From NCBI GenBank assembly GCA_017409875.1, contig JAFQRW010000006.1, forward strand, positions 1-64,000: a stretch of 64,000 bases of DNA, in the 5' to 3' direction. The DNA is from Clostridia bacterium. GTDB lineage: Bacteria; Bacillota; Clostridia; RGIG6154. A model generated the notes under the pieces. That model worked only from the letters and a program-made list of their open reading frames with translations. It was not told where the DNA came from and did no database searches. Of the stretch, positions 1-64,000 are shown one piece after another; the stretch's first letter is position 1; every line of letters begins with the position of its first letter. The translations under genes were made by a program, and so were the position numbers.

Positions 1-618
1 CATTTTTCATTTTCATTTTCCAAAAAAGATGCCGATGTTTTAAATCAGCTGGATAAGTTTAAAAAGGCAATTAAAAAATTAAGAAGCTCAGGCTTTGAAA
101 CAGGTGTTATTCACTGTGCAAACTCGCATGCTTTTTTAAAGCATCCAAAAACTCATTTTGATGCGGTGCGTATTGGCTCTGCATTTTTAGGAAGAGTAGA
201 AGGTGCAAAAAGCTTTGGATTAAAACCCGTAGGATATATCGAAAGCAAAGTTTTAGACGTAAATTATCTTAAAAAAGGCGAAAACATTGGCTATGGAAAT
301 ACTTATAAAACGAAAAAAGATATTAAAACTGCCATTGTGCCGGTAGGGTACTACAACGGCTTTGCAACAGAAAAATCAAACGACACCTTCAGGCTTCGTG
401 ATATTTTAAGATATATTTTAAAAGATTTGTTCCCTAAAAAGCGATATGCTCAGATAAACGGTGAAAAATATGAGATAATAGGGCGGGTTGCAACGCTTAA
501 TATTATAGTTGATATTACAGGCTCAGATGTAAAACCCGGAGATGTTGTAAGGCTTAATGCAAATCCGATATTGCTGGATTCAGGCACAGAAAAAATATAC
601 AGAGGTATGGAATTATAA
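1..618 (+). CDS. Alanine racemase-like protein, C-terminal part (5' end outside window)
   Basis: Frame 1 is open from base 1 to the TAA at 616-618, giving about 205 residues of a PLP-dependent alanine racemase family protein; the family is usually about 370 residues, so the N-terminal barrel with the PLP lysine lies outside. Visible are the barrel end (NSHAFL, then DAVRIGSAFLGR) and the GYYNGF motif that in alanine racemases carries the second catalytic tyrosine (usual form GYxDG). Odd: the usual V-x-M-D-Q substrate-carboxylate motif reads GRVATLN, so the Met-Asp pair is absent. It may therefore be a divergent amino-acid racemase and not the main alr. A strong terminator follows directly. Family call is firm, substrate is not. 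Confidence 0.8.
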   Translation, partial: HFSFSFSKKDADVLNQLDKFKKAIKKLRSSGFETGVIHCANSHAFLKHPKTHFDAVRIGSAFLGRVEGAKSFGLKPVGYIESKVLDVNYLKKGENIGYGNTYKTKKDIKTAIVPVGYYNGFATEKSNDTFRLRDILRYILKDLFPKKRYAQINGEKYEIIGRVATLNIIVDITGSDVKPGDVVRLNANPILLDSGTEKIYRGMEL

Positions 619-621
619 ATT

Positions 622-650
622 AAAAAACTCTCAGTGATGAGAGTTTTTTT
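622..650 (+). terminator. Intrinsic terminator, bidirectional
   Basis: Perfect 7-bp stem ACTCTCA/TGAGAGT (627-633 and 638-644) with a GTGA loop, A-run on the left and T-run on the right. It lies between the racemase gene and the convergent AraC gene and can serve both. Confidence 0.85.
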
Positions 651-656
651 ATGTAT

Positions 657-1469
657 TTAATTAATGCTTGCTTTAAACTTGCTTGGAGTTATACCAAAAG
701 CTTTTTTGAAGCTTTGTGCGTAGTGGTTTTGCGAGGAGAATGATAAAAGTACAGCCACTTCACATATTGGGATTTCGCTTTTTAAAAGTTCTTTGGAATA
801 TTCAAGCTTAAGAGCGTTAAAGTGGTGAATTGCACCGTTGCCCGTAAACTTTTTAAATACTTTTTTTAAGTTTGCAACGCTTGTGTTTGAATAGCGTGCA
901 ATCTGGTCGATTGTGATATTTTCTTTTATATTTGAGTTCATAAAGTGGACTGCACGGTAAAAAATATCACCCGAGGTAGATGTAAATACAGATGCTTCGT
1001 GGCTTTGCCTTAACATTGAAATGATAAGACATTCAATCAGGTTTTTGAGCATGTGAGGGGTTGCAAGCGGGGTGCTTTTTGCTTCGCTGTTTATCCAGGG
1101 TAAGCCTTCCTGAAGAATTCTTCCTACATATGGTAAATCTGAATTTGAAATGCTGTAAACTGCATTATCAGGAATGGATACGCTGAAAGTCTGAATATCA
1201 AAGGTTATAACGAAAAGGCGCGCCTCTTCCTGACCTATAACCCAGTTTTTGTGAAAACAATCGGGCTTTATGATAAAAGCCTGCCCCTTTTTAAGTTCAA
1301 ACAGCTTGTCATCAATGGTAAGTCCCACAGACCCGGATAACACTATATTAATTTCATAAAAATGATGTGTTTCTCCATAGAACATATAGTCTTTTTTTAA
1401 GTTAAGGTCATACAAGGTGTAAATTGAAGAAACGCTAATAACAGGGTCAAGTATTTTTTTTAAGCGCAT
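657..1469 (-). CDS. AraC-family transcriptional regulator
   Basis: 270 residues. The N-terminal part (about 20-110) looks like a cupin-type sensor domain (ETHHFYEINIVLSG, then FIIKPDCFHKNW). The C-terminal 100 residues form the double helix-turn-helix of AraC/XylS proteins: first helix pair around IDQIARYSNTSVANLKKVFK, second ending in the family hallmark SFSSQNHYAQSFKKAFGITPSKFK. Likely a ligand-responsive activator of a sugar or surface function, but no target is evident. It is divergent from the broken gene at 1605-1862, which may be what is left of its former target. The start ATG has an AGGTGG ribosome site and a promoter at 1550-1578. Confidence 0.9.
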   Translation of the reverse strand: MRLKKILDPVISVSSIYTLYDLNLKKDYMFYGETHHFYEINIVLSGSVGLTIDDKLFELKKGQAFIIKPDCFHKNWVIGQEEARLFVITFDIQTFSVSIPDNAVYSISNSDLPYVGRILQEGLPWINSEAKSTPLATPHMLKNLIECLIISMLRQSHEASVFTSTSGDIFYRAVHFMNSNIKENITIDQIARYSNTSVANLKKVFKKFTGNGAIHHFNALKLEYSKELLKSEIPICEVAVLLSFSSQNHYAQSFKKAFGITPSKFKASIN

Positions 1470-1549
1470 AAAACCACCTCGAAAGTATCCGAATTTATAA
1501 ATCTTATAGCTTATTAAATATAGATTTTTTTGCTAATGCTATTACAATA

Positions 1550-1578
1550 ATGATAACAAGCAAATTTATCTTTGTCAA
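1550..1578 (-). promoter_or_regulatory. Sigma-A promoter of the AraC gene
   Basis: On the minus strand, -35 TTGACA (1578-1573) and -10 TATCAT (1555-1550) are separated by exactly 17 bp. This implies a leader of about 75 nt before the AraC start. Confidence 0.55.
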
Positions 1579-1604
1579 GACTTTTGTTTAAGGAGAGGTA
1601 ATTT

Positions 1605-1862
1605 ACGAAAAAAGTTAAAGTAATTCTCATTGGTGCCGGACTTCGCGGAATGGGCAAAGCGATTACCTCAATGCTTTCTTGTATACTTGGCGTCTGCGGC
1701 ATAAGAATTGTGTGGGTGTTTACAGTGTTTAAAGCATTTAAAAGCCTACCTGTTTTGTATTCGTCTTACGCAGTCTCCTGGTTCGGCACCTGCATAATTT
1801 TACTTATCGCCCTTTTGATGACCTTAAAAAACTTAAGCAAAATGTTTATTCGGGAAAAATAA
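1605..1862 (+). pseudogene. Chimeric remnant: oxidoreductase 5' end joined to MATE transporter 3' end
   Basis: A good ribosome site (AGGAGAGG, 1591-1598) is followed at normal spacing by ACG at 1605 where an ATG would be expected. The frame then reads KKVKVILIGAGLRG, the Rossmann nucleotide-binding start typical of Gfo/Idh/MocA oxidoreductases. It continues without a break into MGKAITSMLSCILGVCG and a hydrophobic C-terminus ending in NLSKMF, typical of the last helices of MATE-family drug/sodium antiporters. A deletion joining two genes at a shared G-LRGMG stretch, plus loss of the start codon, explains this. From the internal ATG at 1650 a 70-residue peptide could be made, but function is doubtful. 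Confidence 0.7.
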
Positions 1863-1886
1863 CACCCTTATGGGTGTTATTTTTTT
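1858..1886. terminator. Bidirectional intrinsic terminator
   Basis: Stem ATAACACCC / GGGTGTTAT with a TTAT loop, followed by seven T on the plus strand and preceded by AAAAA (T-run on the minus strand). It ends both the chimeric remnant and the glycosyltransferase operon, whose last stop codon overlaps the T-run. Confidence 0.85.
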
Positions 1887-4299
1887 ACTCAACATATTTT
1901 TGACCTTTAATAAAGTCCTTTATCTTTCTTGGGATGGTTGTAAGAAACCAGCCGAGTCTATAACTTGTTGAACTTCTTATTTCTTTTATTGTTGCCTCTA
2001 AAGACTCAGCGTAATGGGATTGGAGAAGCCAATCTTCATTGGGAACTTCCAAAGGTATTTGCTGATACTGAACTTGCGGGTGTGTATACATTCTTGCAAG
2101 TATTCCCTGACTGGTGTAATGAACAAGGGTATTTAGAGCTGATTGATCAGGTGTGAGTTTAATTTCTTTTGTGTCCGGATTAAGCGTTTTTTCAAATATG
2201 TAATCCCAATGCTTTGCAAGGTCAATGCTAAGCATTTCTTCTGCACTTTCTCGTGCTTCTTTACCCATCTGCTTTTTAAGCTTATCATCAGATAAAATTT
2301 TTATGATTTCTTCTGCTGCAGCATCAATATCGTTTTGCGGAACCACTGCCATTCCTTTTGCATCACGCACGGTGTCCACATTCAAAAGTTCATAAGTTAC
2401 AAGAGGAAGACCGCAAATTTTACTTTCCATCAGTGATAGAGGAGCACCTTCAAATTTGCTGGTAAATAACATAATATCAGCTGATTGATAATATGGAACG
2501 ACATTTTTCTTAAATCCTACTAATTTTACAACTTTGTCCAGTTTGTTGTCATTGATGTAGTTTGTTAATCGGTTTTTTTCGTATTCGTCGCCACTACCTA
2601 CAATGGTAAGAACAACATCAGATATTTTTTCAGTAACTTTGTGGACAATTTTTATCGTGTCCATTATTTGTTTTTCATGTGAAATACGGCTGACAGTTAC
2701 TATGTTTTTACCATTTAAAGGAGAAACGGTGGTTGATAAAGGCAAGGCAGTTGGATTTATGGTTTTTATGATGTTCAGTCCAAAACTGTTCCAATAAGCC
2801 TGATCTGTTTCGTTTAAAACAATAATTGAGTCCGAAATACTGAATACTTTATGTAGATTGGCGTTATAATATGCCGAGCCTCCGTCGATAGCAACAACAT
2901 CTGAACAAAAAACACCGTGAGTGTGCACAATGAAAGGTATTCCAAGGCTTTTGGCTATGAGGGCATCAGCTGCGAGATGATCATATATCCATGCGTGATA
3001 CACCATTATGTCTACATTGTGCTTTTTGAGCGCATTTCTGAAAAATTCAGTTCTTTTAAAGTATGTGGGGTATTTACCATATACATATTCAGGTAAAATT
3101 ACGCGTTTAACTTTGGGATTGATATAGTAATCATCGTCATTTTTTTGCTGATCTGTAAACAATACTACATCATATCCTAATTTTGTCCATATATCTGTAA
3201 GTTGAGAGATTACATTTTCAACTCCGCCATTATAAGCTCTGAAATAATATGTTCCGATTGTTTTTTTCTCTTTTTTTGTTGTTTTGAAAATGTCAAGACC
3301 GGCACAATATTGCGCTAATTCGTGAGGCTTTACACAGTTTTCGTATAGTGTCATATAAGAAAGCATAGAAATAAAATCTTCTAAAGGACAGATTTCTGAA
3401 ACTTTGTTTGCAAAATAGTTTCTCTTATCTGCAGATATTTGCACCAAGAATGCGTAACCAATAGCTTTTAATGCCTGCATTTTTAATGTGTTAAGTCTGT
3501 TTTTGCATATTTTAGTTGCGTTTTGCTTTTCTGTCCAATCGGACAGATATTTATAAACATAATAACATTTTACAACAGAATTCATTTTGAAATCTGACAT
3601 TTTTTTTGTGGTAGATATACCATTACCGAATCTGTAATTGTAAAGTTTGGTATTTATACAGTTGTATGATTTTGCTAAAAAACAAGCAAGATAACTGAAA
3701 AGAACATCTTCGGACATTACTATATGCTCGTCAGGAATATATTGAGAAACCTTATCCACAAGCGATTTTTTATATATTTTATTCCAAATTGTAAGACCGA
3801 GTGCGTCTTTTGAATGTCTTGCACCCAGCAGTCCAGCTTTTCCAGGAGCAAATATTTTGGAGTTGAGTGAAACAAAATAAGACTGCATATTATTTAGTTC
3901 GACGGGGTTGGATTCTGTGTAGTTATCATCATAAAAAACTTGTGTACCAAACTGCAAGATATCAACGTTTGACTTTTTTATGGCATTATATGCTTTTTCA
4001 CAAGCATTGAACGCTAAATAATCGTCGCCGTCTAAAAACATAATATATTCGCCAGTTGCGATGTCGTAGCCGGTTTTTCTTGCGAGCATAAGACCTTTGT
4101 TTTTTTCATGGGTTACAAGATTAATTCGTTTATCCATTTCTGCCCATTGTTTAATAATTTTACCGGTGTCGTCTGTTGAACCATCATCAACAACAATAAA
4201 TTCTACATCTTCTAATGTCTGGTTAATAAGGCTGTGTAACGCCTCTTCGATGTAATCTTCTACATTGTATGCCGCGACAACAACGCTAACTTTTGGCAT
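1885..4299 (-). CDS. Two-domain glycosyltransferase (GT2 + GT4)
   Basis: 804 residues, last gene of the polysaccharide operon. Residues 1-300 are a GT-A fold family 2 enzyme: VVVAAYNVEDYIEEALHSL, then VDDGSTDDTG and the metal-binding FLDGDDY. Residues about 345-700 are a GT-B fold family 4 enzyme: NGGVENVISQL at the acceptor side, GSGDEYEKN, and SKFEGAPLSLMESKICG, the EX7E-like nucleotide-sugar region. A tail of about 80 residues rich in charged helix (SLEATIKEIRSS) follows, ending in a basic stretch, perhaps for membrane association. Two transferases in one chain suggest two successive sugar additions to one lipid-linked polymer at the inner face of the membrane. Sugar specificity cannot be read. 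Confidence 0.9.
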   Translation of the reverse strand: MPKVSVVVAAYNVEDYIEEALHSLINQTLEDVEFIVVDDGSTDDTGKIIKQWAEMDKRINLVTHEKNKGLMLARKTGYDIATGEYIMFLDGDDYLAFNACEKAYNAIKKSNVDILQFGTQVFYDDNYTESNPVELNNMQSYFVSLNSKIFAPGKAGLLGARHSKDALGLTIWNKIYKKSLVDKVSQYIPDEHIVMSEDVLFSYLACFLAKSYNCINTKLYNYRFGNGISTTKKMSDFKMNSVVKCYYVYKYLSDWTEKQNATKICKNRLNTLKMQALKAIGYAFLVQISADKRNYFANKVSEICPLEDFISMLSYMTLYENCVKPHELAQYCAGLDIFKTTKKEKKTIGTYYFRAYNGGVENVISQLTDIWTKLGYDVVLFTDQQKNDDDYYINPKVKRVILPEYVYGKYPTYFKRTEFFRNALKKHNVDIMVYHAWIYDHLAADALIAKSLGIPFIVHTHGVFCSDVVAIDGGSAYYNANLHKVFSISDSIIVLNETDQAYWNSFGLNIIKTINPTALPLSTTVSPLNGKNIVTVSRISHEKQIMDTIKIVHKVTEKISDVVLTIVGSGDEYEKNRLTNYINDNKLDKVVKLVGFKKNVVPYYQSADIMLFTSKFEGAPLSLMESKICGLPLVTYELLNVDTVRDAKGMAVVPQNDIDAAAEEIIKILSDDKLKKQMGKEARESAEEMLSIDLAKHWDYIFEKTLNPDTKEIKLTPDQSALNTLVHYTSQGILARMYTHPQVQYQQIPLEVPNEDWLLQSHYAESLEATIKEIRSSTSYRLGWFLTTIPRKIKDFIKGQKYVE

Positions 4300-4324
4300 G
4301 ATTTTATCTCCTTGCTTTTGTAAT

Positions 4325-6385
4325 CTATTTTAGTATATGTCGTTTGATCTTGCGAAGAGTTAATAATAAACGATCATATTTTTGTTTGGTTTGGTAGTTA
4401 TATATTTTTTTGGTGTTTGAATAGTATTGATTTTTAACACAACAAATAAGTTCAATGGTTATGATTTTTTTAATAATTTCAGGATTTAAGTTTATCCATG
4501 CGAAAACTCCGCAATTCGTGGGAGCACTCGGATAGAGACTTAAAACATCTGGACGGGGGGAATTTTGTGTATTAAACAAATATTCTTTATTTGATGTGTC
4601 TGTCAGGCGTATATAAATATCACTTTCCTGACCACTAAAAAATCCCCAACCGGTTAGAAGCAAAGTGTCATCTGTATAAAGATTTACCGAGTCAATAGTA
4701 TACAAAAAGTCTGAATTTTCGCAAACATCTAAAAAAGTTTTTGTTTGCAAAACACTTTTTTGCATATATTTATTCCTGATTTCAGCTTCGTTGATTTTAA
4801 GGAGACTGCTTCTGTCTTTGGATATAGATTTATCTGCAGGGACGCGATAAACCGAGGTCGTTTTGTCAACAGCAATATAATCGGCAAATGTTGAGTATCT
4901 GAGCCACAAATCCCAATCTTCTAAATACTCATATTTTGTGTTAAATCCACCAAGGGATTCATATACTTCACGCTTAAAAAAAACGGATTGTATAGGGAAT
5001 AAATTGTTGATTGTTAAATTTGCCTTAGTGTACGAAGGACGCTTAACATTAACATAATCTTTAACATCATATATGTATGGGGTTTTTGACCTGATTTCAA
5101 CAGGTGTTTCAAAGCATTTTGCATAAAACAGTTTTTCTGAAGGATGCTTTAATGCTTCGTTTATCATTGTTTCTATATGGTCACAATAAAACATATCGTC
5201 ATCATCAAGGAAATTAAAATATTCACCCTCTGCCATCGAAAGCGCAAGATTTCCCGCATAGCTTCTGCCCTTTTTTGCACCTGTTGAGGTGTATTTTATA
5301 CGCAAATCAGAAAAATTTTTTCTTATAAAATTTTCAGAAATATTTTCGCCGTCTTCTGCAATACAAACCTCGATATTTTTGTACGTTTGATTCTTGATTG
5401 AATCAAGACACTCTTTTAGAACAAGAGGTCTTCCGCAAGTTCGAACAATGATTGAAACTAAAGGGGAACAATTTTTATCATATCGTTCGTTTTTGTAAAA
5501 AGCACCGAACCTTGCATATTCATATTCAAAATCATAAAAACTTGCAACGCTTTTGTTTAAACTTTTATATTTGTTTTTGAATTTTAATCCGATGGCAAGA
5601 GAATTTAAAATAATCTTTAAAACCTGGATTCTTGCACCGGGTAACGGATGGGGTTTTACAACATATCTTGCTAAATTAATATATCCGGTAAGAATATCTT
5701 TGAAATTTCCGTAGCGCCATCTAAGTAAAATGTTTGCTTTTAATGAGCCGAAATATTGCAATGGTTTTACTTCATTTGCCTTAGCGTATGAATAGTGATT
5801 TATACAACAATCGGGTAAATAAAGAAGTTTGTAGCCGAGATTTCGTATTCTCCATGAAAGTTCAACATCTTCGCCATACATAAATATATCTTCATCAAAA
5901 CCGCCGGTTTTTTCAAAAATATCTCTTCGCAAAACAAAGCACGCACCGCTTATCCAGGAAGTTTCCAATGTAGCGGGATTGTATATTTTGGGGTGTTCGT
6001 AAGGAAGTTGGCGCATTTCCCATGCACCCACAGATCCTTTTGATTTTTCAATGGTACTTACAAGAATTTTTAAAGTGTCGTTTTCGATTTCTGTATCAAT
6101 ATTAACAAAAAATATAAAAGAGCTTTTGCCCGCTGAAGCGGCTCTGTTACTTCCAGCACCAAACCCAAGATTTTTTTTGCGACTTATAACTTCAAAAGCA
6201 CCGAATGAATTTGACGCAGGATGATTTTTTAAAGCTTCAACAGTATTGTCGGTTGAACAGTTGTCTGTAAAATAAAAATGAAGTTTTGACAAATCAACCC
6301 CTTGGGAATTTTCAAAAGAAGTTAGAAACCCATCTATCCACTTTTCAGAGTTATATGTTACAACAGCAATATCGATATCTATCAT
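4325..6385 (-). CDS. Tandem family-2 glycosyltransferase (GT2 + GT2)
   Basis: 686 residues. The first GT2 domain (1-250) resembles rhamnosyltransferases: DIAVVTYNSEKWIDGFLTSF, FTDNCSTDNT, and the FMYGEDVELSWRIR acceptor-site block. The second GT2 domain (about 305-530) carries SIIVRTCGRPLVLKECLDSI, FNFLDDDDMFYCDH and YLEDWDLWLRY. A C-terminal domain of about 110 residues (TIDSVNLYTDDTLLLTGWGFF onwards) has a beta-rich look and no assigned role. An AAGGA site precedes the ATG. Only 9 bp separate it from the ATPase gene upstream, so it belongs to one transcript. Inferred role: building a rhamnan-like or other wall polysaccharide exported by the adjacent ABC system. Confidence 0.88.
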   Translation of the reverse strand: MIDIDIAVVTYNSEKWIDGFLTSFENSQGVDLSKLHFYFTDNCSTDNTVEALKNHPASNSFGAFEVISRKKNLGFGAGSNRAASAGKSSFIFFVNIDTEIENDTLKILVSTIEKSKGSVGAWEMRQLPYEHPKIYNPATLETSWISGACFVLRRDIFEKTGGFDEDIFMYGEDVELSWRIRNLGYKLLYLPDCCINHYSYAKANEVKPLQYFGSLKANILLRWRYGNFKDILTGYINLARYVVKPHPLPGARIQVLKIILNSLAIGLKFKNKYKSLNKSVASFYDFEYEYARFGAFYKNERYDKNCSPLVSIIVRTCGRPLVLKECLDSIKNQTYKNIEVCIAEDGENISENFIRKNFSDLRIKYTSTGAKKGRSYAGNLALSMAEGEYFNFLDDDDMFYCDHIETMINEALKHPSEKLFYAKCFETPVEIRSKTPYIYDVKDYVNVKRPSYTKANLTINNLFPIQSVFFKREVYESLGGFNTKYEYLEDWDLWLRYSTFADYIAVDKTTSVYRVPADKSISKDRSSLLKINEAEIRNKYMQKSVLQTKTFLDVCENSDFLYTIDSVNLYTDDTLLLTGWGFFSGQESDIYIRLTDTSNKEYLFNTQNSPRPDVLSLYPSAPTNCGVFAWINLNPEIIKKIITIELICCVKNQYYSNTKKIYNYQTKQKYDRLLLTLRKIKRHILK

Positions 6386-6394
6386 AAAAAATCC

Positions 6395-7126
6395 TTAATT
6401 CCCATTCCTGTATGCGTTACATACCTCGTTTGTGTCACCAATCATTTTCATTTTGCCTTTTTCGAGCCAGAGAACCGTGTTGCACAATCGCTCGATTTGA
6501 GTTATTGAATGGGAAACAATTATAACGGTTGTTCCGCCTGCCATCATTTCTTTTATGCGTTTTTCGCATTTTTCTTGAAATTTATAGTCGCCGACTGAAA
6601 GTATTTCATCAACAATTAAAATATCGGGTTTTACAATAGTTGCGATTGAAAAACCAAGACGGGCCACCATGCCTGAGGAAAAGTTTTTGATAGGCACGTC
6701 TAAAAATTCTTCAAGCTCGGCAAATTCTACTATGCTGTCAAATTTTTCATCAATATATTTTTTGGTATGGCCAAGTACGTAGCCGTTTAAATATATGTTT
6801 TCTCTTGCGGTAAGGTCTGGGTCAAAGCCTGCGCCGAGTTCGATAAGCGGGGAAATGTTTCCGAAAACTTTAGCTTGTCCTGTTGATGGCTTTAAAATCC
6901 CAGAAACCACTTTTAAAAGGGTTGACTTCCCGGAACCGTTTAAACCAACAATACCAAAAACCTCTCCTTTTTTTACATCGAAGGAAACACTGTCAAGGGC
7001 AGTAAACTCGGTATAAAGCAGATTGCCTTTTACAAGCTTGACAAAATATTCTTTTATACTGTCTATTTTTTCTTTAGACATATTAAACTTCATTGTGACG
7101 TTTTTAACTTCAACTGCTGTGTTCAA
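6395..7126 (-). CDS. ABC transporter ATPase for polysaccharide export (TagH/Wzt-like)
   Basis: ATP-binding subunit of an ABC-2 exporter of lipid-linked polysaccharide or teichoic acid. Walker A is GLNGSGKST, the signature FSSGMVARLGFS is the variant usual in TagH/RfbB/Wzt proteins, Walker B is ILIVDEIL, and VSHS is the switch histidine. There is no C-terminal carbohydrate-binding extension as in long Wzt. Start: I choose the TTG at 7126 (243 aa) because GAGGTG lies 6 nt upstream, whereas the ATG at 7147 (250 aa) overlaps the permease gene and has no ribosome site. It pairs with the permease directly upstream. Confidence 0.92.
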   Translation of the reverse strand: MNTAVEVKNVTMKFNMSKEKIDSIKEYFVKLVKGNLLYTEFTALDSVSFDVKKGEVFGIVGLNGSGKSTLLKVVSGILKPSTGQAKVFGNISPLIELGAGFDPDLTARENIYLNGYVLGHTKKYIDEKFDSIVEFAELEEFLDVPIKNFSSGMVARLGFSIATIVKPDILIVDEILSVGDYKFQEKCEKRIKEMMAGGTTVIIVSHSITQIERLCNTVLWLEKGKMKMIGDTNEVCNAYRNGN

Positions 7127-7139
7127 TTCAATCACCTCA

Positions 7140-7916
7140 TCACACATACAAAATAAACTTATCTTGTTTTTTCTTGAAGAATATTAATCCGAGTATGAGC
7201 ATTATAACTGAAAAACCTATGCATATCATGTTTGTGCGTAAATCAGGTATGTGGTTTCCCAAAACAAGCGCACGGAAGTACAAAATATAATGGTAAAGCG
7301 GATTAAATGTTACTACCTCTACCATAAATTCCGGCAACATCTCCATTGGATAAAATATTGGGGTAAGATACATCCATGCAGTTGTAAAAACGCTGTAAAG
7401 GTGAGCAACATCTCTGAAAAATACATTTGCAGCAGCAAGGAAAAAGGAAAGGCCTACCGAAAAAACAAATAAGTACAGCATCGGAATTGGAAACGCAAAA
7501 AAAGTTGGAGTAATCGGTACTTTAAGTACAAGCATTACAATAATTGTAGCAATAAATGAAAACAGCATATTTACAAAACTAAAAATACATTTTTCCAGAG
7601 GGAAAATATATTTCGGGATATAAACTTTTTTTATCAACGAAGCAGAGCCGATAATAGATGTCATTGCAAGGTTGGTAGACTCTGTCACAAATGAAAAGAA
7701 GAGATATCCTGTAAGATAGTAAATAGGAAAGTTTTCTATATTTGTACGAAACAAATTTTGAAAAACTGCGGTAATAACTATCATCATCAGAAGCGGGTTC
7801 AAAATGCTCCATGCAAAGCCCAGGACCGAACGACGGTATTTAATCTTCAAATCACGAACAACCAGATTCCATAATAAAGATTTGTATTTTAAAAAATTTG
7901 TTAAATATTGTTTCAT
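7140..7916 (-). CDS. ABC-2 type polysaccharide export permease (TagG/Wzm-like)
   Basis: 258 residues with about six membrane helices and the N-terminal amphipathic block LLWNLVVRDLKIKYRRSVLGFAWSILNPL typical of TagG/RfbA/Wzm permeases. It forms the membrane channel with the ATPase encoded next. Start: the ATG at 7916 (MKQYLTNF) has a GAAAGG site 9 nt upstream; the in-frame ATG at 7967 lies inside the promoter and is rejected. First gene of the four-gene cassette, with a recognisable promoter at 7947-7975. Confidence 0.92.
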   Translation of the reverse strand: MKQYLTNFLKYKSLLWNLVVRDLKIKYRRSVLGFAWSILNPLLMMIVITAVFQNLFRTNIENFPIYYLTGYLFFSFVTESTNLAMTSIIGSASLIKKVYIPKYIFPLEKCIFSFVNMLFSFIATIIVMLVLKVPITPTFFAFPIPMLYLFVFSVGLSFFLAAANVFFRDVAHLYSVFTTAWMYLTPIFYPMEMLPEFMVEVVTFNPLYHYILYFRALVLGNHIPDLRTNMICIGFSVIMLILGLIFFKKKQDKFILYV

Positions 7917-7946
7917 ATTATGATACCTTTCGATAAATATATTTAT

Positions 7947-7975
7947 ATTGTAACACAACACCGACAAAAAAGCAA
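7947..7975 (-). promoter_or_regulatory. Promoter of the polysaccharide export operon
   Basis: Minus strand: -35 TTGCTT (7975-7970), 17-bp spacer, -10 TACAAT (7952-7947). It drives permease, ATPase and both glycosyltransferases. Confidence 0.6.
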
Positions 7976-8009
7976 CAATATTGGCAGGTTTTTATACCAT
8001 AAATTAAGC

Positions 8010-8038
8010 TTGCCAACAGACTTGATTTGTGGTAAAAT
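8010..8038 (+). promoter_or_regulatory. Promoter of the acyl-CoA synthetase gene
   Basis: -35 TTGCCA (8010-8015), 17-bp spacer, -10 TAAAAT (8033-8038). It lies back to back with the minus-strand export promoter. Confidence 0.55.
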
Positions 8039-8068
8039 TATATAAGAATATTTAAAAGAGGTGTTATG

Positions 8069-9742
8069 ATGAGAAAAGCGACATGCGATTATCCATGGAA
8101 CGAGAGTGTAAAGACTGATTCTTTATACGAAATGATTTGCATGGCAGAAGCCGAGGTACCTGACAGGGCAATATTTAAATTCAGACAGGGAAAAGACAAT
8201 ATAGTAGAAATTACAAATAAAGAACTCAAAATGAGTGTGGACGCTATGTATCTTGCATTTAATGAAATGGGTGCTGAAAGCACTCATATTGCAATAATAG
8301 GTCCTTCAAGCTATAAATGGTTACTCACATACGTTTCAGGACTTTGCTCTGAAAATGTTGTTGTTCCGGTAGACAAGGATTTGCCGGAAAGCGATTTAAT
8401 TTATGTTATCAATCATTCGGATGCTGAGTATGTGTTCTGTGCTACAAAAAAACACGAAGACTTTTTCAAAGAACACAGGGCAGATTTTCCGAACATAAAG
8501 AAATTTGTTTCGTTTGAAAAAGAAGAAGACGAAGGCGACTTTTTGTCATTTGACAAGTTTTTTGAAAGCGGAAAAGCGGCTCTTGAAACAAACGAAAAAA
8601 GACCTTATATCCATACAGAAGTTGATAAGCTTAAGCTTTTGGTTTACACATCAGGAACAACAGGCAAAGCAAAGGGTGTTATGCTTTCTGAAAGAAACAT
8701 TACATCTTGTTGCTGCTACGGACTTATGATTTCAGACATTGAAGGTGTTTGTCTTTCTGTACTGCCTTATCATCATACATACGAAGCGGTTATCGGAATT
8801 TGGGTTGCAATTCACAGACATAACACGATTTGTATAAACGAAAACTTAAAAACGGTAGTTGGAAACCTCAAGCTTTACAAGCCTGATTATCTGTTGCTTG
8901 TTCCTGCGTTTGTTGAAAGTTTTTATTCAAAAATATGGAGCACAATCAGAGAGCAGAAAAAAGAAAAGTTGTTTAAACTTTTAATCAAAATGAGTAACTT
9001 TATGTTAAAACTCGGAATTGACAGAAGAAAAGAACTTTTTGGCTCTGTTCATAAGGTGTTTGGCGGCAATCTTCAGAAGATTGTTTGTGGCGGCGCACCA
9101 ATCAGAAAAGAAGTTGCAGACTTTTTCGAATCAATCGGTGTTGCACTTTTAAACGGATATGGTATTACCGAATGTTCTCCTCTTGTAAGTGTAAACCGTG
9201 ATTATTTCAACGACCCTGCAACAGTTGGCGTTAAGCTTCCGTGCATTGATGTTAAGATCGACGATATTAACGAAGACGGAAATGGCGAGATTTGCGTTAA
9301 AGGTCCTACAGTTATGCTTGGCTACTATAAAAACGAAGAAGCAACTGCGGAAAGCATCATTGACGGTTGGTTCCACACTGGCGATTTTGGTATGATTAAT
9401 GAGCATAAGCAAATTATCATAACAGGAAGAAAGAAAAACCTTATTGTTTTAAGCAATGGTAAAAATATTTATCCTGAGGAAATTGAAGATTATATCCAGG
9501 CAATAGATGAAGTTGCTGAAGTTGTTGTATACTCACCTAAAGATGAACACGGAATTCAGAAGACTTTGTGTGCAGAAGTTTTCTTGTTGGAAGAAATTTC
9601 GCATGAGGAACTTTGTAAAAAGATTAAAAATGCACTCTCCCAGCTTCCTGCATACAAACAGGTAAGTGAGGTTATAATTAGAAAAGAAGAGTTTGAAAAA
9701 ACTACTTCCAGAAAAATCAAGAGAGCACAATATAATGCCTAA
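8069..9742 (+). CDS. AMP-forming long-chain acyl-CoA synthetase-like enzyme
   Basis: 557 residues of the ANL adenylating superfamily. The P-loop-like motif VYTSGTTGKAKGVML lies near residue 195, the adenine-binding GYGITECSPL near 365, the ribose-binding aspartate block GWFHTGDFG near 435, and the hinge GRKKNLIVLSNGKNIYPEEIE after it. The enzyme activates a carboxylate (probably a fatty acid) with ATP and passes it to CoA or a carrier. No carrier protein is adjacent. Of two consecutive ATGs (8066, 8069) the second is better spaced from AGAGGTG at 8057-8063. It is followed after 12 bp by trxB, probably co-transcribed. Substrate is unknown. Confidence 0.85.
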   Translation: MRKATCDYPWNESVKTDSLYEMICMAEAEVPDRAIFKFRQGKDNIVEITNKELKMSVDAMYLAFNEMGAESTHIAIIGPSSYKWLLTYVSGLCSENVVVPVDKDLPESDLIYVINHSDAEYVFCATKKHEDFFKEHRADFPNIKKFVSFEKEEDEGDFLSFDKFFESGKAALETNEKRPYIHTEVDKLKLLVYTSGTTGKAKGVMLSERNITSCCCYGLMISDIEGVCLSVLPYHHTYEAVIGIWVAIHRHNTICINENLKTVVGNLKLYKPDYLLLVPAFVESFYSKIWSTIREQKKEKLFKLLIKMSNFMLKLGIDRRKELFGSVHKVFGGNLQKIVCGGAPIRKEVADFFESIGVALLNGYGITECSPLVSVNRDYFNDPATVGVKLPCIDVKIDDINEDGNGEICVKGPTVMLGYYKNEEATAESIIDGWFHTGDFGMINEHKQIIITGRKKNLIVLSNGKNIYPEEIEDYIQAIDEVAEVVVYSPKDEHGIQKTLCAEVFLLEEISHEELCKKIKNALSQLPAYKQVSEVIIRKEEFEKTTSRKIKRAQYNA

Positions 9743-9754
9743 GAAGGGATTATT

Positions 9755-10663
9755 ATGACAGATTTGATTATAATTGGAGCAGGCCCTGCGGGGCTTGCTT
9801 CTGCAATTTACGCATTAAGAGCAGGACTTTCGGTTAAAGTTTTTGAAGAATTAAGTCCTGGCGGGCAGGCGGCCGTTACGCCTGAAATTGAAAATTACCC
9901 CGGAATTAAAAGTGTAAGCGGAGCGGATTTTGCGCTCAGCCTTTTTGAACAGGCGATGAGCCTTGGTGCGCAAATTGAATTTGAAACAGTTCTTAGTATA
10001 ACATGTGACGGAAATACCAAGATTGTTAAAACTGACGCCTTGGAGCATAAAGCCAAGGCGGTTATAATCGCAAACGGTGCTAAAAGGAGAAAACTTAATA
10101 TAAAAGGCGAAGAAGAGTTTTCGGGAAGAGGAGTTTCGTATTGCGCAGTTTGTGACGGCTCGTTTTATAAAGGCGGAGTTGTGTTGGTGATAGGCGGAGG
10201 AAACACCGCTTTAGAAGATGCGCTTTATCTTGCCAACATTTGCAAAAAAGTTTATCTTGTTCACAGACGTGATGAGTTTCGTGCAACTAAAAATCTTATA
10301 GACAAGGTAAAACAAAACGAAAAAATAGAAATTCTGTTTTCTTTTGTGCTTGAAAAAATCACAGGCAGTGATAAAGTAGAGCAAGTCAGCCTGGTAAATA
10401 CAAAAAGCGGAGAAACAATGAAAAAAGAGGTAAACGGCGTTTTTGTGGCAATAGGATTAGAACCTGACAACAGCCGTTTTGAAAATATCGTTGAGCTTGA
10501 AAACGGATATATTAAAGCAGGCGAAGACTGTAAAACATCAAAGGCAGGCATTTTTGCTGCAGGAGATACAAGAACAAAAGCCGTAAGGCAGGTTGTAACA
10601 GCAGCGTCAGACGGTGCTGTGGCGGCAACTTGTGCAGTTGAATATATCAACAATATTTTCTAG
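9755..10663 (+). CDS. trxB: Thioredoxin reductase
   Basis: 302 residues, standard size for the low-molecular-weight flavoprotein. FAD-binding IIGAGPAGLASAIYALRAGL is at the N-terminus, the redox-active CAVCDG is near residue 132, the NADPH-binding VIGGGNTALEDALYL follows, and the C-terminal FAD motif is GIFAAGDTR. It reduces thioredoxin with NADPH in the cytoplasm. No trxA is adjacent. Start ATG has an AAGAAGGG site. A terminator sits directly behind the stop. Confidence 0.93.
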   Translation: MTDLIIIGAGPAGLASAIYALRAGLSVKVFEELSPGGQAAVTPEIENYPGIKSVSGADFALSLFEQAMSLGAQIEFETVLSITCDGNTKIVKTDALEHKAKAVIIANGAKRRKLNIKGEEEFSGRGVSYCAVCDGSFYKGGVVLVIGGGNTALEDALYLANICKKVYLVHRRDEFRATKNLIDKVKQNEKIEILFSFVLEKITGSDKVEQVSLVNTKSGETMKKEVNGVFVAIGLEPDNSRFENIVELENGYIKAGEDCKTSKAGIFAAGDTRTKAVRQVVTAASDGAVAATCAVEYINNIF

Positions 10664-10667
10664 CGTG

Positions 10668-10699
10668 AAACAGGGCGGCACTTTGCCTCCCTGTTTTTT
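10668..10699 (+). terminator. Intrinsic terminator after trxB
   Basis: Stem AACAGGG (10669-10675) / CCCTGTT (10689-10695) followed by a T-run to 10699. Confidence 0.8.
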
Positions 10700-10719
10700 A
10701 GTAAAAAGGAGAGAGGATT

Positions 10720-10845
10720 TTGAATAAAAAATACTTGTTTACTGCCGCTTGGATGCTTATATCTGTTGTTGTTATATACTTTGTTTTGGACAAGCTGGTT
10801 TTAACACCTATAATCAATTGGATAACTGCATATTTTGGCTGGTAA
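10720..10845 (+). CDS. 41-residue single-span membrane protein
   Basis: A TTG start at 10720 lies 5-6 nt behind an AAGGAGAGAGG ribosome site (10706-10716). The 41 codons encode a lysine-flanked N-terminus (NKKY), one strongly hydrophobic helix of about 18 residues (AWMLISVVVIYFVL), then an amphipathic tail ending in aromatic residues and TAA at 10843-10845. The strong ribosome site, the single clean transmembrane segment and the position after a terminator support a real gene. Function unknown; small regulators of membrane proteins have this shape. It ends just before the promoter of the aldolase gene. Its own promoter is not obvious; read-through from trxB is possible. Confidence 0.6.
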   Translation: MNKKYLFTAAWMLISVVVIYFVLDKLVLTPIINWITAYFGW

Positions 10846-10849
10846 TATA

Positions 10850-10878
10850 TTGACAATAAAACGCGTTAATGGTATAAT
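10850..10878 (+). promoter_or_regulatory. Sigma-A promoter of the aldolase operon
   Basis: Perfect consensus: -35 TTGACA (10850-10855), 17-bp spacer, -10 TATAAT (10873-10878). Strong constitutive-looking promoter for eda-kdgK. Confidence 0.85.
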
Positions 10879-10916
10879 AATTTTATCTATGAATGCTTTT
10901 AAGGAGATGTTAAATT

Positions 10917-11882
10917 ATGGATATTTTAAAGCAAATTTCTAATATCGGTATTGTACCAGTTATTAAAATTAATGACGCTTCAAAAGCAGTTCCGCTTGCA
11001 AAGGCATTGATTGACGGCGGGCTCCCTGTTGCTGAAATCACATTCAGAACTGATGCTGCAGAAGAAGCAATAAAATTGGTTAGTAAGGCTTACCCTGAAA
11101 TGATTGTAGGTGCAGGAACTGTTCTTACAATCGAACAGGCAGAGCGTGCTAAAAAAGCAGGTGCTAAATTTATTGTAAGCCCCGGATTTAACCCAAAAGT
11201 TGTAAAATGGTGTGTTGACAATGATATTTTGGCAACACCCGGATGTACTTCACCGTCTGAAATAGAACAGGCTTTGGAGCTTGGACTTAAAGTAGTTAAA
11301 TTCTTCCCTGCTGAACAAAGCGGAGGGCTTGAAAAAATCAAGGCGCTTTCTGCTCCTTACGGCAATCTTAAATTTATGCCTACAGGCGGAATTAACCTTA
11401 AAAACTTAACAGAGTATATGTCAAACAAAAAAATTGTTGCCTGCGGCGGAAGTTTTATGGTTAAAGAAGACTACATAAATGACGGACAATGGGATAAAAT
11501 TACACAGCTTACAAAAGATGCTGTTGATATTATGCTTGGCCTGGAGGTTGTTCACATTGGCATCAACTCAGCTGACGAAGATGCAGCAAAAGAAACAGGC
11601 TTAAAACTTTCAAATGTTATTGGTAAGCCAATCGAGAGAGATACTGAAAAAGGTATGTTTGTTGGCCCACAGTTTGAAGTTATGAAATCTATGGGCAGAG
11701 GAAAATGCGGTCATATTGCAGTTGGTACAACCAATGTTGAACGTGCAATTTATCACTTGTCACAAAGAGGCATTAAGTTTGACGAAGAAAGTGCAACATT
11801 TAACAGCGACGGCTCAAGAAAGTTTATCTATTTAGCAGAAGAAATCGGTGGATTTGCAATTCACTTGTTAGAAAAGAAATAA
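10917..11882 (+). CDS. eda: KHG/KDPG aldolase with fused VOC-like C-terminal domain
   Basis: 321 residues; plain Eda is about 210. Residues 1-205 are the class I aldolase that cleaves 2-keto-3-deoxy-6-phosphogluconate to pyruvate and glyceraldehyde-3-phosphate: [13 protein letters not shown] with the catalytic Glu, GAGTVL, and the Schiff-base lysine in VVKFFPAE. Residues about 212-321 ([17 protein letters not shown] to [11 protein letters not shown]) look like one glyoxalase/VOC-type beta-alpha-beta-beta-beta module of unknown role. The next gene is the KDG kinase, so the pair phosphorylates KDG and splits KDPG, the lower branch of hexuronate catabolism or the semi-phosphorylative Entner-Doudoroff route. 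AAGGAG precedes the ATG by 10 nt. Confidence 0.88.
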
Positions 11883-11898
11883 TGGGAGGAAAAATGTT

Positions 11899-12924
11899 AT
11901 GAAAATTGTTACTTTGGGTGAAATAATGCTTAGACTTAAATCTCCCGGTCTTGAGAGATTTATGCAGACTCCTGCTTTTGAAGCTACATTCGGAGGCGGT
12001 GAGGCAAATGTTGCAGTATCACTTGCAAACTACGGAATGGATGCTAAATTTGTTACAGCACTTCCCGAAAATGCTATTGCTGAGGCTTGCGTAAGAGAAT
12101 TAAGAGGCTTTGGCGTTGATGTTTCAGACATTCAGTACACAAAGGGCAGAGTTGGCATTTATTATTTAGAATCAGGTACAAACCAAAGACCTTCAAAAGT
12201 TATTTATGACAGAGCAGATTCTTCAATCGCTCTTGCAACACCTGATGTTTTCGATTTCAAGAAAATTTTTGATGGCGCTGCCTGGCTTCATATTACAGGC
12301 ATTACACCTGCACTTTCTCAGAATTCAGCTGACGTTTCACTTGCTGCTGTTAAAGCTGCAAAAGAAATGGGACTTACAGTTTCTTGCGACTTAAACTACA
12401 GAAAAAACCTCTGGAAGTACGGAAAAGAAGCAAAAGAAGTTATGAGAGAGCTTGTAAAGTACGTTGATGTTATCATTGCAAACGAAGAAGACTGCCAGAA
12501 ATCGCTTGGCATGGAAAGCTCATCAAACGTTGAAAGCGGCGAGCTTGATACTAAAAAATATGAACAGCTTGCAAAAGATGTTTTAGACCTTTATCCTGAT
12601 GCAAAAAGAATTGCCATCACACTCCGTGAAAGCAAGAGTGCCAACCACAACGACTGGGCAGCCTGCATTTATGACAGAAAAGAGTTTTACGTTTCTAAAA
12701 AATATGAAATTAAAAATATTTTAGACAGAGTTGGTGGCGGCGACAGTTTTGGCGGCGGACTTATTTACGGTTTACTTAATTATGACAACCAGCGTGATGC
12801 TTTGGAGTTTGCAGTAGCTGCAAGTTGCCTTAAACATTCAATTTCAGGCGACTATAACAGAGTAACTGTTAAAGAGGTTGAAGCATTAATGGGCGGCGAC
12901 GGCTCAGGCAGAGTACAAAGATAA
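11899..12924 (+). CDS. kdgK: 2-keto-3-deoxygluconate kinase (PfkB family)
   Basis: 341 residues of the ribokinase/PfkB fold: the N-terminal [16 protein letters not shown] substrate site, DLNYRKNLW, and the C-terminal anion-hole motif [16 protein letters not shown] with the catalytic aspartate. It phosphorylates KDG to KDPG, the substrate of the aldolase 16 bp upstream. The C-terminal run [11 protein letters not shown] is glycine-rich and probably disordered. Fructokinase is an alternative by fold; context with eda favours KDG. A terminator follows. Confidence 0.85.
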
Positions 12925-12927
12925 TTT

Positions 12928-12961
12928 GTCAGGCGGGCCTTTAGGCTCGCCTGAATTTTTA
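12928..12961 (+). terminator. Intrinsic terminator after kdgK
   Basis: GC-rich inverted repeat TCAGGCG / CGCCTGA with a 12-nt interior, followed by ATTTTT. The next gene starts 13 bp later, so some read-through may feed it. Confidence 0.7.
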
Positions 12962-12973
12962 GAGGTAAACATT

Positions 12974-13780
12974 ATGACAATCGATTTTCATACACATATT
13001 TTCCCAGATAAATTGGCAGGAAGTACAGTTGAGTTTTTGAAAAAACAATCTGCACAAAATGGGCATCCAATAGAAAACAAGTTTGATGCAACACTTTCAG
13101 GGCTTGAATATTCTATGCAAAAGCAAAAAATTGATATTTCTGTTGTAATGCCGATTGCTACAAAGCCGTCGCATTTTGAGTCTATGAACAGGTTTGCACA
13201 AGAAATTAACAAAATACAAAATGTGATTTCTTTTGGTGCAATTCACCCTGAAGATGCCGATTATAAAGAGCATTTAAATCAAATTAAAAAAATGGGTTTT
13301 AAAGGCATTAAACTTCATCCATATTTTCAAAATGTGAGAATTGACGATATTAAATTTCTAAAAGTTGTTGAAGAAGCGGTAAAAAACAATTTGATTGTTG
13401 TAATACATTCAGGCCTTGACAGTGGTTTTAAAACAGACATGGCAAACCCGAAAGACACCTTAAAACTTGTAAAAAATATTGATTGCTCAAAGGTTGTGCT
13501 TGCACACATGGGCGGATGTATGCAGTGGGACTTGGTGGAAGAATATTTAGTTGGCGAAAACATTATGTTTGACACATGCTATTGCCTTGATGTGATTGAA
13601 GATAAAAAACAGTTTGAAAGGATTATTAAAAATCACGGCAGCGATAAAATTTTGTTTGGCTCGGACTTTCCCTGGACTGACGGAAAAAAAGACGCAGAAA
13701 TAATAAATTCTTTAGAGCTTACGCAAAATGACAAAGAACTGATTTTTTATAAAAACGCAAAAAGACTGCTTGGGATATAA
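12974..13780 (+). CDS. Amidohydrolase-2 family metal-dependent hydrolase
   Basis: 268 residues. N-terminal FHTHIF gives the HxH metal ligands, IHSG and AHMGG provide the further histidines, and ILFGSDFPW holds the conserved aspartate near the C-terminus: the pattern of PF04909 amidohydrolases (TIM-barrel decarboxylases or hydrolases). Start: ATG 12974 with AGAGGT; the in-frame ATG at 12926 would place the terminator inside the gene. Substrate is unknown; position behind eda-kdgK suggests a sugar-acid or lactone role, which is inference. Confidence 0.8.
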   Translation: MTIDFHTHIFPDKLAGSTVEFLKKQSAQNGHPIENKFDATLSGLEYSMQKQKIDISVVMPIATKPSHFESMNRFAQEINKIQNVISFGAIHPEDADYKEHLNQIKKMGFKGIKLHPYFQNVRIDDIKFLKVVEEAVKNNLIVVIHSGLDSGFKTDMANPKDTLKLVKNIDCSKVVLAHMGGCMQWDLVEEYLVGENIMFDTCYCLDVIEDKKQFERIIKNHGSDKILFGSDFPWTDGKKDAEIINSLELTQNDKELIFYKNAKRLLGI

Positions 13781-13787
13781 AAACCGG

Positions 13788-13816
13788 TTGCACCAAGGGC
13801 GGATTTATGGTATACT
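13788..13816 (+). promoter_or_regulatory. Promoter of the yebC-dnaE operon
   Basis: -35 TTGCAC (13788-13793), 17-bp spacer, -10 TATACT (13811-13816), about 35 nt before the yebC start. Confidence 0.65.
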
Positions 13817-13850
13817 AAAGCGAACATATATTTTTGAAAGGAATGGTTAG

Positions 13851-14588
13851 ATGTCAGGGCACAGTAAGTGGTCTAATATTAAACACAAAAAGGAAAAAAG
13901 TGATAGTCAGAAAGCAAAAATCTTTACCAAAATGGGAAGAGAAATTGCGGTTGCGGTAAAACTCGGCGGTCCTGACCCCGATGCCAATTCAAGACTTAAA
14001 GATATCATTGCAAAGGCAAAGTCAATGAACGTGCCTAACGATAACATTGAAAGAAGCATAAAAAAAGCAGTAGGTGACGGGGACACAAACAACTATGAAG
14101 ACATCACATACGAAGGCTATGGCCCGTCAGGTGTTGCAGTTATTGTTGAAACTTTAACTGATAACCGTAACAGAACAGCATCTGATATGCGTCATTATTT
14201 TGATAAATTCGGCGGCAATTTGGGACAGATGGGCTGCGTTAGCTTTATGTTTGACAAAAAAGGCGTAATTATAATCGAAAATGAAGACGGCGATTTAGAC
14301 GAAGAAGAAGTTATGATGGATGCTTTAGATGCAGGGGCTGCAGATTTTGTGGCAGGCGAAGGCTTTTTTGAAGTTCAGACCGAGCCTAACGATTTTTCGG
14401 CAGTAGTAAGCGCGTTGGAGGAAAAGGGATACAAGTTTGCTTCGGCTCAGGTTGAAAATATTCCCCAAACAACAGTAAAACTTGAAAAAGAAGAAGACAT
14501 TATAAATATGAACAAGCTTATTGACATATTAGAAGACAATGACGACGTTCAAAATATTTATCACAACTGGGAAGAGGACGATGAGTAG
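13851..14588 (+). CDS. yebC: YebC/PmpR family protein
   Basis: 245 residues, family size. It begins with the invariant [17 protein letters not shown] and continues through [10 protein letters not shown] and the acidic [17 protein letters not shown] region. YebC/TACO1 proteins were first described as transcriptional regulators and have since been linked to ribosome function at difficult sequences such as proline runs. AAGGAATGG ribosome site; first gene of a five-gene operon. Its last codons overlap the start of trmL by 8 bp, indicating translational coupling. Confidence 0.95.
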
Positions 14589-15081
14589 TTTAAACATTGT
14601 TTTAATTGAGCCTCAGATTCCGCAAAACACAGGCAATATTGCAAGAACGTGTGCTGCAACAAATACTATTTTGCACCTTGTTGAGCCTATGGGTTTTAAA
14701 ATAGATGATAAAAAGTTAAAACGTGCGGGACTTGATTACTGGCATTTTTTAGACATTCGTTATTATGATTCTATTTGCGACTTTTTTGAAAAAAATATGG
14801 GTGGTGAGTTTTTTTACTTTACCACCAAGGCTCAAAACAGGCATACTGATGTAAATTATCCGGACAACGCTTATCTTGTGTTCGGCAGGGAAGACAAAGG
14901 GCTTGATGAAAAACTGCTTTTTGACAACAAAGACCGTTGTGTAAGATTTCCCATGCAAAACGAGGCAAGAAGTTTAAACCTTTCAAATGCCGTTGCAATC
15001 GGCGTGTATGAGGTTTTAAGGCAGTGGGATTATCCAGAGCTTTTGACAAAGGGAAGCTTAACTAAATTTTCCTGGGATTAA
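14581..15081 (+). CDS. trmL: tRNA (cytidine(34)-2'-O)-methyltransferase
   Basis: 166 residues of the SPOUT methyltransferase superfamily: N-terminal [20 protein letters not shown], then [15 protein letters not shown] and the C-terminal knot [20 protein letters not shown]. It 2'-O-methylates the wobble nucleotide of leucine tRNAs using S-adenosylmethionine. Start ATG 14581 (MSSLNIV) overlaps the yebC stop; the longer in-frame start at 14539 lies inside yebC and is rejected. Confidence 0.9.
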
Positions 15082-15099
15082 TTTGTAGGGAGGGATAAA

Positions 15100-15507
15100 A
15101 TGCAAAGAGAAACAAGCTGTGAGGCGTGTAAAAACACCGTGATAGAGGTTGTATCTTTCGGATTTAAACATGGCATTCCACAAAACGCAGACCTTGTGTT
15201 CGACGTGCGTTTTTTACCAAACCCGTTTTATGTTGACGAGTTAAAACCACTTACAGGCCTTGATGAACGAGTAAGCGAATATGTTAAAAAATTTGATGAA
15301 ACAAAAGAGTTTATACATAAACTTTTTGATATGATTGATTTTTTAGTTCCGCAATATATGAAAGGCTCAAGACTGAGGCTTGTGATAGCAATAGGATGTA
15401 CAGGCGGAAAGCATCGCTCGGTAACAATAGCAGAAGAACTTTATAATCATCTGAAAGAATCAGAATATAAAGTGGTTAAACATCACTCAGATATACAAAA
15501 GCAATAA
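15100..15507 (+). CDS. Stand-alone RapZ C-terminal domain protein
   Basis: 135 residues. The core matches the C-terminal domain of RapZ/Yvc[40 protein letters not shown] and [19 protein letters not shown]. Full RapZ is about 285-295 residues with an N-terminal P-loop ATPase; here no Walker motif precedes and the protein starts cleanly with [10 protein letters not shown] after a GGGAGGG site, so this looks like a genuine one-domain protein, not a fragment. In RapZ this domain binds RNA or amino-sugar metabolites. It sits directly before whiA, where rapZ-yvcK-whiA is the usual order, so the ATPase half and yvcK are missing from the locus. The C-terminus (HHSDIQKQ) is close to the normal family end. 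Confidence 0.82.
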
Positions 15508-15520
15508 TAGGAGGCAAATA

Positions 15521-16450
15521 ATGTCTTTTACGCTTAAAATCAAAAGAGAAATTTGCAAAAAATCCCCTAAAGACAGGCAAGCGGCGGTTGCCGAACTTTT
15601 GGGGATTATTTGTTTTGGAGCATATATTAAAAACAATTCACTTAATGTTAAAACTGAAAATGCATTTGTTGCAAAACGCATTTTTTCGCTTGTAAAAGAG
15701 TGCTTTGCGTTGTCGCCTGTTATTATAGCAAGCGAAAACCAAAAGAAAAACATTTATTTTGTAGAAATTGCAAAAGGATTTGAGGCACTTGATATTTTAG
15801 CTGAACTTGGTTTGGTAAAAAATTCTCACGAGATGAAAAATTTTGTGTCATTTGGCATTTCGGAAAATTTTGTGCCTGATGAAGAAACAAAGCTTGCGCT
15901 TTTAAAGGGTGCATTTTTAATGGCAGGCTCATGCGGACTTCCTGAAAGAGGATATCATTTGGAGATTGATACAAATAAACTAAAACTGTGTCGTGAGCTT
16001 ATCCGCATTTTAGAGGGCTTTGAAATTTATGCAAAGCAAATTTCACGCGGATCGAATTATGTTGTGTATGTCAAAGACTCTCAGCAGATTTCAGACTTTT
16101 TAGGCGGAATAGGCGCAACTTCTGCCATGGTTGAAATGCAGGATACCATGATTGTTAAACAAATTAAAAACAACATTAACAGAATTGCAAATTGTGAGTC
16201 AGCAAACTTAGAAAAAACAATGAATGTAGGCTTTAAACAGGCAGCTCAAATAGAAAAAATAAGAGATAATTTAGGACTTGATTCTTTGGAAAGCTCATTA
16301 AAAGAAATTGCAATTTTAAGGCTTGAAAACAAATATGCGTCATTAAAAGAGCTTGGCGAGATGCTTTCAAAGCCGCTTTCAAAATCGGGAGTAAACCACA
16401 AGTTTAAAAAATTAGAAGAAATCGCAGATAGTATCAAGGAGGTAAAATAA
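15521..16450 (+). CDS. whiA: DNA-binding protein WhiA
   Basis: 309 residues. N-terminal degenerate LAGLIDADG homing-endonuclease-like halves (ELLGIICFGAYIKN; AFLMAGSCGLPERGYHLEI) and a C-terminal helix-turn-helix (SLKELGEMLSKPLSKSGVNHKFKKL). WhiA is the sporulation and cell-division regulator of Gram-positive bacteria; in Bacillus it affects division and chromosome segregation. GGAGG site; its TAA overlaps the dnaE ATG by one base. Confidence 0.93.
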   Translation: MSFTLKIKREICKKSPKDRQAAVAELLGIICFGAYIKNNSLNVKTENAFVAKRIFSLVKECFALSPVIIASENQKKNIYFVEIAKGFEALDILAELGLVKNSHEMKNFVSFGISENFVPDEETKLALLKGAFLMAGSCGLPERGYHLEIDTNKLKLCRELIRILEGFEIYAKQISRGSNYVVYVKDSQQISDFLGGIGATSAMVEMQDTMIVKQIKNNINRIANCESANLEKTMNVGFKQAAQIEKIRDNLGLDSLESSLKEIAILRLENKYASLKELGEMLSKPLSKSGVNHKFKKLEEIADSIKEVK

Positions 16451-19400
16451 TGGCGTTTGTTCATTTGCATGTTCATAGTCAGTACAGCCTTTTAGACGGC
16501 GCATGCCGCATTGAAGCGCTTGTTGACACAGCAAAAGCACTCGGGCAGACTGCTATTGCAATTACTGACCATGGTGCGATGTATGGAGCGGTTGATTTTT
16601 ATAAATATGCAAAAAAGCAAGGAATAAAGCCAATTATCGGATGCGAGGTTTATACTGCTCAAAGAAATCTTGAAGATAAAACAGCAGAGCTTGACGCAGA
16701 TTACGGGCATTTAGTGCTGCTTGCTAAAAATGAGACGGGATATAAAAATCTTATAAAGCTTGTATCAATCGGCTTTACCGATGGTTTTTACTACAAGCCA
16801 AGAATAGATTTGAATGTGCTGAAAAAATATTCTGACGGCCTGATTGCACTTTCTGCGTGTTTGGCAGGCGACGTGCCAAAAAGACTGGTAAGAGACGATT
16901 ATGAGGGCGCTAAGAAGAAAGCAAAAGAGTATCTTAACATTTTCGGAAAAGAAAACTATTTTATTGAGCTTCAAAATCACGGGATTGAAGAACAGCTTAA
17001 ACTCAATCCGCTTTTGCTTAAAATAGCAGACGAACTTGATATAGAAACGGTTGTAACAAATGACGTTCACTACATAGAGAAAAAAGATGCGTTTGCACAA
17101 GATGTTTTAATGTGCATTCAAATGAACAAGCTTGTGACCGATGAAACAAGATTAAAGCATGAAACGCAGGAATTTTATCTAAAATCGGAAGAGGAAATGA
17201 GACAGGTGTTTCCAAAGCTTACAAAAAGCTTTGATAACACCGAAAAAATTGCTCAAAGGTGCAATGTTGAATTTGACTTTTCTAAAAGATTTTTGCCTGA
17301 ATTTCCTGTGCCAAAAGGCTACACCCCCGAAGAATATTTGAGAGAAAAGTGCAGCGAGGGGTTAAATGAGAGGTACGGCGAAAATAAAGAGGCAAAGGCA
17401 CGCCTTGATTACGAGCTTGAAGTTATAAGCTCAATGGGATTTGTGGACTATTTTCTGATAGTGTGGGATGTTATAAAATATGCAAAAGACAACGGCATTC
17501 CTGTAGGCCCCGGAAGGGGATCGGCAGCAGGAAGCATTGTTTCATACTGCCTTAAAATTACAGATATCGACCCTATCAAATACAGCCTGTTCTTTGAAAG
17601 ATTTTTAAACTCTGAGCGTGTAAGTATGCCTGATATTGACATGGACTTTTGCTACGAGCGCCGTCAGGAGGTTTTAGACTACGTTACTTCAAAATATGGC
17701 GCAGACCGTGTGGCTCAGATTATAACTTTCGGAACTATGAAGGCAAGAAATGCCGTGCGTGATGTGGGCAGAGCTTTAGGATACCCGTATGCCATGTGCG
17801 ATGAAATCGCAAAAATGATACCACGTGAGCTTAATATTACAATACAAAGCTCGCTTGAGAAAAATAAAGAGCTTAAAATGCGTTATGATGCAGACCAAGA
17901 TGTTAAAAAACTGATTGACACGGCAATGGCATTAGAGGGGATGCCGCGTCATGCGTCAACACACGCTGCAGGTGTTGTTATTACAAAAGACCCTGTATCA
18001 ACTTATGTTCCGCTTTATCGTAACGGCGACCTTATTTCAACTCAGTATACTATGGTGACACTAGAAGAATTAGGGCTTCTTAAAATGGACTTTTTGGGCC
18101 TAAGGACGCTTACTGTTATCAAACAGGCGGCAGACCTTGCAGATAAAAATTTTAAAATAGATAATATCGACTATAACGACCCTAAAGTATACGAAATGAT
18201 AGGAAATGGCGACACAGAGGGCGTTTTCCAGCTTGAAAGTGCCGGCATGAAGCGGTTTATGAGAGAGCTTAAACCCAAAAGCTTAGAAGATGTTATTGCG
18301 GGAATTTCTCTTTACCGTCCGGGACCTATGGATTCTATTCCTACTTATGTTGCAAATAAAAACAATCCCCAAAAGGTAACATATCTTCACCCGTCTTTAA
18401 AACCTATTTTAGATGTAACTTACGGCTGTATTGTGTATCAGGAACAGGTTATGGAGATAGTAAAACAGCTTGCAGGCTTTTCGATGGGCGGAGCCGATAT
18501 GGTGCGCCGTGCAATGAGCAAGAAAAAGGCGGCTGAAATGGAACGCGCCAGAAATGAATTTTTATATGGAAAAAAAGACGAAAATGGCAAGTATGTTGTT
18601 GACGGTGCGGTAAAACGCGGAATTGATGAAAAGGTAGCAAGCGAGATAATTGACCATATTATGGACTTTGCAAAATATGCGTTTAACAAGTCGCATGCGG
18701 CAGCTTATGCTGTTGTTGCCTATCAGACTGCATATTTAAAATGCCATTATCCCGTTGCATTTATGGCGGCGTTAATGTCCAGCTTTTTGGAAGATACCGA
18801 TAAAATTACAGAGTATATCGAGCTTTGCAAAAAGATGGGTATGGAGGTTAAAAAACCTGACGTAAACAAAAGCTTTTTGCAATTTTCAGTAGAAGACGGC
18901 AACATAAGATTTGGGCTTGCTGCCGTTAAAAATGTTGGCAGAAACTTTGTAAGATCGCTTATAGATGAACGCTTATCAGGCGGAGAGTTTAAAACATTCA
19001 ATCAATTTACAGAGCGAATGATTAAATACGAAAGCTTTAACAAGCGTGCAGTTGAAAGCCTTATTTTGAGCGGGTCTATGGATTGCTTTGGACTAAATCG
19101 TTCCCAGCTTATGTTTATATATGAAAGACTGATTGATGCAAAAACAGATGATTTAAAAAGAGTGTCGGAAAATCAGATGTCGTTTTTTGCTGAGGACAAG
19201 CCACAAGAAGTTGAAATCCCCAAGCTTGACGAAATGGATTTGATGCTCAGACTTTCTTATGAAAAGCAAACACTTGGAATTTACATTTCAGGCCACCCTG
19301 TAGAGCGTTTTAAAACACAGTACACACCTTTGGTAAACTGCAATACTTTAGATATAAAAAGAACCGCCTTTGAAGAAGACACAGACCTTAAAGACGGTGA

Positions 19401-19887
19401 TGTTATTGCGGTTGCAGGTATTGTTCAGTCGAGAAAAATCAAGTACACCAAGAAAAATGAAGAAATGGCATTTATCACTTTAGAGGATAAGTTAGGCTCG
19501 GTGGAACTTGTTGCCTTTCCAAAAGTGTTTGCAGAGTTTAAGAAAAACCTCGAGGAAGGCACTGTTATTGTTGCAAAAGGCAGACTTCAGGTTCGTGATG
19601 AGCAAGAAAGCACAGTGATTTTAAATCATGTTACAGAGCTTAATTCTGCCGTAAAACCCCGAAAGCTTTATATAAGATTTGAAAAGGGTATGGAGCGCTC
19701 AGAAGACGAGATTTTAGCAGTTTTAGATGAGTTTAAGGGAGAAGTTCCCGTATTGCTTTATTACGAGGAAACCAAAGTTACCAAAATGGCAAGAAGGGAC
19801 CATTTTGTAAATATTTGCGACCCGCTTATCAATAAACTATCTGATATAGTTGGCGGAAGAAATGTAAAAATAACGGGAAATTCGTGA
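16450..19887 (+). CDS. dnaE: DNA polymerase III alpha subunit (DnaE type)
   Basis: 1145 residues, normal for DnaE. The N-terminal PHP domain (HLHVHSQYSLLDGACR; ITDHGAMYGAVDF) retains its histidines. The C-family polymerase core follows with PGRGSAAGSIVSYC and catalytic aspartates in MPDIDMDFCYERR, then the helix-hairpin-helix fingers (NKSHAAAYAVVAYQTAYLK) and an OB fold near residues 985-1060 (IAVAGIVQSRKIKYTKKNEE). Bacillota usually also encode PolC; DnaE then extends primers before hand-off. It is last in the yebC operon; ftsZ follows with its own promoter. Confidence 0.96.
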   Translation: MAFVHLHVHSQYSLLDGACRIEALVDTAKALGQTAIAITDHGAMYGAVDFYKYAKKQGIKPIIGCEVYTAQRNLEDKTAELDADYGHLVLLAKNETGYKNLIKLVSIGFTDGFYYKPRIDLNVLKKYSDGLIALSACLAGDVPKRLVRDDYEGAKKKAKEYLNIFGKENYFIELQNHGIEEQLKLNPLLLKIADELDIETVVTNDVHYIEKKDAFAQDVLMCIQMNKLVTDETRLKHETQEFYLKSEEEMRQVFPKLTKSFDNTEKIAQRCNVEFDFSKRFLPEFPVPKGYTPEEYLREKCSEGLNERYGENKEAKARLDYELEVISSMGFVDYFLIVWDVIKYAKDNGIPVGPGRGSAAGSIVSYCLKITDIDPIKYSLFFERFLNSERVSMPDIDMDFCYERRQEVLDYVTSKYGADRVAQIITFGTMKARNAVRDVGRALGYPYAMCDEIAKMIPRELNITIQSSLEKNKELKMRYDADQDVKKLIDTAMALEGMPRHASTHAAGVVITKDPVSTYVPLYRNGDLISTQYTMVTLEELGLLKMDFLGLRTLTVIKQAADLADKNFKIDNIDYNDPKVYEMIGNGDTEGVFQLESAGMKRFMRELKPKSLEDVIAGISLYRPGPMDSIPTYVANKNNPQKVTYLHPSLKPILDVTYGCIVYQEQVMEIVKQLAGFSMGGADMVRRAMSKKKAAEMERARNEFLYGKKDENGKYVVDGAVKRGIDEKVASEIIDHIMDFAKYAFNKSHAAAYAVVAYQTAYLKCHYPVAFMAALMSSFLEDTDKITEYIELCKKMGMEVKKPDVNKSFLQFSVEDGNIRFGLAAVKNVGRNFVRSLIDERLSGGEFKTFNQFTERMIKYESFNKRAVESLILSGSMDCFGLNRSQLMFIYERLIDAKTDDLKRVSENQMSFFAEDKPQEVEIPKLDEMDLMLRLSYEKQTLGIYISGHPVERFKTQYTPLVNCNTLDIKRTAFEEDTDLKDGDVIAVAGIVQSRKIKYTKKNEEMAFITLEDKLGSVELVAFPKVFAEFKKNLEEGTVIVAKGRLQVRDEQESTVILNHVTELNSAVKPRKLYIRFEKGMERSEDEILAVLDEFKGEVPVLLYYEETKVTKMARRDHFVNICDPLINKLSDIVGGRNVKITGNS

Positions 19888-19906
19888 TTTTTGGTGTGTT
19901 TTGCCC

Positions 19907-19935
19907 TTGACAGAGGGAAAAAGTTATTGTATAAT
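19907..19935 (+). promoter_or_regulatory. Promoter of ftsZ
   Basis: Perfect -35 TTGACA (19907-19912), 17-bp spacer and -10 TATAAT (19930-19935). The leader is about 100 nt and contains a 9-bp hairpin at 19951-19972 (AAATATGCA / TGCATATTT) followed by two T, which could tune expression. Confidence 0.85.
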
Positions 19936-20039
19936 AAGTAATAATACCCGAAATATGCACTTTTGCATATTTTTCGATGGCATAATAAATGGTTTTTAAA
20001 TACTTATAAAAAAGATGTAATTTGTTAGGAGGAAACTAA

Positions 20040-21179
20040 ATGGCAATCGATTTTGTTGCTGAGGGCATGAATGTCACTCAAATCAAAGTTGTAGGTTGCG
20101 GTGGCGGCGGAAATAATGCCGTAAACACAATGGTTCGTGCTAATTTAAAAGGCGTTGAATTCATCGCAATCAACACAGATAAGCAGGCTTTACTTACTTC
20201 TGAGGCAGACGTTAAAATACAGATTGGCGAAAAGATTACAAAGGGCTTGGGTGCAGGCGCTAACCCGGAAATCGGCGCAAAAGCTGCTGAAGAAAGTCTT
20301 GAAGAAATTTCCCAGGCATTAAAAGGTGCAGATATGGTGTTCGTTACTGCTGGTATGGGCGGTGGCACAGGTACAGGTTCTGCTCCTGTTGTAGCAAAAC
20401 TTGCTAGAGAAATGGGAATTTTAACAGTTGGTGTTGTTACAAAACCATTCTCATTTGAAGGTCAGCTCAGAGCTAAAAATGCAGCATCAGGAATTGAGAA
20501 CTTAAAAGACAGTGTTGATACACTTATCACAATTCCTAATGACAAGCTTTTTGAAATTGCTCAGAAAAACACACTTTTGACAGATGCTTTTGCTGTTGCA
20601 AATGATATTTTAAGACAGGGTGTTCAAAGTATTTCTGATATTATCACAGGTCATGGTTATATCAATCTTGACTTTGCTGACGTTAAGACAATTATGAAAG
20701 ATTCAGGCTATGCTCACATGGGTATCGGCAGAGCAAGCGGCGACAACAGAGCAGAAGAAGCAGCACTTGCTGCTATCAACAGCCCTATTCTGGAAACTTC
20801 TATCGACGGCGCAAGAGGCGTACTTATCAAAATTACAGGTGCAAGCCTTGGTATTTTGGAAGTTCGTCAGGCAGCAGAGCTTATTCAGCAGTATGTTGAC
20901 CCTGCAGCTAACATTATTTTTGGTGCTACCATTGATGAAAGTCTTGGTGAAGAAATCGAAATCACTGTTATTGCAACAGGTTTTGATACCAAAAAAGGTC
21001 CTACATTCGGAGGCTTTGGTGCTAAGAAAGAAGAAGGCCCTTATGTTCGTCCTTCAACAAGCTTGTTCGATGCAATAAAGCAGGAAAATGCTGAAAAAGA
21101 AGTAAAAAAAGAAGAACCTGCTGAAAAAGATGACGAATATGAAATTCCTAATTTTTTAAAGTGGAAGAAAGATAATTAA
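20040..21179 (+). CDS. ftsZ: Cell-division GTPase FtsZ
   Basis: 379 residues. N-terminal nucleotide-binding loop [13 protein letters not shown], tubulin signature [16 protein letters not shown] and synergy loop [11 protein letters not shown] are intact. A variable acidic linker ([16 protein letters not shown]) leads to the conserved C-terminal peptide EIPNFL, the docking site for FtsA/SepF-type anchors, then a basic tail. It polymerises into the Z ring at mid-cell. Unusually it stands alone behind dnaE, without ftsA and far from the division cluster at 45.7-57 kb. AGGAGG ribosome site at normal spacing; terminator at 21272-21307. Confidence 0.97.
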
Positions 21180-21271
21180 GATTTTAAGCGGTGTTAATTG
21201 CAGGCAAACAGTTTGCTTTAAAAATGCAGTTAATTGCCGATAATAAATAACTTTATAAAATTTTATCTGCT

Positions 21272-21307
21272 AAAAACACCACAAGGGTAAACCTTGCGGT
21301 GTTTTTA
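21272..21307. terminator. Intrinsic terminator after ftsZ
   Basis: Long stem AAAAACACC-A-CAAGG / CCTTG-C-GGTGTTTTT with a GTAAA loop. A-run and T-run on either side make it usable from both directions. It also closes the small minus-strand gene at 21372-21542. Confidence 0.85.
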
Positions 21308-21371
21308 TGTTTTCCTTAACGAAAGACAAAAAATAGAGTGCAAATAATTATTTGCACTCTATTGCCTTTAT

Positions 21372-21542
21372 TTATTTTTCATTTTCAAAAAAATGTTCCA
21401 AAACACTAATAACAACGTTATTAAAACTTGTTTTATTATCTATTGCCATTTTATTAACTTTTTCTGCTAATTCGTCAGAAATATAAAGAGTTTTGTAACC
21501 TGCCTTAACTTTTTGTTTTGTTGGTTTTAGTTTAAAATCCAT
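21372..21542 (-). CDS. Small ribbon-helix-helix-like DNA-binding protein
   Basis: 56 residues from ATG 21542, which has AGAGGTG 7 nt upstream; the in-frame start at 21620 lies in the promoter region. The order is a basic N-terminus (KLKPTKQKVKAGYK), a short beta strand (TLYISDELAEKV), helix, turn and second helix (NKTSFNNVVISVLEHFF), the shape of an Arc/MetJ/CopG fold. Probably a dimeric repressor of itself and perhaps of the divergent gene at 21652. The region is clearly more AT-rich than its neighbours. Confidence 0.6.
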   Translation of the reverse strand: MDFKLKPTKQKVKAGYKTLYISDELAEKVNKMAIDNKTSFNNVVISVLEHFFENEK

Positions 21543-21651
21543 CTTACACACCTCTACATATATTATATTATAAATTGTAAATTTATAATATATTTTAAAT
21601 TTCTGTTGTATATTTACCATTTATATGCTATAATATGCATGAGGTGATTAT

Positions 21652-21951
21652 ATGGATTTAAGATTAGAATTGATTTCAAAAGAAACAATGAAAACAATTT
21701 GTGAAGAAATTAAAGATATTAATATTGATATTAATAAAATTGCTCAAAGCAGTGCTATAACTATATTGGAAAAAATTAAAAAAGTTGTTACCGCCGACGA
21801 CGATGTGTTAGATGACTGTGAAAAAATTGATAAAATACTTTGCATTTTTGAAGAATATAACATTGACACAGGCTCGTGTCACGATTATAAAATATCCGCT
21901 TTTTACCTTCCGCAAGGGAATAGGGAAAAATGTTCAGAACGGAAAAACTGA
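21652..21951 (+). CDS. Unknown small protein, 99 residues
   Basis: Start ATG has a GAGGTG site 5-6 nt upstream and a TATAAT-like box (21630-21635) before it; stop TGA is followed immediately by a strong terminator, so this is very likely a real transcription unit. The protein is acidic and helical up to about residue 70 (EEIKDINIDINKIAQSS; KVVTADDDVLDDCEKIDKIL) and then has FEEYNIDTGSCHDY. I do not recognise a named family; small Clostridia hypotheticals ending in a G-x-C-H-D-F/Y motif come to mind, unverified. The last 18 residues may be a non-conserved extension. It is divergent from the ribbon-helix-helix gene. Confidence 0.55.
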   Translation: MDLRLELISKETMKTICEEIKDINIDINKIAQSSAITILEKIKKVVTADDDVLDDCEKIDKILCIFEEYNIDTGSCHDYKISAFYLPQGNREKCSERKN

Positions 21952-21980
21952 GCAAAAGCAAGGATATGTCCTTGCTTTTG
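21951..21980 (+). terminator. Intrinsic terminator after the 99-residue gene
   Basis: Stem AGCAAAAGCAAGGA / TCCTTGCTTTTGGCT around a TATG loop; the stop codon of the gene touches its left arm. The T-run lies within the right arm. Confidence 0.7.
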
Positions 21981-22328
21981 GCTACCCGAAGGCGTACAGC
22001 GTCGGAGTTCGTGTTATTACTTCGTTTACACTTTCAGCGTAAACTTGTTTTTCGCACGACTCCTCCTTTACAAAACCGAAAAATATTTTTCGGTTTTGAG
22101 AGGAAAAACCGCGACAAAAGTGAGCAATGGTATAAATCATTGCGAACACATTAAAGCGTGTTTTGACGAAGAGGCGAAGTTTTTTCGTAGCAAAAAGGCT
22201 TTACAAAAAAAGAAAACTCTCAAGAAATTGAGAGTTTTCTACATTCAGTTTATAAATTATAAACTAAGACCACCTTTTTTAGAGGAATTTTAGCCTTTTT
22301 GCGATCTGGGCTTTTTTAACATTCCCTT
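21981..22328. repeat. Structured non-coding stretch with palindromes
   Basis: No credible gene. It holds a perfect 26-bp palindrome at 22072-22097 (arms AAAACCGAAAAAT), a terminator hairpin at 22212-22239, and a perfect 11-bp inverted repeat GCAAAAAGGCT (22190-22200) / AGCCTTTTTGC (22292-22302) enclosing that hairpin. Two short overlapping open frames cross it but show no ribosome site or protein-like composition. It may be a dispersed intergenic repeat, a remnant, or an RNA; a genome-wide copy search would tell. Confidence 0.45.
22204..22239 (-). terminator. Terminator of the rplU-leuS operon
   Basis: Perfect 12-bp stem GAAAACTCTCAA / TTGAGAGTTTTC (22212-22239) with a 4-nt loop. On the minus strand it is followed by a run of seven T (22211-22205), making it the end of leuS transcription. 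Confidence 0.75.
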
Positions 22329-24740
22329 TTATTTTACAACTACGTTTACAAGCTTGTTCGGAACTGCAATTACCTTTACAATCTGCTTACCCTCGGTAAG
22401 AGCTTTAATTTTTTCATTTTCTGCCCCTATTTTTTCAAGCTCGTCTTTTGAAGTGCCTTGAGGAACGGTGATTTTATCTTTAATCTTGCCGTTAATCTGA
22501 ACAACAATTTCAATTTCTGCATCAACCGTTTTGCTTTCATCAAATTCAGGCCATGGAGTTTCTGCAATAGTCTTTTCAAAGCCCATAATTTCCCACATTT
22601 CTTCTGTAATGTGAGGAGCTGTAGGATTCAAAAGCTGCAAGAATGTTTTAAGCTCGCCTTTTGTGATTTCCTTTTTCTTATAAAAATCATTTATAAGCGA
22701 CATTAAAGCTGCGATTGCAGTATTGAATTTCATTTTTTCAATATCGTCTGATACCTTTTTGATAGTTTTATGCATCAAACTTTCAAGGTCAGATGAATAA
22801 TTATCGTCTTGTTTTACAAAATCCAAAAGTCCCCAGACTCTTTCCATAAACTTATGGCAACCTTTAACACCTTGTTCTGACCACGGTGTAGCAAGGTCGA
22901 ATGCGCCAATAAACATTTCATAAGTTCTGAAAGTATCGGCACCGTAGTTTTCAACAATCTCGTCTGGGTTTACAACGTTGCCTCTTGACTTGGACATTTT
23001 TTCACCGTTAGCACCCAAAATCATACCATGACTTGTACGTTTTGCATAAGGCTCTTTGGTGTTTACTACACCAATGTCATACAAGAATTTATGCCAGAAT
23101 CTTGAATATAAAAGGTGAAGTGTGGTATGCTCCATACCGCCGTTATACCAGTCAACCGGCATCCAGTAATCAATAAGCTCTTTTGATGCGATTGCGTCAC
23201 TATTATCAGGGTCAATGTATCTTAAGAAGTACCAGCTTGAGCCTGCCCACTGTGGCATGGTGTCGGTTTCTCTTTTTGCTTTAGCTCCGCATTTTGGACA
23301 AGTAGTATTTACCCAGTCTGTCATTTTTGCAAGAGGGGACTGACCGTCATCTGTAGGCTCGTAGTTTTCAACATCAGGAAGTGTTAAAGGAAGCTCGCTT
23401 TCAGGAATAGGCACATATCCGCAATGCTCACAGTAAACAAGCGGGATAGGCTCGCCCCAATAACGTTGTCTTGAAAATACCCAGTCACGGAGCTTGTAAT
23501 TAACCTTTTTCTTGCCAACACCTTTTTCTGACAAAAATTCAATCATTTTTGCGATTGCATCTTTTACCTGAAGACCGTCTAAAAATCCTGAATTCATTAA
23601 AACGCCTTCGCTTACGTTTGTAAATGCCTCTTTTTCCAAATCGCAGTTATCTCCTGCAACAACCTGAATTATAGGAAGATTGAACTTTTTGGCAAACTCA
23701 AAGTCACGTGTATCGTGAGCGGGAACTGCCATAATAGCACCTGTTCCATAAGTCATTAAAACGTAGTCTGAAATCCAGATTGGGATTTCTTTATCATTTA
23801 CAGGGTTAATTGCACGTATTCCCTTTATCTCAACACCTGTCTTGTCTTTTGCAAGCTCAACACGTTCAAAATCTGATTTTTTGGAAGCCTCAAGCTGATA
23901 AGCTTTGATTTCGTCAAGATTTTCGATTTTATCTTTGTATTTTTCAATGATTGGATGCTCAGGTGAGATTACCATGTATGTAGCACCAAACAATGTATCT
24001 GCACGGGTGGTATATACTGTAAGACTTTCGCCTGTGGTAAGTGCAAAATCTATTTCAGCGCCCTCAGATCTGCCAATCCAGTTCTTTTGCTGAATTTTAA
24101 CTTTTTCAATAAAGTCGATATCGTCTAAATCGTCAATAAGTCTTTGAGCATATTCTGTGATTTTAAGCATCCACTGGCTTTTAAGCTTCTGAACAACTTC
24201 GCCGCCGCAACGTTCACAAACACCGTTAACCACTTCTTCGTTTGCAAGACCGCATTTACAGCTTGTGCACCAGTTAACAGGCATTTCCTGCTTGTAAGCA
24301 AGACCTTTTTCAAAAAGCTTTAAGAAAATCCACTGAGTCCACTTAAAGTAATTGGGGTCTGTGGTGTTTACTTCTTTTGACCAGTCAAAAGAAAAGCCTA
24401 TGCTTTTAAGCTGACGCTTAAAGTTTGCAATATTTTGCTCGGTAACATCTTTAGGATGAACCTTGTTTTTAATAGCAAAGTTTTCGGTAGGAAGACCAAA
24501 TGCGTCCCAACCCATTGGATATAAAACGTTATATCCCTGCATACGTTTTTTTCTTGAAACGATATCAAGAGCAGTATAGCTTCTCGGATGACCTACGTGA
24601 AGTCCGTGGCCTGAAGGATAGGGAAATTCTACAAGTCCGTAGAATTTAGGCTTTGAAAGGTCAGTGCCTGCTTTGAATGTCTGGTTATCGTCCCAGTATT
24701 TTTGCCATTTTTTTTCAATTTCGCTAAATTTATAATCCAT
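22329..24740 (-). CDS. leuS: Leucyl-tRNA synthetase
   Basis: 803 residues, the bacterial size. HVGH (residues 48-51) is the class I HIGH motif, and MSKSRGN near residue 580 is KMSKS. A zinc-ribbon-like pair CTSCKCG / CERCGG near 155-180 and the CP1 editing domain ([33 protein letters not shown]) follow. It charges leucine tRNA and edits norvaline/isoleucine mischarging. Last gene of the minus-strand operon, 24 bp behind rsfS. Confidence 0.97.
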
Positions 24741-24764
24741 TATTTACAAATCCTTTCAGGAATT

Positions 24765-25121
24765 TTATTCTGTAATCAAGTGTGAAATATCTACTTGTTT
24801 TGCATCTGACCATAAACGTTCTAAGCTGTAAAACATTCTTGAGTCTTTCAAAAACAGATGAACTACTGCAAAACCATAGTCCAAAAGTATCCACGACCCA
24901 CTGTCATAGCCTTCAATATGAGATGGCTTGATGCCGTCTTTTTGGAGCTCAAACTCAATTTCACCTGCAAGAGCTTTGAGCTGAGTTGTGTTAGACGCAC
25001 TTGCAATGACAAAATAGTCAGACAAAACAGTAAGCTCGTCGATTTTAAGTAGCGTAATGTCGCTCGCTTTTTTAGAGTCTAAAGTTTTGATGATTTTTTC
25101 TACTGATGTCAAAATTTCCAT
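24765..25121 (-). CDS. rsfS: Ribosomal silencing factor RsfS
   Basis: 118 residues with the family pattern KKASDITLLKIDELTVLSDYFVIASASNTTQLKALA and SGSWILLDYGFAVVHLF. It binds ribosomal protein L14 on the large subunit, blocks subunit joining in starvation and assists 50S maturation. It follows yqeK and nadD, the usual Bacillota order. Confidence 0.93.
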   Translation of the reverse strand: MEILTSVEKIIKTLDSKKASDITLLKIDELTVLSDYFVIASASNTTQLKALAGEIEFELQKDGIKPSHIEGYDSGSWILLDYGFAVVHLFLKDSRMFYSLERLWSDAKQVDISHLITE

Positions 25122-25171
25122 GGTTTACCTCCATAGCTTTAATACTATTTATTTTAACACATAAAGACTGT

Positions 25172-25723
25172 TTAAGTCAACAAATAATTCCTTGTTTTTA
25201 CAGAAGGATAGTGTATTTTTTTGCCTGTTTTAATAAGATGCATAAGTGTTGAGTTAAGACTTGTTAAAACTGCTTTGTCTAAGTCGGTTTTAGAAAGAGC
25301 TTTAATGCTATCAAGGCCTGAAAAATCTCTTGACGGCTCTATCATATCGGCAACAAACACAATTTTTTCAAGTGTTGTCATATTTTCTCTGCCTGCTGTG
25401 TGATACAAACAGGCATTAAAAACCTCCTCAGGGATATCAAACAGTTTTTTTGCAAGACACGCACCTGCTACAGCGTGCATTAATGCCTTTGAATTTAAGA
25501 TAGTTTCATCAACTTTTAAATCTTTTGCAAGCTCTCGCATTTGCTCTAGAGTGTACTCTTTTGCGATATCGTGCAGGAAGCCCGCCATTTCGGCAAAAAG
25601 CGGATTTTCACCGTAATGCAAAGCTAAGTCTTTTGCAGTTTCGGCTACACCTACAGTATGAATAAACCTTTTTTCCGAAAGATTATTTTTTACATATTTA
25701 ATAATTTCGCTTAAATCAGTCAA
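25172..25723 (-). CDS. yqeK: YqeK-type HD phosphohydrolase (symmetrical Ap4A hydrolase)
   Basis: 183 residues. HD-domain metal ligands are visible: RFIHTVGVAETA, AGFLHDIAKEYT, MHAVAGACLA and the distal VFVADMIEPSRD. YqeK proteins cleave diadenosine tetraphosphate symmetrically to ADP. The start is TTG 25723, 9 nt behind GGAGG that lies within the end of nadD; the genes are separated by 2 bp, so translation is coupled. Confidence 0.9.
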   Translation of the reverse strand: MTDLSEIIKYVKNNLSEKRFIHTVGVAETAKDLALHYGENPLFAEMAGFLHDIAKEYTLEQMRELAKDLKVDETILNSKALMHAVAGACLAKKLFDIPEEVFNACLYHTAGRENMTTLEKIVFVADMIEPSRDFSGLDSIKALSKTDLDKAVLTSLNSTLMHLIKTGKKIHYPSVKTRNYLLT

Positions 25724-25725
25724 TT

Positions 25726-26322
25726 CTATTCGCCTCCGAGATATAAACCGTGATTTTTAATATAGTCTGCAACTTTTTTTGGAACAAACTCTGTTATATC
25801 ACGATTTTGCATAACCATTTTTCTTATCATTGTTGAAGAAATGTCAGGCGTTTTTATTTTAAGAATGTGCGCATTGGTTAAAGAGGATATTTCTTCAAAA
25901 AGCTTTTTGTTTTTTTCGTCTTCAAAAAAACCATCACGTTCAACTGCAATAAAGTTAAATTTTTTCATAAGCTCCTGACCGCGATACCAATTTTTTAAAG
26001 ATAAAAACATATCGGCGCCTGTTATAAAATAAAAGTCATCTTTGGGATTTTGAGCAGATAAAAGGGTTAATGTATCAAAAGTATAATTTGTTTGTTTGTT
26101 TAGTTCAATATCTGATGGAAATGTTGTGATTTTATCGCACACTAATGATACCATATTAAACCTGTGGGAAGCATCGGTGTTAACACCTTCTTTGTGAGGC
26201 GGATTTTGTGCCACAACAAACAAAATTTTATCAACAATTTTACTTTCCAAAATTGCACGTGCCATTTCAATATGCCCGTTATGAACAGGATTGAAAGTGC
26301 CGCCCAAAATACCTGTTTTCAT
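25726..26322 (-). CDS. nadD: Nicotinate-nucleotide adenylyltransferase
   Basis: 198 residues. It opens with GILGGTFNPVHNGHIEMAR, the nucleotidyltransferase T/HxGH signature, has FITGADMFLSLKNW in the middle and the C-terminal ISSTMIRK motif. It joins ATP and nicotinate mononucleotide in NAD synthesis. Between obgE and yqeK as in most Bacillota. Confidence 0.95.
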   Translation of the reverse strand: MKTGILGGTFNPVHNGHIEMARAILESKIVDKILFVVAQNPPHKEGVNTDASHRFNMVSLVCDKITTFPSDIELNKQTNYTFDTLTLLSAQNPKDDFYFITGADMFLSLKNWYRGQELMKKFNFIAVERDGFFEDEKNKKLFEEISSLTNAHILKIKTPDISSTMIRKMVMQNRDITEFVPKKVADYIKNHGLYLGGE

Positions 26323-26331
26323 ATTTTCACC

Positions 26332-27600
26332 TTAGTAAATAAACTCAAATTCAAGCTCATACATTCTAACCATATCGCCCTCTTTTATGCCTTTGTCTTC
26401 GAGTGCCTTAATAACGCCGTTTTTGCGAAGAGAGTTCTGGAAATAACTGAGTGATTCATAATCTTCGAAGTTGCAGCTGCCAAGAAGTTTTTTGATATAA
26501 TCGCCCTCAACCACATAAACCCCGTTGTCGTTTGTAACAGTAAACGGAGTTTCTTTTTCATAAGTGTAAATCTTAGTTTCGGGCTTTTCAATTTCAAATT
26601 CGGGGATGGGAATATCTTTAAGACAGCTTCCTGCATAGCTTATAAGCTCTCTTACTCCGCTTTTGGTTGCTGCAGAAATTTCAAAAAGCTTATAGCCTCT
26701 GTTTTCAATTTCAGTCTTAAAATCATCGTACATTTTCTGATCGGTTATAATGTCAGTTTTGTTAGCCGCAACAATCTGAAGACGGCTCTCTAAATCGGCA
26801 TTATAGCTTTTAAGCTCGTTGTTTATAGTATCAAAGTCTTCTATGGGGTTTCTGCCCTCAATGCCTGAAACATCTACAACGTGGATTAAAAGTCTTGTTC
26901 TTTCCACATGACGCAAAAACTCATGACCAAGTCCCAATCCTTGGCTCGCGCCTTCTATTAACCCTGGAATATCTGCAACAACAAAGCTTTCACCTTCACC
27001 TGCATTTACCACACCTAAGTTTGGAACAAGAGTTGTAAAATGGTAGTTTGCAATTTTGGGTTTAGCATCACTTATAACAGACAAAAGAGTTGATTTTCCT
27101 ACATTTGGAAATCCTACTAGCCCTACATCTGCCAAAAGCTTTAACTCAAGCTCCAATTCTTTTTCTTCGCCCTCTAAGCCAAGCTTTGCAAATTTGGGTG
27201 CTTGGCGTGTTGCAGTTGCAAAATGACAGTTTCCCCAACCGCCGTTTCCGCCTTTTGCTGCGACAAATTCGCTGTCTTTGGAATTTAAATCGGCAATAAC
27301 TTTGCCGTCTTGTTTAATTATTGTTCCCACCGGAACTTTAATATATAAATTTTCGCCGCTTTTCCCATTGCATCTTGCGCTACTACCGTCACGACCATTT
27401 TCTGCAACATATTTTTTCTTATATTTAAAATCAAGCAGGGTAGAAAGATTGTTGTCTGTAATAAAAATAACGCTGCCGCCCTTTCCACCGTCACCGCCGT
27501 CCGGCCCGCCGGCAGCAACATACTTTTCACGATGAAAAGACATACTGCCATGACCGCCGTTACCTGCTTTTATATATATTTTCGCTTTATCTGTAAACAT
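26332..27600 (-). CDS. obgE: GTPase Obg/CgtA
   Basis: 422 residues. The glycine-rich Obg fold (AKIYIKAGNGGHGSMSFHREK; GGPDGGDGGKGG) covers about 1-158, the G domain has GFPNVGKSTLL, DIPGLIEGASQG and NKTD, and a C-terminal OCT domain follows (about 345-422, ETPFTVTNDNGVYVVEGDYI). Ribosome-associated GTPase in 50S maturation and stress control. The ATG at 27600 is preferred over an adjacent TTG at 27603 because of AAGGAAGGTG upstream. Confidence 0.96.
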   Translation of the reverse strand: MFTDKAKIYIKAGNGGHGSMSFHREKYVAAGGPDGGDGGKGGSVIFITDNNLSTLLDFKYKKKYVAENGRDGSSARCNGKSGENLYIKVPVGTIIKQDGKVIADLNSKDSEFVAAKGGNGGWGNCHFATATRQAPKFAKLGLEGEEKELELELKLLADVGLVGFPNVGKSTLLSVISDAKPKIANYHFTTLVPNLGVVNAGEGESFVVADIPGLIEGASQGLGLGHEFLRHVERTRLLIHVVDVSGIEGRNPIEDFDTINNELKSYNADLESRLQIVAANKTDIITDQKMYDDFKTEIENRGYKLFEISAATKSGVRELISYAGSCLKDIPIPEFEIEKPETKIYTYEKETPFTVTNDNGVYVVEGDYIKKLLGSCNFEDYESLSYFQNSLRKNGVIKALEDKGIKEGDMVRMYELEFEFIY

Positions 27601-27672
27601 CAAATCACACCTTCCTTTAAAGATGTTAAAAAAAACAAGCGCCGATATTATTATCGGCGCTGATTTCGTGTA

Positions 27673-27930
27673 TTATTCTGCTGCGTAAACACTAACTTGC
27701 TTTCTTGTTTTGTCTTTTCTTTCAAATTTAACGTGTCCGTCAACAAGTGCAAAAAGTGTATCATCTCCGCCTTTTTTAACATTAAGACCGGGATGGATTT
27801 TTGTTCCTCTCTGTCTAACAAGAATGTTTCCTGCTAAAACAAACTGACCATCAGCTCTTTTAACACCAAGTCTCTTGGATTCGGAATCTCTGCCGTTTTT
27901 GGTACTTCCGACACCTTTCTTATGAGCCAT
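27673..27930 (-). CDS. rpmA: 50S ribosomal protein L27
   Basis: 85 residues beginning [21 protein letters not shown], the standard L27 N-terminus that reaches the peptidyl-transferase centre. Many Bacillota L27 proteins carry an extra N-terminal stretch ending in a phenylalanine that the protease Prp removes, with prp encoded between rplU and rpmA. Here the extension is absent and only 38 bp separate the two ribosomal genes, so no prp is present: a self-consistent non-processed type. Confidence 0.97.
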
Positions 27931-27968
27931 TTATTGCACCTCCATTTTTCATGCAAATTTTTAACTTA

Positions 27969-28274
27969 TTATAAGTTGATTTTTTCGATTTTTACCTTTG
28001 TATAAGGCTGTCTGTGACCCTGCTTTTTGTGGTAGCCTTTCTTTGGCTTGTACTTGTAAACGATAATTTTCTTATCTTTACCATGAGCAACAACTGTTGC
28101 ATCAACAGAAGCGTTTGCAGGATTAACGCTGAAGTTTCCGTTATCATCTGATACTGCTAAAACTTCTTCAAATTTAACAGCTTCTCCGGTCGCTACATCT
28201 TTCTTTTCGATGAAAAGAGTGTCGCCTTCTGAAACCTTATACTGCTTGCCGCCTGTAACGATAATAGCGTACAT
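27969..28274 (-). CDS. rplU: 50S ribosomal protein L21
   Basis: 101 residues: [20 protein letters not shown] at the start and [21 protein letters not shown] at the end are the family signature. First gene of the operon rplU-rpmA-obgE-nadD-yqeK-rsfS-leuS, with a promoter at 28363-28391 and a leader of about 80 nt. AGGAGGTG ribosome site. Confidence 0.97.
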
Positions 28275-28356
28275 AACGGTTCACCTCCTAAAACAATAGA
28301 CTCGCTGATACCAAAGGTAGCAATACTTGCATTTAACACCTTTATCACGCGGTTAC
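28275..28356 (-). promoter_or_regulatory. 5' leader of rplU, candidate L21-type leader
   Basis: Between the promoter and rplU lies an 80-nt leader whose RNA could fold (for example AAGGT / ACCTT arms around 28298-28345). Bacillota often have an autoregulatory L21 leader RNA at this place. I identify it by position; I cannot confirm the consensus by eye. Confidence 0.4.
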
Positions 28357-28362
28357 CGTAGT

Positions 28363-28391
28363 ATAATATCACTTTTTAAAGGGTTTGTCAA
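28363..28391 (-). promoter_or_regulatory. Promoter of the rplU operon
   Basis: Minus strand: -35 TTGACA (28391-28386), 17-bp spacer, -10 TATTAT (28368-28363). Confidence 0.75.
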
Positions 28392-28417
28392 TAGTTTTTT
28401 TCTAAAATAAAGGTTGT

Positions 28418-28446
28418 TTGACAATTTTTTTAAGTTAATACATATT
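28418..28446 (+). promoter_or_regulatory. Probable promoter of dnaG-rpoD
   Basis: -35 TTGACA (28418-28423) with CATATT 17 bp downstream (28441-28446); the -10 is imperfect. It lies 26 bp from the -35 of the divergent rplU promoter. The remaining roughly 130 nt up to dnaG hold no gene. Confidence 0.5.
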
Positions 28447-28575
28447 TTATATAGTAGAAAGCCAAACTTTTTTGTGCGGTTTTTGTTATTTTTTTATGAA
28501 AAAAGGAAATCGAAAGAAGATGTCGAATTAGTTTAAAGCATAAAAAGTTTGTTGAATTTCGGAGGTACGCTTTCG

Positions 28576-30330
28576 TTGGCAATTCCAAGTCAGATTATTC
28601 AGGAAATAACTGATAAATGTGACATAGTTGATCTTGTTTCAAAGTATGTTCGCCTTAAAAGAAGCTCTGGCGAATATGTGGGGCTTTGCCCGTTTCACGG
28701 GGAAAAGACCCCTTCTTTTCATGTTTCGGCGGATAAGCAGCTTTACCACTGCTTTGGCTGCGGTGAGGGCGGAACTGTAATCAACTTTGTTATGAAAATG
28801 GAAAACTTAAGCTTTTTGGAGGCTGTTAAGTTTTTAGGCGAAAGAGTTGGAGTTGCAGTACCCGAAAGCACTGATTACGACGATAAGATTGCTAAAAGAA
28901 AGCAACGGCTTTATGAAATAAACAAAGAAGCGGGCAGATTTTTTTATACGTCTTTAGGCTCTGATGAAGGAAAGGTAGCAAGAGAATATTTTGCTTCAAG
29001 AGGATTATCAAAAGAAACGGTAGTAAAATTTGGGTTGGGATTTGCTCCTTACAGTTGGGACAAGCTTTTAAAGCATTTAAAATCAAAGGGATTTTCGGAG
29101 TACGAAGCAATAGATGCCGGCCTTATTGTAAAAGGGCAGAAAGGCTCTGCTTATGACAGATTCAGAAACCGGGTAATGTTCCCGATTTTTGATATACGTG
29201 GGAATTTGATTGCGTTTGGCGGGCGAGTTTTAGACGATTCAAAACCCAAATATTTAAACACGTCTGATACTCCTGTGTTTGATAAAAGTTCAAATCTTTT
29301 TGCGCTTAACCTTGCGAAAAAGTCTGCAAATAAGACTTTTGTTGTTGTAGAAGGGTACATGGACGTTATAACACTTCACCAGTACGGAATTGACACTGCG
29401 GTTGCATCGCTTGGCACTTCGCTTACAGACGGACATGCACTTTTATTAAAAAGGTATGCAGACGAAGTGGTGCTTTGCTACGATTCCGATGAAGCGGGCA
29501 TTAAAGCAGCAAACCGAGGAATGGAAATTTTATCAAGGCATGACATAAAAACAAAAATAATTACCTTACCCGGCTCAAAAGATCCTGACGAATTTTGTCG
29601 CAAAAACGGTGTGGATGCATTTAAAATGGCGGTAAGCGGCGCTAAAAACCCTGTTTTGTATAAAATAGGAAATTTAAAGGAAAAATATGACTTAAGCGAG
29701 CCTGACCAGAAGGTTGAATTTCTAAAGGCGGCAGCAGATGAGCTTGTTAAACTTAATTCCATTATGGAACAAGAGATTTATGCCAAAGAAATTTCTGTTT
29801 TATGCGATGTTTCTTATGAATCTGTTATGGCACAGATTAAGCAAAAGCGAAAAAGCTATGTAAGAAAAGAAGAAAAAAAAGAATTAGAAGCCACAATAAG
29901 GGACTTAAATCAAAAAACCATTGTAAAAGACGGGAAAAACAAGCTTTTAACCGAAACGGAAGAAAAACTTATAAACTTAATGTTTTACAGTCATCAGGCG
30001 TATGAGTATTTGTCGAAAAAATACAAAAGCGAAGATTTTTCAGAGCCGCTTTTAGGCGGGTTGTTTGAAAAAATATGTGAGCTTAAAACTGACAAATCAG
30101 ATATTGCAGAAAGTGAGTTTATCTCAAACTTTCCCCTCGAAGACAGCAGCAGAATTGCAAAAATACTAAACATAAAAAATTCTTATCCTGACTTGGTTTT
30201 AGCAGCAACGCAAATATCACAGAGTCTTGATAAGCTTAAAAGAGATATAAGAATAAAAGACTTGGCAAAGTCACACGATATGCTAAAAGTGAAAGAAATG
30301 ATTTCGGCAAGAAATCGCAAGGAGGATTAG
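28576..30330 (+). CDS. dnaG: DNA primase
   Basis: 584 residues from TTG 28576, which has GGAGGT 9 nt upstream (28561-28566); the open frame reaches back to 28549 without a better site. The CHC2 zinc finger is [13 protein letters not shown] with [10 protein letters not shown], the TOPRIM core holds [10 protein letters not shown] and [15 protein letters not shown], and a C-terminal helicase-interaction part completes the protein. It makes RNA primers for replication. 5 bp before rpoD: the classic macromolecular-synthesis operon. Confidence 0.95.
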
Positions 30331-30335
30331 CCGTT

Positions 30336-31421
30336 ATGGCAGAAGACAAAAAGAATGTTATTAAAGGTCTCCTGGAAAAAGGAAAAAAACAGGGCAAAAT
30401 TTCCTATCAGGAGATTGCTGACACTTTAGAGGAGATAGACCTTGACCACGAAAAAATCGAAAAGGTTTATGAGACATTAGAATCTATGGGTGTTGAGATT
30501 ATCGGAGCAGATTTAGAGCCTGATAAAGATGACGATATTCCGATTGACGAAATTGAAGAGGTGGAGATCGACCTTACAATTCCTGAGGGTGTAAGTGTTG
30601 AAGACCATGTAAGAATGTACTTAAAAGAGATTGGTAAAGTGCCTCTGCTTACAACAGAAGAAGAAACAGAGCTTGCCGAAAAAATGTTAAACGGAGATGA
30701 AAACGCAAAGCAGCGTCTTGCAGAAGCAAACCTCAGATTGGTTGTAAGTATCGCAAAAAGATATGTAGGCCGCGGTATGCTGTTTTTAGACCTTATCCAG
30801 GAGGGTAACTTAGGTCTTATAAAGGCAGTAGAAAAATTTGACTATACAAAAGGATTTAAGTTTAGCACCTATGCTACCTGGTGGATAAGACAGGCGATTA
30901 CCCGTGCTATTGCAGATCAGGCAAGAACCATAAGAATACCTGTTCACATGGTAGAAACCATCAACAAGCTTATGCGTATTCAGCGTCAGCTTATTCAGGA
31001 GTTTGGCAGAGAACCCCAGGTTGAAGAAATTGCTAAAGAAATGAATATGTCGGTAGATAAGGTTCGTGAGATTATGAAAGTTGCTCAAGAGCCTGTGTCT
31101 TTAGAAACACCTATCGGTGAGGAAGAAGACAGCCACCTCGGCGACTTTATTCCTGACGACGATGCTCCACCACCGGCAGATGCGGCATCATTTATTCTTT
31201 TAAAAGAACAGCTTTCAAGCGTTTTGGGGACATTAACACCAAGAGAAGAAAAAGTTTTAAGATTAAGATTTGGTCTTGATGACGGCAGAGCAAGAACATT
31301 AGAAGAAGTGGGTAAAGAGTTTGATGTTACCCGTGAAAGAATAAGACAGATTGAGGCAAAGGCTTTAAGAAAGCTGCGCCATCCGTCAAGAAGTAAAAAG
31401 CTTAAAGATTATCTCGATTAA
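30336..31421 (+). CDS. rpoD: Primary RNA polymerase sigma factor (sigma A)
   Basis: 361 residues. Region 1.1 ([20 protein letters not shown]) is present, 1.2 is [16 protein letters not shown], region 2 is [20 protein letters not shown] with [13 protein letters not shown] for -10 recognition, and region 4 ends [20 protein letters not shown] for -35 recognition. This fits the many TTGACA / TATAAT promoters in the window. AGGAGG site overlaps the dnaG end. Confidence 0.97.
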
Positions 31422-31437
31422 AGGAAAGGCATATAAG

Positions 31438-32685
31438 ATGAACAAATTTAAAGATATAGGATTTATTCCTTGTGATATTTTGCTTCCCAAGGCAGAAGAT
31501 TTTTCAAAATGGAGCGTTGTGGCTTGTGACCAGTACACATCCCAGCCTGATTATTGGAATAAAGTTTCTTTCGTTGTGGGAAATGCTAAAAGCACTCTTA
31601 ATATGATTTACCCCGAAATTTATTTAAATGAAAAAGACGGGGAAAAAAGAATTGAAAATATCAACAGCTCGATGAAAAGCTATTTAGAGGGCGGCGTTTT
31701 TGAAAAAATTGAAAATTCATTTGTTTATGTAAAAAGAACTGTTGCAGGCGGCAAAGTGCGTCACGGATTGATTGGTGCAATAGACCTTGAAAAGTATGAT
31801 TATGAAAAAGGTTCTAAAGCGCATGTTCGTGCAACAGAGGGAACAGTTAAAGAAAGAATTCCGCCAAGAGTTAATATAAGAAGAAATGCAAGCTTAGAGC
31901 TTCCTCATATTATGCTTTTGATTGATGACCCGAAAGATTTGGTTTTCGGTGCAGTTGAAAAGGCACAAAAAAGTGAAGTTTATGATTTCGACCTTATGAT
32001 GAATGCAGGAAATATTAAAGGCTATAAAGTAGAGCCTACTGATGAGATTGCAAACGCATTTTCAGAGCTTAAAAATGTACAGGATGAGAGCAACACACTT
32101 TTGTTTGCAGTAGGCGATGGTAACCACTCGCTTGCAACTGCAAAAGAATGCTGGAATCTTATTAAAGCCAATCTTTCAGAAGATGAAGCAAAAGTGCATC
32201 CTGCAAGATATGCATTGGTTGAGGTTGTAAACATTCATGACAAGTCTTTGGAATTTGAACCTATTCACAGAATTGTATTTAATGCAGATGCAGATTGTTT
32301 GTTAAAAGAGTTGTTTGACTTTTATCCGTCGGCAAGCTTTGAAAAATCAGAGAGTCAGAATTTTGATATAGTTTTAAACGGCGAAAAAAAGACAATATAC
32401 ATAAAACAGCCTGAATTTGAACTTGCAGTAGGCTCGCTTCAACACTTTTTAGATGAATATGTTAAAAAACATAATCAGGCAGAGGTTGATTATATTCATG
32501 GTGATGACGTTGTAATTGACCTTTCAAAAAAAGAAAAAACTGTTGGATTTATCCTAAGTTCAATGAAAAAAGGTGATTTGTTCAAGAGTGTAAAGGCTGA
32601 TGGTGCACTCCCCAGAAAAACCTTTTCAATGGGAGAGGCATTTGAAAAAAGATTTTATTTGGAATGCAGAAAAATTACACTTTGA
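31438..32685 (+). CDS. DUF1015 family protein
   Basis: 415 residues, matching the uncharacterised COG4198/DUF1015 family by length and by motifs such as FIPCDILLPKAEDFSKWS, VACDQYTSQPDYW and FAVGDGNHSLATAKECW. The GDGNHS motif resembles phosphate- or metal-binding loops of ParB-like kinases, but no activity is assigned here. 16 bp behind rpoD and probably co-transcribed; a hairpin terminator follows. Family call fairly sure, role unknown. Confidence 0.75.
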   Translation: MNKFKDIGFIPCDILLPKAEDFSKWSVVACDQYTSQPDYWNKVSFVVGNAKSTLNMIYPEIYLNEKDGEKRIENINSSMKSYLEGGVFEKIENSFVYVKRTVAGGKVRHGLIGAIDLEKYDYEKGSKAHVRATEGTVKERIPPRVNIRRNASLELPHIMLLIDDPKDLVFGAVEKAQKSEVYDFDLMMNAGNIKGYKVEPTDEIANAFSELKNVQDESNTLLFAVGDGNHSLATAKECWNLIKANLSEDEAKVHPARYALVEVVNIHDKSLEFEPIHRIVFNADADCLLKELFDFYPSASFEKSESQNFDIVLNGEKKTIYIKQPEFELAVGSLQHFLDEYVKKHNQAEVDYIHGDDVVIDLSKKEKTVGFILSSMKKGDLFKSVKADGALPRKTFSMGEAFEKRFYLECRKITL

Positions 32686-32691
32686 TTGTTT

Positions 32692-32719
32692 GAAAGTGGC
32701 AGACCGCCGCTTTCTTTTT
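32692..32719 (+). terminator. Intrinsic terminator after the DUF1015 gene
   Basis: Stem GAAAGTGGC / GCCGCTTTC (one G-U pair) with an AGACC loop and five T. It is only 12 bp before the next start, so partial read-through into the YgiQ gene is possible. Confidence 0.75.
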
Positions 32720-32730
32720 AAGAGGAAAGT

Positions 32731-34629
32731 ATGAAAAACGGATTTTTACCTACAACTAAAGAAGAACTTGTTGAGCTTGGTATAGACAAGCTCGATTTTG
32801 TGCTTGTTTCAGCAGATGCGTACGTTGACCATCCGTCTTTCGGTCATGCAATTATTTCAAGAGTTTTGGAAGCGGCAGGATATACTGTTGGTATTATTGC
32901 TCAGCCTGACTGGCATTCTAAAGAAGCTTTTATGAGGCTTGGCAGACCTCGTCTTGCTTTTCTGATAAGCACGGGAAATATTGATTCTATGGTTTGTCAC
33001 TATACAGCGTCAAAGAAAAAAAGAAATGACGACAGCTATTCACCCGGCGGGAAAGCAGGCTTCAGACCTGACCGTCCTGCTATTGTATATACAAACAGAG
33101 TTAAAGAGGCATATTCGGGTGTGCCGGTTATTATCGGCGGTCTTGAGGCATCGCTAAGGCGTTTTGCGCACTACGATTACTGGGACGATAAGGTGCGTCA
33201 TTCTATTTTAATAGACTCAGGCGCTGACCTTGTTATCTATGGAATGGGCGAAAATCCTATTCTTGAGATTGCCGAAAAATTAAACAGTGGCATACCGGTT
33301 AGTGAAATTACTGATGTTTCAGGAACTTGTTATTTAAGCAAGAAAATCCCTGAGAAATGTTTTGCGTGTCATTCGTTTGCTGAGGTTAAAGCAGACAAGA
33401 AAAAGTATGCTGAAAGCTTTATGATTCAGTACAAAAACCAAGACCCTTTTTCAGGGAATGTGGTAATTCAGCAGCATGGGGATATGTATGTTGTTCAGAA
33501 TAAGCCTGCAAAACCTCTTACAACCAAAGAAATGGACAGGGTGTACAGTCTTCCTTATGTTGGAACTTATCATCCAAGCTATGAGAAAGATGGTGGAGTT
33601 CCTGCAATTTCTGAGGTTAAGTTTTCACTGGTTTCGTCGAGAGGTTGTTTTGGAAACTGCTCGTTTTGCGCACTGGCTTTTCATCAGGGAAGAATTATTT
33701 CGTCAAGAAGCCAGAAGTCGCTTATTAAAGAGGCAGAAAAACTGGTGTGGGACCCTGATTTTAAAGGATATATTCACGATGTGGGAGGTCCAACTGCAAA
33801 TTTTAGAAAACCGTCTTGCAAAAAGCAGGGTGAAAAGGGGAGTTGCCCCAAACGACAATGTTTGTTTCCAACCCCTTGCGAAAATCTTGAAATTGACCAC
33901 AAAGAATATGCCGAGCTTTTAAGAAAGCTTGCTGATATACCAAAGGTGAAAAAGGTTTTTGTGCGTTCAGGAATAAGGTATGACTATCTTATTTATGATA
34001 AGGATGATACGTTTTTTAAACAGCTTTGCGAAAATCATATTAGCGGTCAGCTAAAGGTTGCACCGGAACACGTTTCGGATGATGTTTTATATTATATGGG
34101 CAAGCCTTCGTTTGAAGTGTATAAAAGGTTCGCACAAAAATTTAAAAGTATAAATGAAAATATAGGTAAAAAACAGTTTTTAGTACCATATTTAATGTCA
34201 AGCCATCCGGGAAGTACTTTGAATGATGCAATACAATTAGCAGAGTATTTGAGAGATATAGGTTACTCGCCTGAACAGGTTCAGGACTTTTATCCGACAC
34301 CCGGAACGCTTTCAACCTGTATGTATTACACAGGTATTGACCCACGAGATATGTCGCAGGTTTATGTTCCTAAAAGCTATGAAGAAAAGAAAATGCAAAG
34401 GGCACTTTTACAGTATAGGCGTCCCGAAAACTATGAGATTGTAAAAAAAGCACTGCTTAAAGCAAAGCGTGCAGATTTAATAGGTTTTGAAAAGCATTGT
34501 CTTATAAAACCACGAGTAATCAAAGGAGGAAATAAAAATGAGCGCACAGATAATAGACGGAAAAAAAGTATCGGCAAGGATAAAAGAGGAATTAAAGACC
34601 GAGGTAGAAAAACTAAAACAAGAAGGTAA
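32731..34629 (+). CDS. YgiQ family radical SAM protein
   Basis: 632 residues. N-terminal domain [20 protein letters not shown], then the radical-SAM cluster motif [16 protein letters not shown] (CxxxCxxC) near residue 310, and the family's cysteine-containing [15 protein letters not shown] and [17 protein letters not shown] blocks. The reaction is unknown. Odd: the frame does not stop at the usual end but runs 92 bp into folD in another frame, adding a basic tail ([18 protein letters not shown]...). The folD ribosome site is inside this tail. Confidence 0.9.
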
Positions 34630-35383
34630 AAGCGTAGGCCTTGCAGTTATGATAGTAGGCAACAACTCAGCATCCAGAGTTTATGTTGACAACAAGAAAA
34701 AGGCTTGTGCTGAAATAGGAATTTATTCTGAAGAGTACGCACTTCCTGAAGAAACTACACAGGAAGAGATTTTAAAAATCATAGATGAATTAAACAAAAA
34801 AGAAGATATTAACGGAATATTAGTGCAATTGCCACTTCCTAAGCATATTGATGAAAAAGCAGTAATTAATGCAATCGACCCTAAAAAAGATGTTGATGCA
34901 TTCCACCCTGTAAACGTAGGAAAAATAATGATTGGCGATTTTGATTTTGTGCCTTGCACACCTGCGGGAGTTATGGAGCTTATTAAAGAAAGCGGAATTG
35001 ATGTTCAGGGCAAAGAATGTGTAGTTATCGGCAGAAGCAATATTGTAGGAAAACCTCAGGCGATGCTTTTACTTCATAGCAACGCAACGGTTACAATATG
35101 CCATTCAAAAACACGCGATTTAAAAGAAGTTACAAAACGTGCCGATATACTGGTTGCGGCAGTTGGAATTGCAAAGTTCGTTAAAGCAGATATGGTAAAA
35201 GAGGGAGCCGTTGTAATTGATGTCGGAATGGACAGAGACGAAAATGGCAAGCTTTGCGGCGATGTTGATTTTGAAGAAGTTAAAAATGTTGCTGCGGCAA
35301 TTACTCCTGTCCCTGGCGGCGTAGGACCTATGACAATCGCAATGCTTATGAAAAATACTGTAAAATCAGCTTCAATTAAATAA
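34538..35383 (+). CDS. folD: Methylenetetrahydrofolate dehydrogenase / cyclohydrolase
   Basis: 281 residues. [18 protein letters not shown] at the start, the catalytic-lysine region [15 protein letters not shown], the [13 protein letters not shown] block, the nucleotide-binding [11 protein letters not shown] and the terminal [15 protein letters not shown] are all FolD hallmarks. It interconverts methylene-, methenyl- and formyl-tetrahydrofolate. Start ATG has AAAGGAGG at 34522-34529 and lies inside the YgiQ gene. Confidence 0.96.
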
Positions 35384-35395
35384 TAAATAATAAAT

Positions 35396-35445
35396 GCGGG
35401 GGAAACCTTTCTTAAAAGAAAGTGTTTTCCTCCGCACCCTTTTTC
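35396..35445. terminator. Long hairpin between convergent folD and GH13 genes
   Basis: Arms GCGGGGGAAAC-CTTTC / GAAAG-TGTTTTCCTCCGC around TTAAAA, then ACCCTTTTT. GC-rich arms and the T-run suggest a strong terminator. The composition differs from the surroundings and it resembles hairpins that occur in many copies in Clostridia genomes; copy number is unchecked. Confidence 0.6.
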
Positions 35446-35484
35446 CAAAGAATTTTATATATTAATGATTTTTTTACATTTCTA

Positions 35485-37296
35485 TTAATATATACAAAAT
35501 CCGTACTTTAAGAGGTAATGTTTGTTACTATAGCATTCTGAGTTTTTTGAAAGTAAAACATCATCAGGAATTAAATACGGCTCGACAGACAGGTTTAGCA
35601 CGCAGGTTAGTTTGCCGCGGCAAAATTTTATAACATTATCCTTAGAGCAAAATTTGATATCGCCTGTTTTTAAGTCGATATGTTTATTTTTAATTTTTGC
35701 AAGCTGAGCATAAAAATCGGTTAAAAGGCTGGTTGTTTTTCCCCAGTCGAAAAATCTTCTGTTAAAAGGGTCTTCAAAGCCTTGCATACCTATTTCGTCG
35801 CCGTAATATATGCTTGGGCTACCAGGGAGAGTGAATTCTAAGAAAACTGCTGCATAAAGCCTTTCTAAGGCATTATGTAAATTTTGCTCAGGCAGTGTAT
35901 ATTCTGCTTTTTGCGATTTGGAAAGGCTAAAATCAGCCTCGCCTAAAATTGTCAGAATTCTTGGAGTATCGTGGGTTGACAAAAGGTTCATCACAGAGTC
36001 TAAAACGGGTTTTGGATAGTTTTCTGTGATTGTCATTACACGGTTTTCAAAATCCTGAGGCGAAATTTTATCTAAAAGCAAATTTATTATTGCGTTTTTA
36101 AACGGGTAATTCATCACAGAGTCAAGCTCTGTGCCTAAAAGATACTTTCTTCTTACGCCGTAGCTTACTTTGTTTGACGCATCCTCCCATACTTCGCCAA
36201 TAACAATGGCGTCTTTTTTTATTTCCTTTACTTTTTTATTTAAAAGGTATATAAACTTATCGCCAAGCTCATCGGCAACATCTAAGCGATAACCGTCTGC
36301 ACCTTTTTTAAGCCAATACTCTATTACACTGTTTTCTTCCTCAATTATGTAATTTATATAATCCGGGTTAGTTTTATCAATGGCAGGCAGTGTTTCAATA
36401 CCCCACCAACAGTCATATTTTTCGGGGTAATTTTGGAATTTGTACCAATTTTTATACACAGATATTTCGTTTGTATAAGCACCTGTTCCAAAACGATTCT
36501 TTTTATCAAAATATATGCTGTCACTTCCGGTGTGAGAAAAAACACCGTCTAATATAATCCTGACGCCTTGTTTGTGAGCTGATTTACAAAGGTCTTCAAA
36601 ATCTTCTTCGTTTCCTAACATCGGGTCAATTTTTTTATAGTCGCAGGTATCATAGCGATGGTTTGAATACGCTTTGAAAATAGGGTTTAAATATATAATA
36701 TTTACACCCAGGGCTTTAAGATATGGGATTTTTTCTTCAATTCCTTTTAATGTTCCGCCATAAAAATCGTTATTTAAGATTTCGCCATTAACAGGCAAAA
36801 ATTCAGGACATTCGTGTGTGGAATTATGAATGGTATAAGGAGTCAGTTTTTCAGACAAATCATACTTACCTGAAATGTTAAATCTATCGGGAAAAATCTG
36901 ATAGTAAACTGCACCTTTTGACCAGTCAGGGGTATCAAAATTTTCGTCAAAGCAGATAAGCTGCCATTTTTCGCCCTCTTCAATGTTAGTATCATTTGTA
37001 CCATATTTAAAAAGTTTGAATTTTGAGTTTAAAGTGCTTATTTCAAAATAATAAAAATAAAGACCGATATCATAAATGCTAATACTGCCGCCAAAAATTT
37101 CATATTGGTCTAAAATCTCTTTTTTTTCAAGTAAAAAAGATTTGTAAAAACCGTCATCTGTTTCAAATATTAAATTAACTGCGGTTGTTTGACAGGATGT
37201 TGGAATATGAATGCTAAATTCACATTTCTCGCCTTGCCTTACGCACCCGAAAGGTTTTTTGTATTTTTCATTTTTACTGTCAAATAAAATTCTCAA
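35485..37296 (-). CDS. GH13 alpha-glucan hydrolase (neopullulanase/cyclomaltodextrinase-like)
   Basis: 603 residues. N-terminal beta domain (1-115) as in GH13 subfamily enzymes, then the barrel: GAVYYQIFPDRF, region I DGVFSHTG, region II GYRLDVADE with nucleophile D339, region III IGEVWED with acid/base E368, and region IV LLSTHDTPR with D443. No signal peptide, so a cytoplasmic enzyme that trims maltodextrins or glycogen branches. It is last in the glycogen operon, after a hairpin that may lower its expression; with GlgP it provides glycogen breakdown. Confidence 0.88.
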   Translation of the reverse strand: MRILFDSKNEKYKKPFGCVRQGEKCEFSIHIPTSCQTTAVNLIFETDDGFYKSFLLEKKEILDQYEIFGGSISIYDIGLYFYYFEISTLNSKFKLFKYGTNDTNIEEGEKWQLICFDENFDTPDWSKGAVYYQIFPDRFNISGKYDLSEKLTPYTIHNSTHECPEFLPVNGEILNNDFYGGTLKGIEEKIPYLKALGVNIIYLNPIFKAYSNHRYDTCDYKKIDPMLGNEEDFEDLCKSAHKQGVRIILDGVFSHTGSDSIYFDKKNRFGTGAYTNEISVYKNWYKFQNYPEKYDCWWGIETLPAIDKTNPDYINYIIEEENSVIEYWLKKGADGYRLDVADELGDKFIYLLNKKVKEIKKDAIVIGEVWEDASNKVSYGVRRKYLLGTELDSVMNYPFKNAIINLLLDKISPQDFENRVMTITENYPKPVLDSVMNLLSTHDTPRILTILGEADFSLSKSQKAEYTLPEQNLHNALERLYAAVFLEFTLPGSPSIYYGDEIGMQGFEDPFNRRFFDWGKTTSLLTDFYAQLAKIKNKHIDLKTGDIKFCSKDNVIKFCRGKLTCVLNLSVEPYLIPDDVLLSKNSECYSNKHYLLKYGFCIY

Positions 37297-37322
37297 AATT
37301 AAATGCCCCTTAATTTAAAATC

Positions 37323-37352
37323 TTTCCGCAGCAGATTACCTGCTGCGGAAAA
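37323..37352 (-). terminator. Strong hairpin between glgP and the GH13 gene
   Basis: Perfect 12-bp stem TTTCCGCAGCAG / CTGCTGCGGAAA with a 5-nt loop. The T-run on the minus strand is weak (GATTTT), so it may be a partial terminator or an mRNA 3'-end stabiliser. Confidence 0.5.
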
Positions 37353-37363
37353 CAAAAAATATT

Positions 37364-39778
37364 TTAATACTTAATATTCCAGATGTTATCTGCGTACTCT
37401 TTAACAGCACGGTCTGCAGAGAAAATTCCTGCTTTTGCAATGTTTACAAGTGACATATTAGTAAATTTTTCTCTGTCTTTATAAGTGTCAGACACTCTTT
37501 GCTGAGCTTTTACATAAGAGTCAAAGTCTGCTATTGTCATATAGGCGTCTGCTACACCAAATCCGTTGGTTAAGAGTGATTTTGCAATATCGTCAAATCT
37601 TGCACCTAATACATTTGATGTAAGCATATCAAGTACTGCTTTTAAATCGTGGTTTGATGTTATAAAGTCTGTAGGAGAGTAGCCTCTTTGCCAAAGTGCT
37701 TCAACTTCGTGTGCTTTAAGACCGAATAAAAAGATATTGTCCTCACCGACTGCTTGAGCGATTTCAACGTTTGCGCCGTCTAAAGTTCCAAGCGTTACTG
37801 CACCGTTAATCATAAGCTTCATATTTCCTGTACCTGATGCCTCTTTGCCTGCGATTGAAATCTGCTCTGAAATATCGGCAGCAGGGATGATGATTTCAGC
37901 TAAAGATACTTTGTAATCTTCAATAAATACAACCTTTATTTTGTCACGCACCTGCGGGTCTGCATTGATAGTGTTTGAAATTGCAACAATCAAGCGGATA
38001 ATCTGCTTTGCCATAAAATAGCCTGATGATGCTTTGGCAGCAAATACAAATGTTCTCGGCGTTACATCAAGGTTCGGATTTTCCTTGATTTTTCTATAAA
38101 GATGCAAGATATGAAGAGCGTTCAAAAGCTGACGCTTGTATTCATGAAGTCTCTTAATCTGAATATCAAAAAGAGAATCAGGGTCAACGTTTATTCCGCC
38201 TGCTTTTGCAATGTAATCGGCAAGCTGAACCTTTTTAATTTTCTTGATTTTATTAAGATTTTCCAAAACGGTTTTGTCACCGTGGAACTTAATAAGCTTT
38301 TCAAGCTCTGTTGAATCATTTTTAAAGCCGTCACCGATAAGTGTTGATAAATATTCGGTAAGCTCGGGATTTGCCTGACAAAGCCATCTTCTGTAGGCAA
38401 TACCGTTTGTTACATTTGTAAATTTTTCTTTGTCTACATTGTAGTAATCTCTAAAAATGCTGTTAACTAAAATGTCGCTGTGAAGTTTTGAGACGCCGTT
38501 GACCTTATGACAGCACGCTAAACACAGGTTTGCCATTTTTACTTCGCCGTTTGAAATTATTGACATATAGTCAATTTTTGCAACATCGCCGGGATAGATT
38601 TTGTTTAAATCAGCAATCAAACGGCGGTTGATTTCAGCAACAATCTGATGTATTCTGGGAAGCTGAGATTTAAACATATTTTCGTTCCAACGCTCTAAAG
38701 CTTCGCTCATAACAGTGTGATTTGTATAGGTAAGTGTTTTTTTGCAGATTTCCCATGCATCATCCCAACCGTAGCCGTAATCATCCATTAAAATTCTCAT
38801 AAGCTCGGGAACGCAAAGCGATGGGTGAGTATCATTAATATGAACTGCAACCTTATCACCTAAATTATCAAGTGTTCCATATTTTTTTATGTGTTTTGAA
38901 ATAATATTCTGAAGTGATGCGCAAACAAAGAAATACTGTTGTTTTACACGCAAAATTTTGCCGTCCATATGGTCATCGGCAGGATACAGGATTTTTGAAA
39001 TAACTTCTGCTTTTGTGTTTTCTTCTAAGGCTTTTGCATAGTCGCCACGGGAAAATGCAGTCATATCAATGCTTTTTGGAGATTTTGCGCTCCACAAAAC
39101 AAGCTTGTTTACGGCATTTGAATTGTAACCTGATATAAACATATCATAAGGCACTGCTAAAACTGTGCTGTAATCAACATGCTCGGCATGGTAGCCGTTT
39201 TCGTCAAAGTACTCGTTTACTCTTCCGCCAAATTTAACTTCAACAGATTCGTCGGGACGTGCCTGAAGCCATACGTCACCGCCGTCTAACCAGTTATCAG
39301 GAAATTCCATCTGCCAGCCGTCAATAATTTTTTGTTTAAAAATACCAAATTCATACCTTATTGAAAAACCTGTTGCGGGTATACCACAGGTGGTAAGTGA
39401 GTCCATATAGCAAGACGCAAGTCTGCCTAAGCCCCCGTTACCAAGACCTGCATCAGGCTCCATTTCATAAAGGTCTTTAATATCAGTTCCCACGCTTTTT
39501 AATGCTTCTTCAAAATAGTCGGTAAGACTTAAGTTGAACAAGTTGTTTTTAAGTGAAGTTCCTACTAAAAATTCCATTGACATATAGTATGCCTGCTTGC
39601 CTTCGCTATCACTTACCTGTTTGTTAAAAGCGATATTTTTTTCAATTAAAATATCCCTTATGCTAAGGCAAACAGTTTTGTAAATCTGTTTTTGGGTTGC
39701 GTTTTTAAGATTGCATCCAAATTCCAAAAGACACCTTTCGTCTAAAGTTTTAAGTATTGCTTTTGATTCTTTTTTCAT
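37364..39778 (-). CDS. glgP: Glycogen phosphorylase
   Basis: 804 residues, family size. YYMSMEFLVGTSLKNNL near the N-terminus, PDAGLGNGGLGRLASCYMDS, ITNGIAYRRWL-like block (FTNVTNGIAYRRW), and the PLP-lysine region EASGTGNMKLMINGAVTLGTLDGANVEI with AGKEASGTGNMK are typical. It releases glucose-1-phosphate from alpha-1,4-glucan ends. 14 bp downstream of glgA. Confidence 0.97.
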   Translation of the reverse strand: MKKESKAILKTLDERCLLEFGCNLKNATQKQIYKTVCLSIRDILIEKNIAFNKQVSDSEGKQAYYMSMEFLVGTSLKNNLFNLSLTDYFEEALKSVGTDIKDLYEMEPDAGLGNGGLGRLASCYMDSLTTCGIPATGFSIRYEFGIFKQKIIDGWQMEFPDNWLDGGDVWLQARPDESVEVKFGGRVNEYFDENGYHAEHVDYSTVLAVPYDMFISGYNSNAVNKLVLWSAKSPKSIDMTAFSRGDYAKALEENTKAEVISKILYPADDHMDGKILRVKQQYFFVCASLQNIISKHIKKYGTLDNLGDKVAVHINDTHPSLCVPELMRILMDDYGYGWDDAWEICKKTLTYTNHTVMSEALERWNENMFKSQLPRIHQIVAEINRRLIADLNKIYPGDVAKIDYMSIISNGEVKMANLCLACCHKVNGVSKLHSDILVNSIFRDYYNVDKEKFTNVTNGIAYRRWLCQANPELTEYLSTLIGDGFKNDSTELEKLIKFHGDKTVLENLNKIKKIKKVQLADYIAKAGGINVDPDSLFDIQIKRLHEYKRQLLNALHILHLYRKIKENPNLDVTPRTFVFAAKASSGYFMAKQIIRLIVAISNTINADPQVRDKIKVVFIEDYKVSLAEIIIPAADISEQISIAGKEASGTGNMKLMINGAVTLGTLDGANVEIAQAVGEDNIFLFGLKAHEVEALWQRGYSPTDFITSNHDLKAVLDMLTSNVLGARFDDIAKSLLTNGFGVADAYMTIADFDSYVKAQQRVSDTYKDREKFTNMSLVNIAKAGIFSADRAVKEYADNIWNIKY

Positions 39779-39792
39779 TTATATTGTCCTTT

Positions 39793-41244
39793 CTAAATGC
39801 TGCTATAAATATCCATATATTTTTGAGCAGATGTTTTCCACCCAAGGTCATAGCTTGAAATTTTCTTCTTAATAGCTTTGAGCTTGTCTTTATCATATCT
39901 GTAAAAATCTACAGCACGGCTTACAGCGCCTAACATATCGTGGGCATTGTAGCCTTTAAATGTAAATCCTGCACCATCAACTGTTTCGGGATTGATTGGT
40001 GGTACGGTATCAACAAGCCCGCCCGTTTCCCTTACAATCGGAATGGAAGCATATCTCATTGCAATCAGCTGTGAAAGACCGCAAGGTTCGCTTTTTGATG
40101 GCATCAGGAAAAAGTCAGACCCTGAATAAATCTCCTTTGCAAGAGAAGATGAAAATGTGATGTTTGAAGAAACCTTGCCAGGGTATGAGTATGCCATAAA
40201 ATTAAACAGGTCTTCATATTTTTTCTCACCTGTGCCCAAAACCACAAGCTCAATTCCGAGGTTTACAAGTTCGTGTGCTACATATTCAACTAAATCAAGA
40301 CCTTTGTGTGACACAAGTCTTGAAATCATTGCAACCACAGGAATGTCAGGATTAACCTCAAGACCTAATTTTTCCTGCAAATGTTTTTTACAAGCATCTT
40401 TTCCGCTTAAGTCTGAAGGAGAAAACTTTTCTTTTATTACATTATCGGTTTTGGGATTGTAAAGCTTATCGTCAATACCATTTACAACACCGGTAAGCTT
40501 ATAAGAGTTTTCTCTTAAAATATTTTCCAGACCGTGAGCAAAATAAGCATGGCAAATTTCGTGGGAATATGTCTTTGAAACTGTTGTGATTTTATCACAA
40601 AGAACAATTCCGGTTTTTAAAGCATTAACGCAACCATCAAAGGTTATAATGTTTGTCCACTCGTCTCCTACACCTAAAACTTCGTCTTTAAAATCGGGGT
40701 TTGCCTTGCCCTGATATTCTATATTGTGAATAGTAAGCATGGTTTTTGCGTTGCCATAAAGACCCTGAGACTGATAATGAGCTTTTAAAAACAGAGGTAT
40801 AAAGCCTGTTTGCCAGTCATTGCAGTGAATAATATCAGGCGAAAAATCCATAAAAGGAATTGCCTCTAAAACTGCCTTTGAGAAAAACGCAAAACGCTCA
40901 CCATCGTTATAATATCCGTATCCGCTTGCTGCAAAATAATAGTCATTATCTATAAAATAATAGATAAGGTCTTCACGTTTGTTTTTGCCGACACCAGTAT
41001 TTTTGTGAACCGCCTTAAAAAGTCCGGCATACACATTTCTCCATGCAAGAGGTACTGAAAAGCTTGCAACATATTCAATGTTTAACTCGTTGTTGTTTTT
41101 TATATCACCGTAGTAGGGTAGTATAACGCAAACTTTATTACCTTTAATTTTTGTGAGTTCAAGAGGAAGGGAGCCGGCAACGTCTCCCAACCCACCTGAT
41201 TTAACGTAGGGCATGGCCTCGCTTGCTGCATATAATATATTCAT
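39793..41244 (-). CDS. glgA: Glycogen synthase (GT5)
   Basis: 483 residues. ADP-glucose-binding KSGGLGDVAGSLP at residues 16-28, HCNDWQTGFIPL, and the C-terminal GSDFFLMPSKSEPCGLSQLIAMRYAS with RETGGLVDTV. It extends glycogen from ADP-glucose made by GlgC/GlgD. Confidence 0.97.
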   Translation of the reverse strand: MNILYAASEAMPYVKSGGLGDVAGSLPLELTKIKGNKVCVILPYYGDIKNNNELNIEYVASFSVPLAWRNVYAGLFKAVHKNTGVGKNKREDLIYYFIDNDYYFAASGYGYYNDGERFAFFSKAVLEAIPFMDFSPDIIHCNDWQTGFIPLFLKAHYQSQGLYGNAKTMLTIHNIEYQGKANPDFKDEVLGVGDEWTNIITFDGCVNALKTGIVLCDKITTVSKTYSHEICHAYFAHGLENILRENSYKLTGVVNGIDDKLYNPKTDNVIKEKFSPSDLSGKDACKKHLQEKLGLEVNPDIPVVAMISRLVSHKGLDLVEYVAHELVNLGIELVVLGTGEKKYEDLFNFMAYSYPGKVSSNITFSSSLAKEIYSGSDFFLMPSKSEPCGLSQLIAMRYASIPIVRETGGLVDTVPPINPETVDGAGFTFKGYNAHDMLGAVSRAVDFYRYDKDKLKAIKKKISSYDLGWKTSAQKYMDIYSSI

Positions 41245-41274
41245 TTAAACACCTTAGCCTTTATTTGTCTTGAA

Positions 41275-42393
41275 TTAAGAAACAATAGTTCCCTTTGGTA
41301 TAATAAGAGGGATTTCGGGCGAACCCTTTAAAGCAACATTATCCTCTATAATTACATTTTTGTCAACTATAACATATTCAAGGCTTGCACCTTTTCCTAT
41401 TTTAGCCCCTTGCATTACAATACTGTTTTTAACTAAAGAGCCTTTTTTAAGATGCACGTCTCTGAAAAAGATTGAGTCTTTGGCAGTTCCGATCATAGTA
41501 CAACCGTCGGCGATGATGCAACCTTCAATAACCGAGTCTTTGTGATAAAATGACGGAGCTTCGTCACGTACTTTTGTATAAATGGGCGCGCCTTTTGAGA
41601 ATATTTCATCACGCACTGTAAGGTCCATAAGCTTGAAATTGTTTTCAAAATATGACTTTATACTGTGATTTCTCAAAACAGTTTTTTCAAATTTATAGAC
41701 ATTCAGATTTAAATTTCCAAGGTTAAATTCGTCCTGGAGATAATCTCTTTCAAAGCTGAATCTTCCGCGCGAAACATAATCTTCTATAGTTTGTATCAGC
41801 CTTTTGCGTTCAATTACAAACATTCCCATTCCAACAAGCCAGCTTTGGTCGATAAGTTTTCCGATTGATATGTCGGTTACTTTGTTTCCCGCACACTTTA
41901 CAAAAAGGTCAGAATCGGTAAACTGTTCGCCCTGTTGTGCAGGAGCGGCAATAACTGTAATGTCTGCACCTGATTTTTTATGATTTTCAATTACATCTTC
42001 AAAATTTATATTGCATATTACAGTAGTATCGCACATTATGACGTACTTTTCTTTGTTTGCATTTAAAAACGAAAGGGCGTTTTCCAATGCCTCTAAATTT
42101 CCTCTGTATACATTGGTAAAACCTGTTGAAAATGGGGGCAAGATATAAACTCCGGAATTTTTTCTGTTCAAATCCCATTCGCTGCAGCTTCCCAAATGGT
42201 CCATGAGTGACTGGTAATTGTATTTTGTAATAATTCCCACAGAGGTAAGGGAGGAGTTTGCCATATTTGAAAGAACAAAGTCGATAAATCTGTATCTTCC
42301 GCCAAAAGGCATTGAAGCAACAGTTCTGCGCTTTGTAAGCTCACCCATTGCAACATCATATATATTTGAAAAAATAATGCCTATTGAATTCAT
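41275..42393 (-). CDS. glgD: GlgD subunit of glucose-1-phosphate adenylyltransferase
   Basis: 372 residues. It has the nucleotidyltransferase fold and left-handed beta-helix of GlgC but a degenerate N-terminal loop: [20 protein letters not shown] instead of the GGxGxRL of GlgC. In Bacillus and Clostridia GlgD forms a heteromer with GlgC and modulates it. Its ATG overlaps the glgC stop by 4 bp, which couples their translation and fits a complex of the two. Confidence 0.94.
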
Positions 42394-43562
42394 AATTTAA
42401 CCTCCTGACCTGAAACGACTGCGCCGCTTGGCACAACTTTGTCATGACCGATAACGCTGATTTTTTTGTCGTCTGTTCCAACTGAAGCATTTTCTTCTAT
42501 AACGCAGTCTTCGCCTATTATAGAATAGTTAACACAAGCGCCCTTTTTAATAACGGTGTTAGGCATTATAACGCTGTTTTCAACTACTGCGCCTTCTTCT
42601 ATTTCACAGCCTACAGAAATAACTGAGTTTTTGGCTGTACCTTTAATAACACAGCCTTCTGAAACAAAAGAGTTTTCCAAAACGGCATCTTTTGAAATAT
42701 AGCTTGAAGGTTTTGCATAGTTTCTTGCGTAAATTCTAAAGTCGGGGTCTTTGAGCTGAACAGGAATTTCGGGGTCTAAAAGGTCCATATTAGCTTCCCA
42801 AAGACTCTCAATAGTTCCCACATCTTTCCAGTAGCCTTCAAACAGATAAGCAAAAAGCTTTTTGTTATCATTTAAAAGCTTTGGAATAATATCTTTGCCA
42901 AAATCATTGGAAGATGACGGATTTTTTTCGTCTTCGATAAGATACTGTTTTAAAATCTGCCAGTTAAATATATAAATTCCCATAGATGCTTTTGTGCTTT
43001 TTGGCTGTTTTGGTTTTTCCTCGAATTCATAGATTGAACCGTCGTCGTTTAAATTCATAATGCCGAATCGTGATGCTTCTTCAAGCGGAACGTCTAAAAC
43101 TGCTATTGTGCAATCCGAACCTTTTTCCTTGTGATAATCAAGCATTTTTGAATAATCCATTTTGTAAATATGGTCGCCCGACAAGACTATAACATAATCG
43201 GGATTGTAACGGTCTACAAAGTGTATGTTCTGATAAATAGCATTTGCGGTACCTTTGTACCATTCGCTTTTTTTGCTTTTTGCATAAGGAGGAAGAACAT
43301 GAACGCCCCCAAAGCTGCGATTTAAACCCCACGGCCTACCGTTTCCTATATAATCGTTAAGTTCAAGAGGCTGATACTGAGTCATAATTCCGACAGTATC
43401 CAACCCTGAATTTACACAGTTTGATAAAGGAAAGTCGATAATTCTGTACTTTCCTCCAAAAGGAACTGCCGGTTTTGCGGTGTGCTTTGTGAGTACACCC
43501 AGTCTGCTTCCCTGACCGCCTGCTAAAAGCATAGCCACGCATTTTTTACGCCTTTCTTGCAT
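42390..43562 (-). CDS. glgC: Glucose-1-phosphate adenylyltransferase, catalytic subunit
   Basis: 390 residues. The catalytic loop [22 protein letters not shown] is intact, followed by the [17 protein letters not shown] substrate region, [12 protein letters not shown] with the metal aspartate, and a hexapeptide-repeat C-terminus ([20 protein letters not shown]). It makes ADP-glucose from ATP and glucose-1-phosphate. GGAGG-like site before the ATG; 20 bp after glgB. Confidence 0.97.
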
Positions 43563-43582
43563 ATAAAATCCTCCTTAGCTTT

Positions 43583-45454
43583 TTAGTCGATTTTTTGATA
43601 ATATACCGCACTCATAGGTGGGATAGTTAGGCTTATTGAGTGGTTTAGTCCGTGCATAGGTGCTTTTTTTGATTTTACTTTACTTAGTTTTGTTCCGGTG
43701 CCGCCGTAAGATAGCTTATCACTTGAGAAAACAGGCTTGTAAGTGCCTTCGTAAGGAACGCCTATCTTATATTTTTTGCGCATAACAGGGCAGAAATTAA
43801 CAACCGCAATAATTTCATTACCTTTTTTGTCAATTCTCCTGAAGGCAAGTACACTTTGTGCGCTATCGTCAGGAACTATCCATGAAAAACCGTTCCAATC
43901 CGATTCGTTTTCCCAAAGAGGCGGGTTATTTAAATAAAACTCATTCAAGTCTTTAACAAACTCGTGCATCTTTTTGTGAGCATCATATTGTAGCAAAAGC
44001 CAATCAAGCTCTTTTTTGAAATCCCATTCGATAAACTGTGCAAATTCATTGCCCATAAAACTGATTTTTTTACCCGGATGCGCCATCATGTATCCGTAAA
44101 ACGCACGCAAATTGTTGAATTTTTCCTGATAATCTCCCGGCATTTTGTTAATCATAGAGCATTTGCCGTGAACTACCTCGTCGTGCGACAGGGGGAGTAT
44201 GAAGTTCTCTGAAAATGCATAAGTAAGAGAAAACGTTACATTGTTATGCATGCCTTTTCTAAAGAGCGGGTCTTTTGACATATAGCTTAGCATATCGTTC
44301 ATCCAACCCATATTCCATTTGAAGTTAAATCCAAGACCTCCTGAAGAGGGTGGCTTTGTAATCATTGGAAATGCGGTGGATTCTTCGGCAATCATCAAAA
44401 CCTCGGGTTTGTTCTTAAAAGAGGTTTCGTTGAGCTGCTTTAAAAAGTCGATAGCCTCTAAATTATAGTTTCCGCCAAAAGCATTAGGACGCCAAGCACC
44501 GTCTTTTTTTCCATAGTCTAAATAAAGCATTGAGGCAACTGCGTCAAGGCGGAATCCGTCAATATGATAAAAATTCTGCCAGAATATTACATTTGATATT
44601 AAAAACGACTTAACTTCATTTCTGCCGTAGTCAAAAATTCTGGTTCCCCAGTCAGGGTGGTCGCTTTTTAACGGGTCTTGATACTCATAGCACGCCGTAC
44701 CGTCAAAATTCATAAGACCGTGCTCATCTTTCGGAAAGTGCGCACCTACCCAATCTAAAATAACGCCTATGTCAAGTTTATGGCAACAGTCAACAAAATA
44801 TGCGAAGTCCTCCGGCGTGCCATAGCGCGAGGTGGGGCAGTAATACCCTGTTACCTGATATCCCCAGGATGGGTCAAACGGATATTCTGTTACAGGCATT
44901 ATTTCAATATGGGTGTAACCCATTTTTTTGGCGTAAGCAGGAAGCTCCTTTGCCAAATCTTTATAGCTATAGGGATTACCGTCTTTGTGCATTTTCCACG
45001 AGCCTAAATGAACCTCGTAAATATTCATTGGCGAGCAAAAAACATTTTTTCTTTTATTTTTTTTGATAAACTCAGAGTCTGTCCATTTAAAATTTGAAAT
45101 ATCATAAATTTTAGATGCAGTATCAGGACGTGTTGCACAGTGAAAGGCATAAGGGTCAGCCTTTAAGACAGTTTTGCCGTTTTGGTCAGTAACTGCGTAT
45201 TTATAATTATCGTAGATTTTTGCATTTTTAATAATGCCTTCCCAAATTCCGCTACCGATAGCAAACATATAATGCTTTTTATCGTCCCAGTCATTAAAGT
45301 CACCGACTACAGACACGGATTTTGCATTTGGTGCCCACACTCTGAATACAAAACCGTCTTTGTGCGGATGGCATCCTAAAAGATTATGCGCACTATGGCT
45401 TATGCCTGATGCAAAGTCGGCTATCTGATTTTGAATTTTTAAAATATTATTCAT
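43583..45454 (-). CDS. glgB: 1,4-alpha-glucan branching enzyme (GH13)
   Basis: 623 residues. CBM48 domain (about 20-115, HKDGFVFRVWAPNAKSVSVVGDFNDW), then the barrel with TEYPFDPSWGYQVTGYY, FRLDAVASMLYLDYG, MIAEESTAFP and PLSHDEVVHGKCSM. It cuts alpha-1,4 chains and rejoins them as alpha-1,6 branches. First gene of glgB-C-D-A-P-GH13, all the enzymes needed for glycogen synthesis and phosphorolysis from one promoter. Confidence 0.97.
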   Translation of the reverse strand: MNNILKIQNQIADFASGISHSAHNLLGCHPHKDGFVFRVWAPNAKSVSVVGDFNDWDDKKHYMFAIGSGIWEGIIKNAKIYDNYKYAVTDQNGKTVLKADPYAFHCATRPDTASKIYDISNFKWTDSEFIKKNKRKNVFCSPMNIYEVHLGSWKMHKDGNPYSYKDLAKELPAYAKKMGYTHIEIMPVTEYPFDPSWGYQVTGYYCPTSRYGTPEDFAYFVDCCHKLDIGVILDWVGAHFPKDEHGLMNFDGTACYEYQDPLKSDHPDWGTRIFDYGRNEVKSFLISNVIFWQNFYHIDGFRLDAVASMLYLDYGKKDGAWRPNAFGGNYNLEAIDFLKQLNETSFKNKPEVLMIAEESTAFPMITKPPSSGGLGFNFKWNMGWMNDMLSYMSKDPLFRKGMHNNVTFSLTYAFSENFILPLSHDEVVHGKCSMINKMPGDYQEKFNNLRAFYGYMMAHPGKKISFMGNEFAQFIEWDFKKELDWLLLQYDAHKKMHEFVKDLNEFYLNNPPLWENESDWNGFSWIVPDDSAQSVLAFRRIDKKGNEIIAVVNFCPVMRKKYKIGVPYEGTYKPVFSSDKLSYGGTGTKLSKVKSKKAPMHGLNHSISLTIPPMSAVYYQKID

Positions 45455-45494
45455 ACAGGCTCATTCCTTAAATTGAATCAATTTATCTACCTTA

Positions 45495-45523
45495 ATATTA
45501 ACATATATTATACAAAAATTCAA
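45495..45523 (-). promoter_or_regulatory. Candidate promoter of the glycogen operon
   Basis: Minus strand: TTGAAT (45523-45518), 17-bp spacer, TAATAT (45500-45495). A better -10 match, TATAAT (45512-45507), lacks a matching -35, so the exact start is uncertain. The rest of the 45455-45783 gap is AT-rich with no gene and includes a small hairpin near 45602-45629. Confidence 0.4.
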
Positions 45524-45671
45524 CGATTTTTATGTTTTAAAATTCGTGTAATTCCACAAAAAAACTGTTAATTTTGTAACTTGATAAGCACAAATAAAAC
45601 CATATTTTTCAAAAAAATGTGAAAATATTATCTCTGAAAAGAAAAAAAATAAAAAAATTATTAAAAAAGTA

Positions 45672-45700
45672 TTGAAATTTTTTTTAAAATAGTTTATTAT
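45672..45700 (+). promoter_or_regulatory. Promoter of the mraZ division/wall cluster
   Basis: -35 TTGAAA (45672-45677), 17-bp spacer, -10 TATTAT (45695-45700). The transcript would start near 45707, immediately before the repeat array that MraZ is expected to bind. Confidence 0.65.
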
Positions 45701-45711
45701 ATAGGTAAAAG

Positions 45712-45747
45712 TGGGGGGAAGTGTCACGAAGTAGTAACAAAGTGGGG
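45712..45747 (+). promoter_or_regulatory. Putative MraZ operator repeats
   Basis: TGGGG at 45712 and 45743 with degenerate TGTCA (45722) and TAGTA (45732) between them, at a 10-11 bp period. MraZ proteins are known to bind several TGGGN-type direct repeats with 5-bp spacers upstream of their own gene. Placed just downstream of the promoter, this fits autorepression. Confidence 0.6.
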
Positions 45748-45783
45748 CATTTTACCCGATATTTTAATGAAAGGAGCAGGTAT

Positions 45784-46215
45784 ATGCTTATAGGTGAATA
45801 TAAACATAGTTTAGACCCAAAAGGCAGACTTATTATGCCTGCTAAGTTCAGGGAGGATATCGGCTCTCATTTTTATGTAACAATCGGAACAGATGCCTGC
45901 CTCAGAGCCTATTCATTTGAAGAATGGAATAAATACAAGGCAAAGATTGAAGCGCTGCCTGACAGTGACAACAAAGCACGTCAGTACAAAAGAGCTATTT
46001 TTTCAAACTCAAACGAGTGTGAAGTGGACAAACAGGGAAGAATACTTATTGCTTCAAATCTTAAGGCTTATGCAAGTCTTGAAAAAGATGTTGTTATAAT
46101 CGGTCAGTCTTCATACATAGAGATATGGAGCATTGAAAACTGGAACCGTTATAACGAAAAAGAAGATATTAATCTTGACGAATTGGTTACAGGCCTTTCG
46201 ACATACGGGTTATAA
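45784..46215 (+). CDS. mraZ: Transcriptional regulator MraZ
   Basis: 143 residues starting MLIGEYKHSLDPKGRLIMPAK; the second SpoVT/AbrB-like half contains VDKQGRILIASNLKAYA. A ring-forming DNA-binding protein that represses its own division/wall cluster. Start ATG 45784 has AAAGGAG 8-9 nt upstream; the in-frame ATG-like start at 45721 lies in the operator. One base separates it from rsmH. Confidence 0.95.
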   Translation: MLIGEYKHSLDPKGRLIMPAKFREDIGSHFYVTIGTDACLRAYSFEEWNKYKAKIEALPDSDNKARQYKRAIFSNSNECEVDKQGRILIASNLKAYASLEKDVVIIGQSSYIEIWSIENWNRYNEKEDINLDELVTGLSTYGL

Positions 46216-46216
46216 T

Positions 46217-47152
46217 ATGGAATTTTCACACGTTTCGGTTTTACTTGAAGAAAGCATTAACGCACTTTCTGTTAAGCAGGTTGGAATATATGTGGATGGT
46301 ACGTTAGGAGGAGGAGGTCACTCCTCCCGACTGCTAACACATTCTGAAAATGCCAGATTAATAGGAATTGACAGAGATAAAGAGGCATTAGCTGCTGCAA
46401 GAAAGAGGCTTGAAAAATTTGGTGACAGGGTAACCTATTGCCATGCAAACTACTCACAGATAAAAGAAATTTTAAAAAACGAGGGTATCTCCCAAATAGA
46501 CGGGGCAATTTTAGACCTTGGGGTTTCATCTTATCAGCTTGATAACGCAGGCAGAGGATTTTCATATAATCACGATGCTGCGCTTGATATGAGGATGGAC
46601 AGGTCTCAAGGTAAAACTGCCTATGATGTAGTTAACGGATATGACAAAATCCGTCTTGCCAAAATCTTTCGTGATTACGGCGAAGAAAAATTTGCAGAAA
46701 GAATTGCAAATAAAATTGAAAACTTCAGACAAACAAAGCCTGTTGAAACCACCTTCGAGCTTGTTGAGCTTATAAAGGAAGGTATTCCTGCGGCAAAAAG
46801 GCGCGAAGGTGGACACCCTGCGAAAAGGGTATTTCAGGCTATAAGAATAGAGGTAAACGGCGAACTGGAAGTGTTAAAGCAGTCAATCCAAGACTTTTTT
46901 GACTGTTTAAAGCCGGGTGGAAGACTTGCCATAATAACATTCCACTCATTAGAAGACAGGATAGTCAAAAACTGTTTTAATGATTTTTGCAAAGGGTGTA
47001 CCTGCCCGCCCGATTTTCCCATTTGTGTATGCGGGAATAAACCAAAAGGCAGATTAATATTTAAAAAGCCCGTAATTGCGGGAAAGCAAGAGCTTGAAAA
47101 TAATTCGCGCGCATCGTGTGCAAAGCTCAGAGTTATTGAAAAATTGGGATAG
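46217..47152 (+). CDS. rsmH: 16S rRNA (cytosine(1402)-N4)-methyltransferase
   Basis: 311 residues from ATG 46217. It opens with FSHVSVLLEESINAL, has the SAM-binding YVDGTLGGGGHSSRLL, the DLGVSSYQLDNAGRGFSY signature and AIITFHSLEDRIVK. It methylates C1402 in the ribosomal decoding centre. Second gene of the cluster in most bacteria. Its stop overlaps the AGGAGG site of the next gene. Confidence 0.96.
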   Translation: MEFSHVSVLLEESINALSVKQVGIYVDGTLGGGGHSSRLLTHSENARLIGIDRDKEALAAARKRLEKFGDRVTYCHANYSQIKEILKNEGISQIDGAILDLGVSSYQLDNAGRGFSYNHDAALDMRMDRSQGKTAYDVVNGYDKIRLAKIFRDYGEEKFAERIANKIENFRQTKPVETTFELVELIKEGIPAAKRREGGHPAKRVFQAIRIEVNGELEVLKQSIQDFFDCLKPGGRLAIITFHSLEDRIVKNCFNDFCKGCTCPPDFPICVCGNKPKGRLIFKKPVIAGKQELENNSRASCAKLRVIEKLG

Positions 47153-47165
47153 GAGGATGATACCG

Positions 47166-47624
47166 TTGGCACAGACAAGCACTGCCTATAATGACGCTTT
47201 ATATATGCCCAAGCCTGAGCCTGGGTTTGAGCAACCGAAAAAACAGGCAAAAAAGCAAAAGCTAAATACAAAGCTTGTAACAAGAGTTGCTATGGCGGTG
47301 TTTTTCCTTATGGTGTTTACCGTTGTATTAAGATATACAATGATAAACGAAATGACCGCCCAGATAAACACGCTTGAAAAACAGCTTCAGGAAATAACTG
47401 CGGCAAATGAACAGCAGACAGTATATTTAGACAGAAGTTCAGATTTGAAAAACGTTGAACAGACAGCACAAACTCAGCTTAATATGGGCATCCCTCAAAG
47501 CCATCAGGTTGTAAATGTGACTTTAAATATGAAGGACAAGACCGTAAAGCCTGCAAACGGCACTAACGGTTTTATCACCTCGGCAAAAAACATTATCTCC
47601 TACTGTCTGGAATATTTATATTAA
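47166..47624 (+). CDS. FtsL-like septum protein
   Basis: 152 residues from TTG 47166, 9 nt behind AGGAGG (47151-47156). Cytoplasmic proline/lysine-rich N-terminus, one membrane span (about 43-61, VTRVAMAVFFLMVFTVVL), then a coiled-coil extracellular part (EMTAQINTLEKQLQEITAANEQQ) and TAQTQLNMGIPQSHQVV, the layout of FtsL/DivIC. Position between rsmH and the transpeptidase is that of ftsL. Sequence similarity within this family is low, so the call is by architecture and place. A terminator-like hairpin follows. Confidence 0.75.
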   Translation: MAQTSTAYNDALYMPKPEPGFEQPKKQAKKQKLNTKLVTRVAMAVFFLMVFTVVLRYTMINEMTAQINTLEKQLQEITAANEQQTVYLDRSSDLKNVEQTAQTQLNMGIPQSHQVVNVTLNMKDKTVKPANGTNGFITSAKNIISYCLEYLY

Positions 47625-47642
47625 TCAAATACATAAGAATGT

Positions 47643-47675
47643 AAAAGGGATTTATAGCAATTAAATCCCTTTTTA
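47643..47675 (+). terminator. Terminator-like hairpin inside the division cluster
   Basis: Perfect 11-bp stem AAAAGGGATTT / AAATCCCTTTT with a 9-nt loop and T-run, between the ftsL-like gene and the transpeptidase gene. It may attenuate the downstream wall genes. Confidence 0.7.
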
Positions 47676-47725
47676 TGTCTTTTTAAAGCATAAAAAATCT
47701 CGCGGAAAGGATATTTAATAAAAGT

Positions 47726-49930
47726 ATGAGCAAATTGGGAAAAGGCGTTCGCAAAAGAATAGTAATTTCGCTTTATCTGGTGTTTTTGGTATTTGCACTT
47801 TTAACTGTGCGTCTTGGATATATCCAGTTTGTTAAAGGCGAGGAATACACCCGAATGGCAATCGAACAGCAGACCAGAGACAGGGTTATAACCTCAAAGA
47901 GAGGAACAATTTACGACCGGAATATGAAACCGCTTGCTATTTCGGCGTCTGTTGAAACGGTTACTGCAAATCCAAGCGTTGTTAAAGATGATGGCAATGC
48001 TGAAGAAACTGCCAGATACTTAGCTGATATTTTAGAAGAAGAATATAACGACATTTACAAAAAACTTACCAAAAACAGCAGTTATGAATATATTAAACGA
48101 AAAATTGAATCAGCTCAGGCAGAGCAAATAAAAAAATTAATGGCAGACGGCAAGCTTAAAGGGGTAAGTCTTGATGAGGACTCAAAAAGATATTATCCAT
48201 ATTCGAATTTTGCGTCGCACATTATCGGGTTTACGGGAACAGATAATCAGGGGCTTTCGGGAATTGAGCTTTTGTATGACAGCTATTTGAAAGGCACCTC
48301 GGGCAGGGTTGTATCTGCAACCAACGCTATCGGGCGTGATATGCCGTATGAATATGAAAAGTATTACAGTTCGGAAGACGGACTTAATGTTGTGCTTACA
48401 ATAGATGAGGTTGTTCAGCATTTTACTGAAAGAAATTTAGAGACCGCCATTTTGGATAATGACGTAAAAAATGGTGCGGCAGCCATTGTTATGGATATAA
48501 AAACCGGTGAAATTTTAGCAATGGCAACAAAACCGGATTACGATTTAAACCAGCCGTTTACTGTTACAAACAAGGCAGATGTCGAGGTGTTAGAAAGCCT
48601 TGATAAAAACAGTCAGGAGTATAAAGATACACTTTCTGCTGCACGTAACAAAATGTGGAGAAACAAAGCTGTTGTGGATTCGTATGAGCCTGGCTCTACC
48701 TTTAAGATTCTTACATCAGCAATAGCATTAGAAGAAGGTGCAGTGTCTTTAAACAGCACTTTTAACTGCAACGGTGCAAAAAAAGTAGCAAGTGAAACAA
48801 TAAGATGCTGGAAAGCAGGCGGTCATGGTTTTCAGGATTTAGCAAAGGCAATCCAGAATTCATGCAACCCTGCATTTATGGACATTGGAGAAAAAATAGG
48901 AAAAGATAACTATTTTAAATATACAAAGGCATTCGGATTAAGGGATCCAACCGGTATTGACCTGCCGGGCGAAACCCAGGGGATATTCTTTTCTGAGTCA
49001 AATTACGGAGTTGTTGAAAATGCTACCACATCATTTGGTCAGGGGTTTCAGGTAACTCCGATTCAGCTTATAAGTGCGATTTCTGCTGTTGCAAATGACG
49101 GAAAATATATGAAGCCTCATGTTGTAAAACAGCTTACAGATTCAAGCGGAAAGGTAGTTCAAAAGTTCGACGGTGAATTTGTACGCCAGACAATTTCAAA
49201 AGAAACAAGCGACCAGCTTTGCTTGCTTTTAGAAGAGGCTGTACGTGTAGGTTCGGGTAAAAACGCATATATCCAAGGGTACAGAATAGCAGGAAAAACC
49301 GGAACAAGTGAAAAGCAACCAAGAAGTGCAGGCAAAAAAATTGCGTCTATGGTTGCATTTGCACCTGCTGACGACCCTCAGATTGCGGTACTTGTTATGC
49401 TTGATGAGCCTGAGGGCGGACAGTATTTCGGCGGTGTAATAGCAGCTCCTGTTGTGGGGAATATTATGAACGACGTTTTGCAGTACTTAGGGGTTGAGCG
49501 TACGCTTTCCAGCGAAGAAATAGAAAATGCAGACATTACTGTACCTGACCTTATTGAAAAATCAAGAGCAGAGGCTACTCAAAAATTGTCGGCAGAAGGA
49601 TTTAAGGCAAACATTATAGGTGACGGTAATAGTATTGTTAAACAAGTACCAAAATCAGGAACAAGACTGCAAAAAGGTTCAACAGTTTTGCTTTATACAA
49701 CAGAGGAAGAACCGCAGATGGTAACTGTTCCTGCTGTTACCGGGCAGACAGTTCTTCAGGCAAACTCGACGGTTGTAAGCTCTGGGCTGAACTTTAAGAT
49801 TTCAGGTGCGGGACGAATGATTGACAGCGGTGGGCAGACGGCTGCTGTAAAACAAGACCCGGAAGCGGGAAGCACTGTAGAGCGTGGAAGTGTGGTTTAT
49901 GTTGAGTTCAGGCACTTAGACGTGGAATAA
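47726..49930 (+). CDS. Class B penicillin-binding protein with two PASTA domains (PbpB/SpoVD/FtsI)
   Basis: 734 residues. N-terminal membrane anchor (IVISLYLVFLVFALLTV), dimerisation domain beginning RGTIYDRNMKPLA, and transpeptidase domain with SYEPGSTFK (nucleophile Ser about 322), SCN near 378 and KTGTSE near 522. Two C-terminal PASTA repeats (about 598-665, ITVPDLIEKSRAEATQKL, and 667-732) follow. It crosslinks septal peptidoglycan with FtsW; a sporulation-specific SpoVD role cannot be excluded. The ribosome site is poor: AAAGG lies about 15 nt before the ATG. Confidence 0.92.
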   Translation: MSKLGKGVRKRIVISLYLVFLVFALLTVRLGYIQFVKGEEYTRMAIEQQTRDRVITSKRGTIYDRNMKPLAISASVETVTANPSVVKDDGNAEETARYLADILEEEYNDIYKKLTKNSSYEYIKRKIESAQAEQIKKLMADGKLKGVSLDEDSKRYYPYSNFASHIIGFTGTDNQGLSGIELLYDSYLKGTSGRVVSATNAIGRDMPYEYEKYYSSEDGLNVVLTIDEVVQHFTERNLETAILDNDVKNGAAAIVMDIKTGEILAMATKPDYDLNQPFTVTNKADVEVLESLDKNSQEYKDTLSAARNKMWRNKAVVDSYEPGSTFKILTSAIALEEGAVSLNSTFNCNGAKKVASETIRCWKAGGHGFQDLAKAIQNSCNPAFMDIGEKIGKDNYFKYTKAFGLRDPTGIDLPGETQGIFFSESNYGVVENATTSFGQGFQVTPIQLISAISAVANDGKYMKPHVVKQLTDSSGKVVQKFDGEFVRQTISKETSDQLCLLLEEAVRVGSGKNAYIQGYRIAGKTGTSEKQPRSAGKKIASMVAFAPADDPQIAVLVMLDEPEGGQYFGGVIAAPVVGNIMNDVLQYLGVERTLSSEEIENADITVPDLIEKSRAEATQKLSAEGFKANIIGDGNSIVKQVPKSGTRLQKGSTVLLYTTEEEPQMVTVPAVTGQTVLQANSTVVSSGLNFKISGAGRMIDSGGQTAAVKQDPEAGSTVERGSVVYVEFRHLDVE

Positions 49931-49941
49931 GGGGAGTTTTT

Positions 49942-51360
49942 ATGTTGTTAAAGGATTTGCTCGGCGGCGTCAATTATGAAGGAAATGCCGACATAGAAAT
50001 TAAAGATATTGTGTGCGATTCCAGAAAAGTTGGTAGCGGCAGTGCATTTGTGTGCATTAAAGGCTACGAAACAGATGGGCATATCTATGCAGAAAAAGCA
50101 GCCCAAAACGGAGCAAAAGTAATTATTGCAGAGCATAAAACAGAGGCAGAATGCCCGACTGTAATAGTTAAAGATACAAGAAATATTATGGCACTTTTGT
50201 GTGCAAGATTTTATGGAAATCCATCAAAAAGATTTAAGCTTATCGGCATAACAGGTACTAACGGCAAAACAACAACAACATATTTAATTAAAAATATTCT
50301 TGAAAAAGCAGGCAAAAAGGTTGGGCTTATCGGCACCAATCACAATATGATTGCAGATGAGATAATCGAAACCAAAAGAACAACTCCCGACTCATTTGAA
50401 CTTCAGGCTCTTTTTAAACAGATGGCGGATAAAAATGTTGACGCAGTTGTTATGGAAGTTTCATCACACGCACTGTTCTTAGACAGGGTGGCACACTGCG
50501 ATTTTGATATAGGTGTGTTTACAAATCTTACCCAGGACCATCTTGACTTTCATAAAACAATGGAAAACTATGCAGATGCAAAAGCTATTTTGTTCAAGAT
50601 GTGTAAATGCGGCATTGTTAATATTGATGATAAATATGCAGACAGAATTTTAAAAAATGCAACTGCAAACATTACCACATTCGGAATACAAAATCAAAGT
50701 GATCTTTTTGCACACGACATTGTGCTTAAAGAAAAGGGTGTAGAATTTAAAATCGGTGAGCAAGCTTACGAGCTTCATGTTCCGGGAAAATTCTCAGTGT
50801 ATAATTCGCTTTGCGCAATAGGGGTTGCAAAGGCGCTTGAGATTGATGAAAAATATATTGTTGAAGGACTAAAGACTTCAGGCGGAGTAAAGGGAAGAGC
50901 GCAGGTTGTTGATTTGGGACTTAATGCAACATTTATAATTGATTATGCGCACACGCCCGACGGTGTTGAAAATATTTTAAACACAGTAAGAGGTTTTGCA
51001 AAGGGCAGAGTTGTTGTGCTTTTTGGGTGCGGCGGTGACAGAGATAATAAAAAACGACCTGTTATGGGTGAAATTGCAGACCGTCTTGCGGATTTTTGTA
51101 TAGTAACGTCAGATAATCCAAGAACTGAAAATCCTGCTGAAATTATAAGTCAGATTGTAAAAGGCATGAAGGGCGCGCATCACGTGGTTATTGAAAACAG
51201 ACGTGAAGCTATAAAATATGCAGTCGAAAATGCTAAAGATGGTGATGTTGTTGTTCTTGCGGGAAAGGGACATGAAACATACCAGACTATAGGCAAAGAA
51301 AATTTCCCGTTTGATGAGGAAAAAATACTGTTTGAAATAAAAAATGAACTGGGGGTGTAA
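49942..51360 (+). CDS. murE: UDP-MurNAc-tripeptide synthetase (meso-DAP type)
   Basis: 472 residues. ATP loop ITGTNGKTTTTYLI near 108, TTPDSFELQ, MEVSSHAL and the DNPRTENP motif near 391. DNPR is the recognition sequence for meso-diaminopimelate in MurE enzymes, so the peptidoglycan stem probably contains meso-DAP. It adds the third stem residue. GGGGAG site close to the ATG; TAA lies 7 bp before the murF start. Confidence 0.95.
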   Translation: MLLKDLLGGVNYEGNADIEIKDIVCDSRKVGSGSAFVCIKGYETDGHIYAEKAAQNGAKVIIAEHKTEAECPTVIVKDTRNIMALLCARFYGNPSKRFKLIGITGTNGKTTTTYLIKNILEKAGKKVGLIGTNHNMIADEIIETKRTTPDSFELQALFKQMADKNVDAVVMEVSSHALFLDRVAHCDFDIGVFTNLTQDHLDFHKTMENYADAKAILFKMCKCGIVNIDDKYADRILKNATANITTFGIQNQSDLFAHDIVLKEKGVEFKIGEQAYELHVPGKFSVYNSLCAIGVAKALEIDEKYIVEGLKTSGGVKGRAQVVDLGLNATFIIDYAHTPDGVENILNTVRGFAKGRVVVLFGCGGDRDNKKRPVMGEIADRLADFCIVTSDNPRTENPAEIISQIVKGMKGAHHVVIENRREAIKYAVENAKDGDVVVLAGKGHETYQTIGKENFPFDEEKILFEIKNELGV

Positions 51361-51367
51361 AAAAGCA

Positions 51368-52729
51368 ATGCTTAAAATTTCGGATATTTTAAAAGCAACA
51401 GGCGGTGAGCTTATTAAAGGCTCACAGGACACAGAAATTACTGCTATTAATACCGACACAAGAATAATAAAAGAAGGCATGCTTTTTGTTGCACTCATAG
51501 GAGATACTTTTGACGGAAATGACTATGTTAATCAGGCTGCAGGCGCAGGCGCTGCAGGCTGTGTGGTTTCAAGGCGTGTAGAGGCTGACACAAGCCTTAT
51601 ATTAGTAGATGACACAACAAAGGCACTTGGAAAAATTGCAAAGTATTATAAAGAAAAGTTTTGTGTGCCGTTTGTAGGCATTACAGGAAGTGTTGGAAAA
51701 ACAACAACCAAAGATATGATTTCGTGTGCACTTTCTGCAAAATACAATGTACTTAAAACTCAGAAAAACTTTAATAACCATATAGGCTTGCCACTTACTT
51801 TGCTAAGACTTAACAGCGAGCATCAGGTAGGCGTTGTGGAAATGGGAATGAGCGGGTTTGGCGAGATTGACTATTTGGCAGGACTTGTAAACCCGAGCGT
51901 TGCAGTATTTACTAACATCGGACTTTCCCATGTTGAAAAGTTAGGCTCAAGAAAAAATATTTTGAAAGCAAAAACAGAGCTGCTTTCACATCTTCCTGAT
52001 GACGGGTTTGTGGTTTTATGTGCAGACGATGATATGCTTTTATCATTAAAGGAAAGCTTAAAGCATAAACATATTTATTACGGAACAGAAAATAAAGATG
52101 CAGATTTAAGAGCAGAAAATATTTTTTCTGACGGCGTAAATACTGAGTTTGACATTATTGATAATGGAAACAGATACCACGCAGTAATTCCTGTGCTTGG
52201 TGACCACAATGTAAAAAATGCATTGGCCGCTTATGCTGTCGCAAGACATTTTAATACAGAGCCTGAGGACATAATATCCGCACTTAAAGATTTTGTTCCG
52301 GGTAAAATGCGCCAAAACATTCTGCATTCGGGCGGAATTACCGTTATTAACGATTGCTATAATGCAAGCCCATCGTCTGTGGAGGCAGGTCTTAAGATAT
52401 TAAATCAGCTTAAAGGCGAAAGAAAAATTGCTGTTTTGGGTGATATGCTTGAGATGGGTGAGCTTTCTGAATACGCACACAGATTAGTTGGTAAATATGT
52501 TGTGGATTTTGGCGTGGATTTTTTAATTACGGTAGGAAATAAAAGCGGTGAAATTGCAACCGGCGCAGTAAACCATGGATTTAATCAAAAAAATGCAAAA
52601 AGCTTTAAAGATAACAAAAGCGCAATCGAATTTTTGGACAGTTTTATTAAATCCGGAGATATAGTTTTAGTTAAAGCATCACGCTCAATGAAACTTGAAG
52701 AAATTTCTGAGCATTTACTTGGTTTCTGA
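51368..52729 (+). CDS. murF: UDP-MurNAc-pentapeptide synthetase
   Basis: 453 residues from ATG 51368 (MLKISDILKATGG). Central ATPase GITGSVGKTTTKDMIS, NFNNHIGLPLTLL, and DCYNASPSSVEAGLK are MurF motifs. It ligates D-Ala-D-Ala to the tripeptide. The longer in-frame start at 51344 overlaps murE and is less likely, given the GGGGGTG site inside the murE end. Confidence 0.95.
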   Translation: MLKISDILKATGGELIKGSQDTEITAINTDTRIIKEGMLFVALIGDTFDGNDYVNQAAGAGAAGCVVSRRVEADTSLILVDDTTKALGKIAKYYKEKFCVPFVGITGSVGKTTTKDMISCALSAKYNVLKTQKNFNNHIGLPLTLLRLNSEHQVGVVEMGMSGFGEIDYLAGLVNPSVAVFTNIGLSHVEKLGSRKNILKAKTELLSHLPDDGFVVLCADDDMLLSLKESLKHKHIYYGTENKDADLRAENIFSDGVNTEFDIIDNGNRYHAVIPVLGDHNVKNALAAYAVARHFNTEPEDIISALKDFVPGKMRQNILHSGGITVINDCYNASPSSVEAGLKILNQLKGERKIAVLGDMLEMGELSEYAHRLVGKYVVDFGVDFLITVGNKSGEIATGAVNHGFNQKNAKSFKDNKSAIEFLDSFIKSGDIVLVKASRSMKLEEISEHLLGF

Positions 52730-52744
52730 TAAAGGAGATTAAAA

Positions 52745-53698
52745 ATGGATAAAACGGTTTATATAAGCCTTATAGTTTCTTTCATACTTACTGCGGTGAT
52801 AATGCCCATTTTAATTCCCGCACTTCATAAACTAAAATTCGGTCAGACAATAAGAGAAATAGGTCCTAAATGGCACGAAAATAAAAACGGAACCCCCACG
52901 ATGGGCGGAATTTGTTTTTTAGTAGTTATTACTGTTGTATCTTTGGCGGTGTGTCGGACACCCGCTTTAAGACTTGGTATAATAGCAGCCTTTTTGTTTG
53001 GTGTAGTAGGATTTTTGGATGATTTTATCAAAATCTACTTCAAGAGAAATTTAGGGCTTAATGAAAAACAAAAGCTTTTAGGTCAGACGCTGGTTTCGGT
53101 GTTGTTTTTAGTTTTAGCAGTTAAGCTTGGATATGTAACAACAGAAATTACAATCCCGTTTGTTAATATATCTTTTGATCTTTCGTGGTTTTATATTATA
53201 TTCATTTCGGTATTTATGATTGGCTTTACCAACGCAGTTAATCTAACTGACGGTTTAGACGGTCTTGCAGGTAGTGTTACAGCGGTTGTTTCACTCTTTT
53301 TTACCATCGCATCAATATTGCTCAGAAGCTATGATTCATCATACTTTGCAGCAAGCATAACAGGTGCATTAATCGGATTTTTAATTTATAATTATCACCC
53401 TGCAAAAGTGTTTATGGGGGATACAGGCTCTTTATATTTGGGCGGATGTGTTTGCGTACTTGCAATTTTACTTAAAATGGAGCTTATTTTGTTGCTTGTG
53501 GGCATAATATATGTAATAGAGGCTTTTTCAGTAATAATTCAGGTTGCTTACTTTAAAAAGACAAAGAAACGAATTTTTCTTATGGCTCCTATTCATCACC
53601 ATTTTGAAATGAAAGGCTTAAAGGAAGTTCAGATTGTGTATATGTTTTCGCTTATAACGCTTTTGTGTACTGTTATTGCGTTGTTTGCGGTGATTTAA
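52745..53698 (+). CDS. mraY: Phospho-MurNAc-pentapeptide translocase
   Basis: 317 residues with about ten membrane helices. GTPTMGGI-like block (NKNGTPTMGGICFL), FLDDFIKI with catalytic aspartates, NLTDGLDGLAGS, and the C-terminal MAPIHHHFEMKG are MraY hallmarks. It makes lipid I. AAGGAG site. Normally murD comes next; here ftsW follows after 28 bp. Confidence 0.96.
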   Translation: MDKTVYISLIVSFILTAVIMPILIPALHKLKFGQTIREIGPKWHENKNGTPTMGGICFLVVITVVSLAVCRTPALRLGIIAAFLFGVVGFLDDFIKIYFKRNLGLNEKQKLLGQTLVSVLFLVLAVKLGYVTTEITIPFVNISFDLSWFYIIFISVFMIGFTNAVNLTDGLDGLAGSVTAVVSLFFTIASILLRSYDSSYFAASITGALIGFLIYNYHPAKVFMGDTGSLYLGGCVCVLAILLKMELILLLVGIIYVIEAFSVIIQVAYFKKTKKRIFLMAPIHHHFEMKGLKEVQIVYMFSLITLLCTVIALFAVI

Positions 53699-53726
53699 AA
53701 GTTTAAATGAAAAGAGGTGTCAGGCT

Positions 53727-54878
53727 TTGAGAAAAAAACCTGTAAGAAAATCTGCTGCAAAATCTGTCACAAAAGAATATATGGGTTTTACAAAGACTGA
53801 TCCTGTTTTGTTTAATCTTGTTTTGGTTTTAGTTTGTTTTGGACTCATTATGTGCTTTTCTGCGTCAGCACCTACTGCACAGGTTCAAAACGGGGACAGT
53901 TATTATTTCTTAAAAAGACAGATGATTTGGGCGGTACTTGGCTTTATTGCTATGCTGTTTACGTCAAACTTTCATTATGCAAGATATAAAAAGTATTCAT
54001 TTATGTTTTATGTGGCAACCATCGGGCTTTTGTTGATAGTTTTAGCTTTCCCCGGGATTAATGGTGCTAAAAGATGGATTGGAATAGGTGGGTTTAGCTT
54101 TCAGCCGTCTGAGGTTGCAAAATATTCGCTTATTATAATGCTTTCACATAAGATGTCGGTACAAAACTGGGAAAAATCCACGTTTTTCAAAGATTTTGTT
54201 CCTTATCTTATTCTGTATGGAGTGTTTGCACTTATGCTTATGCTTGAACCGCACTTCAGTTGTACACTTTTGTTATTTGGTGTTACGGTTGCAATGCTTT
54301 TTGTTTCAGGCGCAAAAATGAAATACTTTGCAATATGTCTTTTGGTTGCAATTCCTGCAATATACTTCCTTGCATTCAGCGGCTATCGTGGAGAAAGAAT
54401 GGCGGTGTTTTTAGACCCTATGGGAAGTGACCCCAGCGGAGAAGGCTGGCAGATAAGACAGTCACTTTATGCTATTGGTTCAGGCGGAATGTTCGGACTT
54501 GGAATCGGGCAAAGCAGACAAAAGTTTTTATATCTTCCCGAACCGCAGAATGATTTTATATTTTCGGTTATTTGTGAAGAATTAGGTTTTTTGGGTGCGG
54601 CTGTTGTTATACTGCTTTTTGCAGCACTTATATGGCGCGGAATTTACATTGCAGTTAACGCACCTGATAAATTCAGTTGCTATCTGGCCACAGGAATTAC
54701 GGCGCTTATTGCAATTCAGATAATTGTAAACATTGCGGTGGTAACATCGTCAATGCCGGTAACAGGTATGCCATTGCCGTTTTTCAGCGCAGGAGGCTCT
54801 TCTTTGGTGTTTTTAATGGCAGGCATGGGAATCCTTTTAAATATTTCTAAATCTATCAGGCAAAACAAATCAAAGTAA
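53727..54878 (+). CDS. ftsW: FtsW-type lipid II polymerase
   Basis: 383 residues of the SEDS family, about ten helices: LVLVLVCFGLIMCFSASAP, NGAKRWIGIGGFSFQPSEVAK, the catalytic-aspartate loop around FLDPMGSDPSGEGWQIRQSL, and the end SSMPVTGMPLPFFSAGGSS. It polymerises septal glycan with the class B PBP. Start TTG 53727 is 7-8 nt behind AGAGGTG. Its position between mraY and murA supports FtsW over RodA. Confidence 0.93.
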   Translation: MRKKPVRKSAAKSVTKEYMGFTKTDPVLFNLVLVLVCFGLIMCFSASAPTAQVQNGDSYYFLKRQMIWAVLGFIAMLFTSNFHYARYKKYSFMFYVATIGLLLIVLAFPGINGAKRWIGIGGFSFQPSEVAKYSLIIMLSHKMSVQNWEKSTFFKDFVPYLILYGVFALMLMLEPHFSCTLLLFGVTVAMLFVSGAKMKYFAICLLVAIPAIYFLAFSGYRGERMAVFLDPMGSDPSGEGWQIRQSLYAIGSGGMFGLGIGQSRQKFLYLPEPQNDFIFSVICEELGFLGAAVVILLFAALIWRGIYIAVNAPDKFSCYLATGITALIAIQIIVNIAVVTSSMPVTGMPLPFFSAGGSSLVFLMAGMGILLNISKSIRQNKSK

Positions 54879-54933
54879 CCAAACAAAAACAGTTTGCATA
54901 AGATAAAGCATAGCTTTATTGGAGGTGCAACTA

Positions 54934-56184
54934 TTGAACTGCTTTGCTTTATCAGGTGGCAGGCGCCTTTTGGGTGAAATAACCGTTCAGGGTTCTAAAA
55001 ATTCTGCATTGCCGCTTATAGCTGCCTGCCTTTTAAACAAAGGTAAATGTGTTATTCATGATTGCCCCGATTTGTCGGATGTTCGGGCGGCAGTTGATAT
55101 TTTAAATTGCCTGGGTTGTGATGCTTCATTTTCCGACGGAACGGTTATCTGCAATTCTAGTTTTGCAGACAAACATATTATTCCCGAATACCTTATGCAT
55201 AAAATGAGGTCTTCGGTAATCTTTCTTGGCAGTATGATTTCAACCCTTAAAAAAGCCATTTTATCATATCCGGGTGGATGCGAAATAGGTGCAAGACCTA
55301 TAGATATACATATTGAAAGCCTTAAAAAATTAGGTGTGGATATTTTAGAATGTGAAAACCACTTAACATGTATTACCAATGGAATAATTCCTGAAAGAAT
55401 TGTTTTGCCATTTCCAAGTGTGGGAGCCACAGAAAACATTATGCTGGTGGCTGCCGTGTCAAACGGACAGACAATTATAGAAAATGCGGCAAAAGAACCT
55501 GAAATTGTTGATTTACAAGGCTTTTTGAACTCTATGGGCGCAGATATAACAGGAGCCGAAACAGGCAGAATAATAATAAACGGAGTGGGAACTCTTAGAG
55601 ATACAGAGTATAAAGTTATACCTGACAGAATTGCGGCGGCAACATTTATGTGTGCTGCACTTGCAACTGACGGTGAAATCGTTCTTAACAATGTAAGATG
55701 CGACCATTTAGACGCTGTTACAAATGCTTTAAGAAAATCAGGAGCTAAAATACAGGAAAACAAATCCTGGATGAGTATAAAACGTGGAAAATATTTTTCC
55801 GGAATAGGAAGCTTAGAGACAGAAGTTTATCCTGCATTTCCTACAGATGCTCAGCCGGCACTTACAGCTTGTCTTGCGGTTGCAGACGGGAAAACGGTCC
55901 TTCGTGAAAAAATATTTACAGACCGTTTCCGCCATGTGCCATATATGAACAATATGGGTGCAGATATTAAGGTTTTCGGCGATACTGCCGAGATAAACGG
56001 AGTGTCTGAGCTTAAAGGCGATATGCTGCTTGCTCATGAACTAAGGGGCGGTGCAGCGCTTGTAATTGCAGGGCTTTGTGCCAAAGGACAAAGTACAGTC
56101 GGAAACATAAATTTTATTGACAGAGGATATGAAAGCTTAGAAAAAACCTTTAGAAGTTTAGGTGCAGATATACAAAGAATTTAA
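54934..56184 (+). CDS. murA: UDP-GlcNAc 1-carboxyvinyltransferase
   Basis: 416 residues from TTG 54934, 6 nt behind GGAGGTG (54921-54927); the frame is open to 54919 but that would start at the ribosome site. GEITVQGSKNSALPLIAACLL at the start, the catalytic-cysteine loop PGGCEIGARP (C116) and the AHELRGGAALVIAGL block near the end are intact. It commits UDP-GlcNAc to peptidoglycan synthesis; C116 is the fosfomycin target. Normally murG separates it from ftsW. Confidence 0.95.
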   Translation: MNCFALSGGRRLLGEITVQGSKNSALPLIAACLLNKGKCVIHDCPDLSDVRAAVDILNCLGCDASFSDGTVICNSSFADKHIIPEYLMHKMRSSVIFLGSMISTLKKAILSYPGGCEIGARPIDIHIESLKKLGVDILECENHLTCITNGIIPERIVLPFPSVGATENIMLVAAVSNGQTIIENAAKEPEIVDLQGFLNSMGADITGAETGRIIINGVGTLRDTEYKVIPDRIAAATFMCAALATDGEIVLNNVRCDHLDAVTNALRKSGAKIQENKSWMSIKRGKYFSGIGSLETEVYPAFPTDAQPALTACLAVADGKTVLREKIFTDRFRHVPYMNNMGADIKVFGDTAEINGVSELKGDMLLAHELRGGAALVIAGLCAKGQSTVGNINFIDRGYESLEKTFRSLGADIQRI

Positions 56185-56195
56185 GGGATAATTAA

Positions 56196-56969
56196 ATGAA
56201 AAAACAACCAAAAAACAGCGGGAAAATTATTGATATTAACCGCCGTGAAATCAGAAAACGAAAAAAAAGAGCCGCCAGAAATCGCTTTATATGTTTTTTG
56301 GCGGTTATAGCTGTTATTACTTTTATGATGACACCGGTCTTTAACATCAAATGGATTGATGTAACAGGTAATGAAAAAACAAAGTTTGGCGAAATTGTAA
56401 AAGCATCAGGCGTTGATTATGAGCAAAATATATTCAGATTAAACATAAAAAAGAGCAAAGCCCAAGTTAAAAAAATTGCATATATTGATGAAGTGAGCAT
56501 TGCAAGGCATCTTCCCGGCGGAGTGATGATAAAGGTTACAGAAAGAGTGCCCGTTGCCTGCATAAAATACGCAAACGGATATATGCTTATTGATAAAACA
56601 GGCAGACTTTTAGAAACAGTTAAAGAGCAACTTAATTTTCCTGAAATTGTTGGAATAAAACTTGCAAAACAAAAGGCGGGAGAGACATTAAAAACTACAG
56701 ACGAGCAAAGAATTGTTGCAATGGGCGAGCTTTTGGATACATTAAAAGAGCATGAGCTTTTAGAAAGAACATCTTTAATAAACATTAAAAATGCAGATAA
56801 TGTTACTTTTATTATAGACGGCAATAAAACAGTGAAAACAGGCGGAAACTACAGACTTGATTACAAGCTTAAAATGCTTGAAGCTACAGTTTCCGAGCTT
56901 TCAAGGTCAGAGGCAGGAGTAATTGATTTGTCCGTCGAGGGACAGGCACTTTTTACACCGGAGGAATAA
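56196..56969 (+). CDS. DivIB/FtsQ-type division protein
   Basis: 257 residues: very basic cytoplasmic tail (RREIRKRKKRAARNRF), one membrane span (ICFLAVIAVITFMMTPVF), then a POTRA-like domain (WIDVTGNEKTKFGEIVKAS) and the beta domain (VSIARHLPGGVMIKVTERVPV). It forms a complex with FtsL/DivIC at the septum. Last intact gene of the cluster. Confidence 0.88.
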   Translation: MKKQPKNSGKIIDINRREIRKRKKRAARNRFICFLAVIAVITFMMTPVFNIKWIDVTGNEKTKFGEIVKASGVDYEQNIFRLNIKKSKAQVKKIAYIDEVSIARHLPGGVMIKVTERVPVACIKYANGYMLIDKTGRLLETVKEQLNFPEIVGIKLAKQKAGETLKTTDEQRIVAMGELLDTLKEHELLERTSLINIKNADNVTFIIDGNKTVKTGGNYRLDYKLKMLEATVSELSRSEAGVIDLSVEGQALFTPEE

Positions 56970-56972
56970 TAA

Positions 56973-57134
56973 ATGAAATATGACGGAATTTTGATATGCT
57001 CAGATATGGACGTAACCTTCGAACCAACTGAGCAAAATATAAATTCCTTAAAAGAGTTTCAGGCAGAAGGCGGAAAGTTTTCTGTTGCAACAGGCAGGAA
57101 TATAAAATATGTAAAAAAACACTTTGAAGAATAA
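56973..57134 (+). pseudogene. Truncated HAD (Cof-type) phosphatase remnant
   Basis: 53 codons, GGAGG site, then MKYDGILICSDMDVTFEP: the motif I region of Cof-type HAD phosphatases (DxDGT), but the glycine after the second Asp is valine. Motif II-like FSVATGRNIKYVKKHFEE follows, then TAA. Family members are about 270 residues. Behind the stop another frame gives SNVPIAKII, reminiscent of the continuing sequence, so a frameshift plus deletion is likely. Confidence 0.7.
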
Positions 57135-57193
57135 GCAAAGGTTTTATGTCAAATGTGCCTATTGCAAAAATAATATCAGAGCTTTATAGCCTC

Positions 57194-57222
57194 TTGACAT
57201 AAAAGAGATAAAATGTTAAAAT
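57194..57222 (+). promoter_or_regulatory. Promoter of the FMN riboswitch transcript
   Basis: -35 TTGACA (57194-57199), 17-bp spacer, -10 TAAAAT (57217-57222), a few bases before the riboswitch. Confidence 0.75.
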
Positions 57223-57228
57223 TTAATA

Positions 57229-57340
57229 GAGCTTCGGGGCAGGGTGAAATTCCCTACCGGCGGTAAAGCCCGCGAGTGTTAAAAACACTGATTTGGTGAA
57301 ATTCCAGAGCCGACGGTATAGTCCGGATGAAAGAAGTAAA
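57229..57340 (+). ncRNA. FMN riboswitch (RFN element)
   Basis: The conserved RFN blocks are present in order: CTTCGGGGCAGGGTGAAATTCC, CTACCGGCGGTAAAGCCCGCGA split here as CCGGCGGTAAAGCCCGCGA, a variable stem (GTGTT/AACAC), GATTTGGTGAAATTCCAGAGC and CCGACGGTATAGTCCGGATG with AAAGAAG. FMN binding should favour the terminator at 57352-57383 and shut off ribU. Confidence 0.95.
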
Positions 57341-57351
57341 TATGTATATTT

Positions 57352-57383
57352 ATGCCCCTTTGCATTAAAGGGGCATTTTTTTG
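57352..57383 (+). terminator. Riboswitch expression-platform terminator
   Basis: Stem ATGCCCCTTT / AAAGGGGCAT with a GCATT loop and seven T, between the RFN element and ribU. Confidence 0.88.
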
Positions 57384-57409
57384 CCTCTTAAAATGAAAGG
57401 AAGATTTTA

Positions 57410-57964
57410 ATGGACAAAAAGAATTTGAGAATACTAACAGTTATGGGGATGCTTTGCGCAGTTTCGGTGATTTTGGTGTCAATCATTCATTTTCCGCTTT
57501 TTGCGGCTGCACCGTTTTTAGAATATGACCCTGCAGATGTTCCTATTTTTATTGCCACTTTTTCATTTGGCCCACTAGCCGGACTTTTACTTACTGTTGT
57601 AACCTCTGTAATTCAGGGAGTTACAGTTAGTGCGTCAAGCGGCTTATATGGTATTTTGATGCACATTATTTCAACAGGAAGCTTTTGCCTGGTTGCAGGA
57701 GTTATATATAAAAAGCTTCACACCAAAAAGGGTGCGGCGATATCACTTGTTATAGGCACGCTTACAATGACTTTAGTTATGATACCTGCCAATCTTTTTA
57801 TTACACCTTATTTTATGGGCGCACCTGTTTCGGTGATAAAAGGATTGCTGCTTCCTGCTATAATTCCTTTTAATTTTGTTAAAGCTGCGGTAAATTCTGT
57901 TATAACATTTTTCCTTTATAAAAGAATTTCAAACCTTTGGGAAAATAAACAAAACAATTTATAA
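57410..57964 (+). CDS. ribU: Riboflavin ECF transporter S component
   Basis: 184 residues, about five to six helices. HFPLFAAAPFLEYDPADVPIF is the riboflavin-binding signature of RibU. It works with the shared energy-coupling module (EcfA/A'/T), not in this window. Direct control by the FMN riboswitch upstream confirms the substrate. AAAGGAAG site. Confidence 0.93.
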   Translation: MDKKNLRILTVMGMLCAVSVILVSIIHFPLFAAAPFLEYDPADVPIFIATFSFGPLAGLLLTVVTSVIQGVTVSASSGLYGILMHIISTGSFCLVAGVIYKKLHTKKGAAISLVIGTLTMTLVMIPANLFITPYFMGAPVSVIKGLLLPAIIPFNFVKAAVNSVITFFLYKRISNLWENKQNNL

Positions 57965-57990
57965 AGCTACAAAATGTCAGACAAACCAAA

Positions 57991-58019
57991 TTGACAAATA
58001 CTTGATTTGATGATATACT
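57991..58019 (+). promoter_or_regulatory. Promoter of the hemolysin III-like gene
   Basis: -35 TTGACA (57991-57996), 17-bp spacer, -10 TATACT (58014-58019). Confidence 0.75.
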
Positions 58020-58044
58020 TAACAAAAAATTACAGGAGAACACA

Positions 58045-58725
58045 ATGGAAAGAACGAAGCTTAAAGACAGAATACTTCCTCCATATACAAAAGGTGAGGA
58101 AATTATGAATATGGTAACACATATCGTAGGCGGTGCAATGGGAATTGTGGCGCTTGTTTTGTGCGTGGTTATGGCGGCAATAAACTCAAATGTATATGGT
58201 GTGGTAAGCGGTGCGATTTTTGGGGCAACAATGATTATACTTTACACAATGTCGAGCATTTATCACGGATTAAAACCGCATCTTACCGCCAAAAAGGTAT
58301 TTCAGGTAATAGATCATTGCTCGATATTTATACTTATTGCAGGAACATACACACCTATTGTGCTTTGCACGGTAAGAGAGGCATCTTTGGCACTTGGCTG
58401 GGGATATTTTGGGGTTGTGTGGGCAGTTGCAATTTTGGGAATTGTTTTAAACGCCATTGACTTGAAAAAATATGACAGATTTTCTCTTATTTGCTATCTT
58501 GTGCTTGGCTGGTGCATTATTTTCAGCATAAAGACAGTAGCGACAGGCATTGGCTTTGGCGGAATGATGTTTTTGGTAAGCGGGGGGATAGCTTACACGT
58601 TGGGAGCTGTGTTTTATGTAATCGGCAAAAAGAAAAATACCAAATACATTCACAGTGTATTTCACCTGTTTGTAGATTTAGGAAGCTTTTTGCATTTCAT
58701 GTGCATTCTTTTATATGTAATGTAA
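58045..58725 (+). CDS. Hemolysin III / TrhA family membrane protein
   Basis: 226 residues, seven predicted helices as in PAQR-like proteins. NMVTHIVGGAMG, SSIYHGLKP, DHCSIFILIAGTYTPI and HSVFHLFVDLGSFLHF contain the conserved Ser/His/Asp metal-site residues. TrhA members have been linked to membrane-fluidity homeostasis; the hemolysin label is historical. Ribosome site AGGAG; terminator shared with the convergent VanZ gene. Confidence 0.88.
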   Translation: MERTKLKDRILPPYTKGEEIMNMVTHIVGGAMGIVALVLCVVMAAINSNVYGVVSGAIFGATMIILYTMSSIYHGLKPHLTAKKVFQVIDHCSIFILIAGTYTPIVLCTVREASLALGWGYFGVVWAVAILGIVLNAIDLKKYDRFSLICYLVLGWCIIFSIKTVATGIGFGGMMFLVSGGIAYTLGAVFYVIGKKKNTKYIHSVFHLFVDLGSFLHFMCILLYVM

Positions 58726-58728
58726 TAT

Positions 58729-58757
58729 AAAAAAGCAGTCATGCGACTGCTTTTTTC
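58729..58757. terminator. Bidirectional terminator overlapping the VanZ gene end
   Basis: Perfect 12-bp stem AAAAAAGCAGTC / GACTGCTTTTTT with a 4-nt loop. The minus-strand stop codon of the VanZ gene (58741-58739) lies at the hairpin loop, so the hairpin also encodes the last residues KKAVA. Confidence 0.85.
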
Positions 58758-59251
58758 CTTGCCCATAAATAAAATATAAACCATATTATAATAATTCCGA
58801 CAGCACTTCCTGCCGAGTCAATTAAAAGGTCAGAACCTTGAGCACTTCTTCCCGGAACAAAAATCTGGTGAACTTCATCGCTTATTGCGTACAACACACA
58901 AAACAAGAAAGTGTAAAGTGCATTTTTTTGTATATAATGCTTTCCCTTTTTAATAAATGTAAGCGATGCACTTGCAAAGCCTGATATGCCAAGCAATAAA
59001 AACAAAGAAAAATGAGCAAGCTTGCGCATAAAATTGTTCCATTTTTTTACAAGTTCGTTCTTTTTTTTCTGCGAAATATTTTTGTTTTTTGTAACGGCAT
59101 CTACAATTTTTCTGGTTATGGCTTTGCTGGTTTTAGTAGACTCTTTTGCAGGTTGGGCGGAAAAAACAAAAATTGATGTCATAACCAAAAGCGTAAACAA
59201 GTATGCAATTATTCTTTTAAAGACTAATCTTGGATTTGTACCTGATATCAT
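58739..59251 (-). CDS. VanZ family membrane protein
   Basis: 170 residues: membrane helix 1 (IIAYLFTLLVMTSIFVFSAQ), a charged insert, then RKLAHFSLFLLLGISGFA and DEVHQIFVPGRSAQGSDLLIDSAGSAVG, the VanZ-like pattern. VanZ relatives confer low teicoplanin resistance in one case, and otherwise have no clear role. Its start is 3 bp behind the FHA gene stop: a two-gene minus-strand operon. Confidence 0.85.
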   Translation of the reverse strand: MISGTNPRLVFKRIIAYLFTLLVMTSIFVFSAQPAKESTKTSKAITRKIVDAVTKNKNISQKKKNELVKKWNNFMRKLAHFSLFLLLGISGFASASLTFIKKGKHYIQKNALYTFLFCVLYAISDEVHQIFVPGRSAQGSDLLIDSAGSAVGIIIIWFIFYLWARKKAVA

Positions 59252-59253
59252 TT

Positions 59254-59703
59254 TTATTCCTCATCAAAAATCGGTTCAACAAAAATAAACATAAGCTGAC
59301 CTATTTTAATAAGGTCGCCTGTTTTTACAGCGCAAGGCTCTGCACCTACACGGTCGCCGTTTACGAAAGTGCCGTTGGTGCTGTCGTTATCAACTATTGT
59401 CCATAAGTCGTGCGATTTTAAAAACTGAGCATGCACGGTAGACATAAATGGGTCGGCGATTATAATGTCGTTTTTAGATCCTCTGCCGACAGTATATTTA
59501 TTTTTTATATTATAGCTTTCTTCAACTCTGAAAGGGACGGATTTGATTTTGTTCATAAGCTTGATATACGGGCTGTCATCTAAAACGGTACCCATACGCG
59601 AGTGCTTAATATCAAGATATATAAGTCTTATGATACTGAACATAAAAAAGTAAATGGCTGTAATAAACAAGTATTTTAAAAGACCTGAAATAAGCTCAAA
59701 CAA
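59254..59703 (-). CDS. Membrane-anchored FHA-domain protein
   Basis: 149 residues. One N-terminal helix (LFITAIYFFMFSIIRLIYL) is followed by a cytoplasmic FHA domain (about 67-140): YTVGRGSKNDIIIADPFMS and DNDSTNGTFVNGDRV contain the phosphothreonine-binding Arg, Ser and Asn residues. It probably recruits partners phosphorylated by a PASTA-type Ser/Thr kinase to the membrane. Such small FHA proteins often lie near rodA/pbp genes; here it pairs with VanZ and faces a wall hydrolase gene. Confidence 0.9.
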   Translation of the reverse strand: MFELISGLLKYLFITAIYFFMFSIIRLIYLDIKHSRMGTVLDDSPYIKLMNKIKSVPFRVEESYNIKNKYTVGRGSKNDIIIADPFMSTVHAQFLKSHDLWTIVDNDSTNGTFVNGDRVGAEPCAVKTGDLIKIGQLMFIFVEPIFDEE

Positions 59704-59729
59704 AATTTTCCCTCACTTTCTTTTTAATT

Positions 59730-59758
59730 AGTATATTATAATTATTGAAAAAAAGCAA
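59730..59758 (-). promoter_or_regulatory. Promoter of the FHA-VanZ operon
   Basis: Minus strand: -35 TTGCTT (59758-59753), 17-bp spacer, -10 TATACT (59735-59730). It physically overlaps the divergent promoter at 59745-59773. Confidence 0.55.
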
Positions 59759-59773
59759 ATTTTTTATTATAAT
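59745..59773 (+). promoter_or_regulatory. Promoter of the LysM-G5-M23 gene
   Basis: -35 TTGAAA (59745-59750), 17-bp spacer, -10 TATAAT (59768-59773). The leader of about 95 nt contains a 14-codon open frame (59783-59827) behind AAAAGG, which could be a leader peptide but has no recognisable sequence. Confidence 0.65.
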
Positions 59774-59872
59774 AAAAAGGAAATGAAAAAAGAGGACAGA
59801 AATTATAACATTGTAACAATTTCGTAATAATTACATAATTTATCGGATATATTAAAAATGGGAGGTAAAAAG

Positions 59873-61336
59873 ATGCGAAATATTATTTCAAATCAAGAAG
59901 ACCCAAATATGGAAAACGGCGGCGAAAATTCCAGCGTTGCTCAAGAGGTTAAAGTAAAAAAAACCCCGCGTAAAATTACAGTTTTAGCAGAGCACGCAGT
60001 TAATTATATAAAAGCAAATTCGGTAGCGGCAAAAAGCACGGCAATCGGTTTTTTTGTGTTTGCTGTCATTTTGACAATTATAGCAAATGTTCAGGTTGGA
60101 TATGCTGTTGTTTTTAACAACAAGACAATAGGGTATGTATCAGAAAAAGATGCAACGCTCGGCAAGATTGACGGTATTATAAAAGAACTTTCTGACAGTA
60201 TTGAAGGAGAAAAAGACATTGATATATCTGCTGACCTTGTTCCGTCATTTGCACCTGATTCAAGGTTTGTAAAAGAAGATGACATAGAGCAGATAATCAA
60301 AAGCGAGCTTTCATTTTATGAAGATGCAGCAGCAGTTTATATAGACGGCAAGTTTGCTTTTGCGGCAAAAGATGCAGACAGCGCAAAAGATTTTATTAAA
60401 AAATATCAGGACAAGGTTTGCGGAGACGGAACTATCCTTTCGGTAGAAAGTGAAAATGAGGTTACTTACAGACAGGAAAAGGTAGTATATACTGAAGTGT
60501 TAGACCTAGATGCTGCAATGTCAAGGCTTTCAGGAACCGACTCAAAAGAAGGTCTTTATGTTGTTAAAGAGGGAGACACGTTGTGGAGCATTGGTATTGA
60601 TAACGATATGCCTACAGATTATCTTATGACACTTAATAATTTAGACAGTGAGGTAATACAAATCGGAAGTGTTTTAAGAGTCAAATATCCCGAGCCTATT
60701 ATGGACATAAAAGTAGTAAAAGATATAACTTATACAGAGTATCATCCGTATGAAACAGAAAAAAGATATGATAAAAGCCTAAATGTAGGAACATACAGAA
60801 CATATCAGAAAGGTTCAAACGGAGAAACAAGGATAAGAGCTACTGTCACCTATGTTAATAATAGCGAAGTAGAACGTGAAATAACAGAAAAAACTGTCAT
60901 AAGCGAGCCGGTTAATGAAATCCTTTTGGTAGGAACAAAACCCAAACCAAAAACTGCGGCAACAGGAAGGTTTGCAAAACCAATTTCGGGAGGTTATGTT
61001 TCATCTTCGTTTGGTAACCGCAGCCGCGGATATCACACAGGAGTTGACTGGGCAGTATCATACGGAACACCTATTTACGCATCAGACGGCGGAACAGTTA
61101 CCGCATCGGGCTGGAGCGGAGGCTATGGAAGAATGATTAAGATTAATCACGGCAACGGTTACGAGACATTGTATGCACATTGTTCAAAACTTGTGGTAAG
61201 CACAGGCAAAAAGGTTGCAAAAGGCCAGCTTATTGCCTATGTAGGAAGTACCGGAAACAGTACCGGCCCGCACCTTCATTTTGAAATTAGAAAGAACGGC
61301 GCATATTTAAATCCTACTAAATATTGTGGTGAATAA
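59873..61336 (+). CDS. Membrane-anchored LysM-G5-M23 peptidoglycan hydrolase
   Basis: 487 residues from ATG 59873 (GGGAGG at 59859-59864). Cytoplasmic tail, one membrane span (about 52-75, TAIGFFVFAVILTIIANVQVGYAVV), a 130-residue extracellular part, LysM (about 225-270, YVVKEGDTLWSIGI), G5 domain (about 275-355) and a C-terminal M23 peptidase with zinc ligands HTGVDW and HLHFE plus YAHCS. Order LysM-G5-M23 is frequent in Clostridia. It should cut stem-peptide crosslinks at the cell surface; related SpoIIQ-like proteins act in sporulation. Confidence 0.92.
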   Translation: MRNIISNQEDPNMENGGENSSVAQEVKVKKTPRKITVLAEHAVNYIKANSVAAKSTAIGFFVFAVILTIIANVQVGYAVVFNNKTIGYVSEKDATLGKIDGIIKELSDSIEGEKDIDISADLVPSFAPDSRFVKEDDIEQIIKSELSFYEDAAAVYIDGKFAFAAKDADSAKDFIKKYQDKVCGDGTILSVESENEVTYRQEKVVYTEVLDLDAAMSRLSGTDSKEGLYVVKEGDTLWSIGIDNDMPTDYLMTLNNLDSEVIQIGSVLRVKYPEPIMDIKVVKDITYTEYHPYETEKRYDKSLNVGTYRTYQKGSNGETRIRATVTYVNNSEVEREITEKTVISEPVNEILLVGTKPKPKTAATGRFAKPISGGYVSSSFGNRSRGYHTGVDWAVSYGTPIYASDGGTVTASGWSGGYGRMIKINHGNGYETLYAHCSKLVVSTGKKVAKGQLIAYVGSTGNSTGPHLHFEIRKNGAYLNPTKYCGE

Positions 61337-61345
61337 ATTTAAATG

Positions 61346-61383
61346 CAGCCTCTCTTGTGTAGAGAGGTTGTATGTGCTTTTTT
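61346..61383 (+). terminator. Probable terminator after the M23 gene
   Basis: 10-bp stem CAGCCTCTCT / AGAGAGGTTG (one G-U) with a TGTGT loop; T-run begins 7 nt later, so it is imperfect. Confidence 0.55.
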
Positions 61384-61408
61384 GTCGATTTTTTTTAGAA
61401 AAAAACAC

Positions 61409-61437
61409 TTGATTTTGAGAAATATGTGTGATATAAT
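61409..61437 (+). promoter_or_regulatory. Promoter of the PqqD-S26-ABC operon
   Basis: -35 TTGATT (61409-61414), 17-bp spacer, -10 TATAAT (61432-61437). At the expected start (about 61444) lies an inverted repeat, 61442-61463 (arms around ACATAG / CTATG), followed by six T: an operator or an early hairpin. Confidence 0.65.
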
Positions 61438-61500
61438 TACCGTACATAGGTATAACTATGCACTTTTTTGCTTGCAAAATTATGTTTGGAAGGTGAACTG

Positions 61501-61764
61501 ATGCGTCTTAAAGATGGGTTTTTATTAAGAAAAGTAGCCGGCGAATATATTGTTGTTCCAACGGGGGACAGTATGGTTGACTTTAAGGCGATGATTTCTC
61601 TTAATGAAACCGGTGCATTCCTTTGGGAGCAGCTTACTCAGGACAAAACAGAGCAGCAACTTTTACAGTTGCTTTTAAGTGAATATGACGTTGACGAAGA
61701 AACAGCAACTTTGGATATTACAGAGTTCTTAAATCTGCTGAAGGACAAGAATTTGTTGGTATGA
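61501..61764 (+). CDS. PqqD-like peptide-recognition protein
   Basis: 87 residues from ATG 61501 (GGAAGGTG upstream): MRLKDGFLLRKVAGEYIVVP, then ISLNETGAFLWEQL and a C-terminal helical half ending LLKDKNLLV. This is the PqqD/RRE winged-helix fold; discrete PqqD proteins bind leader peptides and hand them to modification enzymes in RiPP pathways (PQQ, lasso peptides, some sactipeptides). Its TGA overlaps the next ATG. Domain fold confident, role as leader binder is inferred. Confidence 0.82.
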   Translation: MRLKDGFLLRKVAGEYIVVPTGDSMVDFKAMISLNETGAFLWEQLTQDKTEQQLLQLLLSEYDVDEETATLDITEFLNLLKDKNLLV

Positions 61765-62213
61765 GTATAAAAAAAGTTTTAAGCACAAAAGAACTTATGC
61801 CTCTTATAAGCGACATTTTGAAAACGGCTGAGCGTGTGCGTTTTACCGTCAAGGGAAACAGTATGTATCCCTTGCTCAGAGGCAGTCGTGATGAGGTTGA
61901 AGTTGTAAAGTGCGACAGTATCGGTAAATATGACATTGTTCTTTACAAAAGAAAAGACGGGTCGTATGTTCTCCACAGAGTATTAAAAAAAGATAACGAT
62001 ACATTGTCAATCGCCGGTGACTTTGAACAGGAGCTTGAACATCCGGTTTATGAAAGTCAGGTAATTGCAAAGGTTGATAATATAATCAGAGACGGCATGA
62101 AAGTTATTTCCTGCAAAAGCAGTATGTATAAGCTGTATTGCGTTGTATGGTCTGCCGTAATCAAAAACAGACGTAAAATACTTAGAATACTTAGGAAACT
62201 GAGGAAATGGTGA
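61761..62213 (+). CDS. S24/S26-type signal peptidase-like protein
   Basis: 150 residues. VKGNSMYPLLRGSRDEVEV carries the catalytic serine region of S26/S24 peptidases (GxSMxP), and DIVLYKRKDGSYVLHRVL has HR at the place where SipW-type enzymes use histidine instead of lysine. IAGDFEQELEHPV resembles the GD-N motif. There is no N-terminal membrane anchor; the only hydrophobic stretch is near 120-135 (LYCVVWSAVI), followed by a basic tail. Coupled to PqqD upstream (ATGA overlap) and to the ABC exporter downstream (7-bp overlap). Possibly removes the leader of an exported peptide. Confidence 0.8.
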   Translation: MSIKKVLSTKELMPLISDILKTAERVRFTVKGNSMYPLLRGSRDEVEVVKCDSIGKYDIVLYKRKDGSYVLHRVLKKDNDTLSIAGDFEQELEHPVYESQVIAKVDNIIRDGMKVISCKSSMYKLYCVVWSAVIKNRRKILRILRKLRKW

Positions 62214-63880
62214 ATTTGAAAAATAAAGATATCGCTAAGAAATGGTTTTTTAAGAATGTTAAAAGCTCTTTAAGCGGGGTATTTGTTCTTACTGTCATTT
62301 CAATTCTTATTAATGTATTTGGCGTCGGCTTTGCAGTTTCTTCCCAGCGCGTTTTGGATGTTGCATCCAAAACTATTGGCGGAAGCTTAATCAAAGAAAC
62401 AACCATATTGTTTTTATTGATTGTTTTGCAACTTGTTTTGCAAATTATCCTCTCAAAATGCTATGTTAATGTGCAGGCAAAGGCGAGAATTAAAATAAAA
62501 ACGGATTTATTCCACAGTGTTGTAAACAAAGACCTTACCGAAGTGAATTTTTATCACTCAGGCGAATTGGTCAACAGGCTTTCAAGCGATGTAAATGTTG
62601 TATCAAGTGCCGTGGTAGACATTATACCTACAGCACTTGCACTCGGCATTAGTGTTTGTTTAAGCTTTGCGGTGCTGTTTGCGTTTGATTCTGTATACGC
62701 AGTTATTTATCTGATAGTTGCGCCGCTTGCATTGCTGACTGCAAGGATTTTCAGAAAAAAGCTTAAAGTATTACACAAAGAGTCAGTTCAAACTGATGGT
62801 ACTGTTAAATCCTTTATGCAGGAATGCTTTAGAAATCTTCTGGTCATTAAGGCTTTTGAAAAACAAAAGCATGTGACCGACAAGTGTAATGCTTATCAAC
62901 TTGCTAACTACAAGGTTTTGATAAAGAAAAATGATGTTAGTATTTTAGCAAACGTAATGTTCTTTTTGTCCATTACGGCGGGCTATTATCTGACACTTAT
63001 ATGGGGAGCATATAAGCTCTCTTTGGGACTTTTGACTATTGGTGAGATTGTTGCAATGCTTGAACTTGTTTCTCAGATTCAGTCTCCTTTAAAGTCACTG
63101 TCATCACTTTTCCCGCAATACTATTCGGCAGTTGCATCATCAGAAAGAATTTTGGAACTTGAAAATCTTCCCGATGAGAAGCACACGGAAAATCACAACA
63201 AAATAAGCGGTTTTTCTAAGATAGTTATTGACAATGTTTCATTTACATACGATGAAAAGCCTGTTTTTGACGGTGCTTCGTGTGAGATTGAAAAAGGTGA
63301 CATCGTTGGAATTTACGGCGAGTCGGGAATTGGGAAAAGCACACTCATTAAACTTATTTTAGGGGTGCTTAATGCCCAACAGGGTGAGATTTACATAGTT
63401 GACCAGGATGGTCAAAGAGTTTTGGTTGATACAGAAACCAGAAGCCTGTTTTCTTATGTGCCACAAGGTAACCTGATTTTATCCGGCACAATCGCAGAAA
63501 ATGTGGCGTTTGGTTCTGACAACATAGATATAAAGCTGGTTGAACATTGCATCAAAGTGTCGCAGCTTGATGAAATGGTCAGTCAGTTGCCATTAAAGCT
63601 TGATACCGGTTTAGGTGAAGGCGGCCTAGGTCTTTCTGAAGGACAGGTACAGCGATTATCTATCGCAAGGGCATTGTATCGGAATTCTGAAGTCCTGTTG
63701 CTTGATGAAGCAACGTCGGCGCTGGATCGCGAGACCGAAATCAGGGTGTTGGAGGAAATAAAGAGGATGAATAAGACTTGTCTTTTCATAACTCATCGCA
63801 AGGAAGCACTTGGAGTTTGCAGCAAGCTTTTAAGTGTAAAAGGCGGAAAAGTTTCCATCGACAGGCAGGAAATTTTATAA
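62207..63880 (+). CDS. Type I ABC exporter (fused membrane and ATPase domains)
   Basis: 557 residues. Six-helix membrane domain (1-300), then the ATPase: Walker A GESGIGKST near 374, signature LSEGQVQRLSIARAL (Glu for the second position Gly of LSGGQ), Walker B VLLLDEATSALD, switch FITHRK. No C39 peptidase domain at the N-terminus, so leader removal would need a separate enzyme such as the S26-like protein before it. Peptide, lipid or drug export are all possible by fold; the operon favours a peptide. Confidence 0.9.
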   Translation: MVNLKNKDIAKKWFFKNVKSSLSGVFVLTVISILINVFGVGFAVSSQRVLDVASKTIGGSLIKETTILFLLIVLQLVLQIILSKCYVNVQAKARIKIKTDLFHSVVNKDLTEVNFYHSGELVNRLSSDVNVVSSAVVDIIPTALALGISVCLSFAVLFAFDSVYAVIYLIVAPLALLTARIFRKKLKVLHKESVQTDGTVKSFMQECFRNLLVIKAFEKQKHVTDKCNAYQLANYKVLIKKNDVSILANVMFFLSITAGYYLTLIWGAYKLSLGLLTIGEIVAMLELVSQIQSPLKSLSSLFPQYYSAVASSERILELENLPDEKHTENHNKISGFSKIVIDNVSFTYDEKPVFDGASCEIEKGDIVGIYGESGIGKSTLIKLILGVLNAQQGEIYIVDQDGQRVLVDTETRSLFSYVPQGNLILSGTIAENVAFGSDNIDIKLVEHCIKVSQLDEMVSQLPLKLDTGLGEGGLGLSEGQVQRLSIARALYRNSEVLLLDEATSALDRETEIRVLEEIKRMNKTCLFITHRKEALGVCSKLLSVKGGKVSIDRQEIL

Positions 63881-63902
63881 AGTTTGTTTGGGAGGAATAA
63901 AG

Positions 63903-64000
63903 ATGAAATGTAAGAGAATTATCAAAGTAGTAAGTGCGCTTGCATTAACCTTAGCTTTGTTAGTATCTTCTGGCGTTGTTTCATTTGCTGCATCATACAC
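63903..64000 (+). CDS. Secreted protein, N-terminal fragment (cut by window end)
   Basis: GGAGG site, ATG 63903, then a textbook Sec signal peptide: KCKR basic start, hydrophobic ALALTLALLVSSGVVS core and cleavage site SFA-A. The rest is outside. It lies 22 bp behind the exporter gene, so it may be a product, partner or an unrelated exported protein. Confidence 0.75.
   Translation, partial: MKCKRIIKVVSALALTLALLVSSGVVSFAASY

Follow-up and report, generated by a model that had tools for sequence, protein, structure and literature searches.

A stand-alone RapZ carboxyl-terminal domain at the rapZ locus of a clostridial genome: a candidate ligand sensor lacking the P-loop ATPase half

What can the carboxyl-terminal domain (CTD) of RapZ do when it is encoded alone? 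The question is raised by a short gene beside whiA in a window of 64,000 nucleotides (positions 1 to 64,000 of contig JAFQRW010000006.1, Clostridia bacterium assembly GCA_017409875.1). The CTD is the GlcN6P sensor of Escherichia coli RapZ; Bacillus subtilis YvcJ binds UDP-GlcNAc through its amino-terminal domain (NTD) and partners GlmR (YvcK). The gene bears on what RapZ/YvcJ does in Gram-positive bacteria. A preliminary description read the short gene as an isolated RapZ CTD that could reveal the minimal function of this domain; the capacities and limits of the isolated CTD were already demonstrated in E. coli (PMC5737377, PMC7073468).

The gene (15100–15507, forward strand; ATG start, 135 codons) encodes a genuine stand-alone RapZ CTD. 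PF22740 (RapZ C-terminal domain) is the sole Pfam family above cut-off in the 135-residue protein (residues 14–132; E 1.6e-48; 164.3 bits versus a cut-off of 27), and the search gave no RapZ-N match. A phmmer comparison with the E. coli RapZ-CTD (5o5s) gives E 1.5e-30; alignment with residues 164–281 of E. coli RapZ (YhbJ) is gapless, with 43% identity. The AlphaFold (AF2) model has low confidence in the first ten residues only (pLDDT 91.9, pTM 0.86), and Foldseek superimposes it on the 5o5s crystal structure with E 1.8e-13, a target-normalised TM-score (TMt) of 0.95, and an rmsd of 1.1 Å. The NCBIfam RapZ equivalog NF003828 scores 170 bits, below its cut-off of 244, and matches over profile positions 155–277 of 278 only. 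The protein thus belongs to the RapZ-C domain family and not to the RapZ RNase-adapter equivalog, because it lacks two defining features: a P-loop NTD joined to the CTD, and a basic tail.

The gene lies in a tightly packed, codirectional order: yebC–trmL–rapZ-C–whiA–dnaE. The first of these (13851–14588, forward strand), which we take to be yebC-type from its recognizable sequence, is 74–82% identical to the gene at the same position in relatives. The trmL gene follows (14582–15081, forward strand; TIGR00185, E 1.9e-57, and synteny), and its stop codon precedes the rapZ-C start by 18 nt. The start itself is clean, and the gene has its own ribosome site, as first described: the Shine-Dalgarno-like AGGGAGGG (15087–15094, forward strand), read from the sequence, stands 5 nt upstream of the ATG. 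Downstream, whiA keeps its expected place (15521–16450, forward strand; TIGR00647, E 2.7e-68), followed by dnaE (16450–19887, forward strand; DNA polymerase III alpha Pfam domains and synteny). The codon score (0.133) and GC3 (0.28) of rapZ-C are comparable to those of other genes in the window.

The preliminary description also noted that both the P-loop ATPase half and the usually adjacent yvcK were missing. Six-frame HMM searches of the whole genome (1,461,971 bases, 1.46 Mb; 23 contigs; 98.15% complete) found neither the RapZ NTD (PF03668) nor CofD/YvcK (PF01933); positive controls were detected in both searches. With no PF03668 match, a second rapZ at another place in the assembly, whether whole or split, was rejected, and a full-length copy within the missing 2% is unlikely because the short gene fills the normal rapZ locus. 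The absence of yvcK stands as well, but it does not belong to the same event. PF01933 was found in none of five family relatives (G001–G005), and rapZ adjoins whiA in all four that have rapZ (G001–G004). Loss of yvcK together with the NTD is therefore rejected; since all five relatives searched lack yvcK, its absence came before the later loss of the NTD.

The locus comparison drew on six genomes of the taxonomic order, all in one family (f1), with the genus represented by one assembly. The four rapZ-bearing relatives encode full-length, two-domain proteins of 286–300 residues; neither RapZ domain was found in the fifth (G005, 65% complete). The order is exactly yebC–trmL–rapZ–whiA–dnaE in G004 and G002, and 19 nt separate the trmL stop from the rapZ start in G004. 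One open reading frame separates trmL from rapZ in G001; G003 carries an open reading frame of the same kind upstream of rapZ, and the script did not pick out its trmL. Among 80 related loci from public genomes, whiA directly follows rapZ in most, and yvcK lies between them in a minority. By synteny, then, the window gene is truncated in place. The simplest history would be loss of the NTD (about 150 codons) in this lineage, the full-length genes of G001–G004 occupying the same locus. The deletion would have kept or re-made the start region and fused it with the linker between the domains. For about twelve residues at its amino terminus, the short protein has no convincing counterpart in the full-length relatives.

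The domain that remains shows no sign of decay, to judge from its sequence. In a CTD tree its branch (0.527) is on a par with those of its full-length relatives (0.510 for G004 and about 0.62 for G001), all measured from their shared node. Among 89 CTDs from full-length proteins of relatives, 27 columns never vary, and it keeps 24 of them; the three lost positions are contiguous. A pseudogene reading was rejected, since the gene is intact and neither its codon usage, its conservation, nor its branch length points to decay. The genome thus does not pair a degenerating short copy with a full-length rapZ elsewhere, the alternative raised in the preliminary description.

Functional residues can be placed by comparison with E. 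coli. The motif SFGFKHG (residues 19–25; 15154–15174, forward strand), placed by column mapping, includes K23, equivalent to K170. The dimerization strand LVFD (residues 32–35; 15193–15204, forward strand) aligns with YVFD at E. coli 179–182, D35 matching D182 (PMC5737377). The pocket motif GCTGGKHR (residues 99–106; 15394–15417, forward strand) aligns with C247, T248, G249, K251, H252, and R253 (PMC9841335). Kept residues are K23, D35, R37, C100, T101, G102, K104, H105, and R106; K170, C247, and the tested pocket residues are required for E. coli RapZ function (PMC9841335). Within the pocket set (H190, T248, G249, H252, R253, C247, and K170) only H190 differs, being F43 here, so ligand specificity may differ; Phe or Tyr is usual at this position in most full-length relatives. 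Two other regions are changed. GSR (residues 89–91; 15364–15372, forward strand) replaces the EGK loop, which is invariant in the 89 full-length CTDs and corresponds to E. coli 236–238, near the pocket. The E. coli protein's basic C-terminal tail is missing: K270 is Y123, R277 (the Arg of an HRD that is otherwise conserved) is S130, K281 is K134, and R282 is Q135, after which the chain ends with no K283.

Such reduction is rare. One set of 391 class genomes was searched for both RapZ domains; the CTD was found in 321 and the NTD in 320, and 70 had no RapZ-C at all. Compared by listed genome, the CTD occurs without the NTD in three: the window genome, G357, and G290. The G357 case was rejected as a contig-edge fragment, which leaves CTD-only rapZ in 2 of about 320 rapZ-bearing genomes. 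(Two further genomes, G191 and G287, match RapZ-N weakly, at E 7.5e-8 and 2.4e-4, and show no RapZ-C; these may be different P-loop proteins or forms with the NTD alone.) A pattern search of 398 genomes of the phylum, for a ribosome site and ATG just upstream of an SFG(F/Y)K motif, returned 16 matches. Of these, 13 proved to be full-length rapZ, one of them truncated at the end of its contig, and L113 and L117 were not rapZ, which left the window gene as the single genuine solo form. Scans of viral contigs yielded one distant relative, and the trmL–rapZ-C junction was absent from them.

The second solo gene, in a different family of the same class, encodes 129 residues and lies between murB and whiA (L090/L097, G290:C104, 1003–1392, reverse strand). 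Like the window gene it is truncated at its native locus. Its congeners (G218, G275, G344, and G362) have full-length rapZ, so the NTD loss in G290 was independent; other genera of its family have the order rapZ–yvcK–whiA. The two solo proteins are 45% identical, and that of G290 evolves faster, with a long branch (1.22) in the CTD tree. CofD was not found in G290 or in the two congeners searched, so both NTD losses fell in lineages without YvcK. A tie between the two absences is plausible, because B. subtilis YvcJ depends on a Walker-A motif to bind UDP-GlcNAc and has UDP-GlcNAc-loaded GlmR as an interaction partner (PMC7525490). However, absence of yvcK is common, so two YvcK-less cases prove nothing.

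Both solo proteins have also lost the EG of the EGK loop, G290 having AQK at this position. This overlap has a nominal P of about 0.05, assuming random choice among invariant columns. E. coli RapZ, with its NTD present, has NNR there, and its N236A substitution is without effect (PMC9841335); EGK and the NTD therefore do not always go together. The shared loss is only a lead, seen in two sequences.

E. coli provides the precedent for what such a protein might do. The isolated CTD dimerizes, binds GlmY and GlmZ, and binds and responds to GlcN6P, with a KD of 10 nM, about ten times tighter than that of full-length RapZ; lacking the NTD, it fails to direct cleavage by RNase E, to activate glmY expression, or to form tetramers (PMC5737377, PMC7073468, PMC9841335). 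The clostridial protein shares the dimerization strand and most pocket residues with E. coli RapZ. In contrast, it has Phe for H190, and it lacks both the basic tail and the kinase-like NTD; by precedent it would form no tetramer, present no RNA to RNase E, and not activate QseE/QseF. In the literature examined, no report was found of GlcN6P binding by a clostridial RapZ.

With moderate confidence, we favor the view that rapZ lost its NTD in place and that the CTD was retained by selection as an independent protein: a dimeric ligand sensor stripped of NTD-dependent outputs. The protein would fold and dimerize like its E. coli counterpart, and the conserved CTGGxHR pocket would sense a cell-wall precursor, be it a phosphorylated amino sugar (GlcN6P, for example) or another. 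Output would be by occupancy, with a partner bound, sequestered, or released; there would be no presentation of RNA to an RNase, and no signaling of nucleotide or UDP-GlcNAc through an NTD. More tentatively, the two lineages that already lacked GlmR/YvcK may each have shed the NTD in place and remodeled the same pocket-side EGK loop, arriving at a minimal sensor of the GlcN6P type whose output differs.

The identity of the partner brings in the chief alternative, that the CTD sequesters a regulatory RNA and frees it as GlcN6P rises, so controlling glmS or cell-wall genes without an RNase step. GlmS is present in the window genome; an HPr gene follows glmS, and the two genes before it we take by eye to be cdaA and cdaR. 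No glmS ribozyme was detected in six genomes, the window genome included, so a ribozyme was rejected as the alternative regulator, which leaves room for the ligand sensor and for such a role alike. Moreover, the E. coli CTD alone binds GlmY and GlmZ and releases GlmY with GlcN6P (PMC7073468), equivalents of K170, R184, K251, and R253 are kept in the solo protein, and B. subtilis YvcJ was recovered in a survey of the RNA-binding proteome (PMC12456014). The changed tail (Y123, S130, and Q135 for K270, R277, and R282) points the other way: RNA binding, which the preliminary description attributed to this domain, is doubtful in this protein given the loss of that basic stretch, and the E. coli tail consensus is not conserved among YvcJ homologues (PMC7525490). 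RNA is a possible partner but not a favored one, and we regard sequestration of RNA as unlikely.

The CTD might instead be a transitional remnant of little function, its NTD lost in genome reduction and the rest on its way out, as in class members without rapZ. The genome is small (1.46 Mb), the 70 of 391 class genomes without any RapZ-C would represent the end point, and the fast-evolving copy of G290 also resides in a small genome (1.4 Mb). The window copy, however, is intact. It retains its Shine-Dalgarno sequence, its codon usage, and almost every invariant column, and its evolutionary rate is that of full-length CTDs; such a remnant is improbable. It is very improbable indeed that the gene reflects an assembly or strain artefact, a deletion within the rapZ of one assembled genome. 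One assembly does represent the genus, and the junction is absent from the viral contigs scanned, but assembly error would not be expected to yield a cleanly opening frame with its own Shine-Dalgarno sequence and an amino terminus without counterpart in relatives, nor the EGK-loop change that G290 shows too.

How does this protein compare with known systems? B. subtilis YvcJ is likewise a Bacillota RapZ homologue encoded beside whiA, in a yvcJ–glmR(yvcK)–whiA locus. Here no yvcK/glmR lies between rapZ and whiA, and both GlmR and the Walker-A NTD, needed in YvcJ for UDP-GlcNAc binding, are absent (PMC7525490). A lineage without NTD or GlmR, in which the CTD is normally constrained, thus offers natural evidence for a useful job of the lone CTD in Bacillota, and the solo CTD is a small, tractable protein for testing that role. 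The open-access literature searched yielded no account of a chromosomal rapZ that has been cut down to the CTD while staying at its native locus.

A CTD-only protein is not new as such, because solo and re-fused RapZ-C are known from phages and plasmids. RapZ-C is a mobile module: alone in phages, and fused elsewhere to NUDIX or to an APH-type kinase. Gordonia phage Tarzan gp64 and Streptomyces phage Asis gp55 are, like the window protein, single PF22740 domains (128–131 residues); these phage genes lie away from any rapZ locus, and identity is about 33–35%. The actinophage genes at L128:2492–2887 and L129:2495–2881 are annotated "RNA binding protein", and related phages also use "ATPase" or "HNH endonuclease". 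The fusion proteins similarly lack the RapZ P-loop NTD, but there another partner domain takes its place. In a Streptomyces plasmid, the protein annotated "RNase adapter RapZ" (L092:3995–4876) is RapZ-C plus NUDIX, and a Phocaeicola plasmid protein (L093:2957–4417) joins an APH-type phosphotransferase to RapZ-C, a kinase-like partner replacing the P-loop NTD. Within the window itself, 10917–11882 encodes a KDPG-aldolase-like protein whose C-terminal extension, by eye, resembles a glyoxalase/VOC domain.
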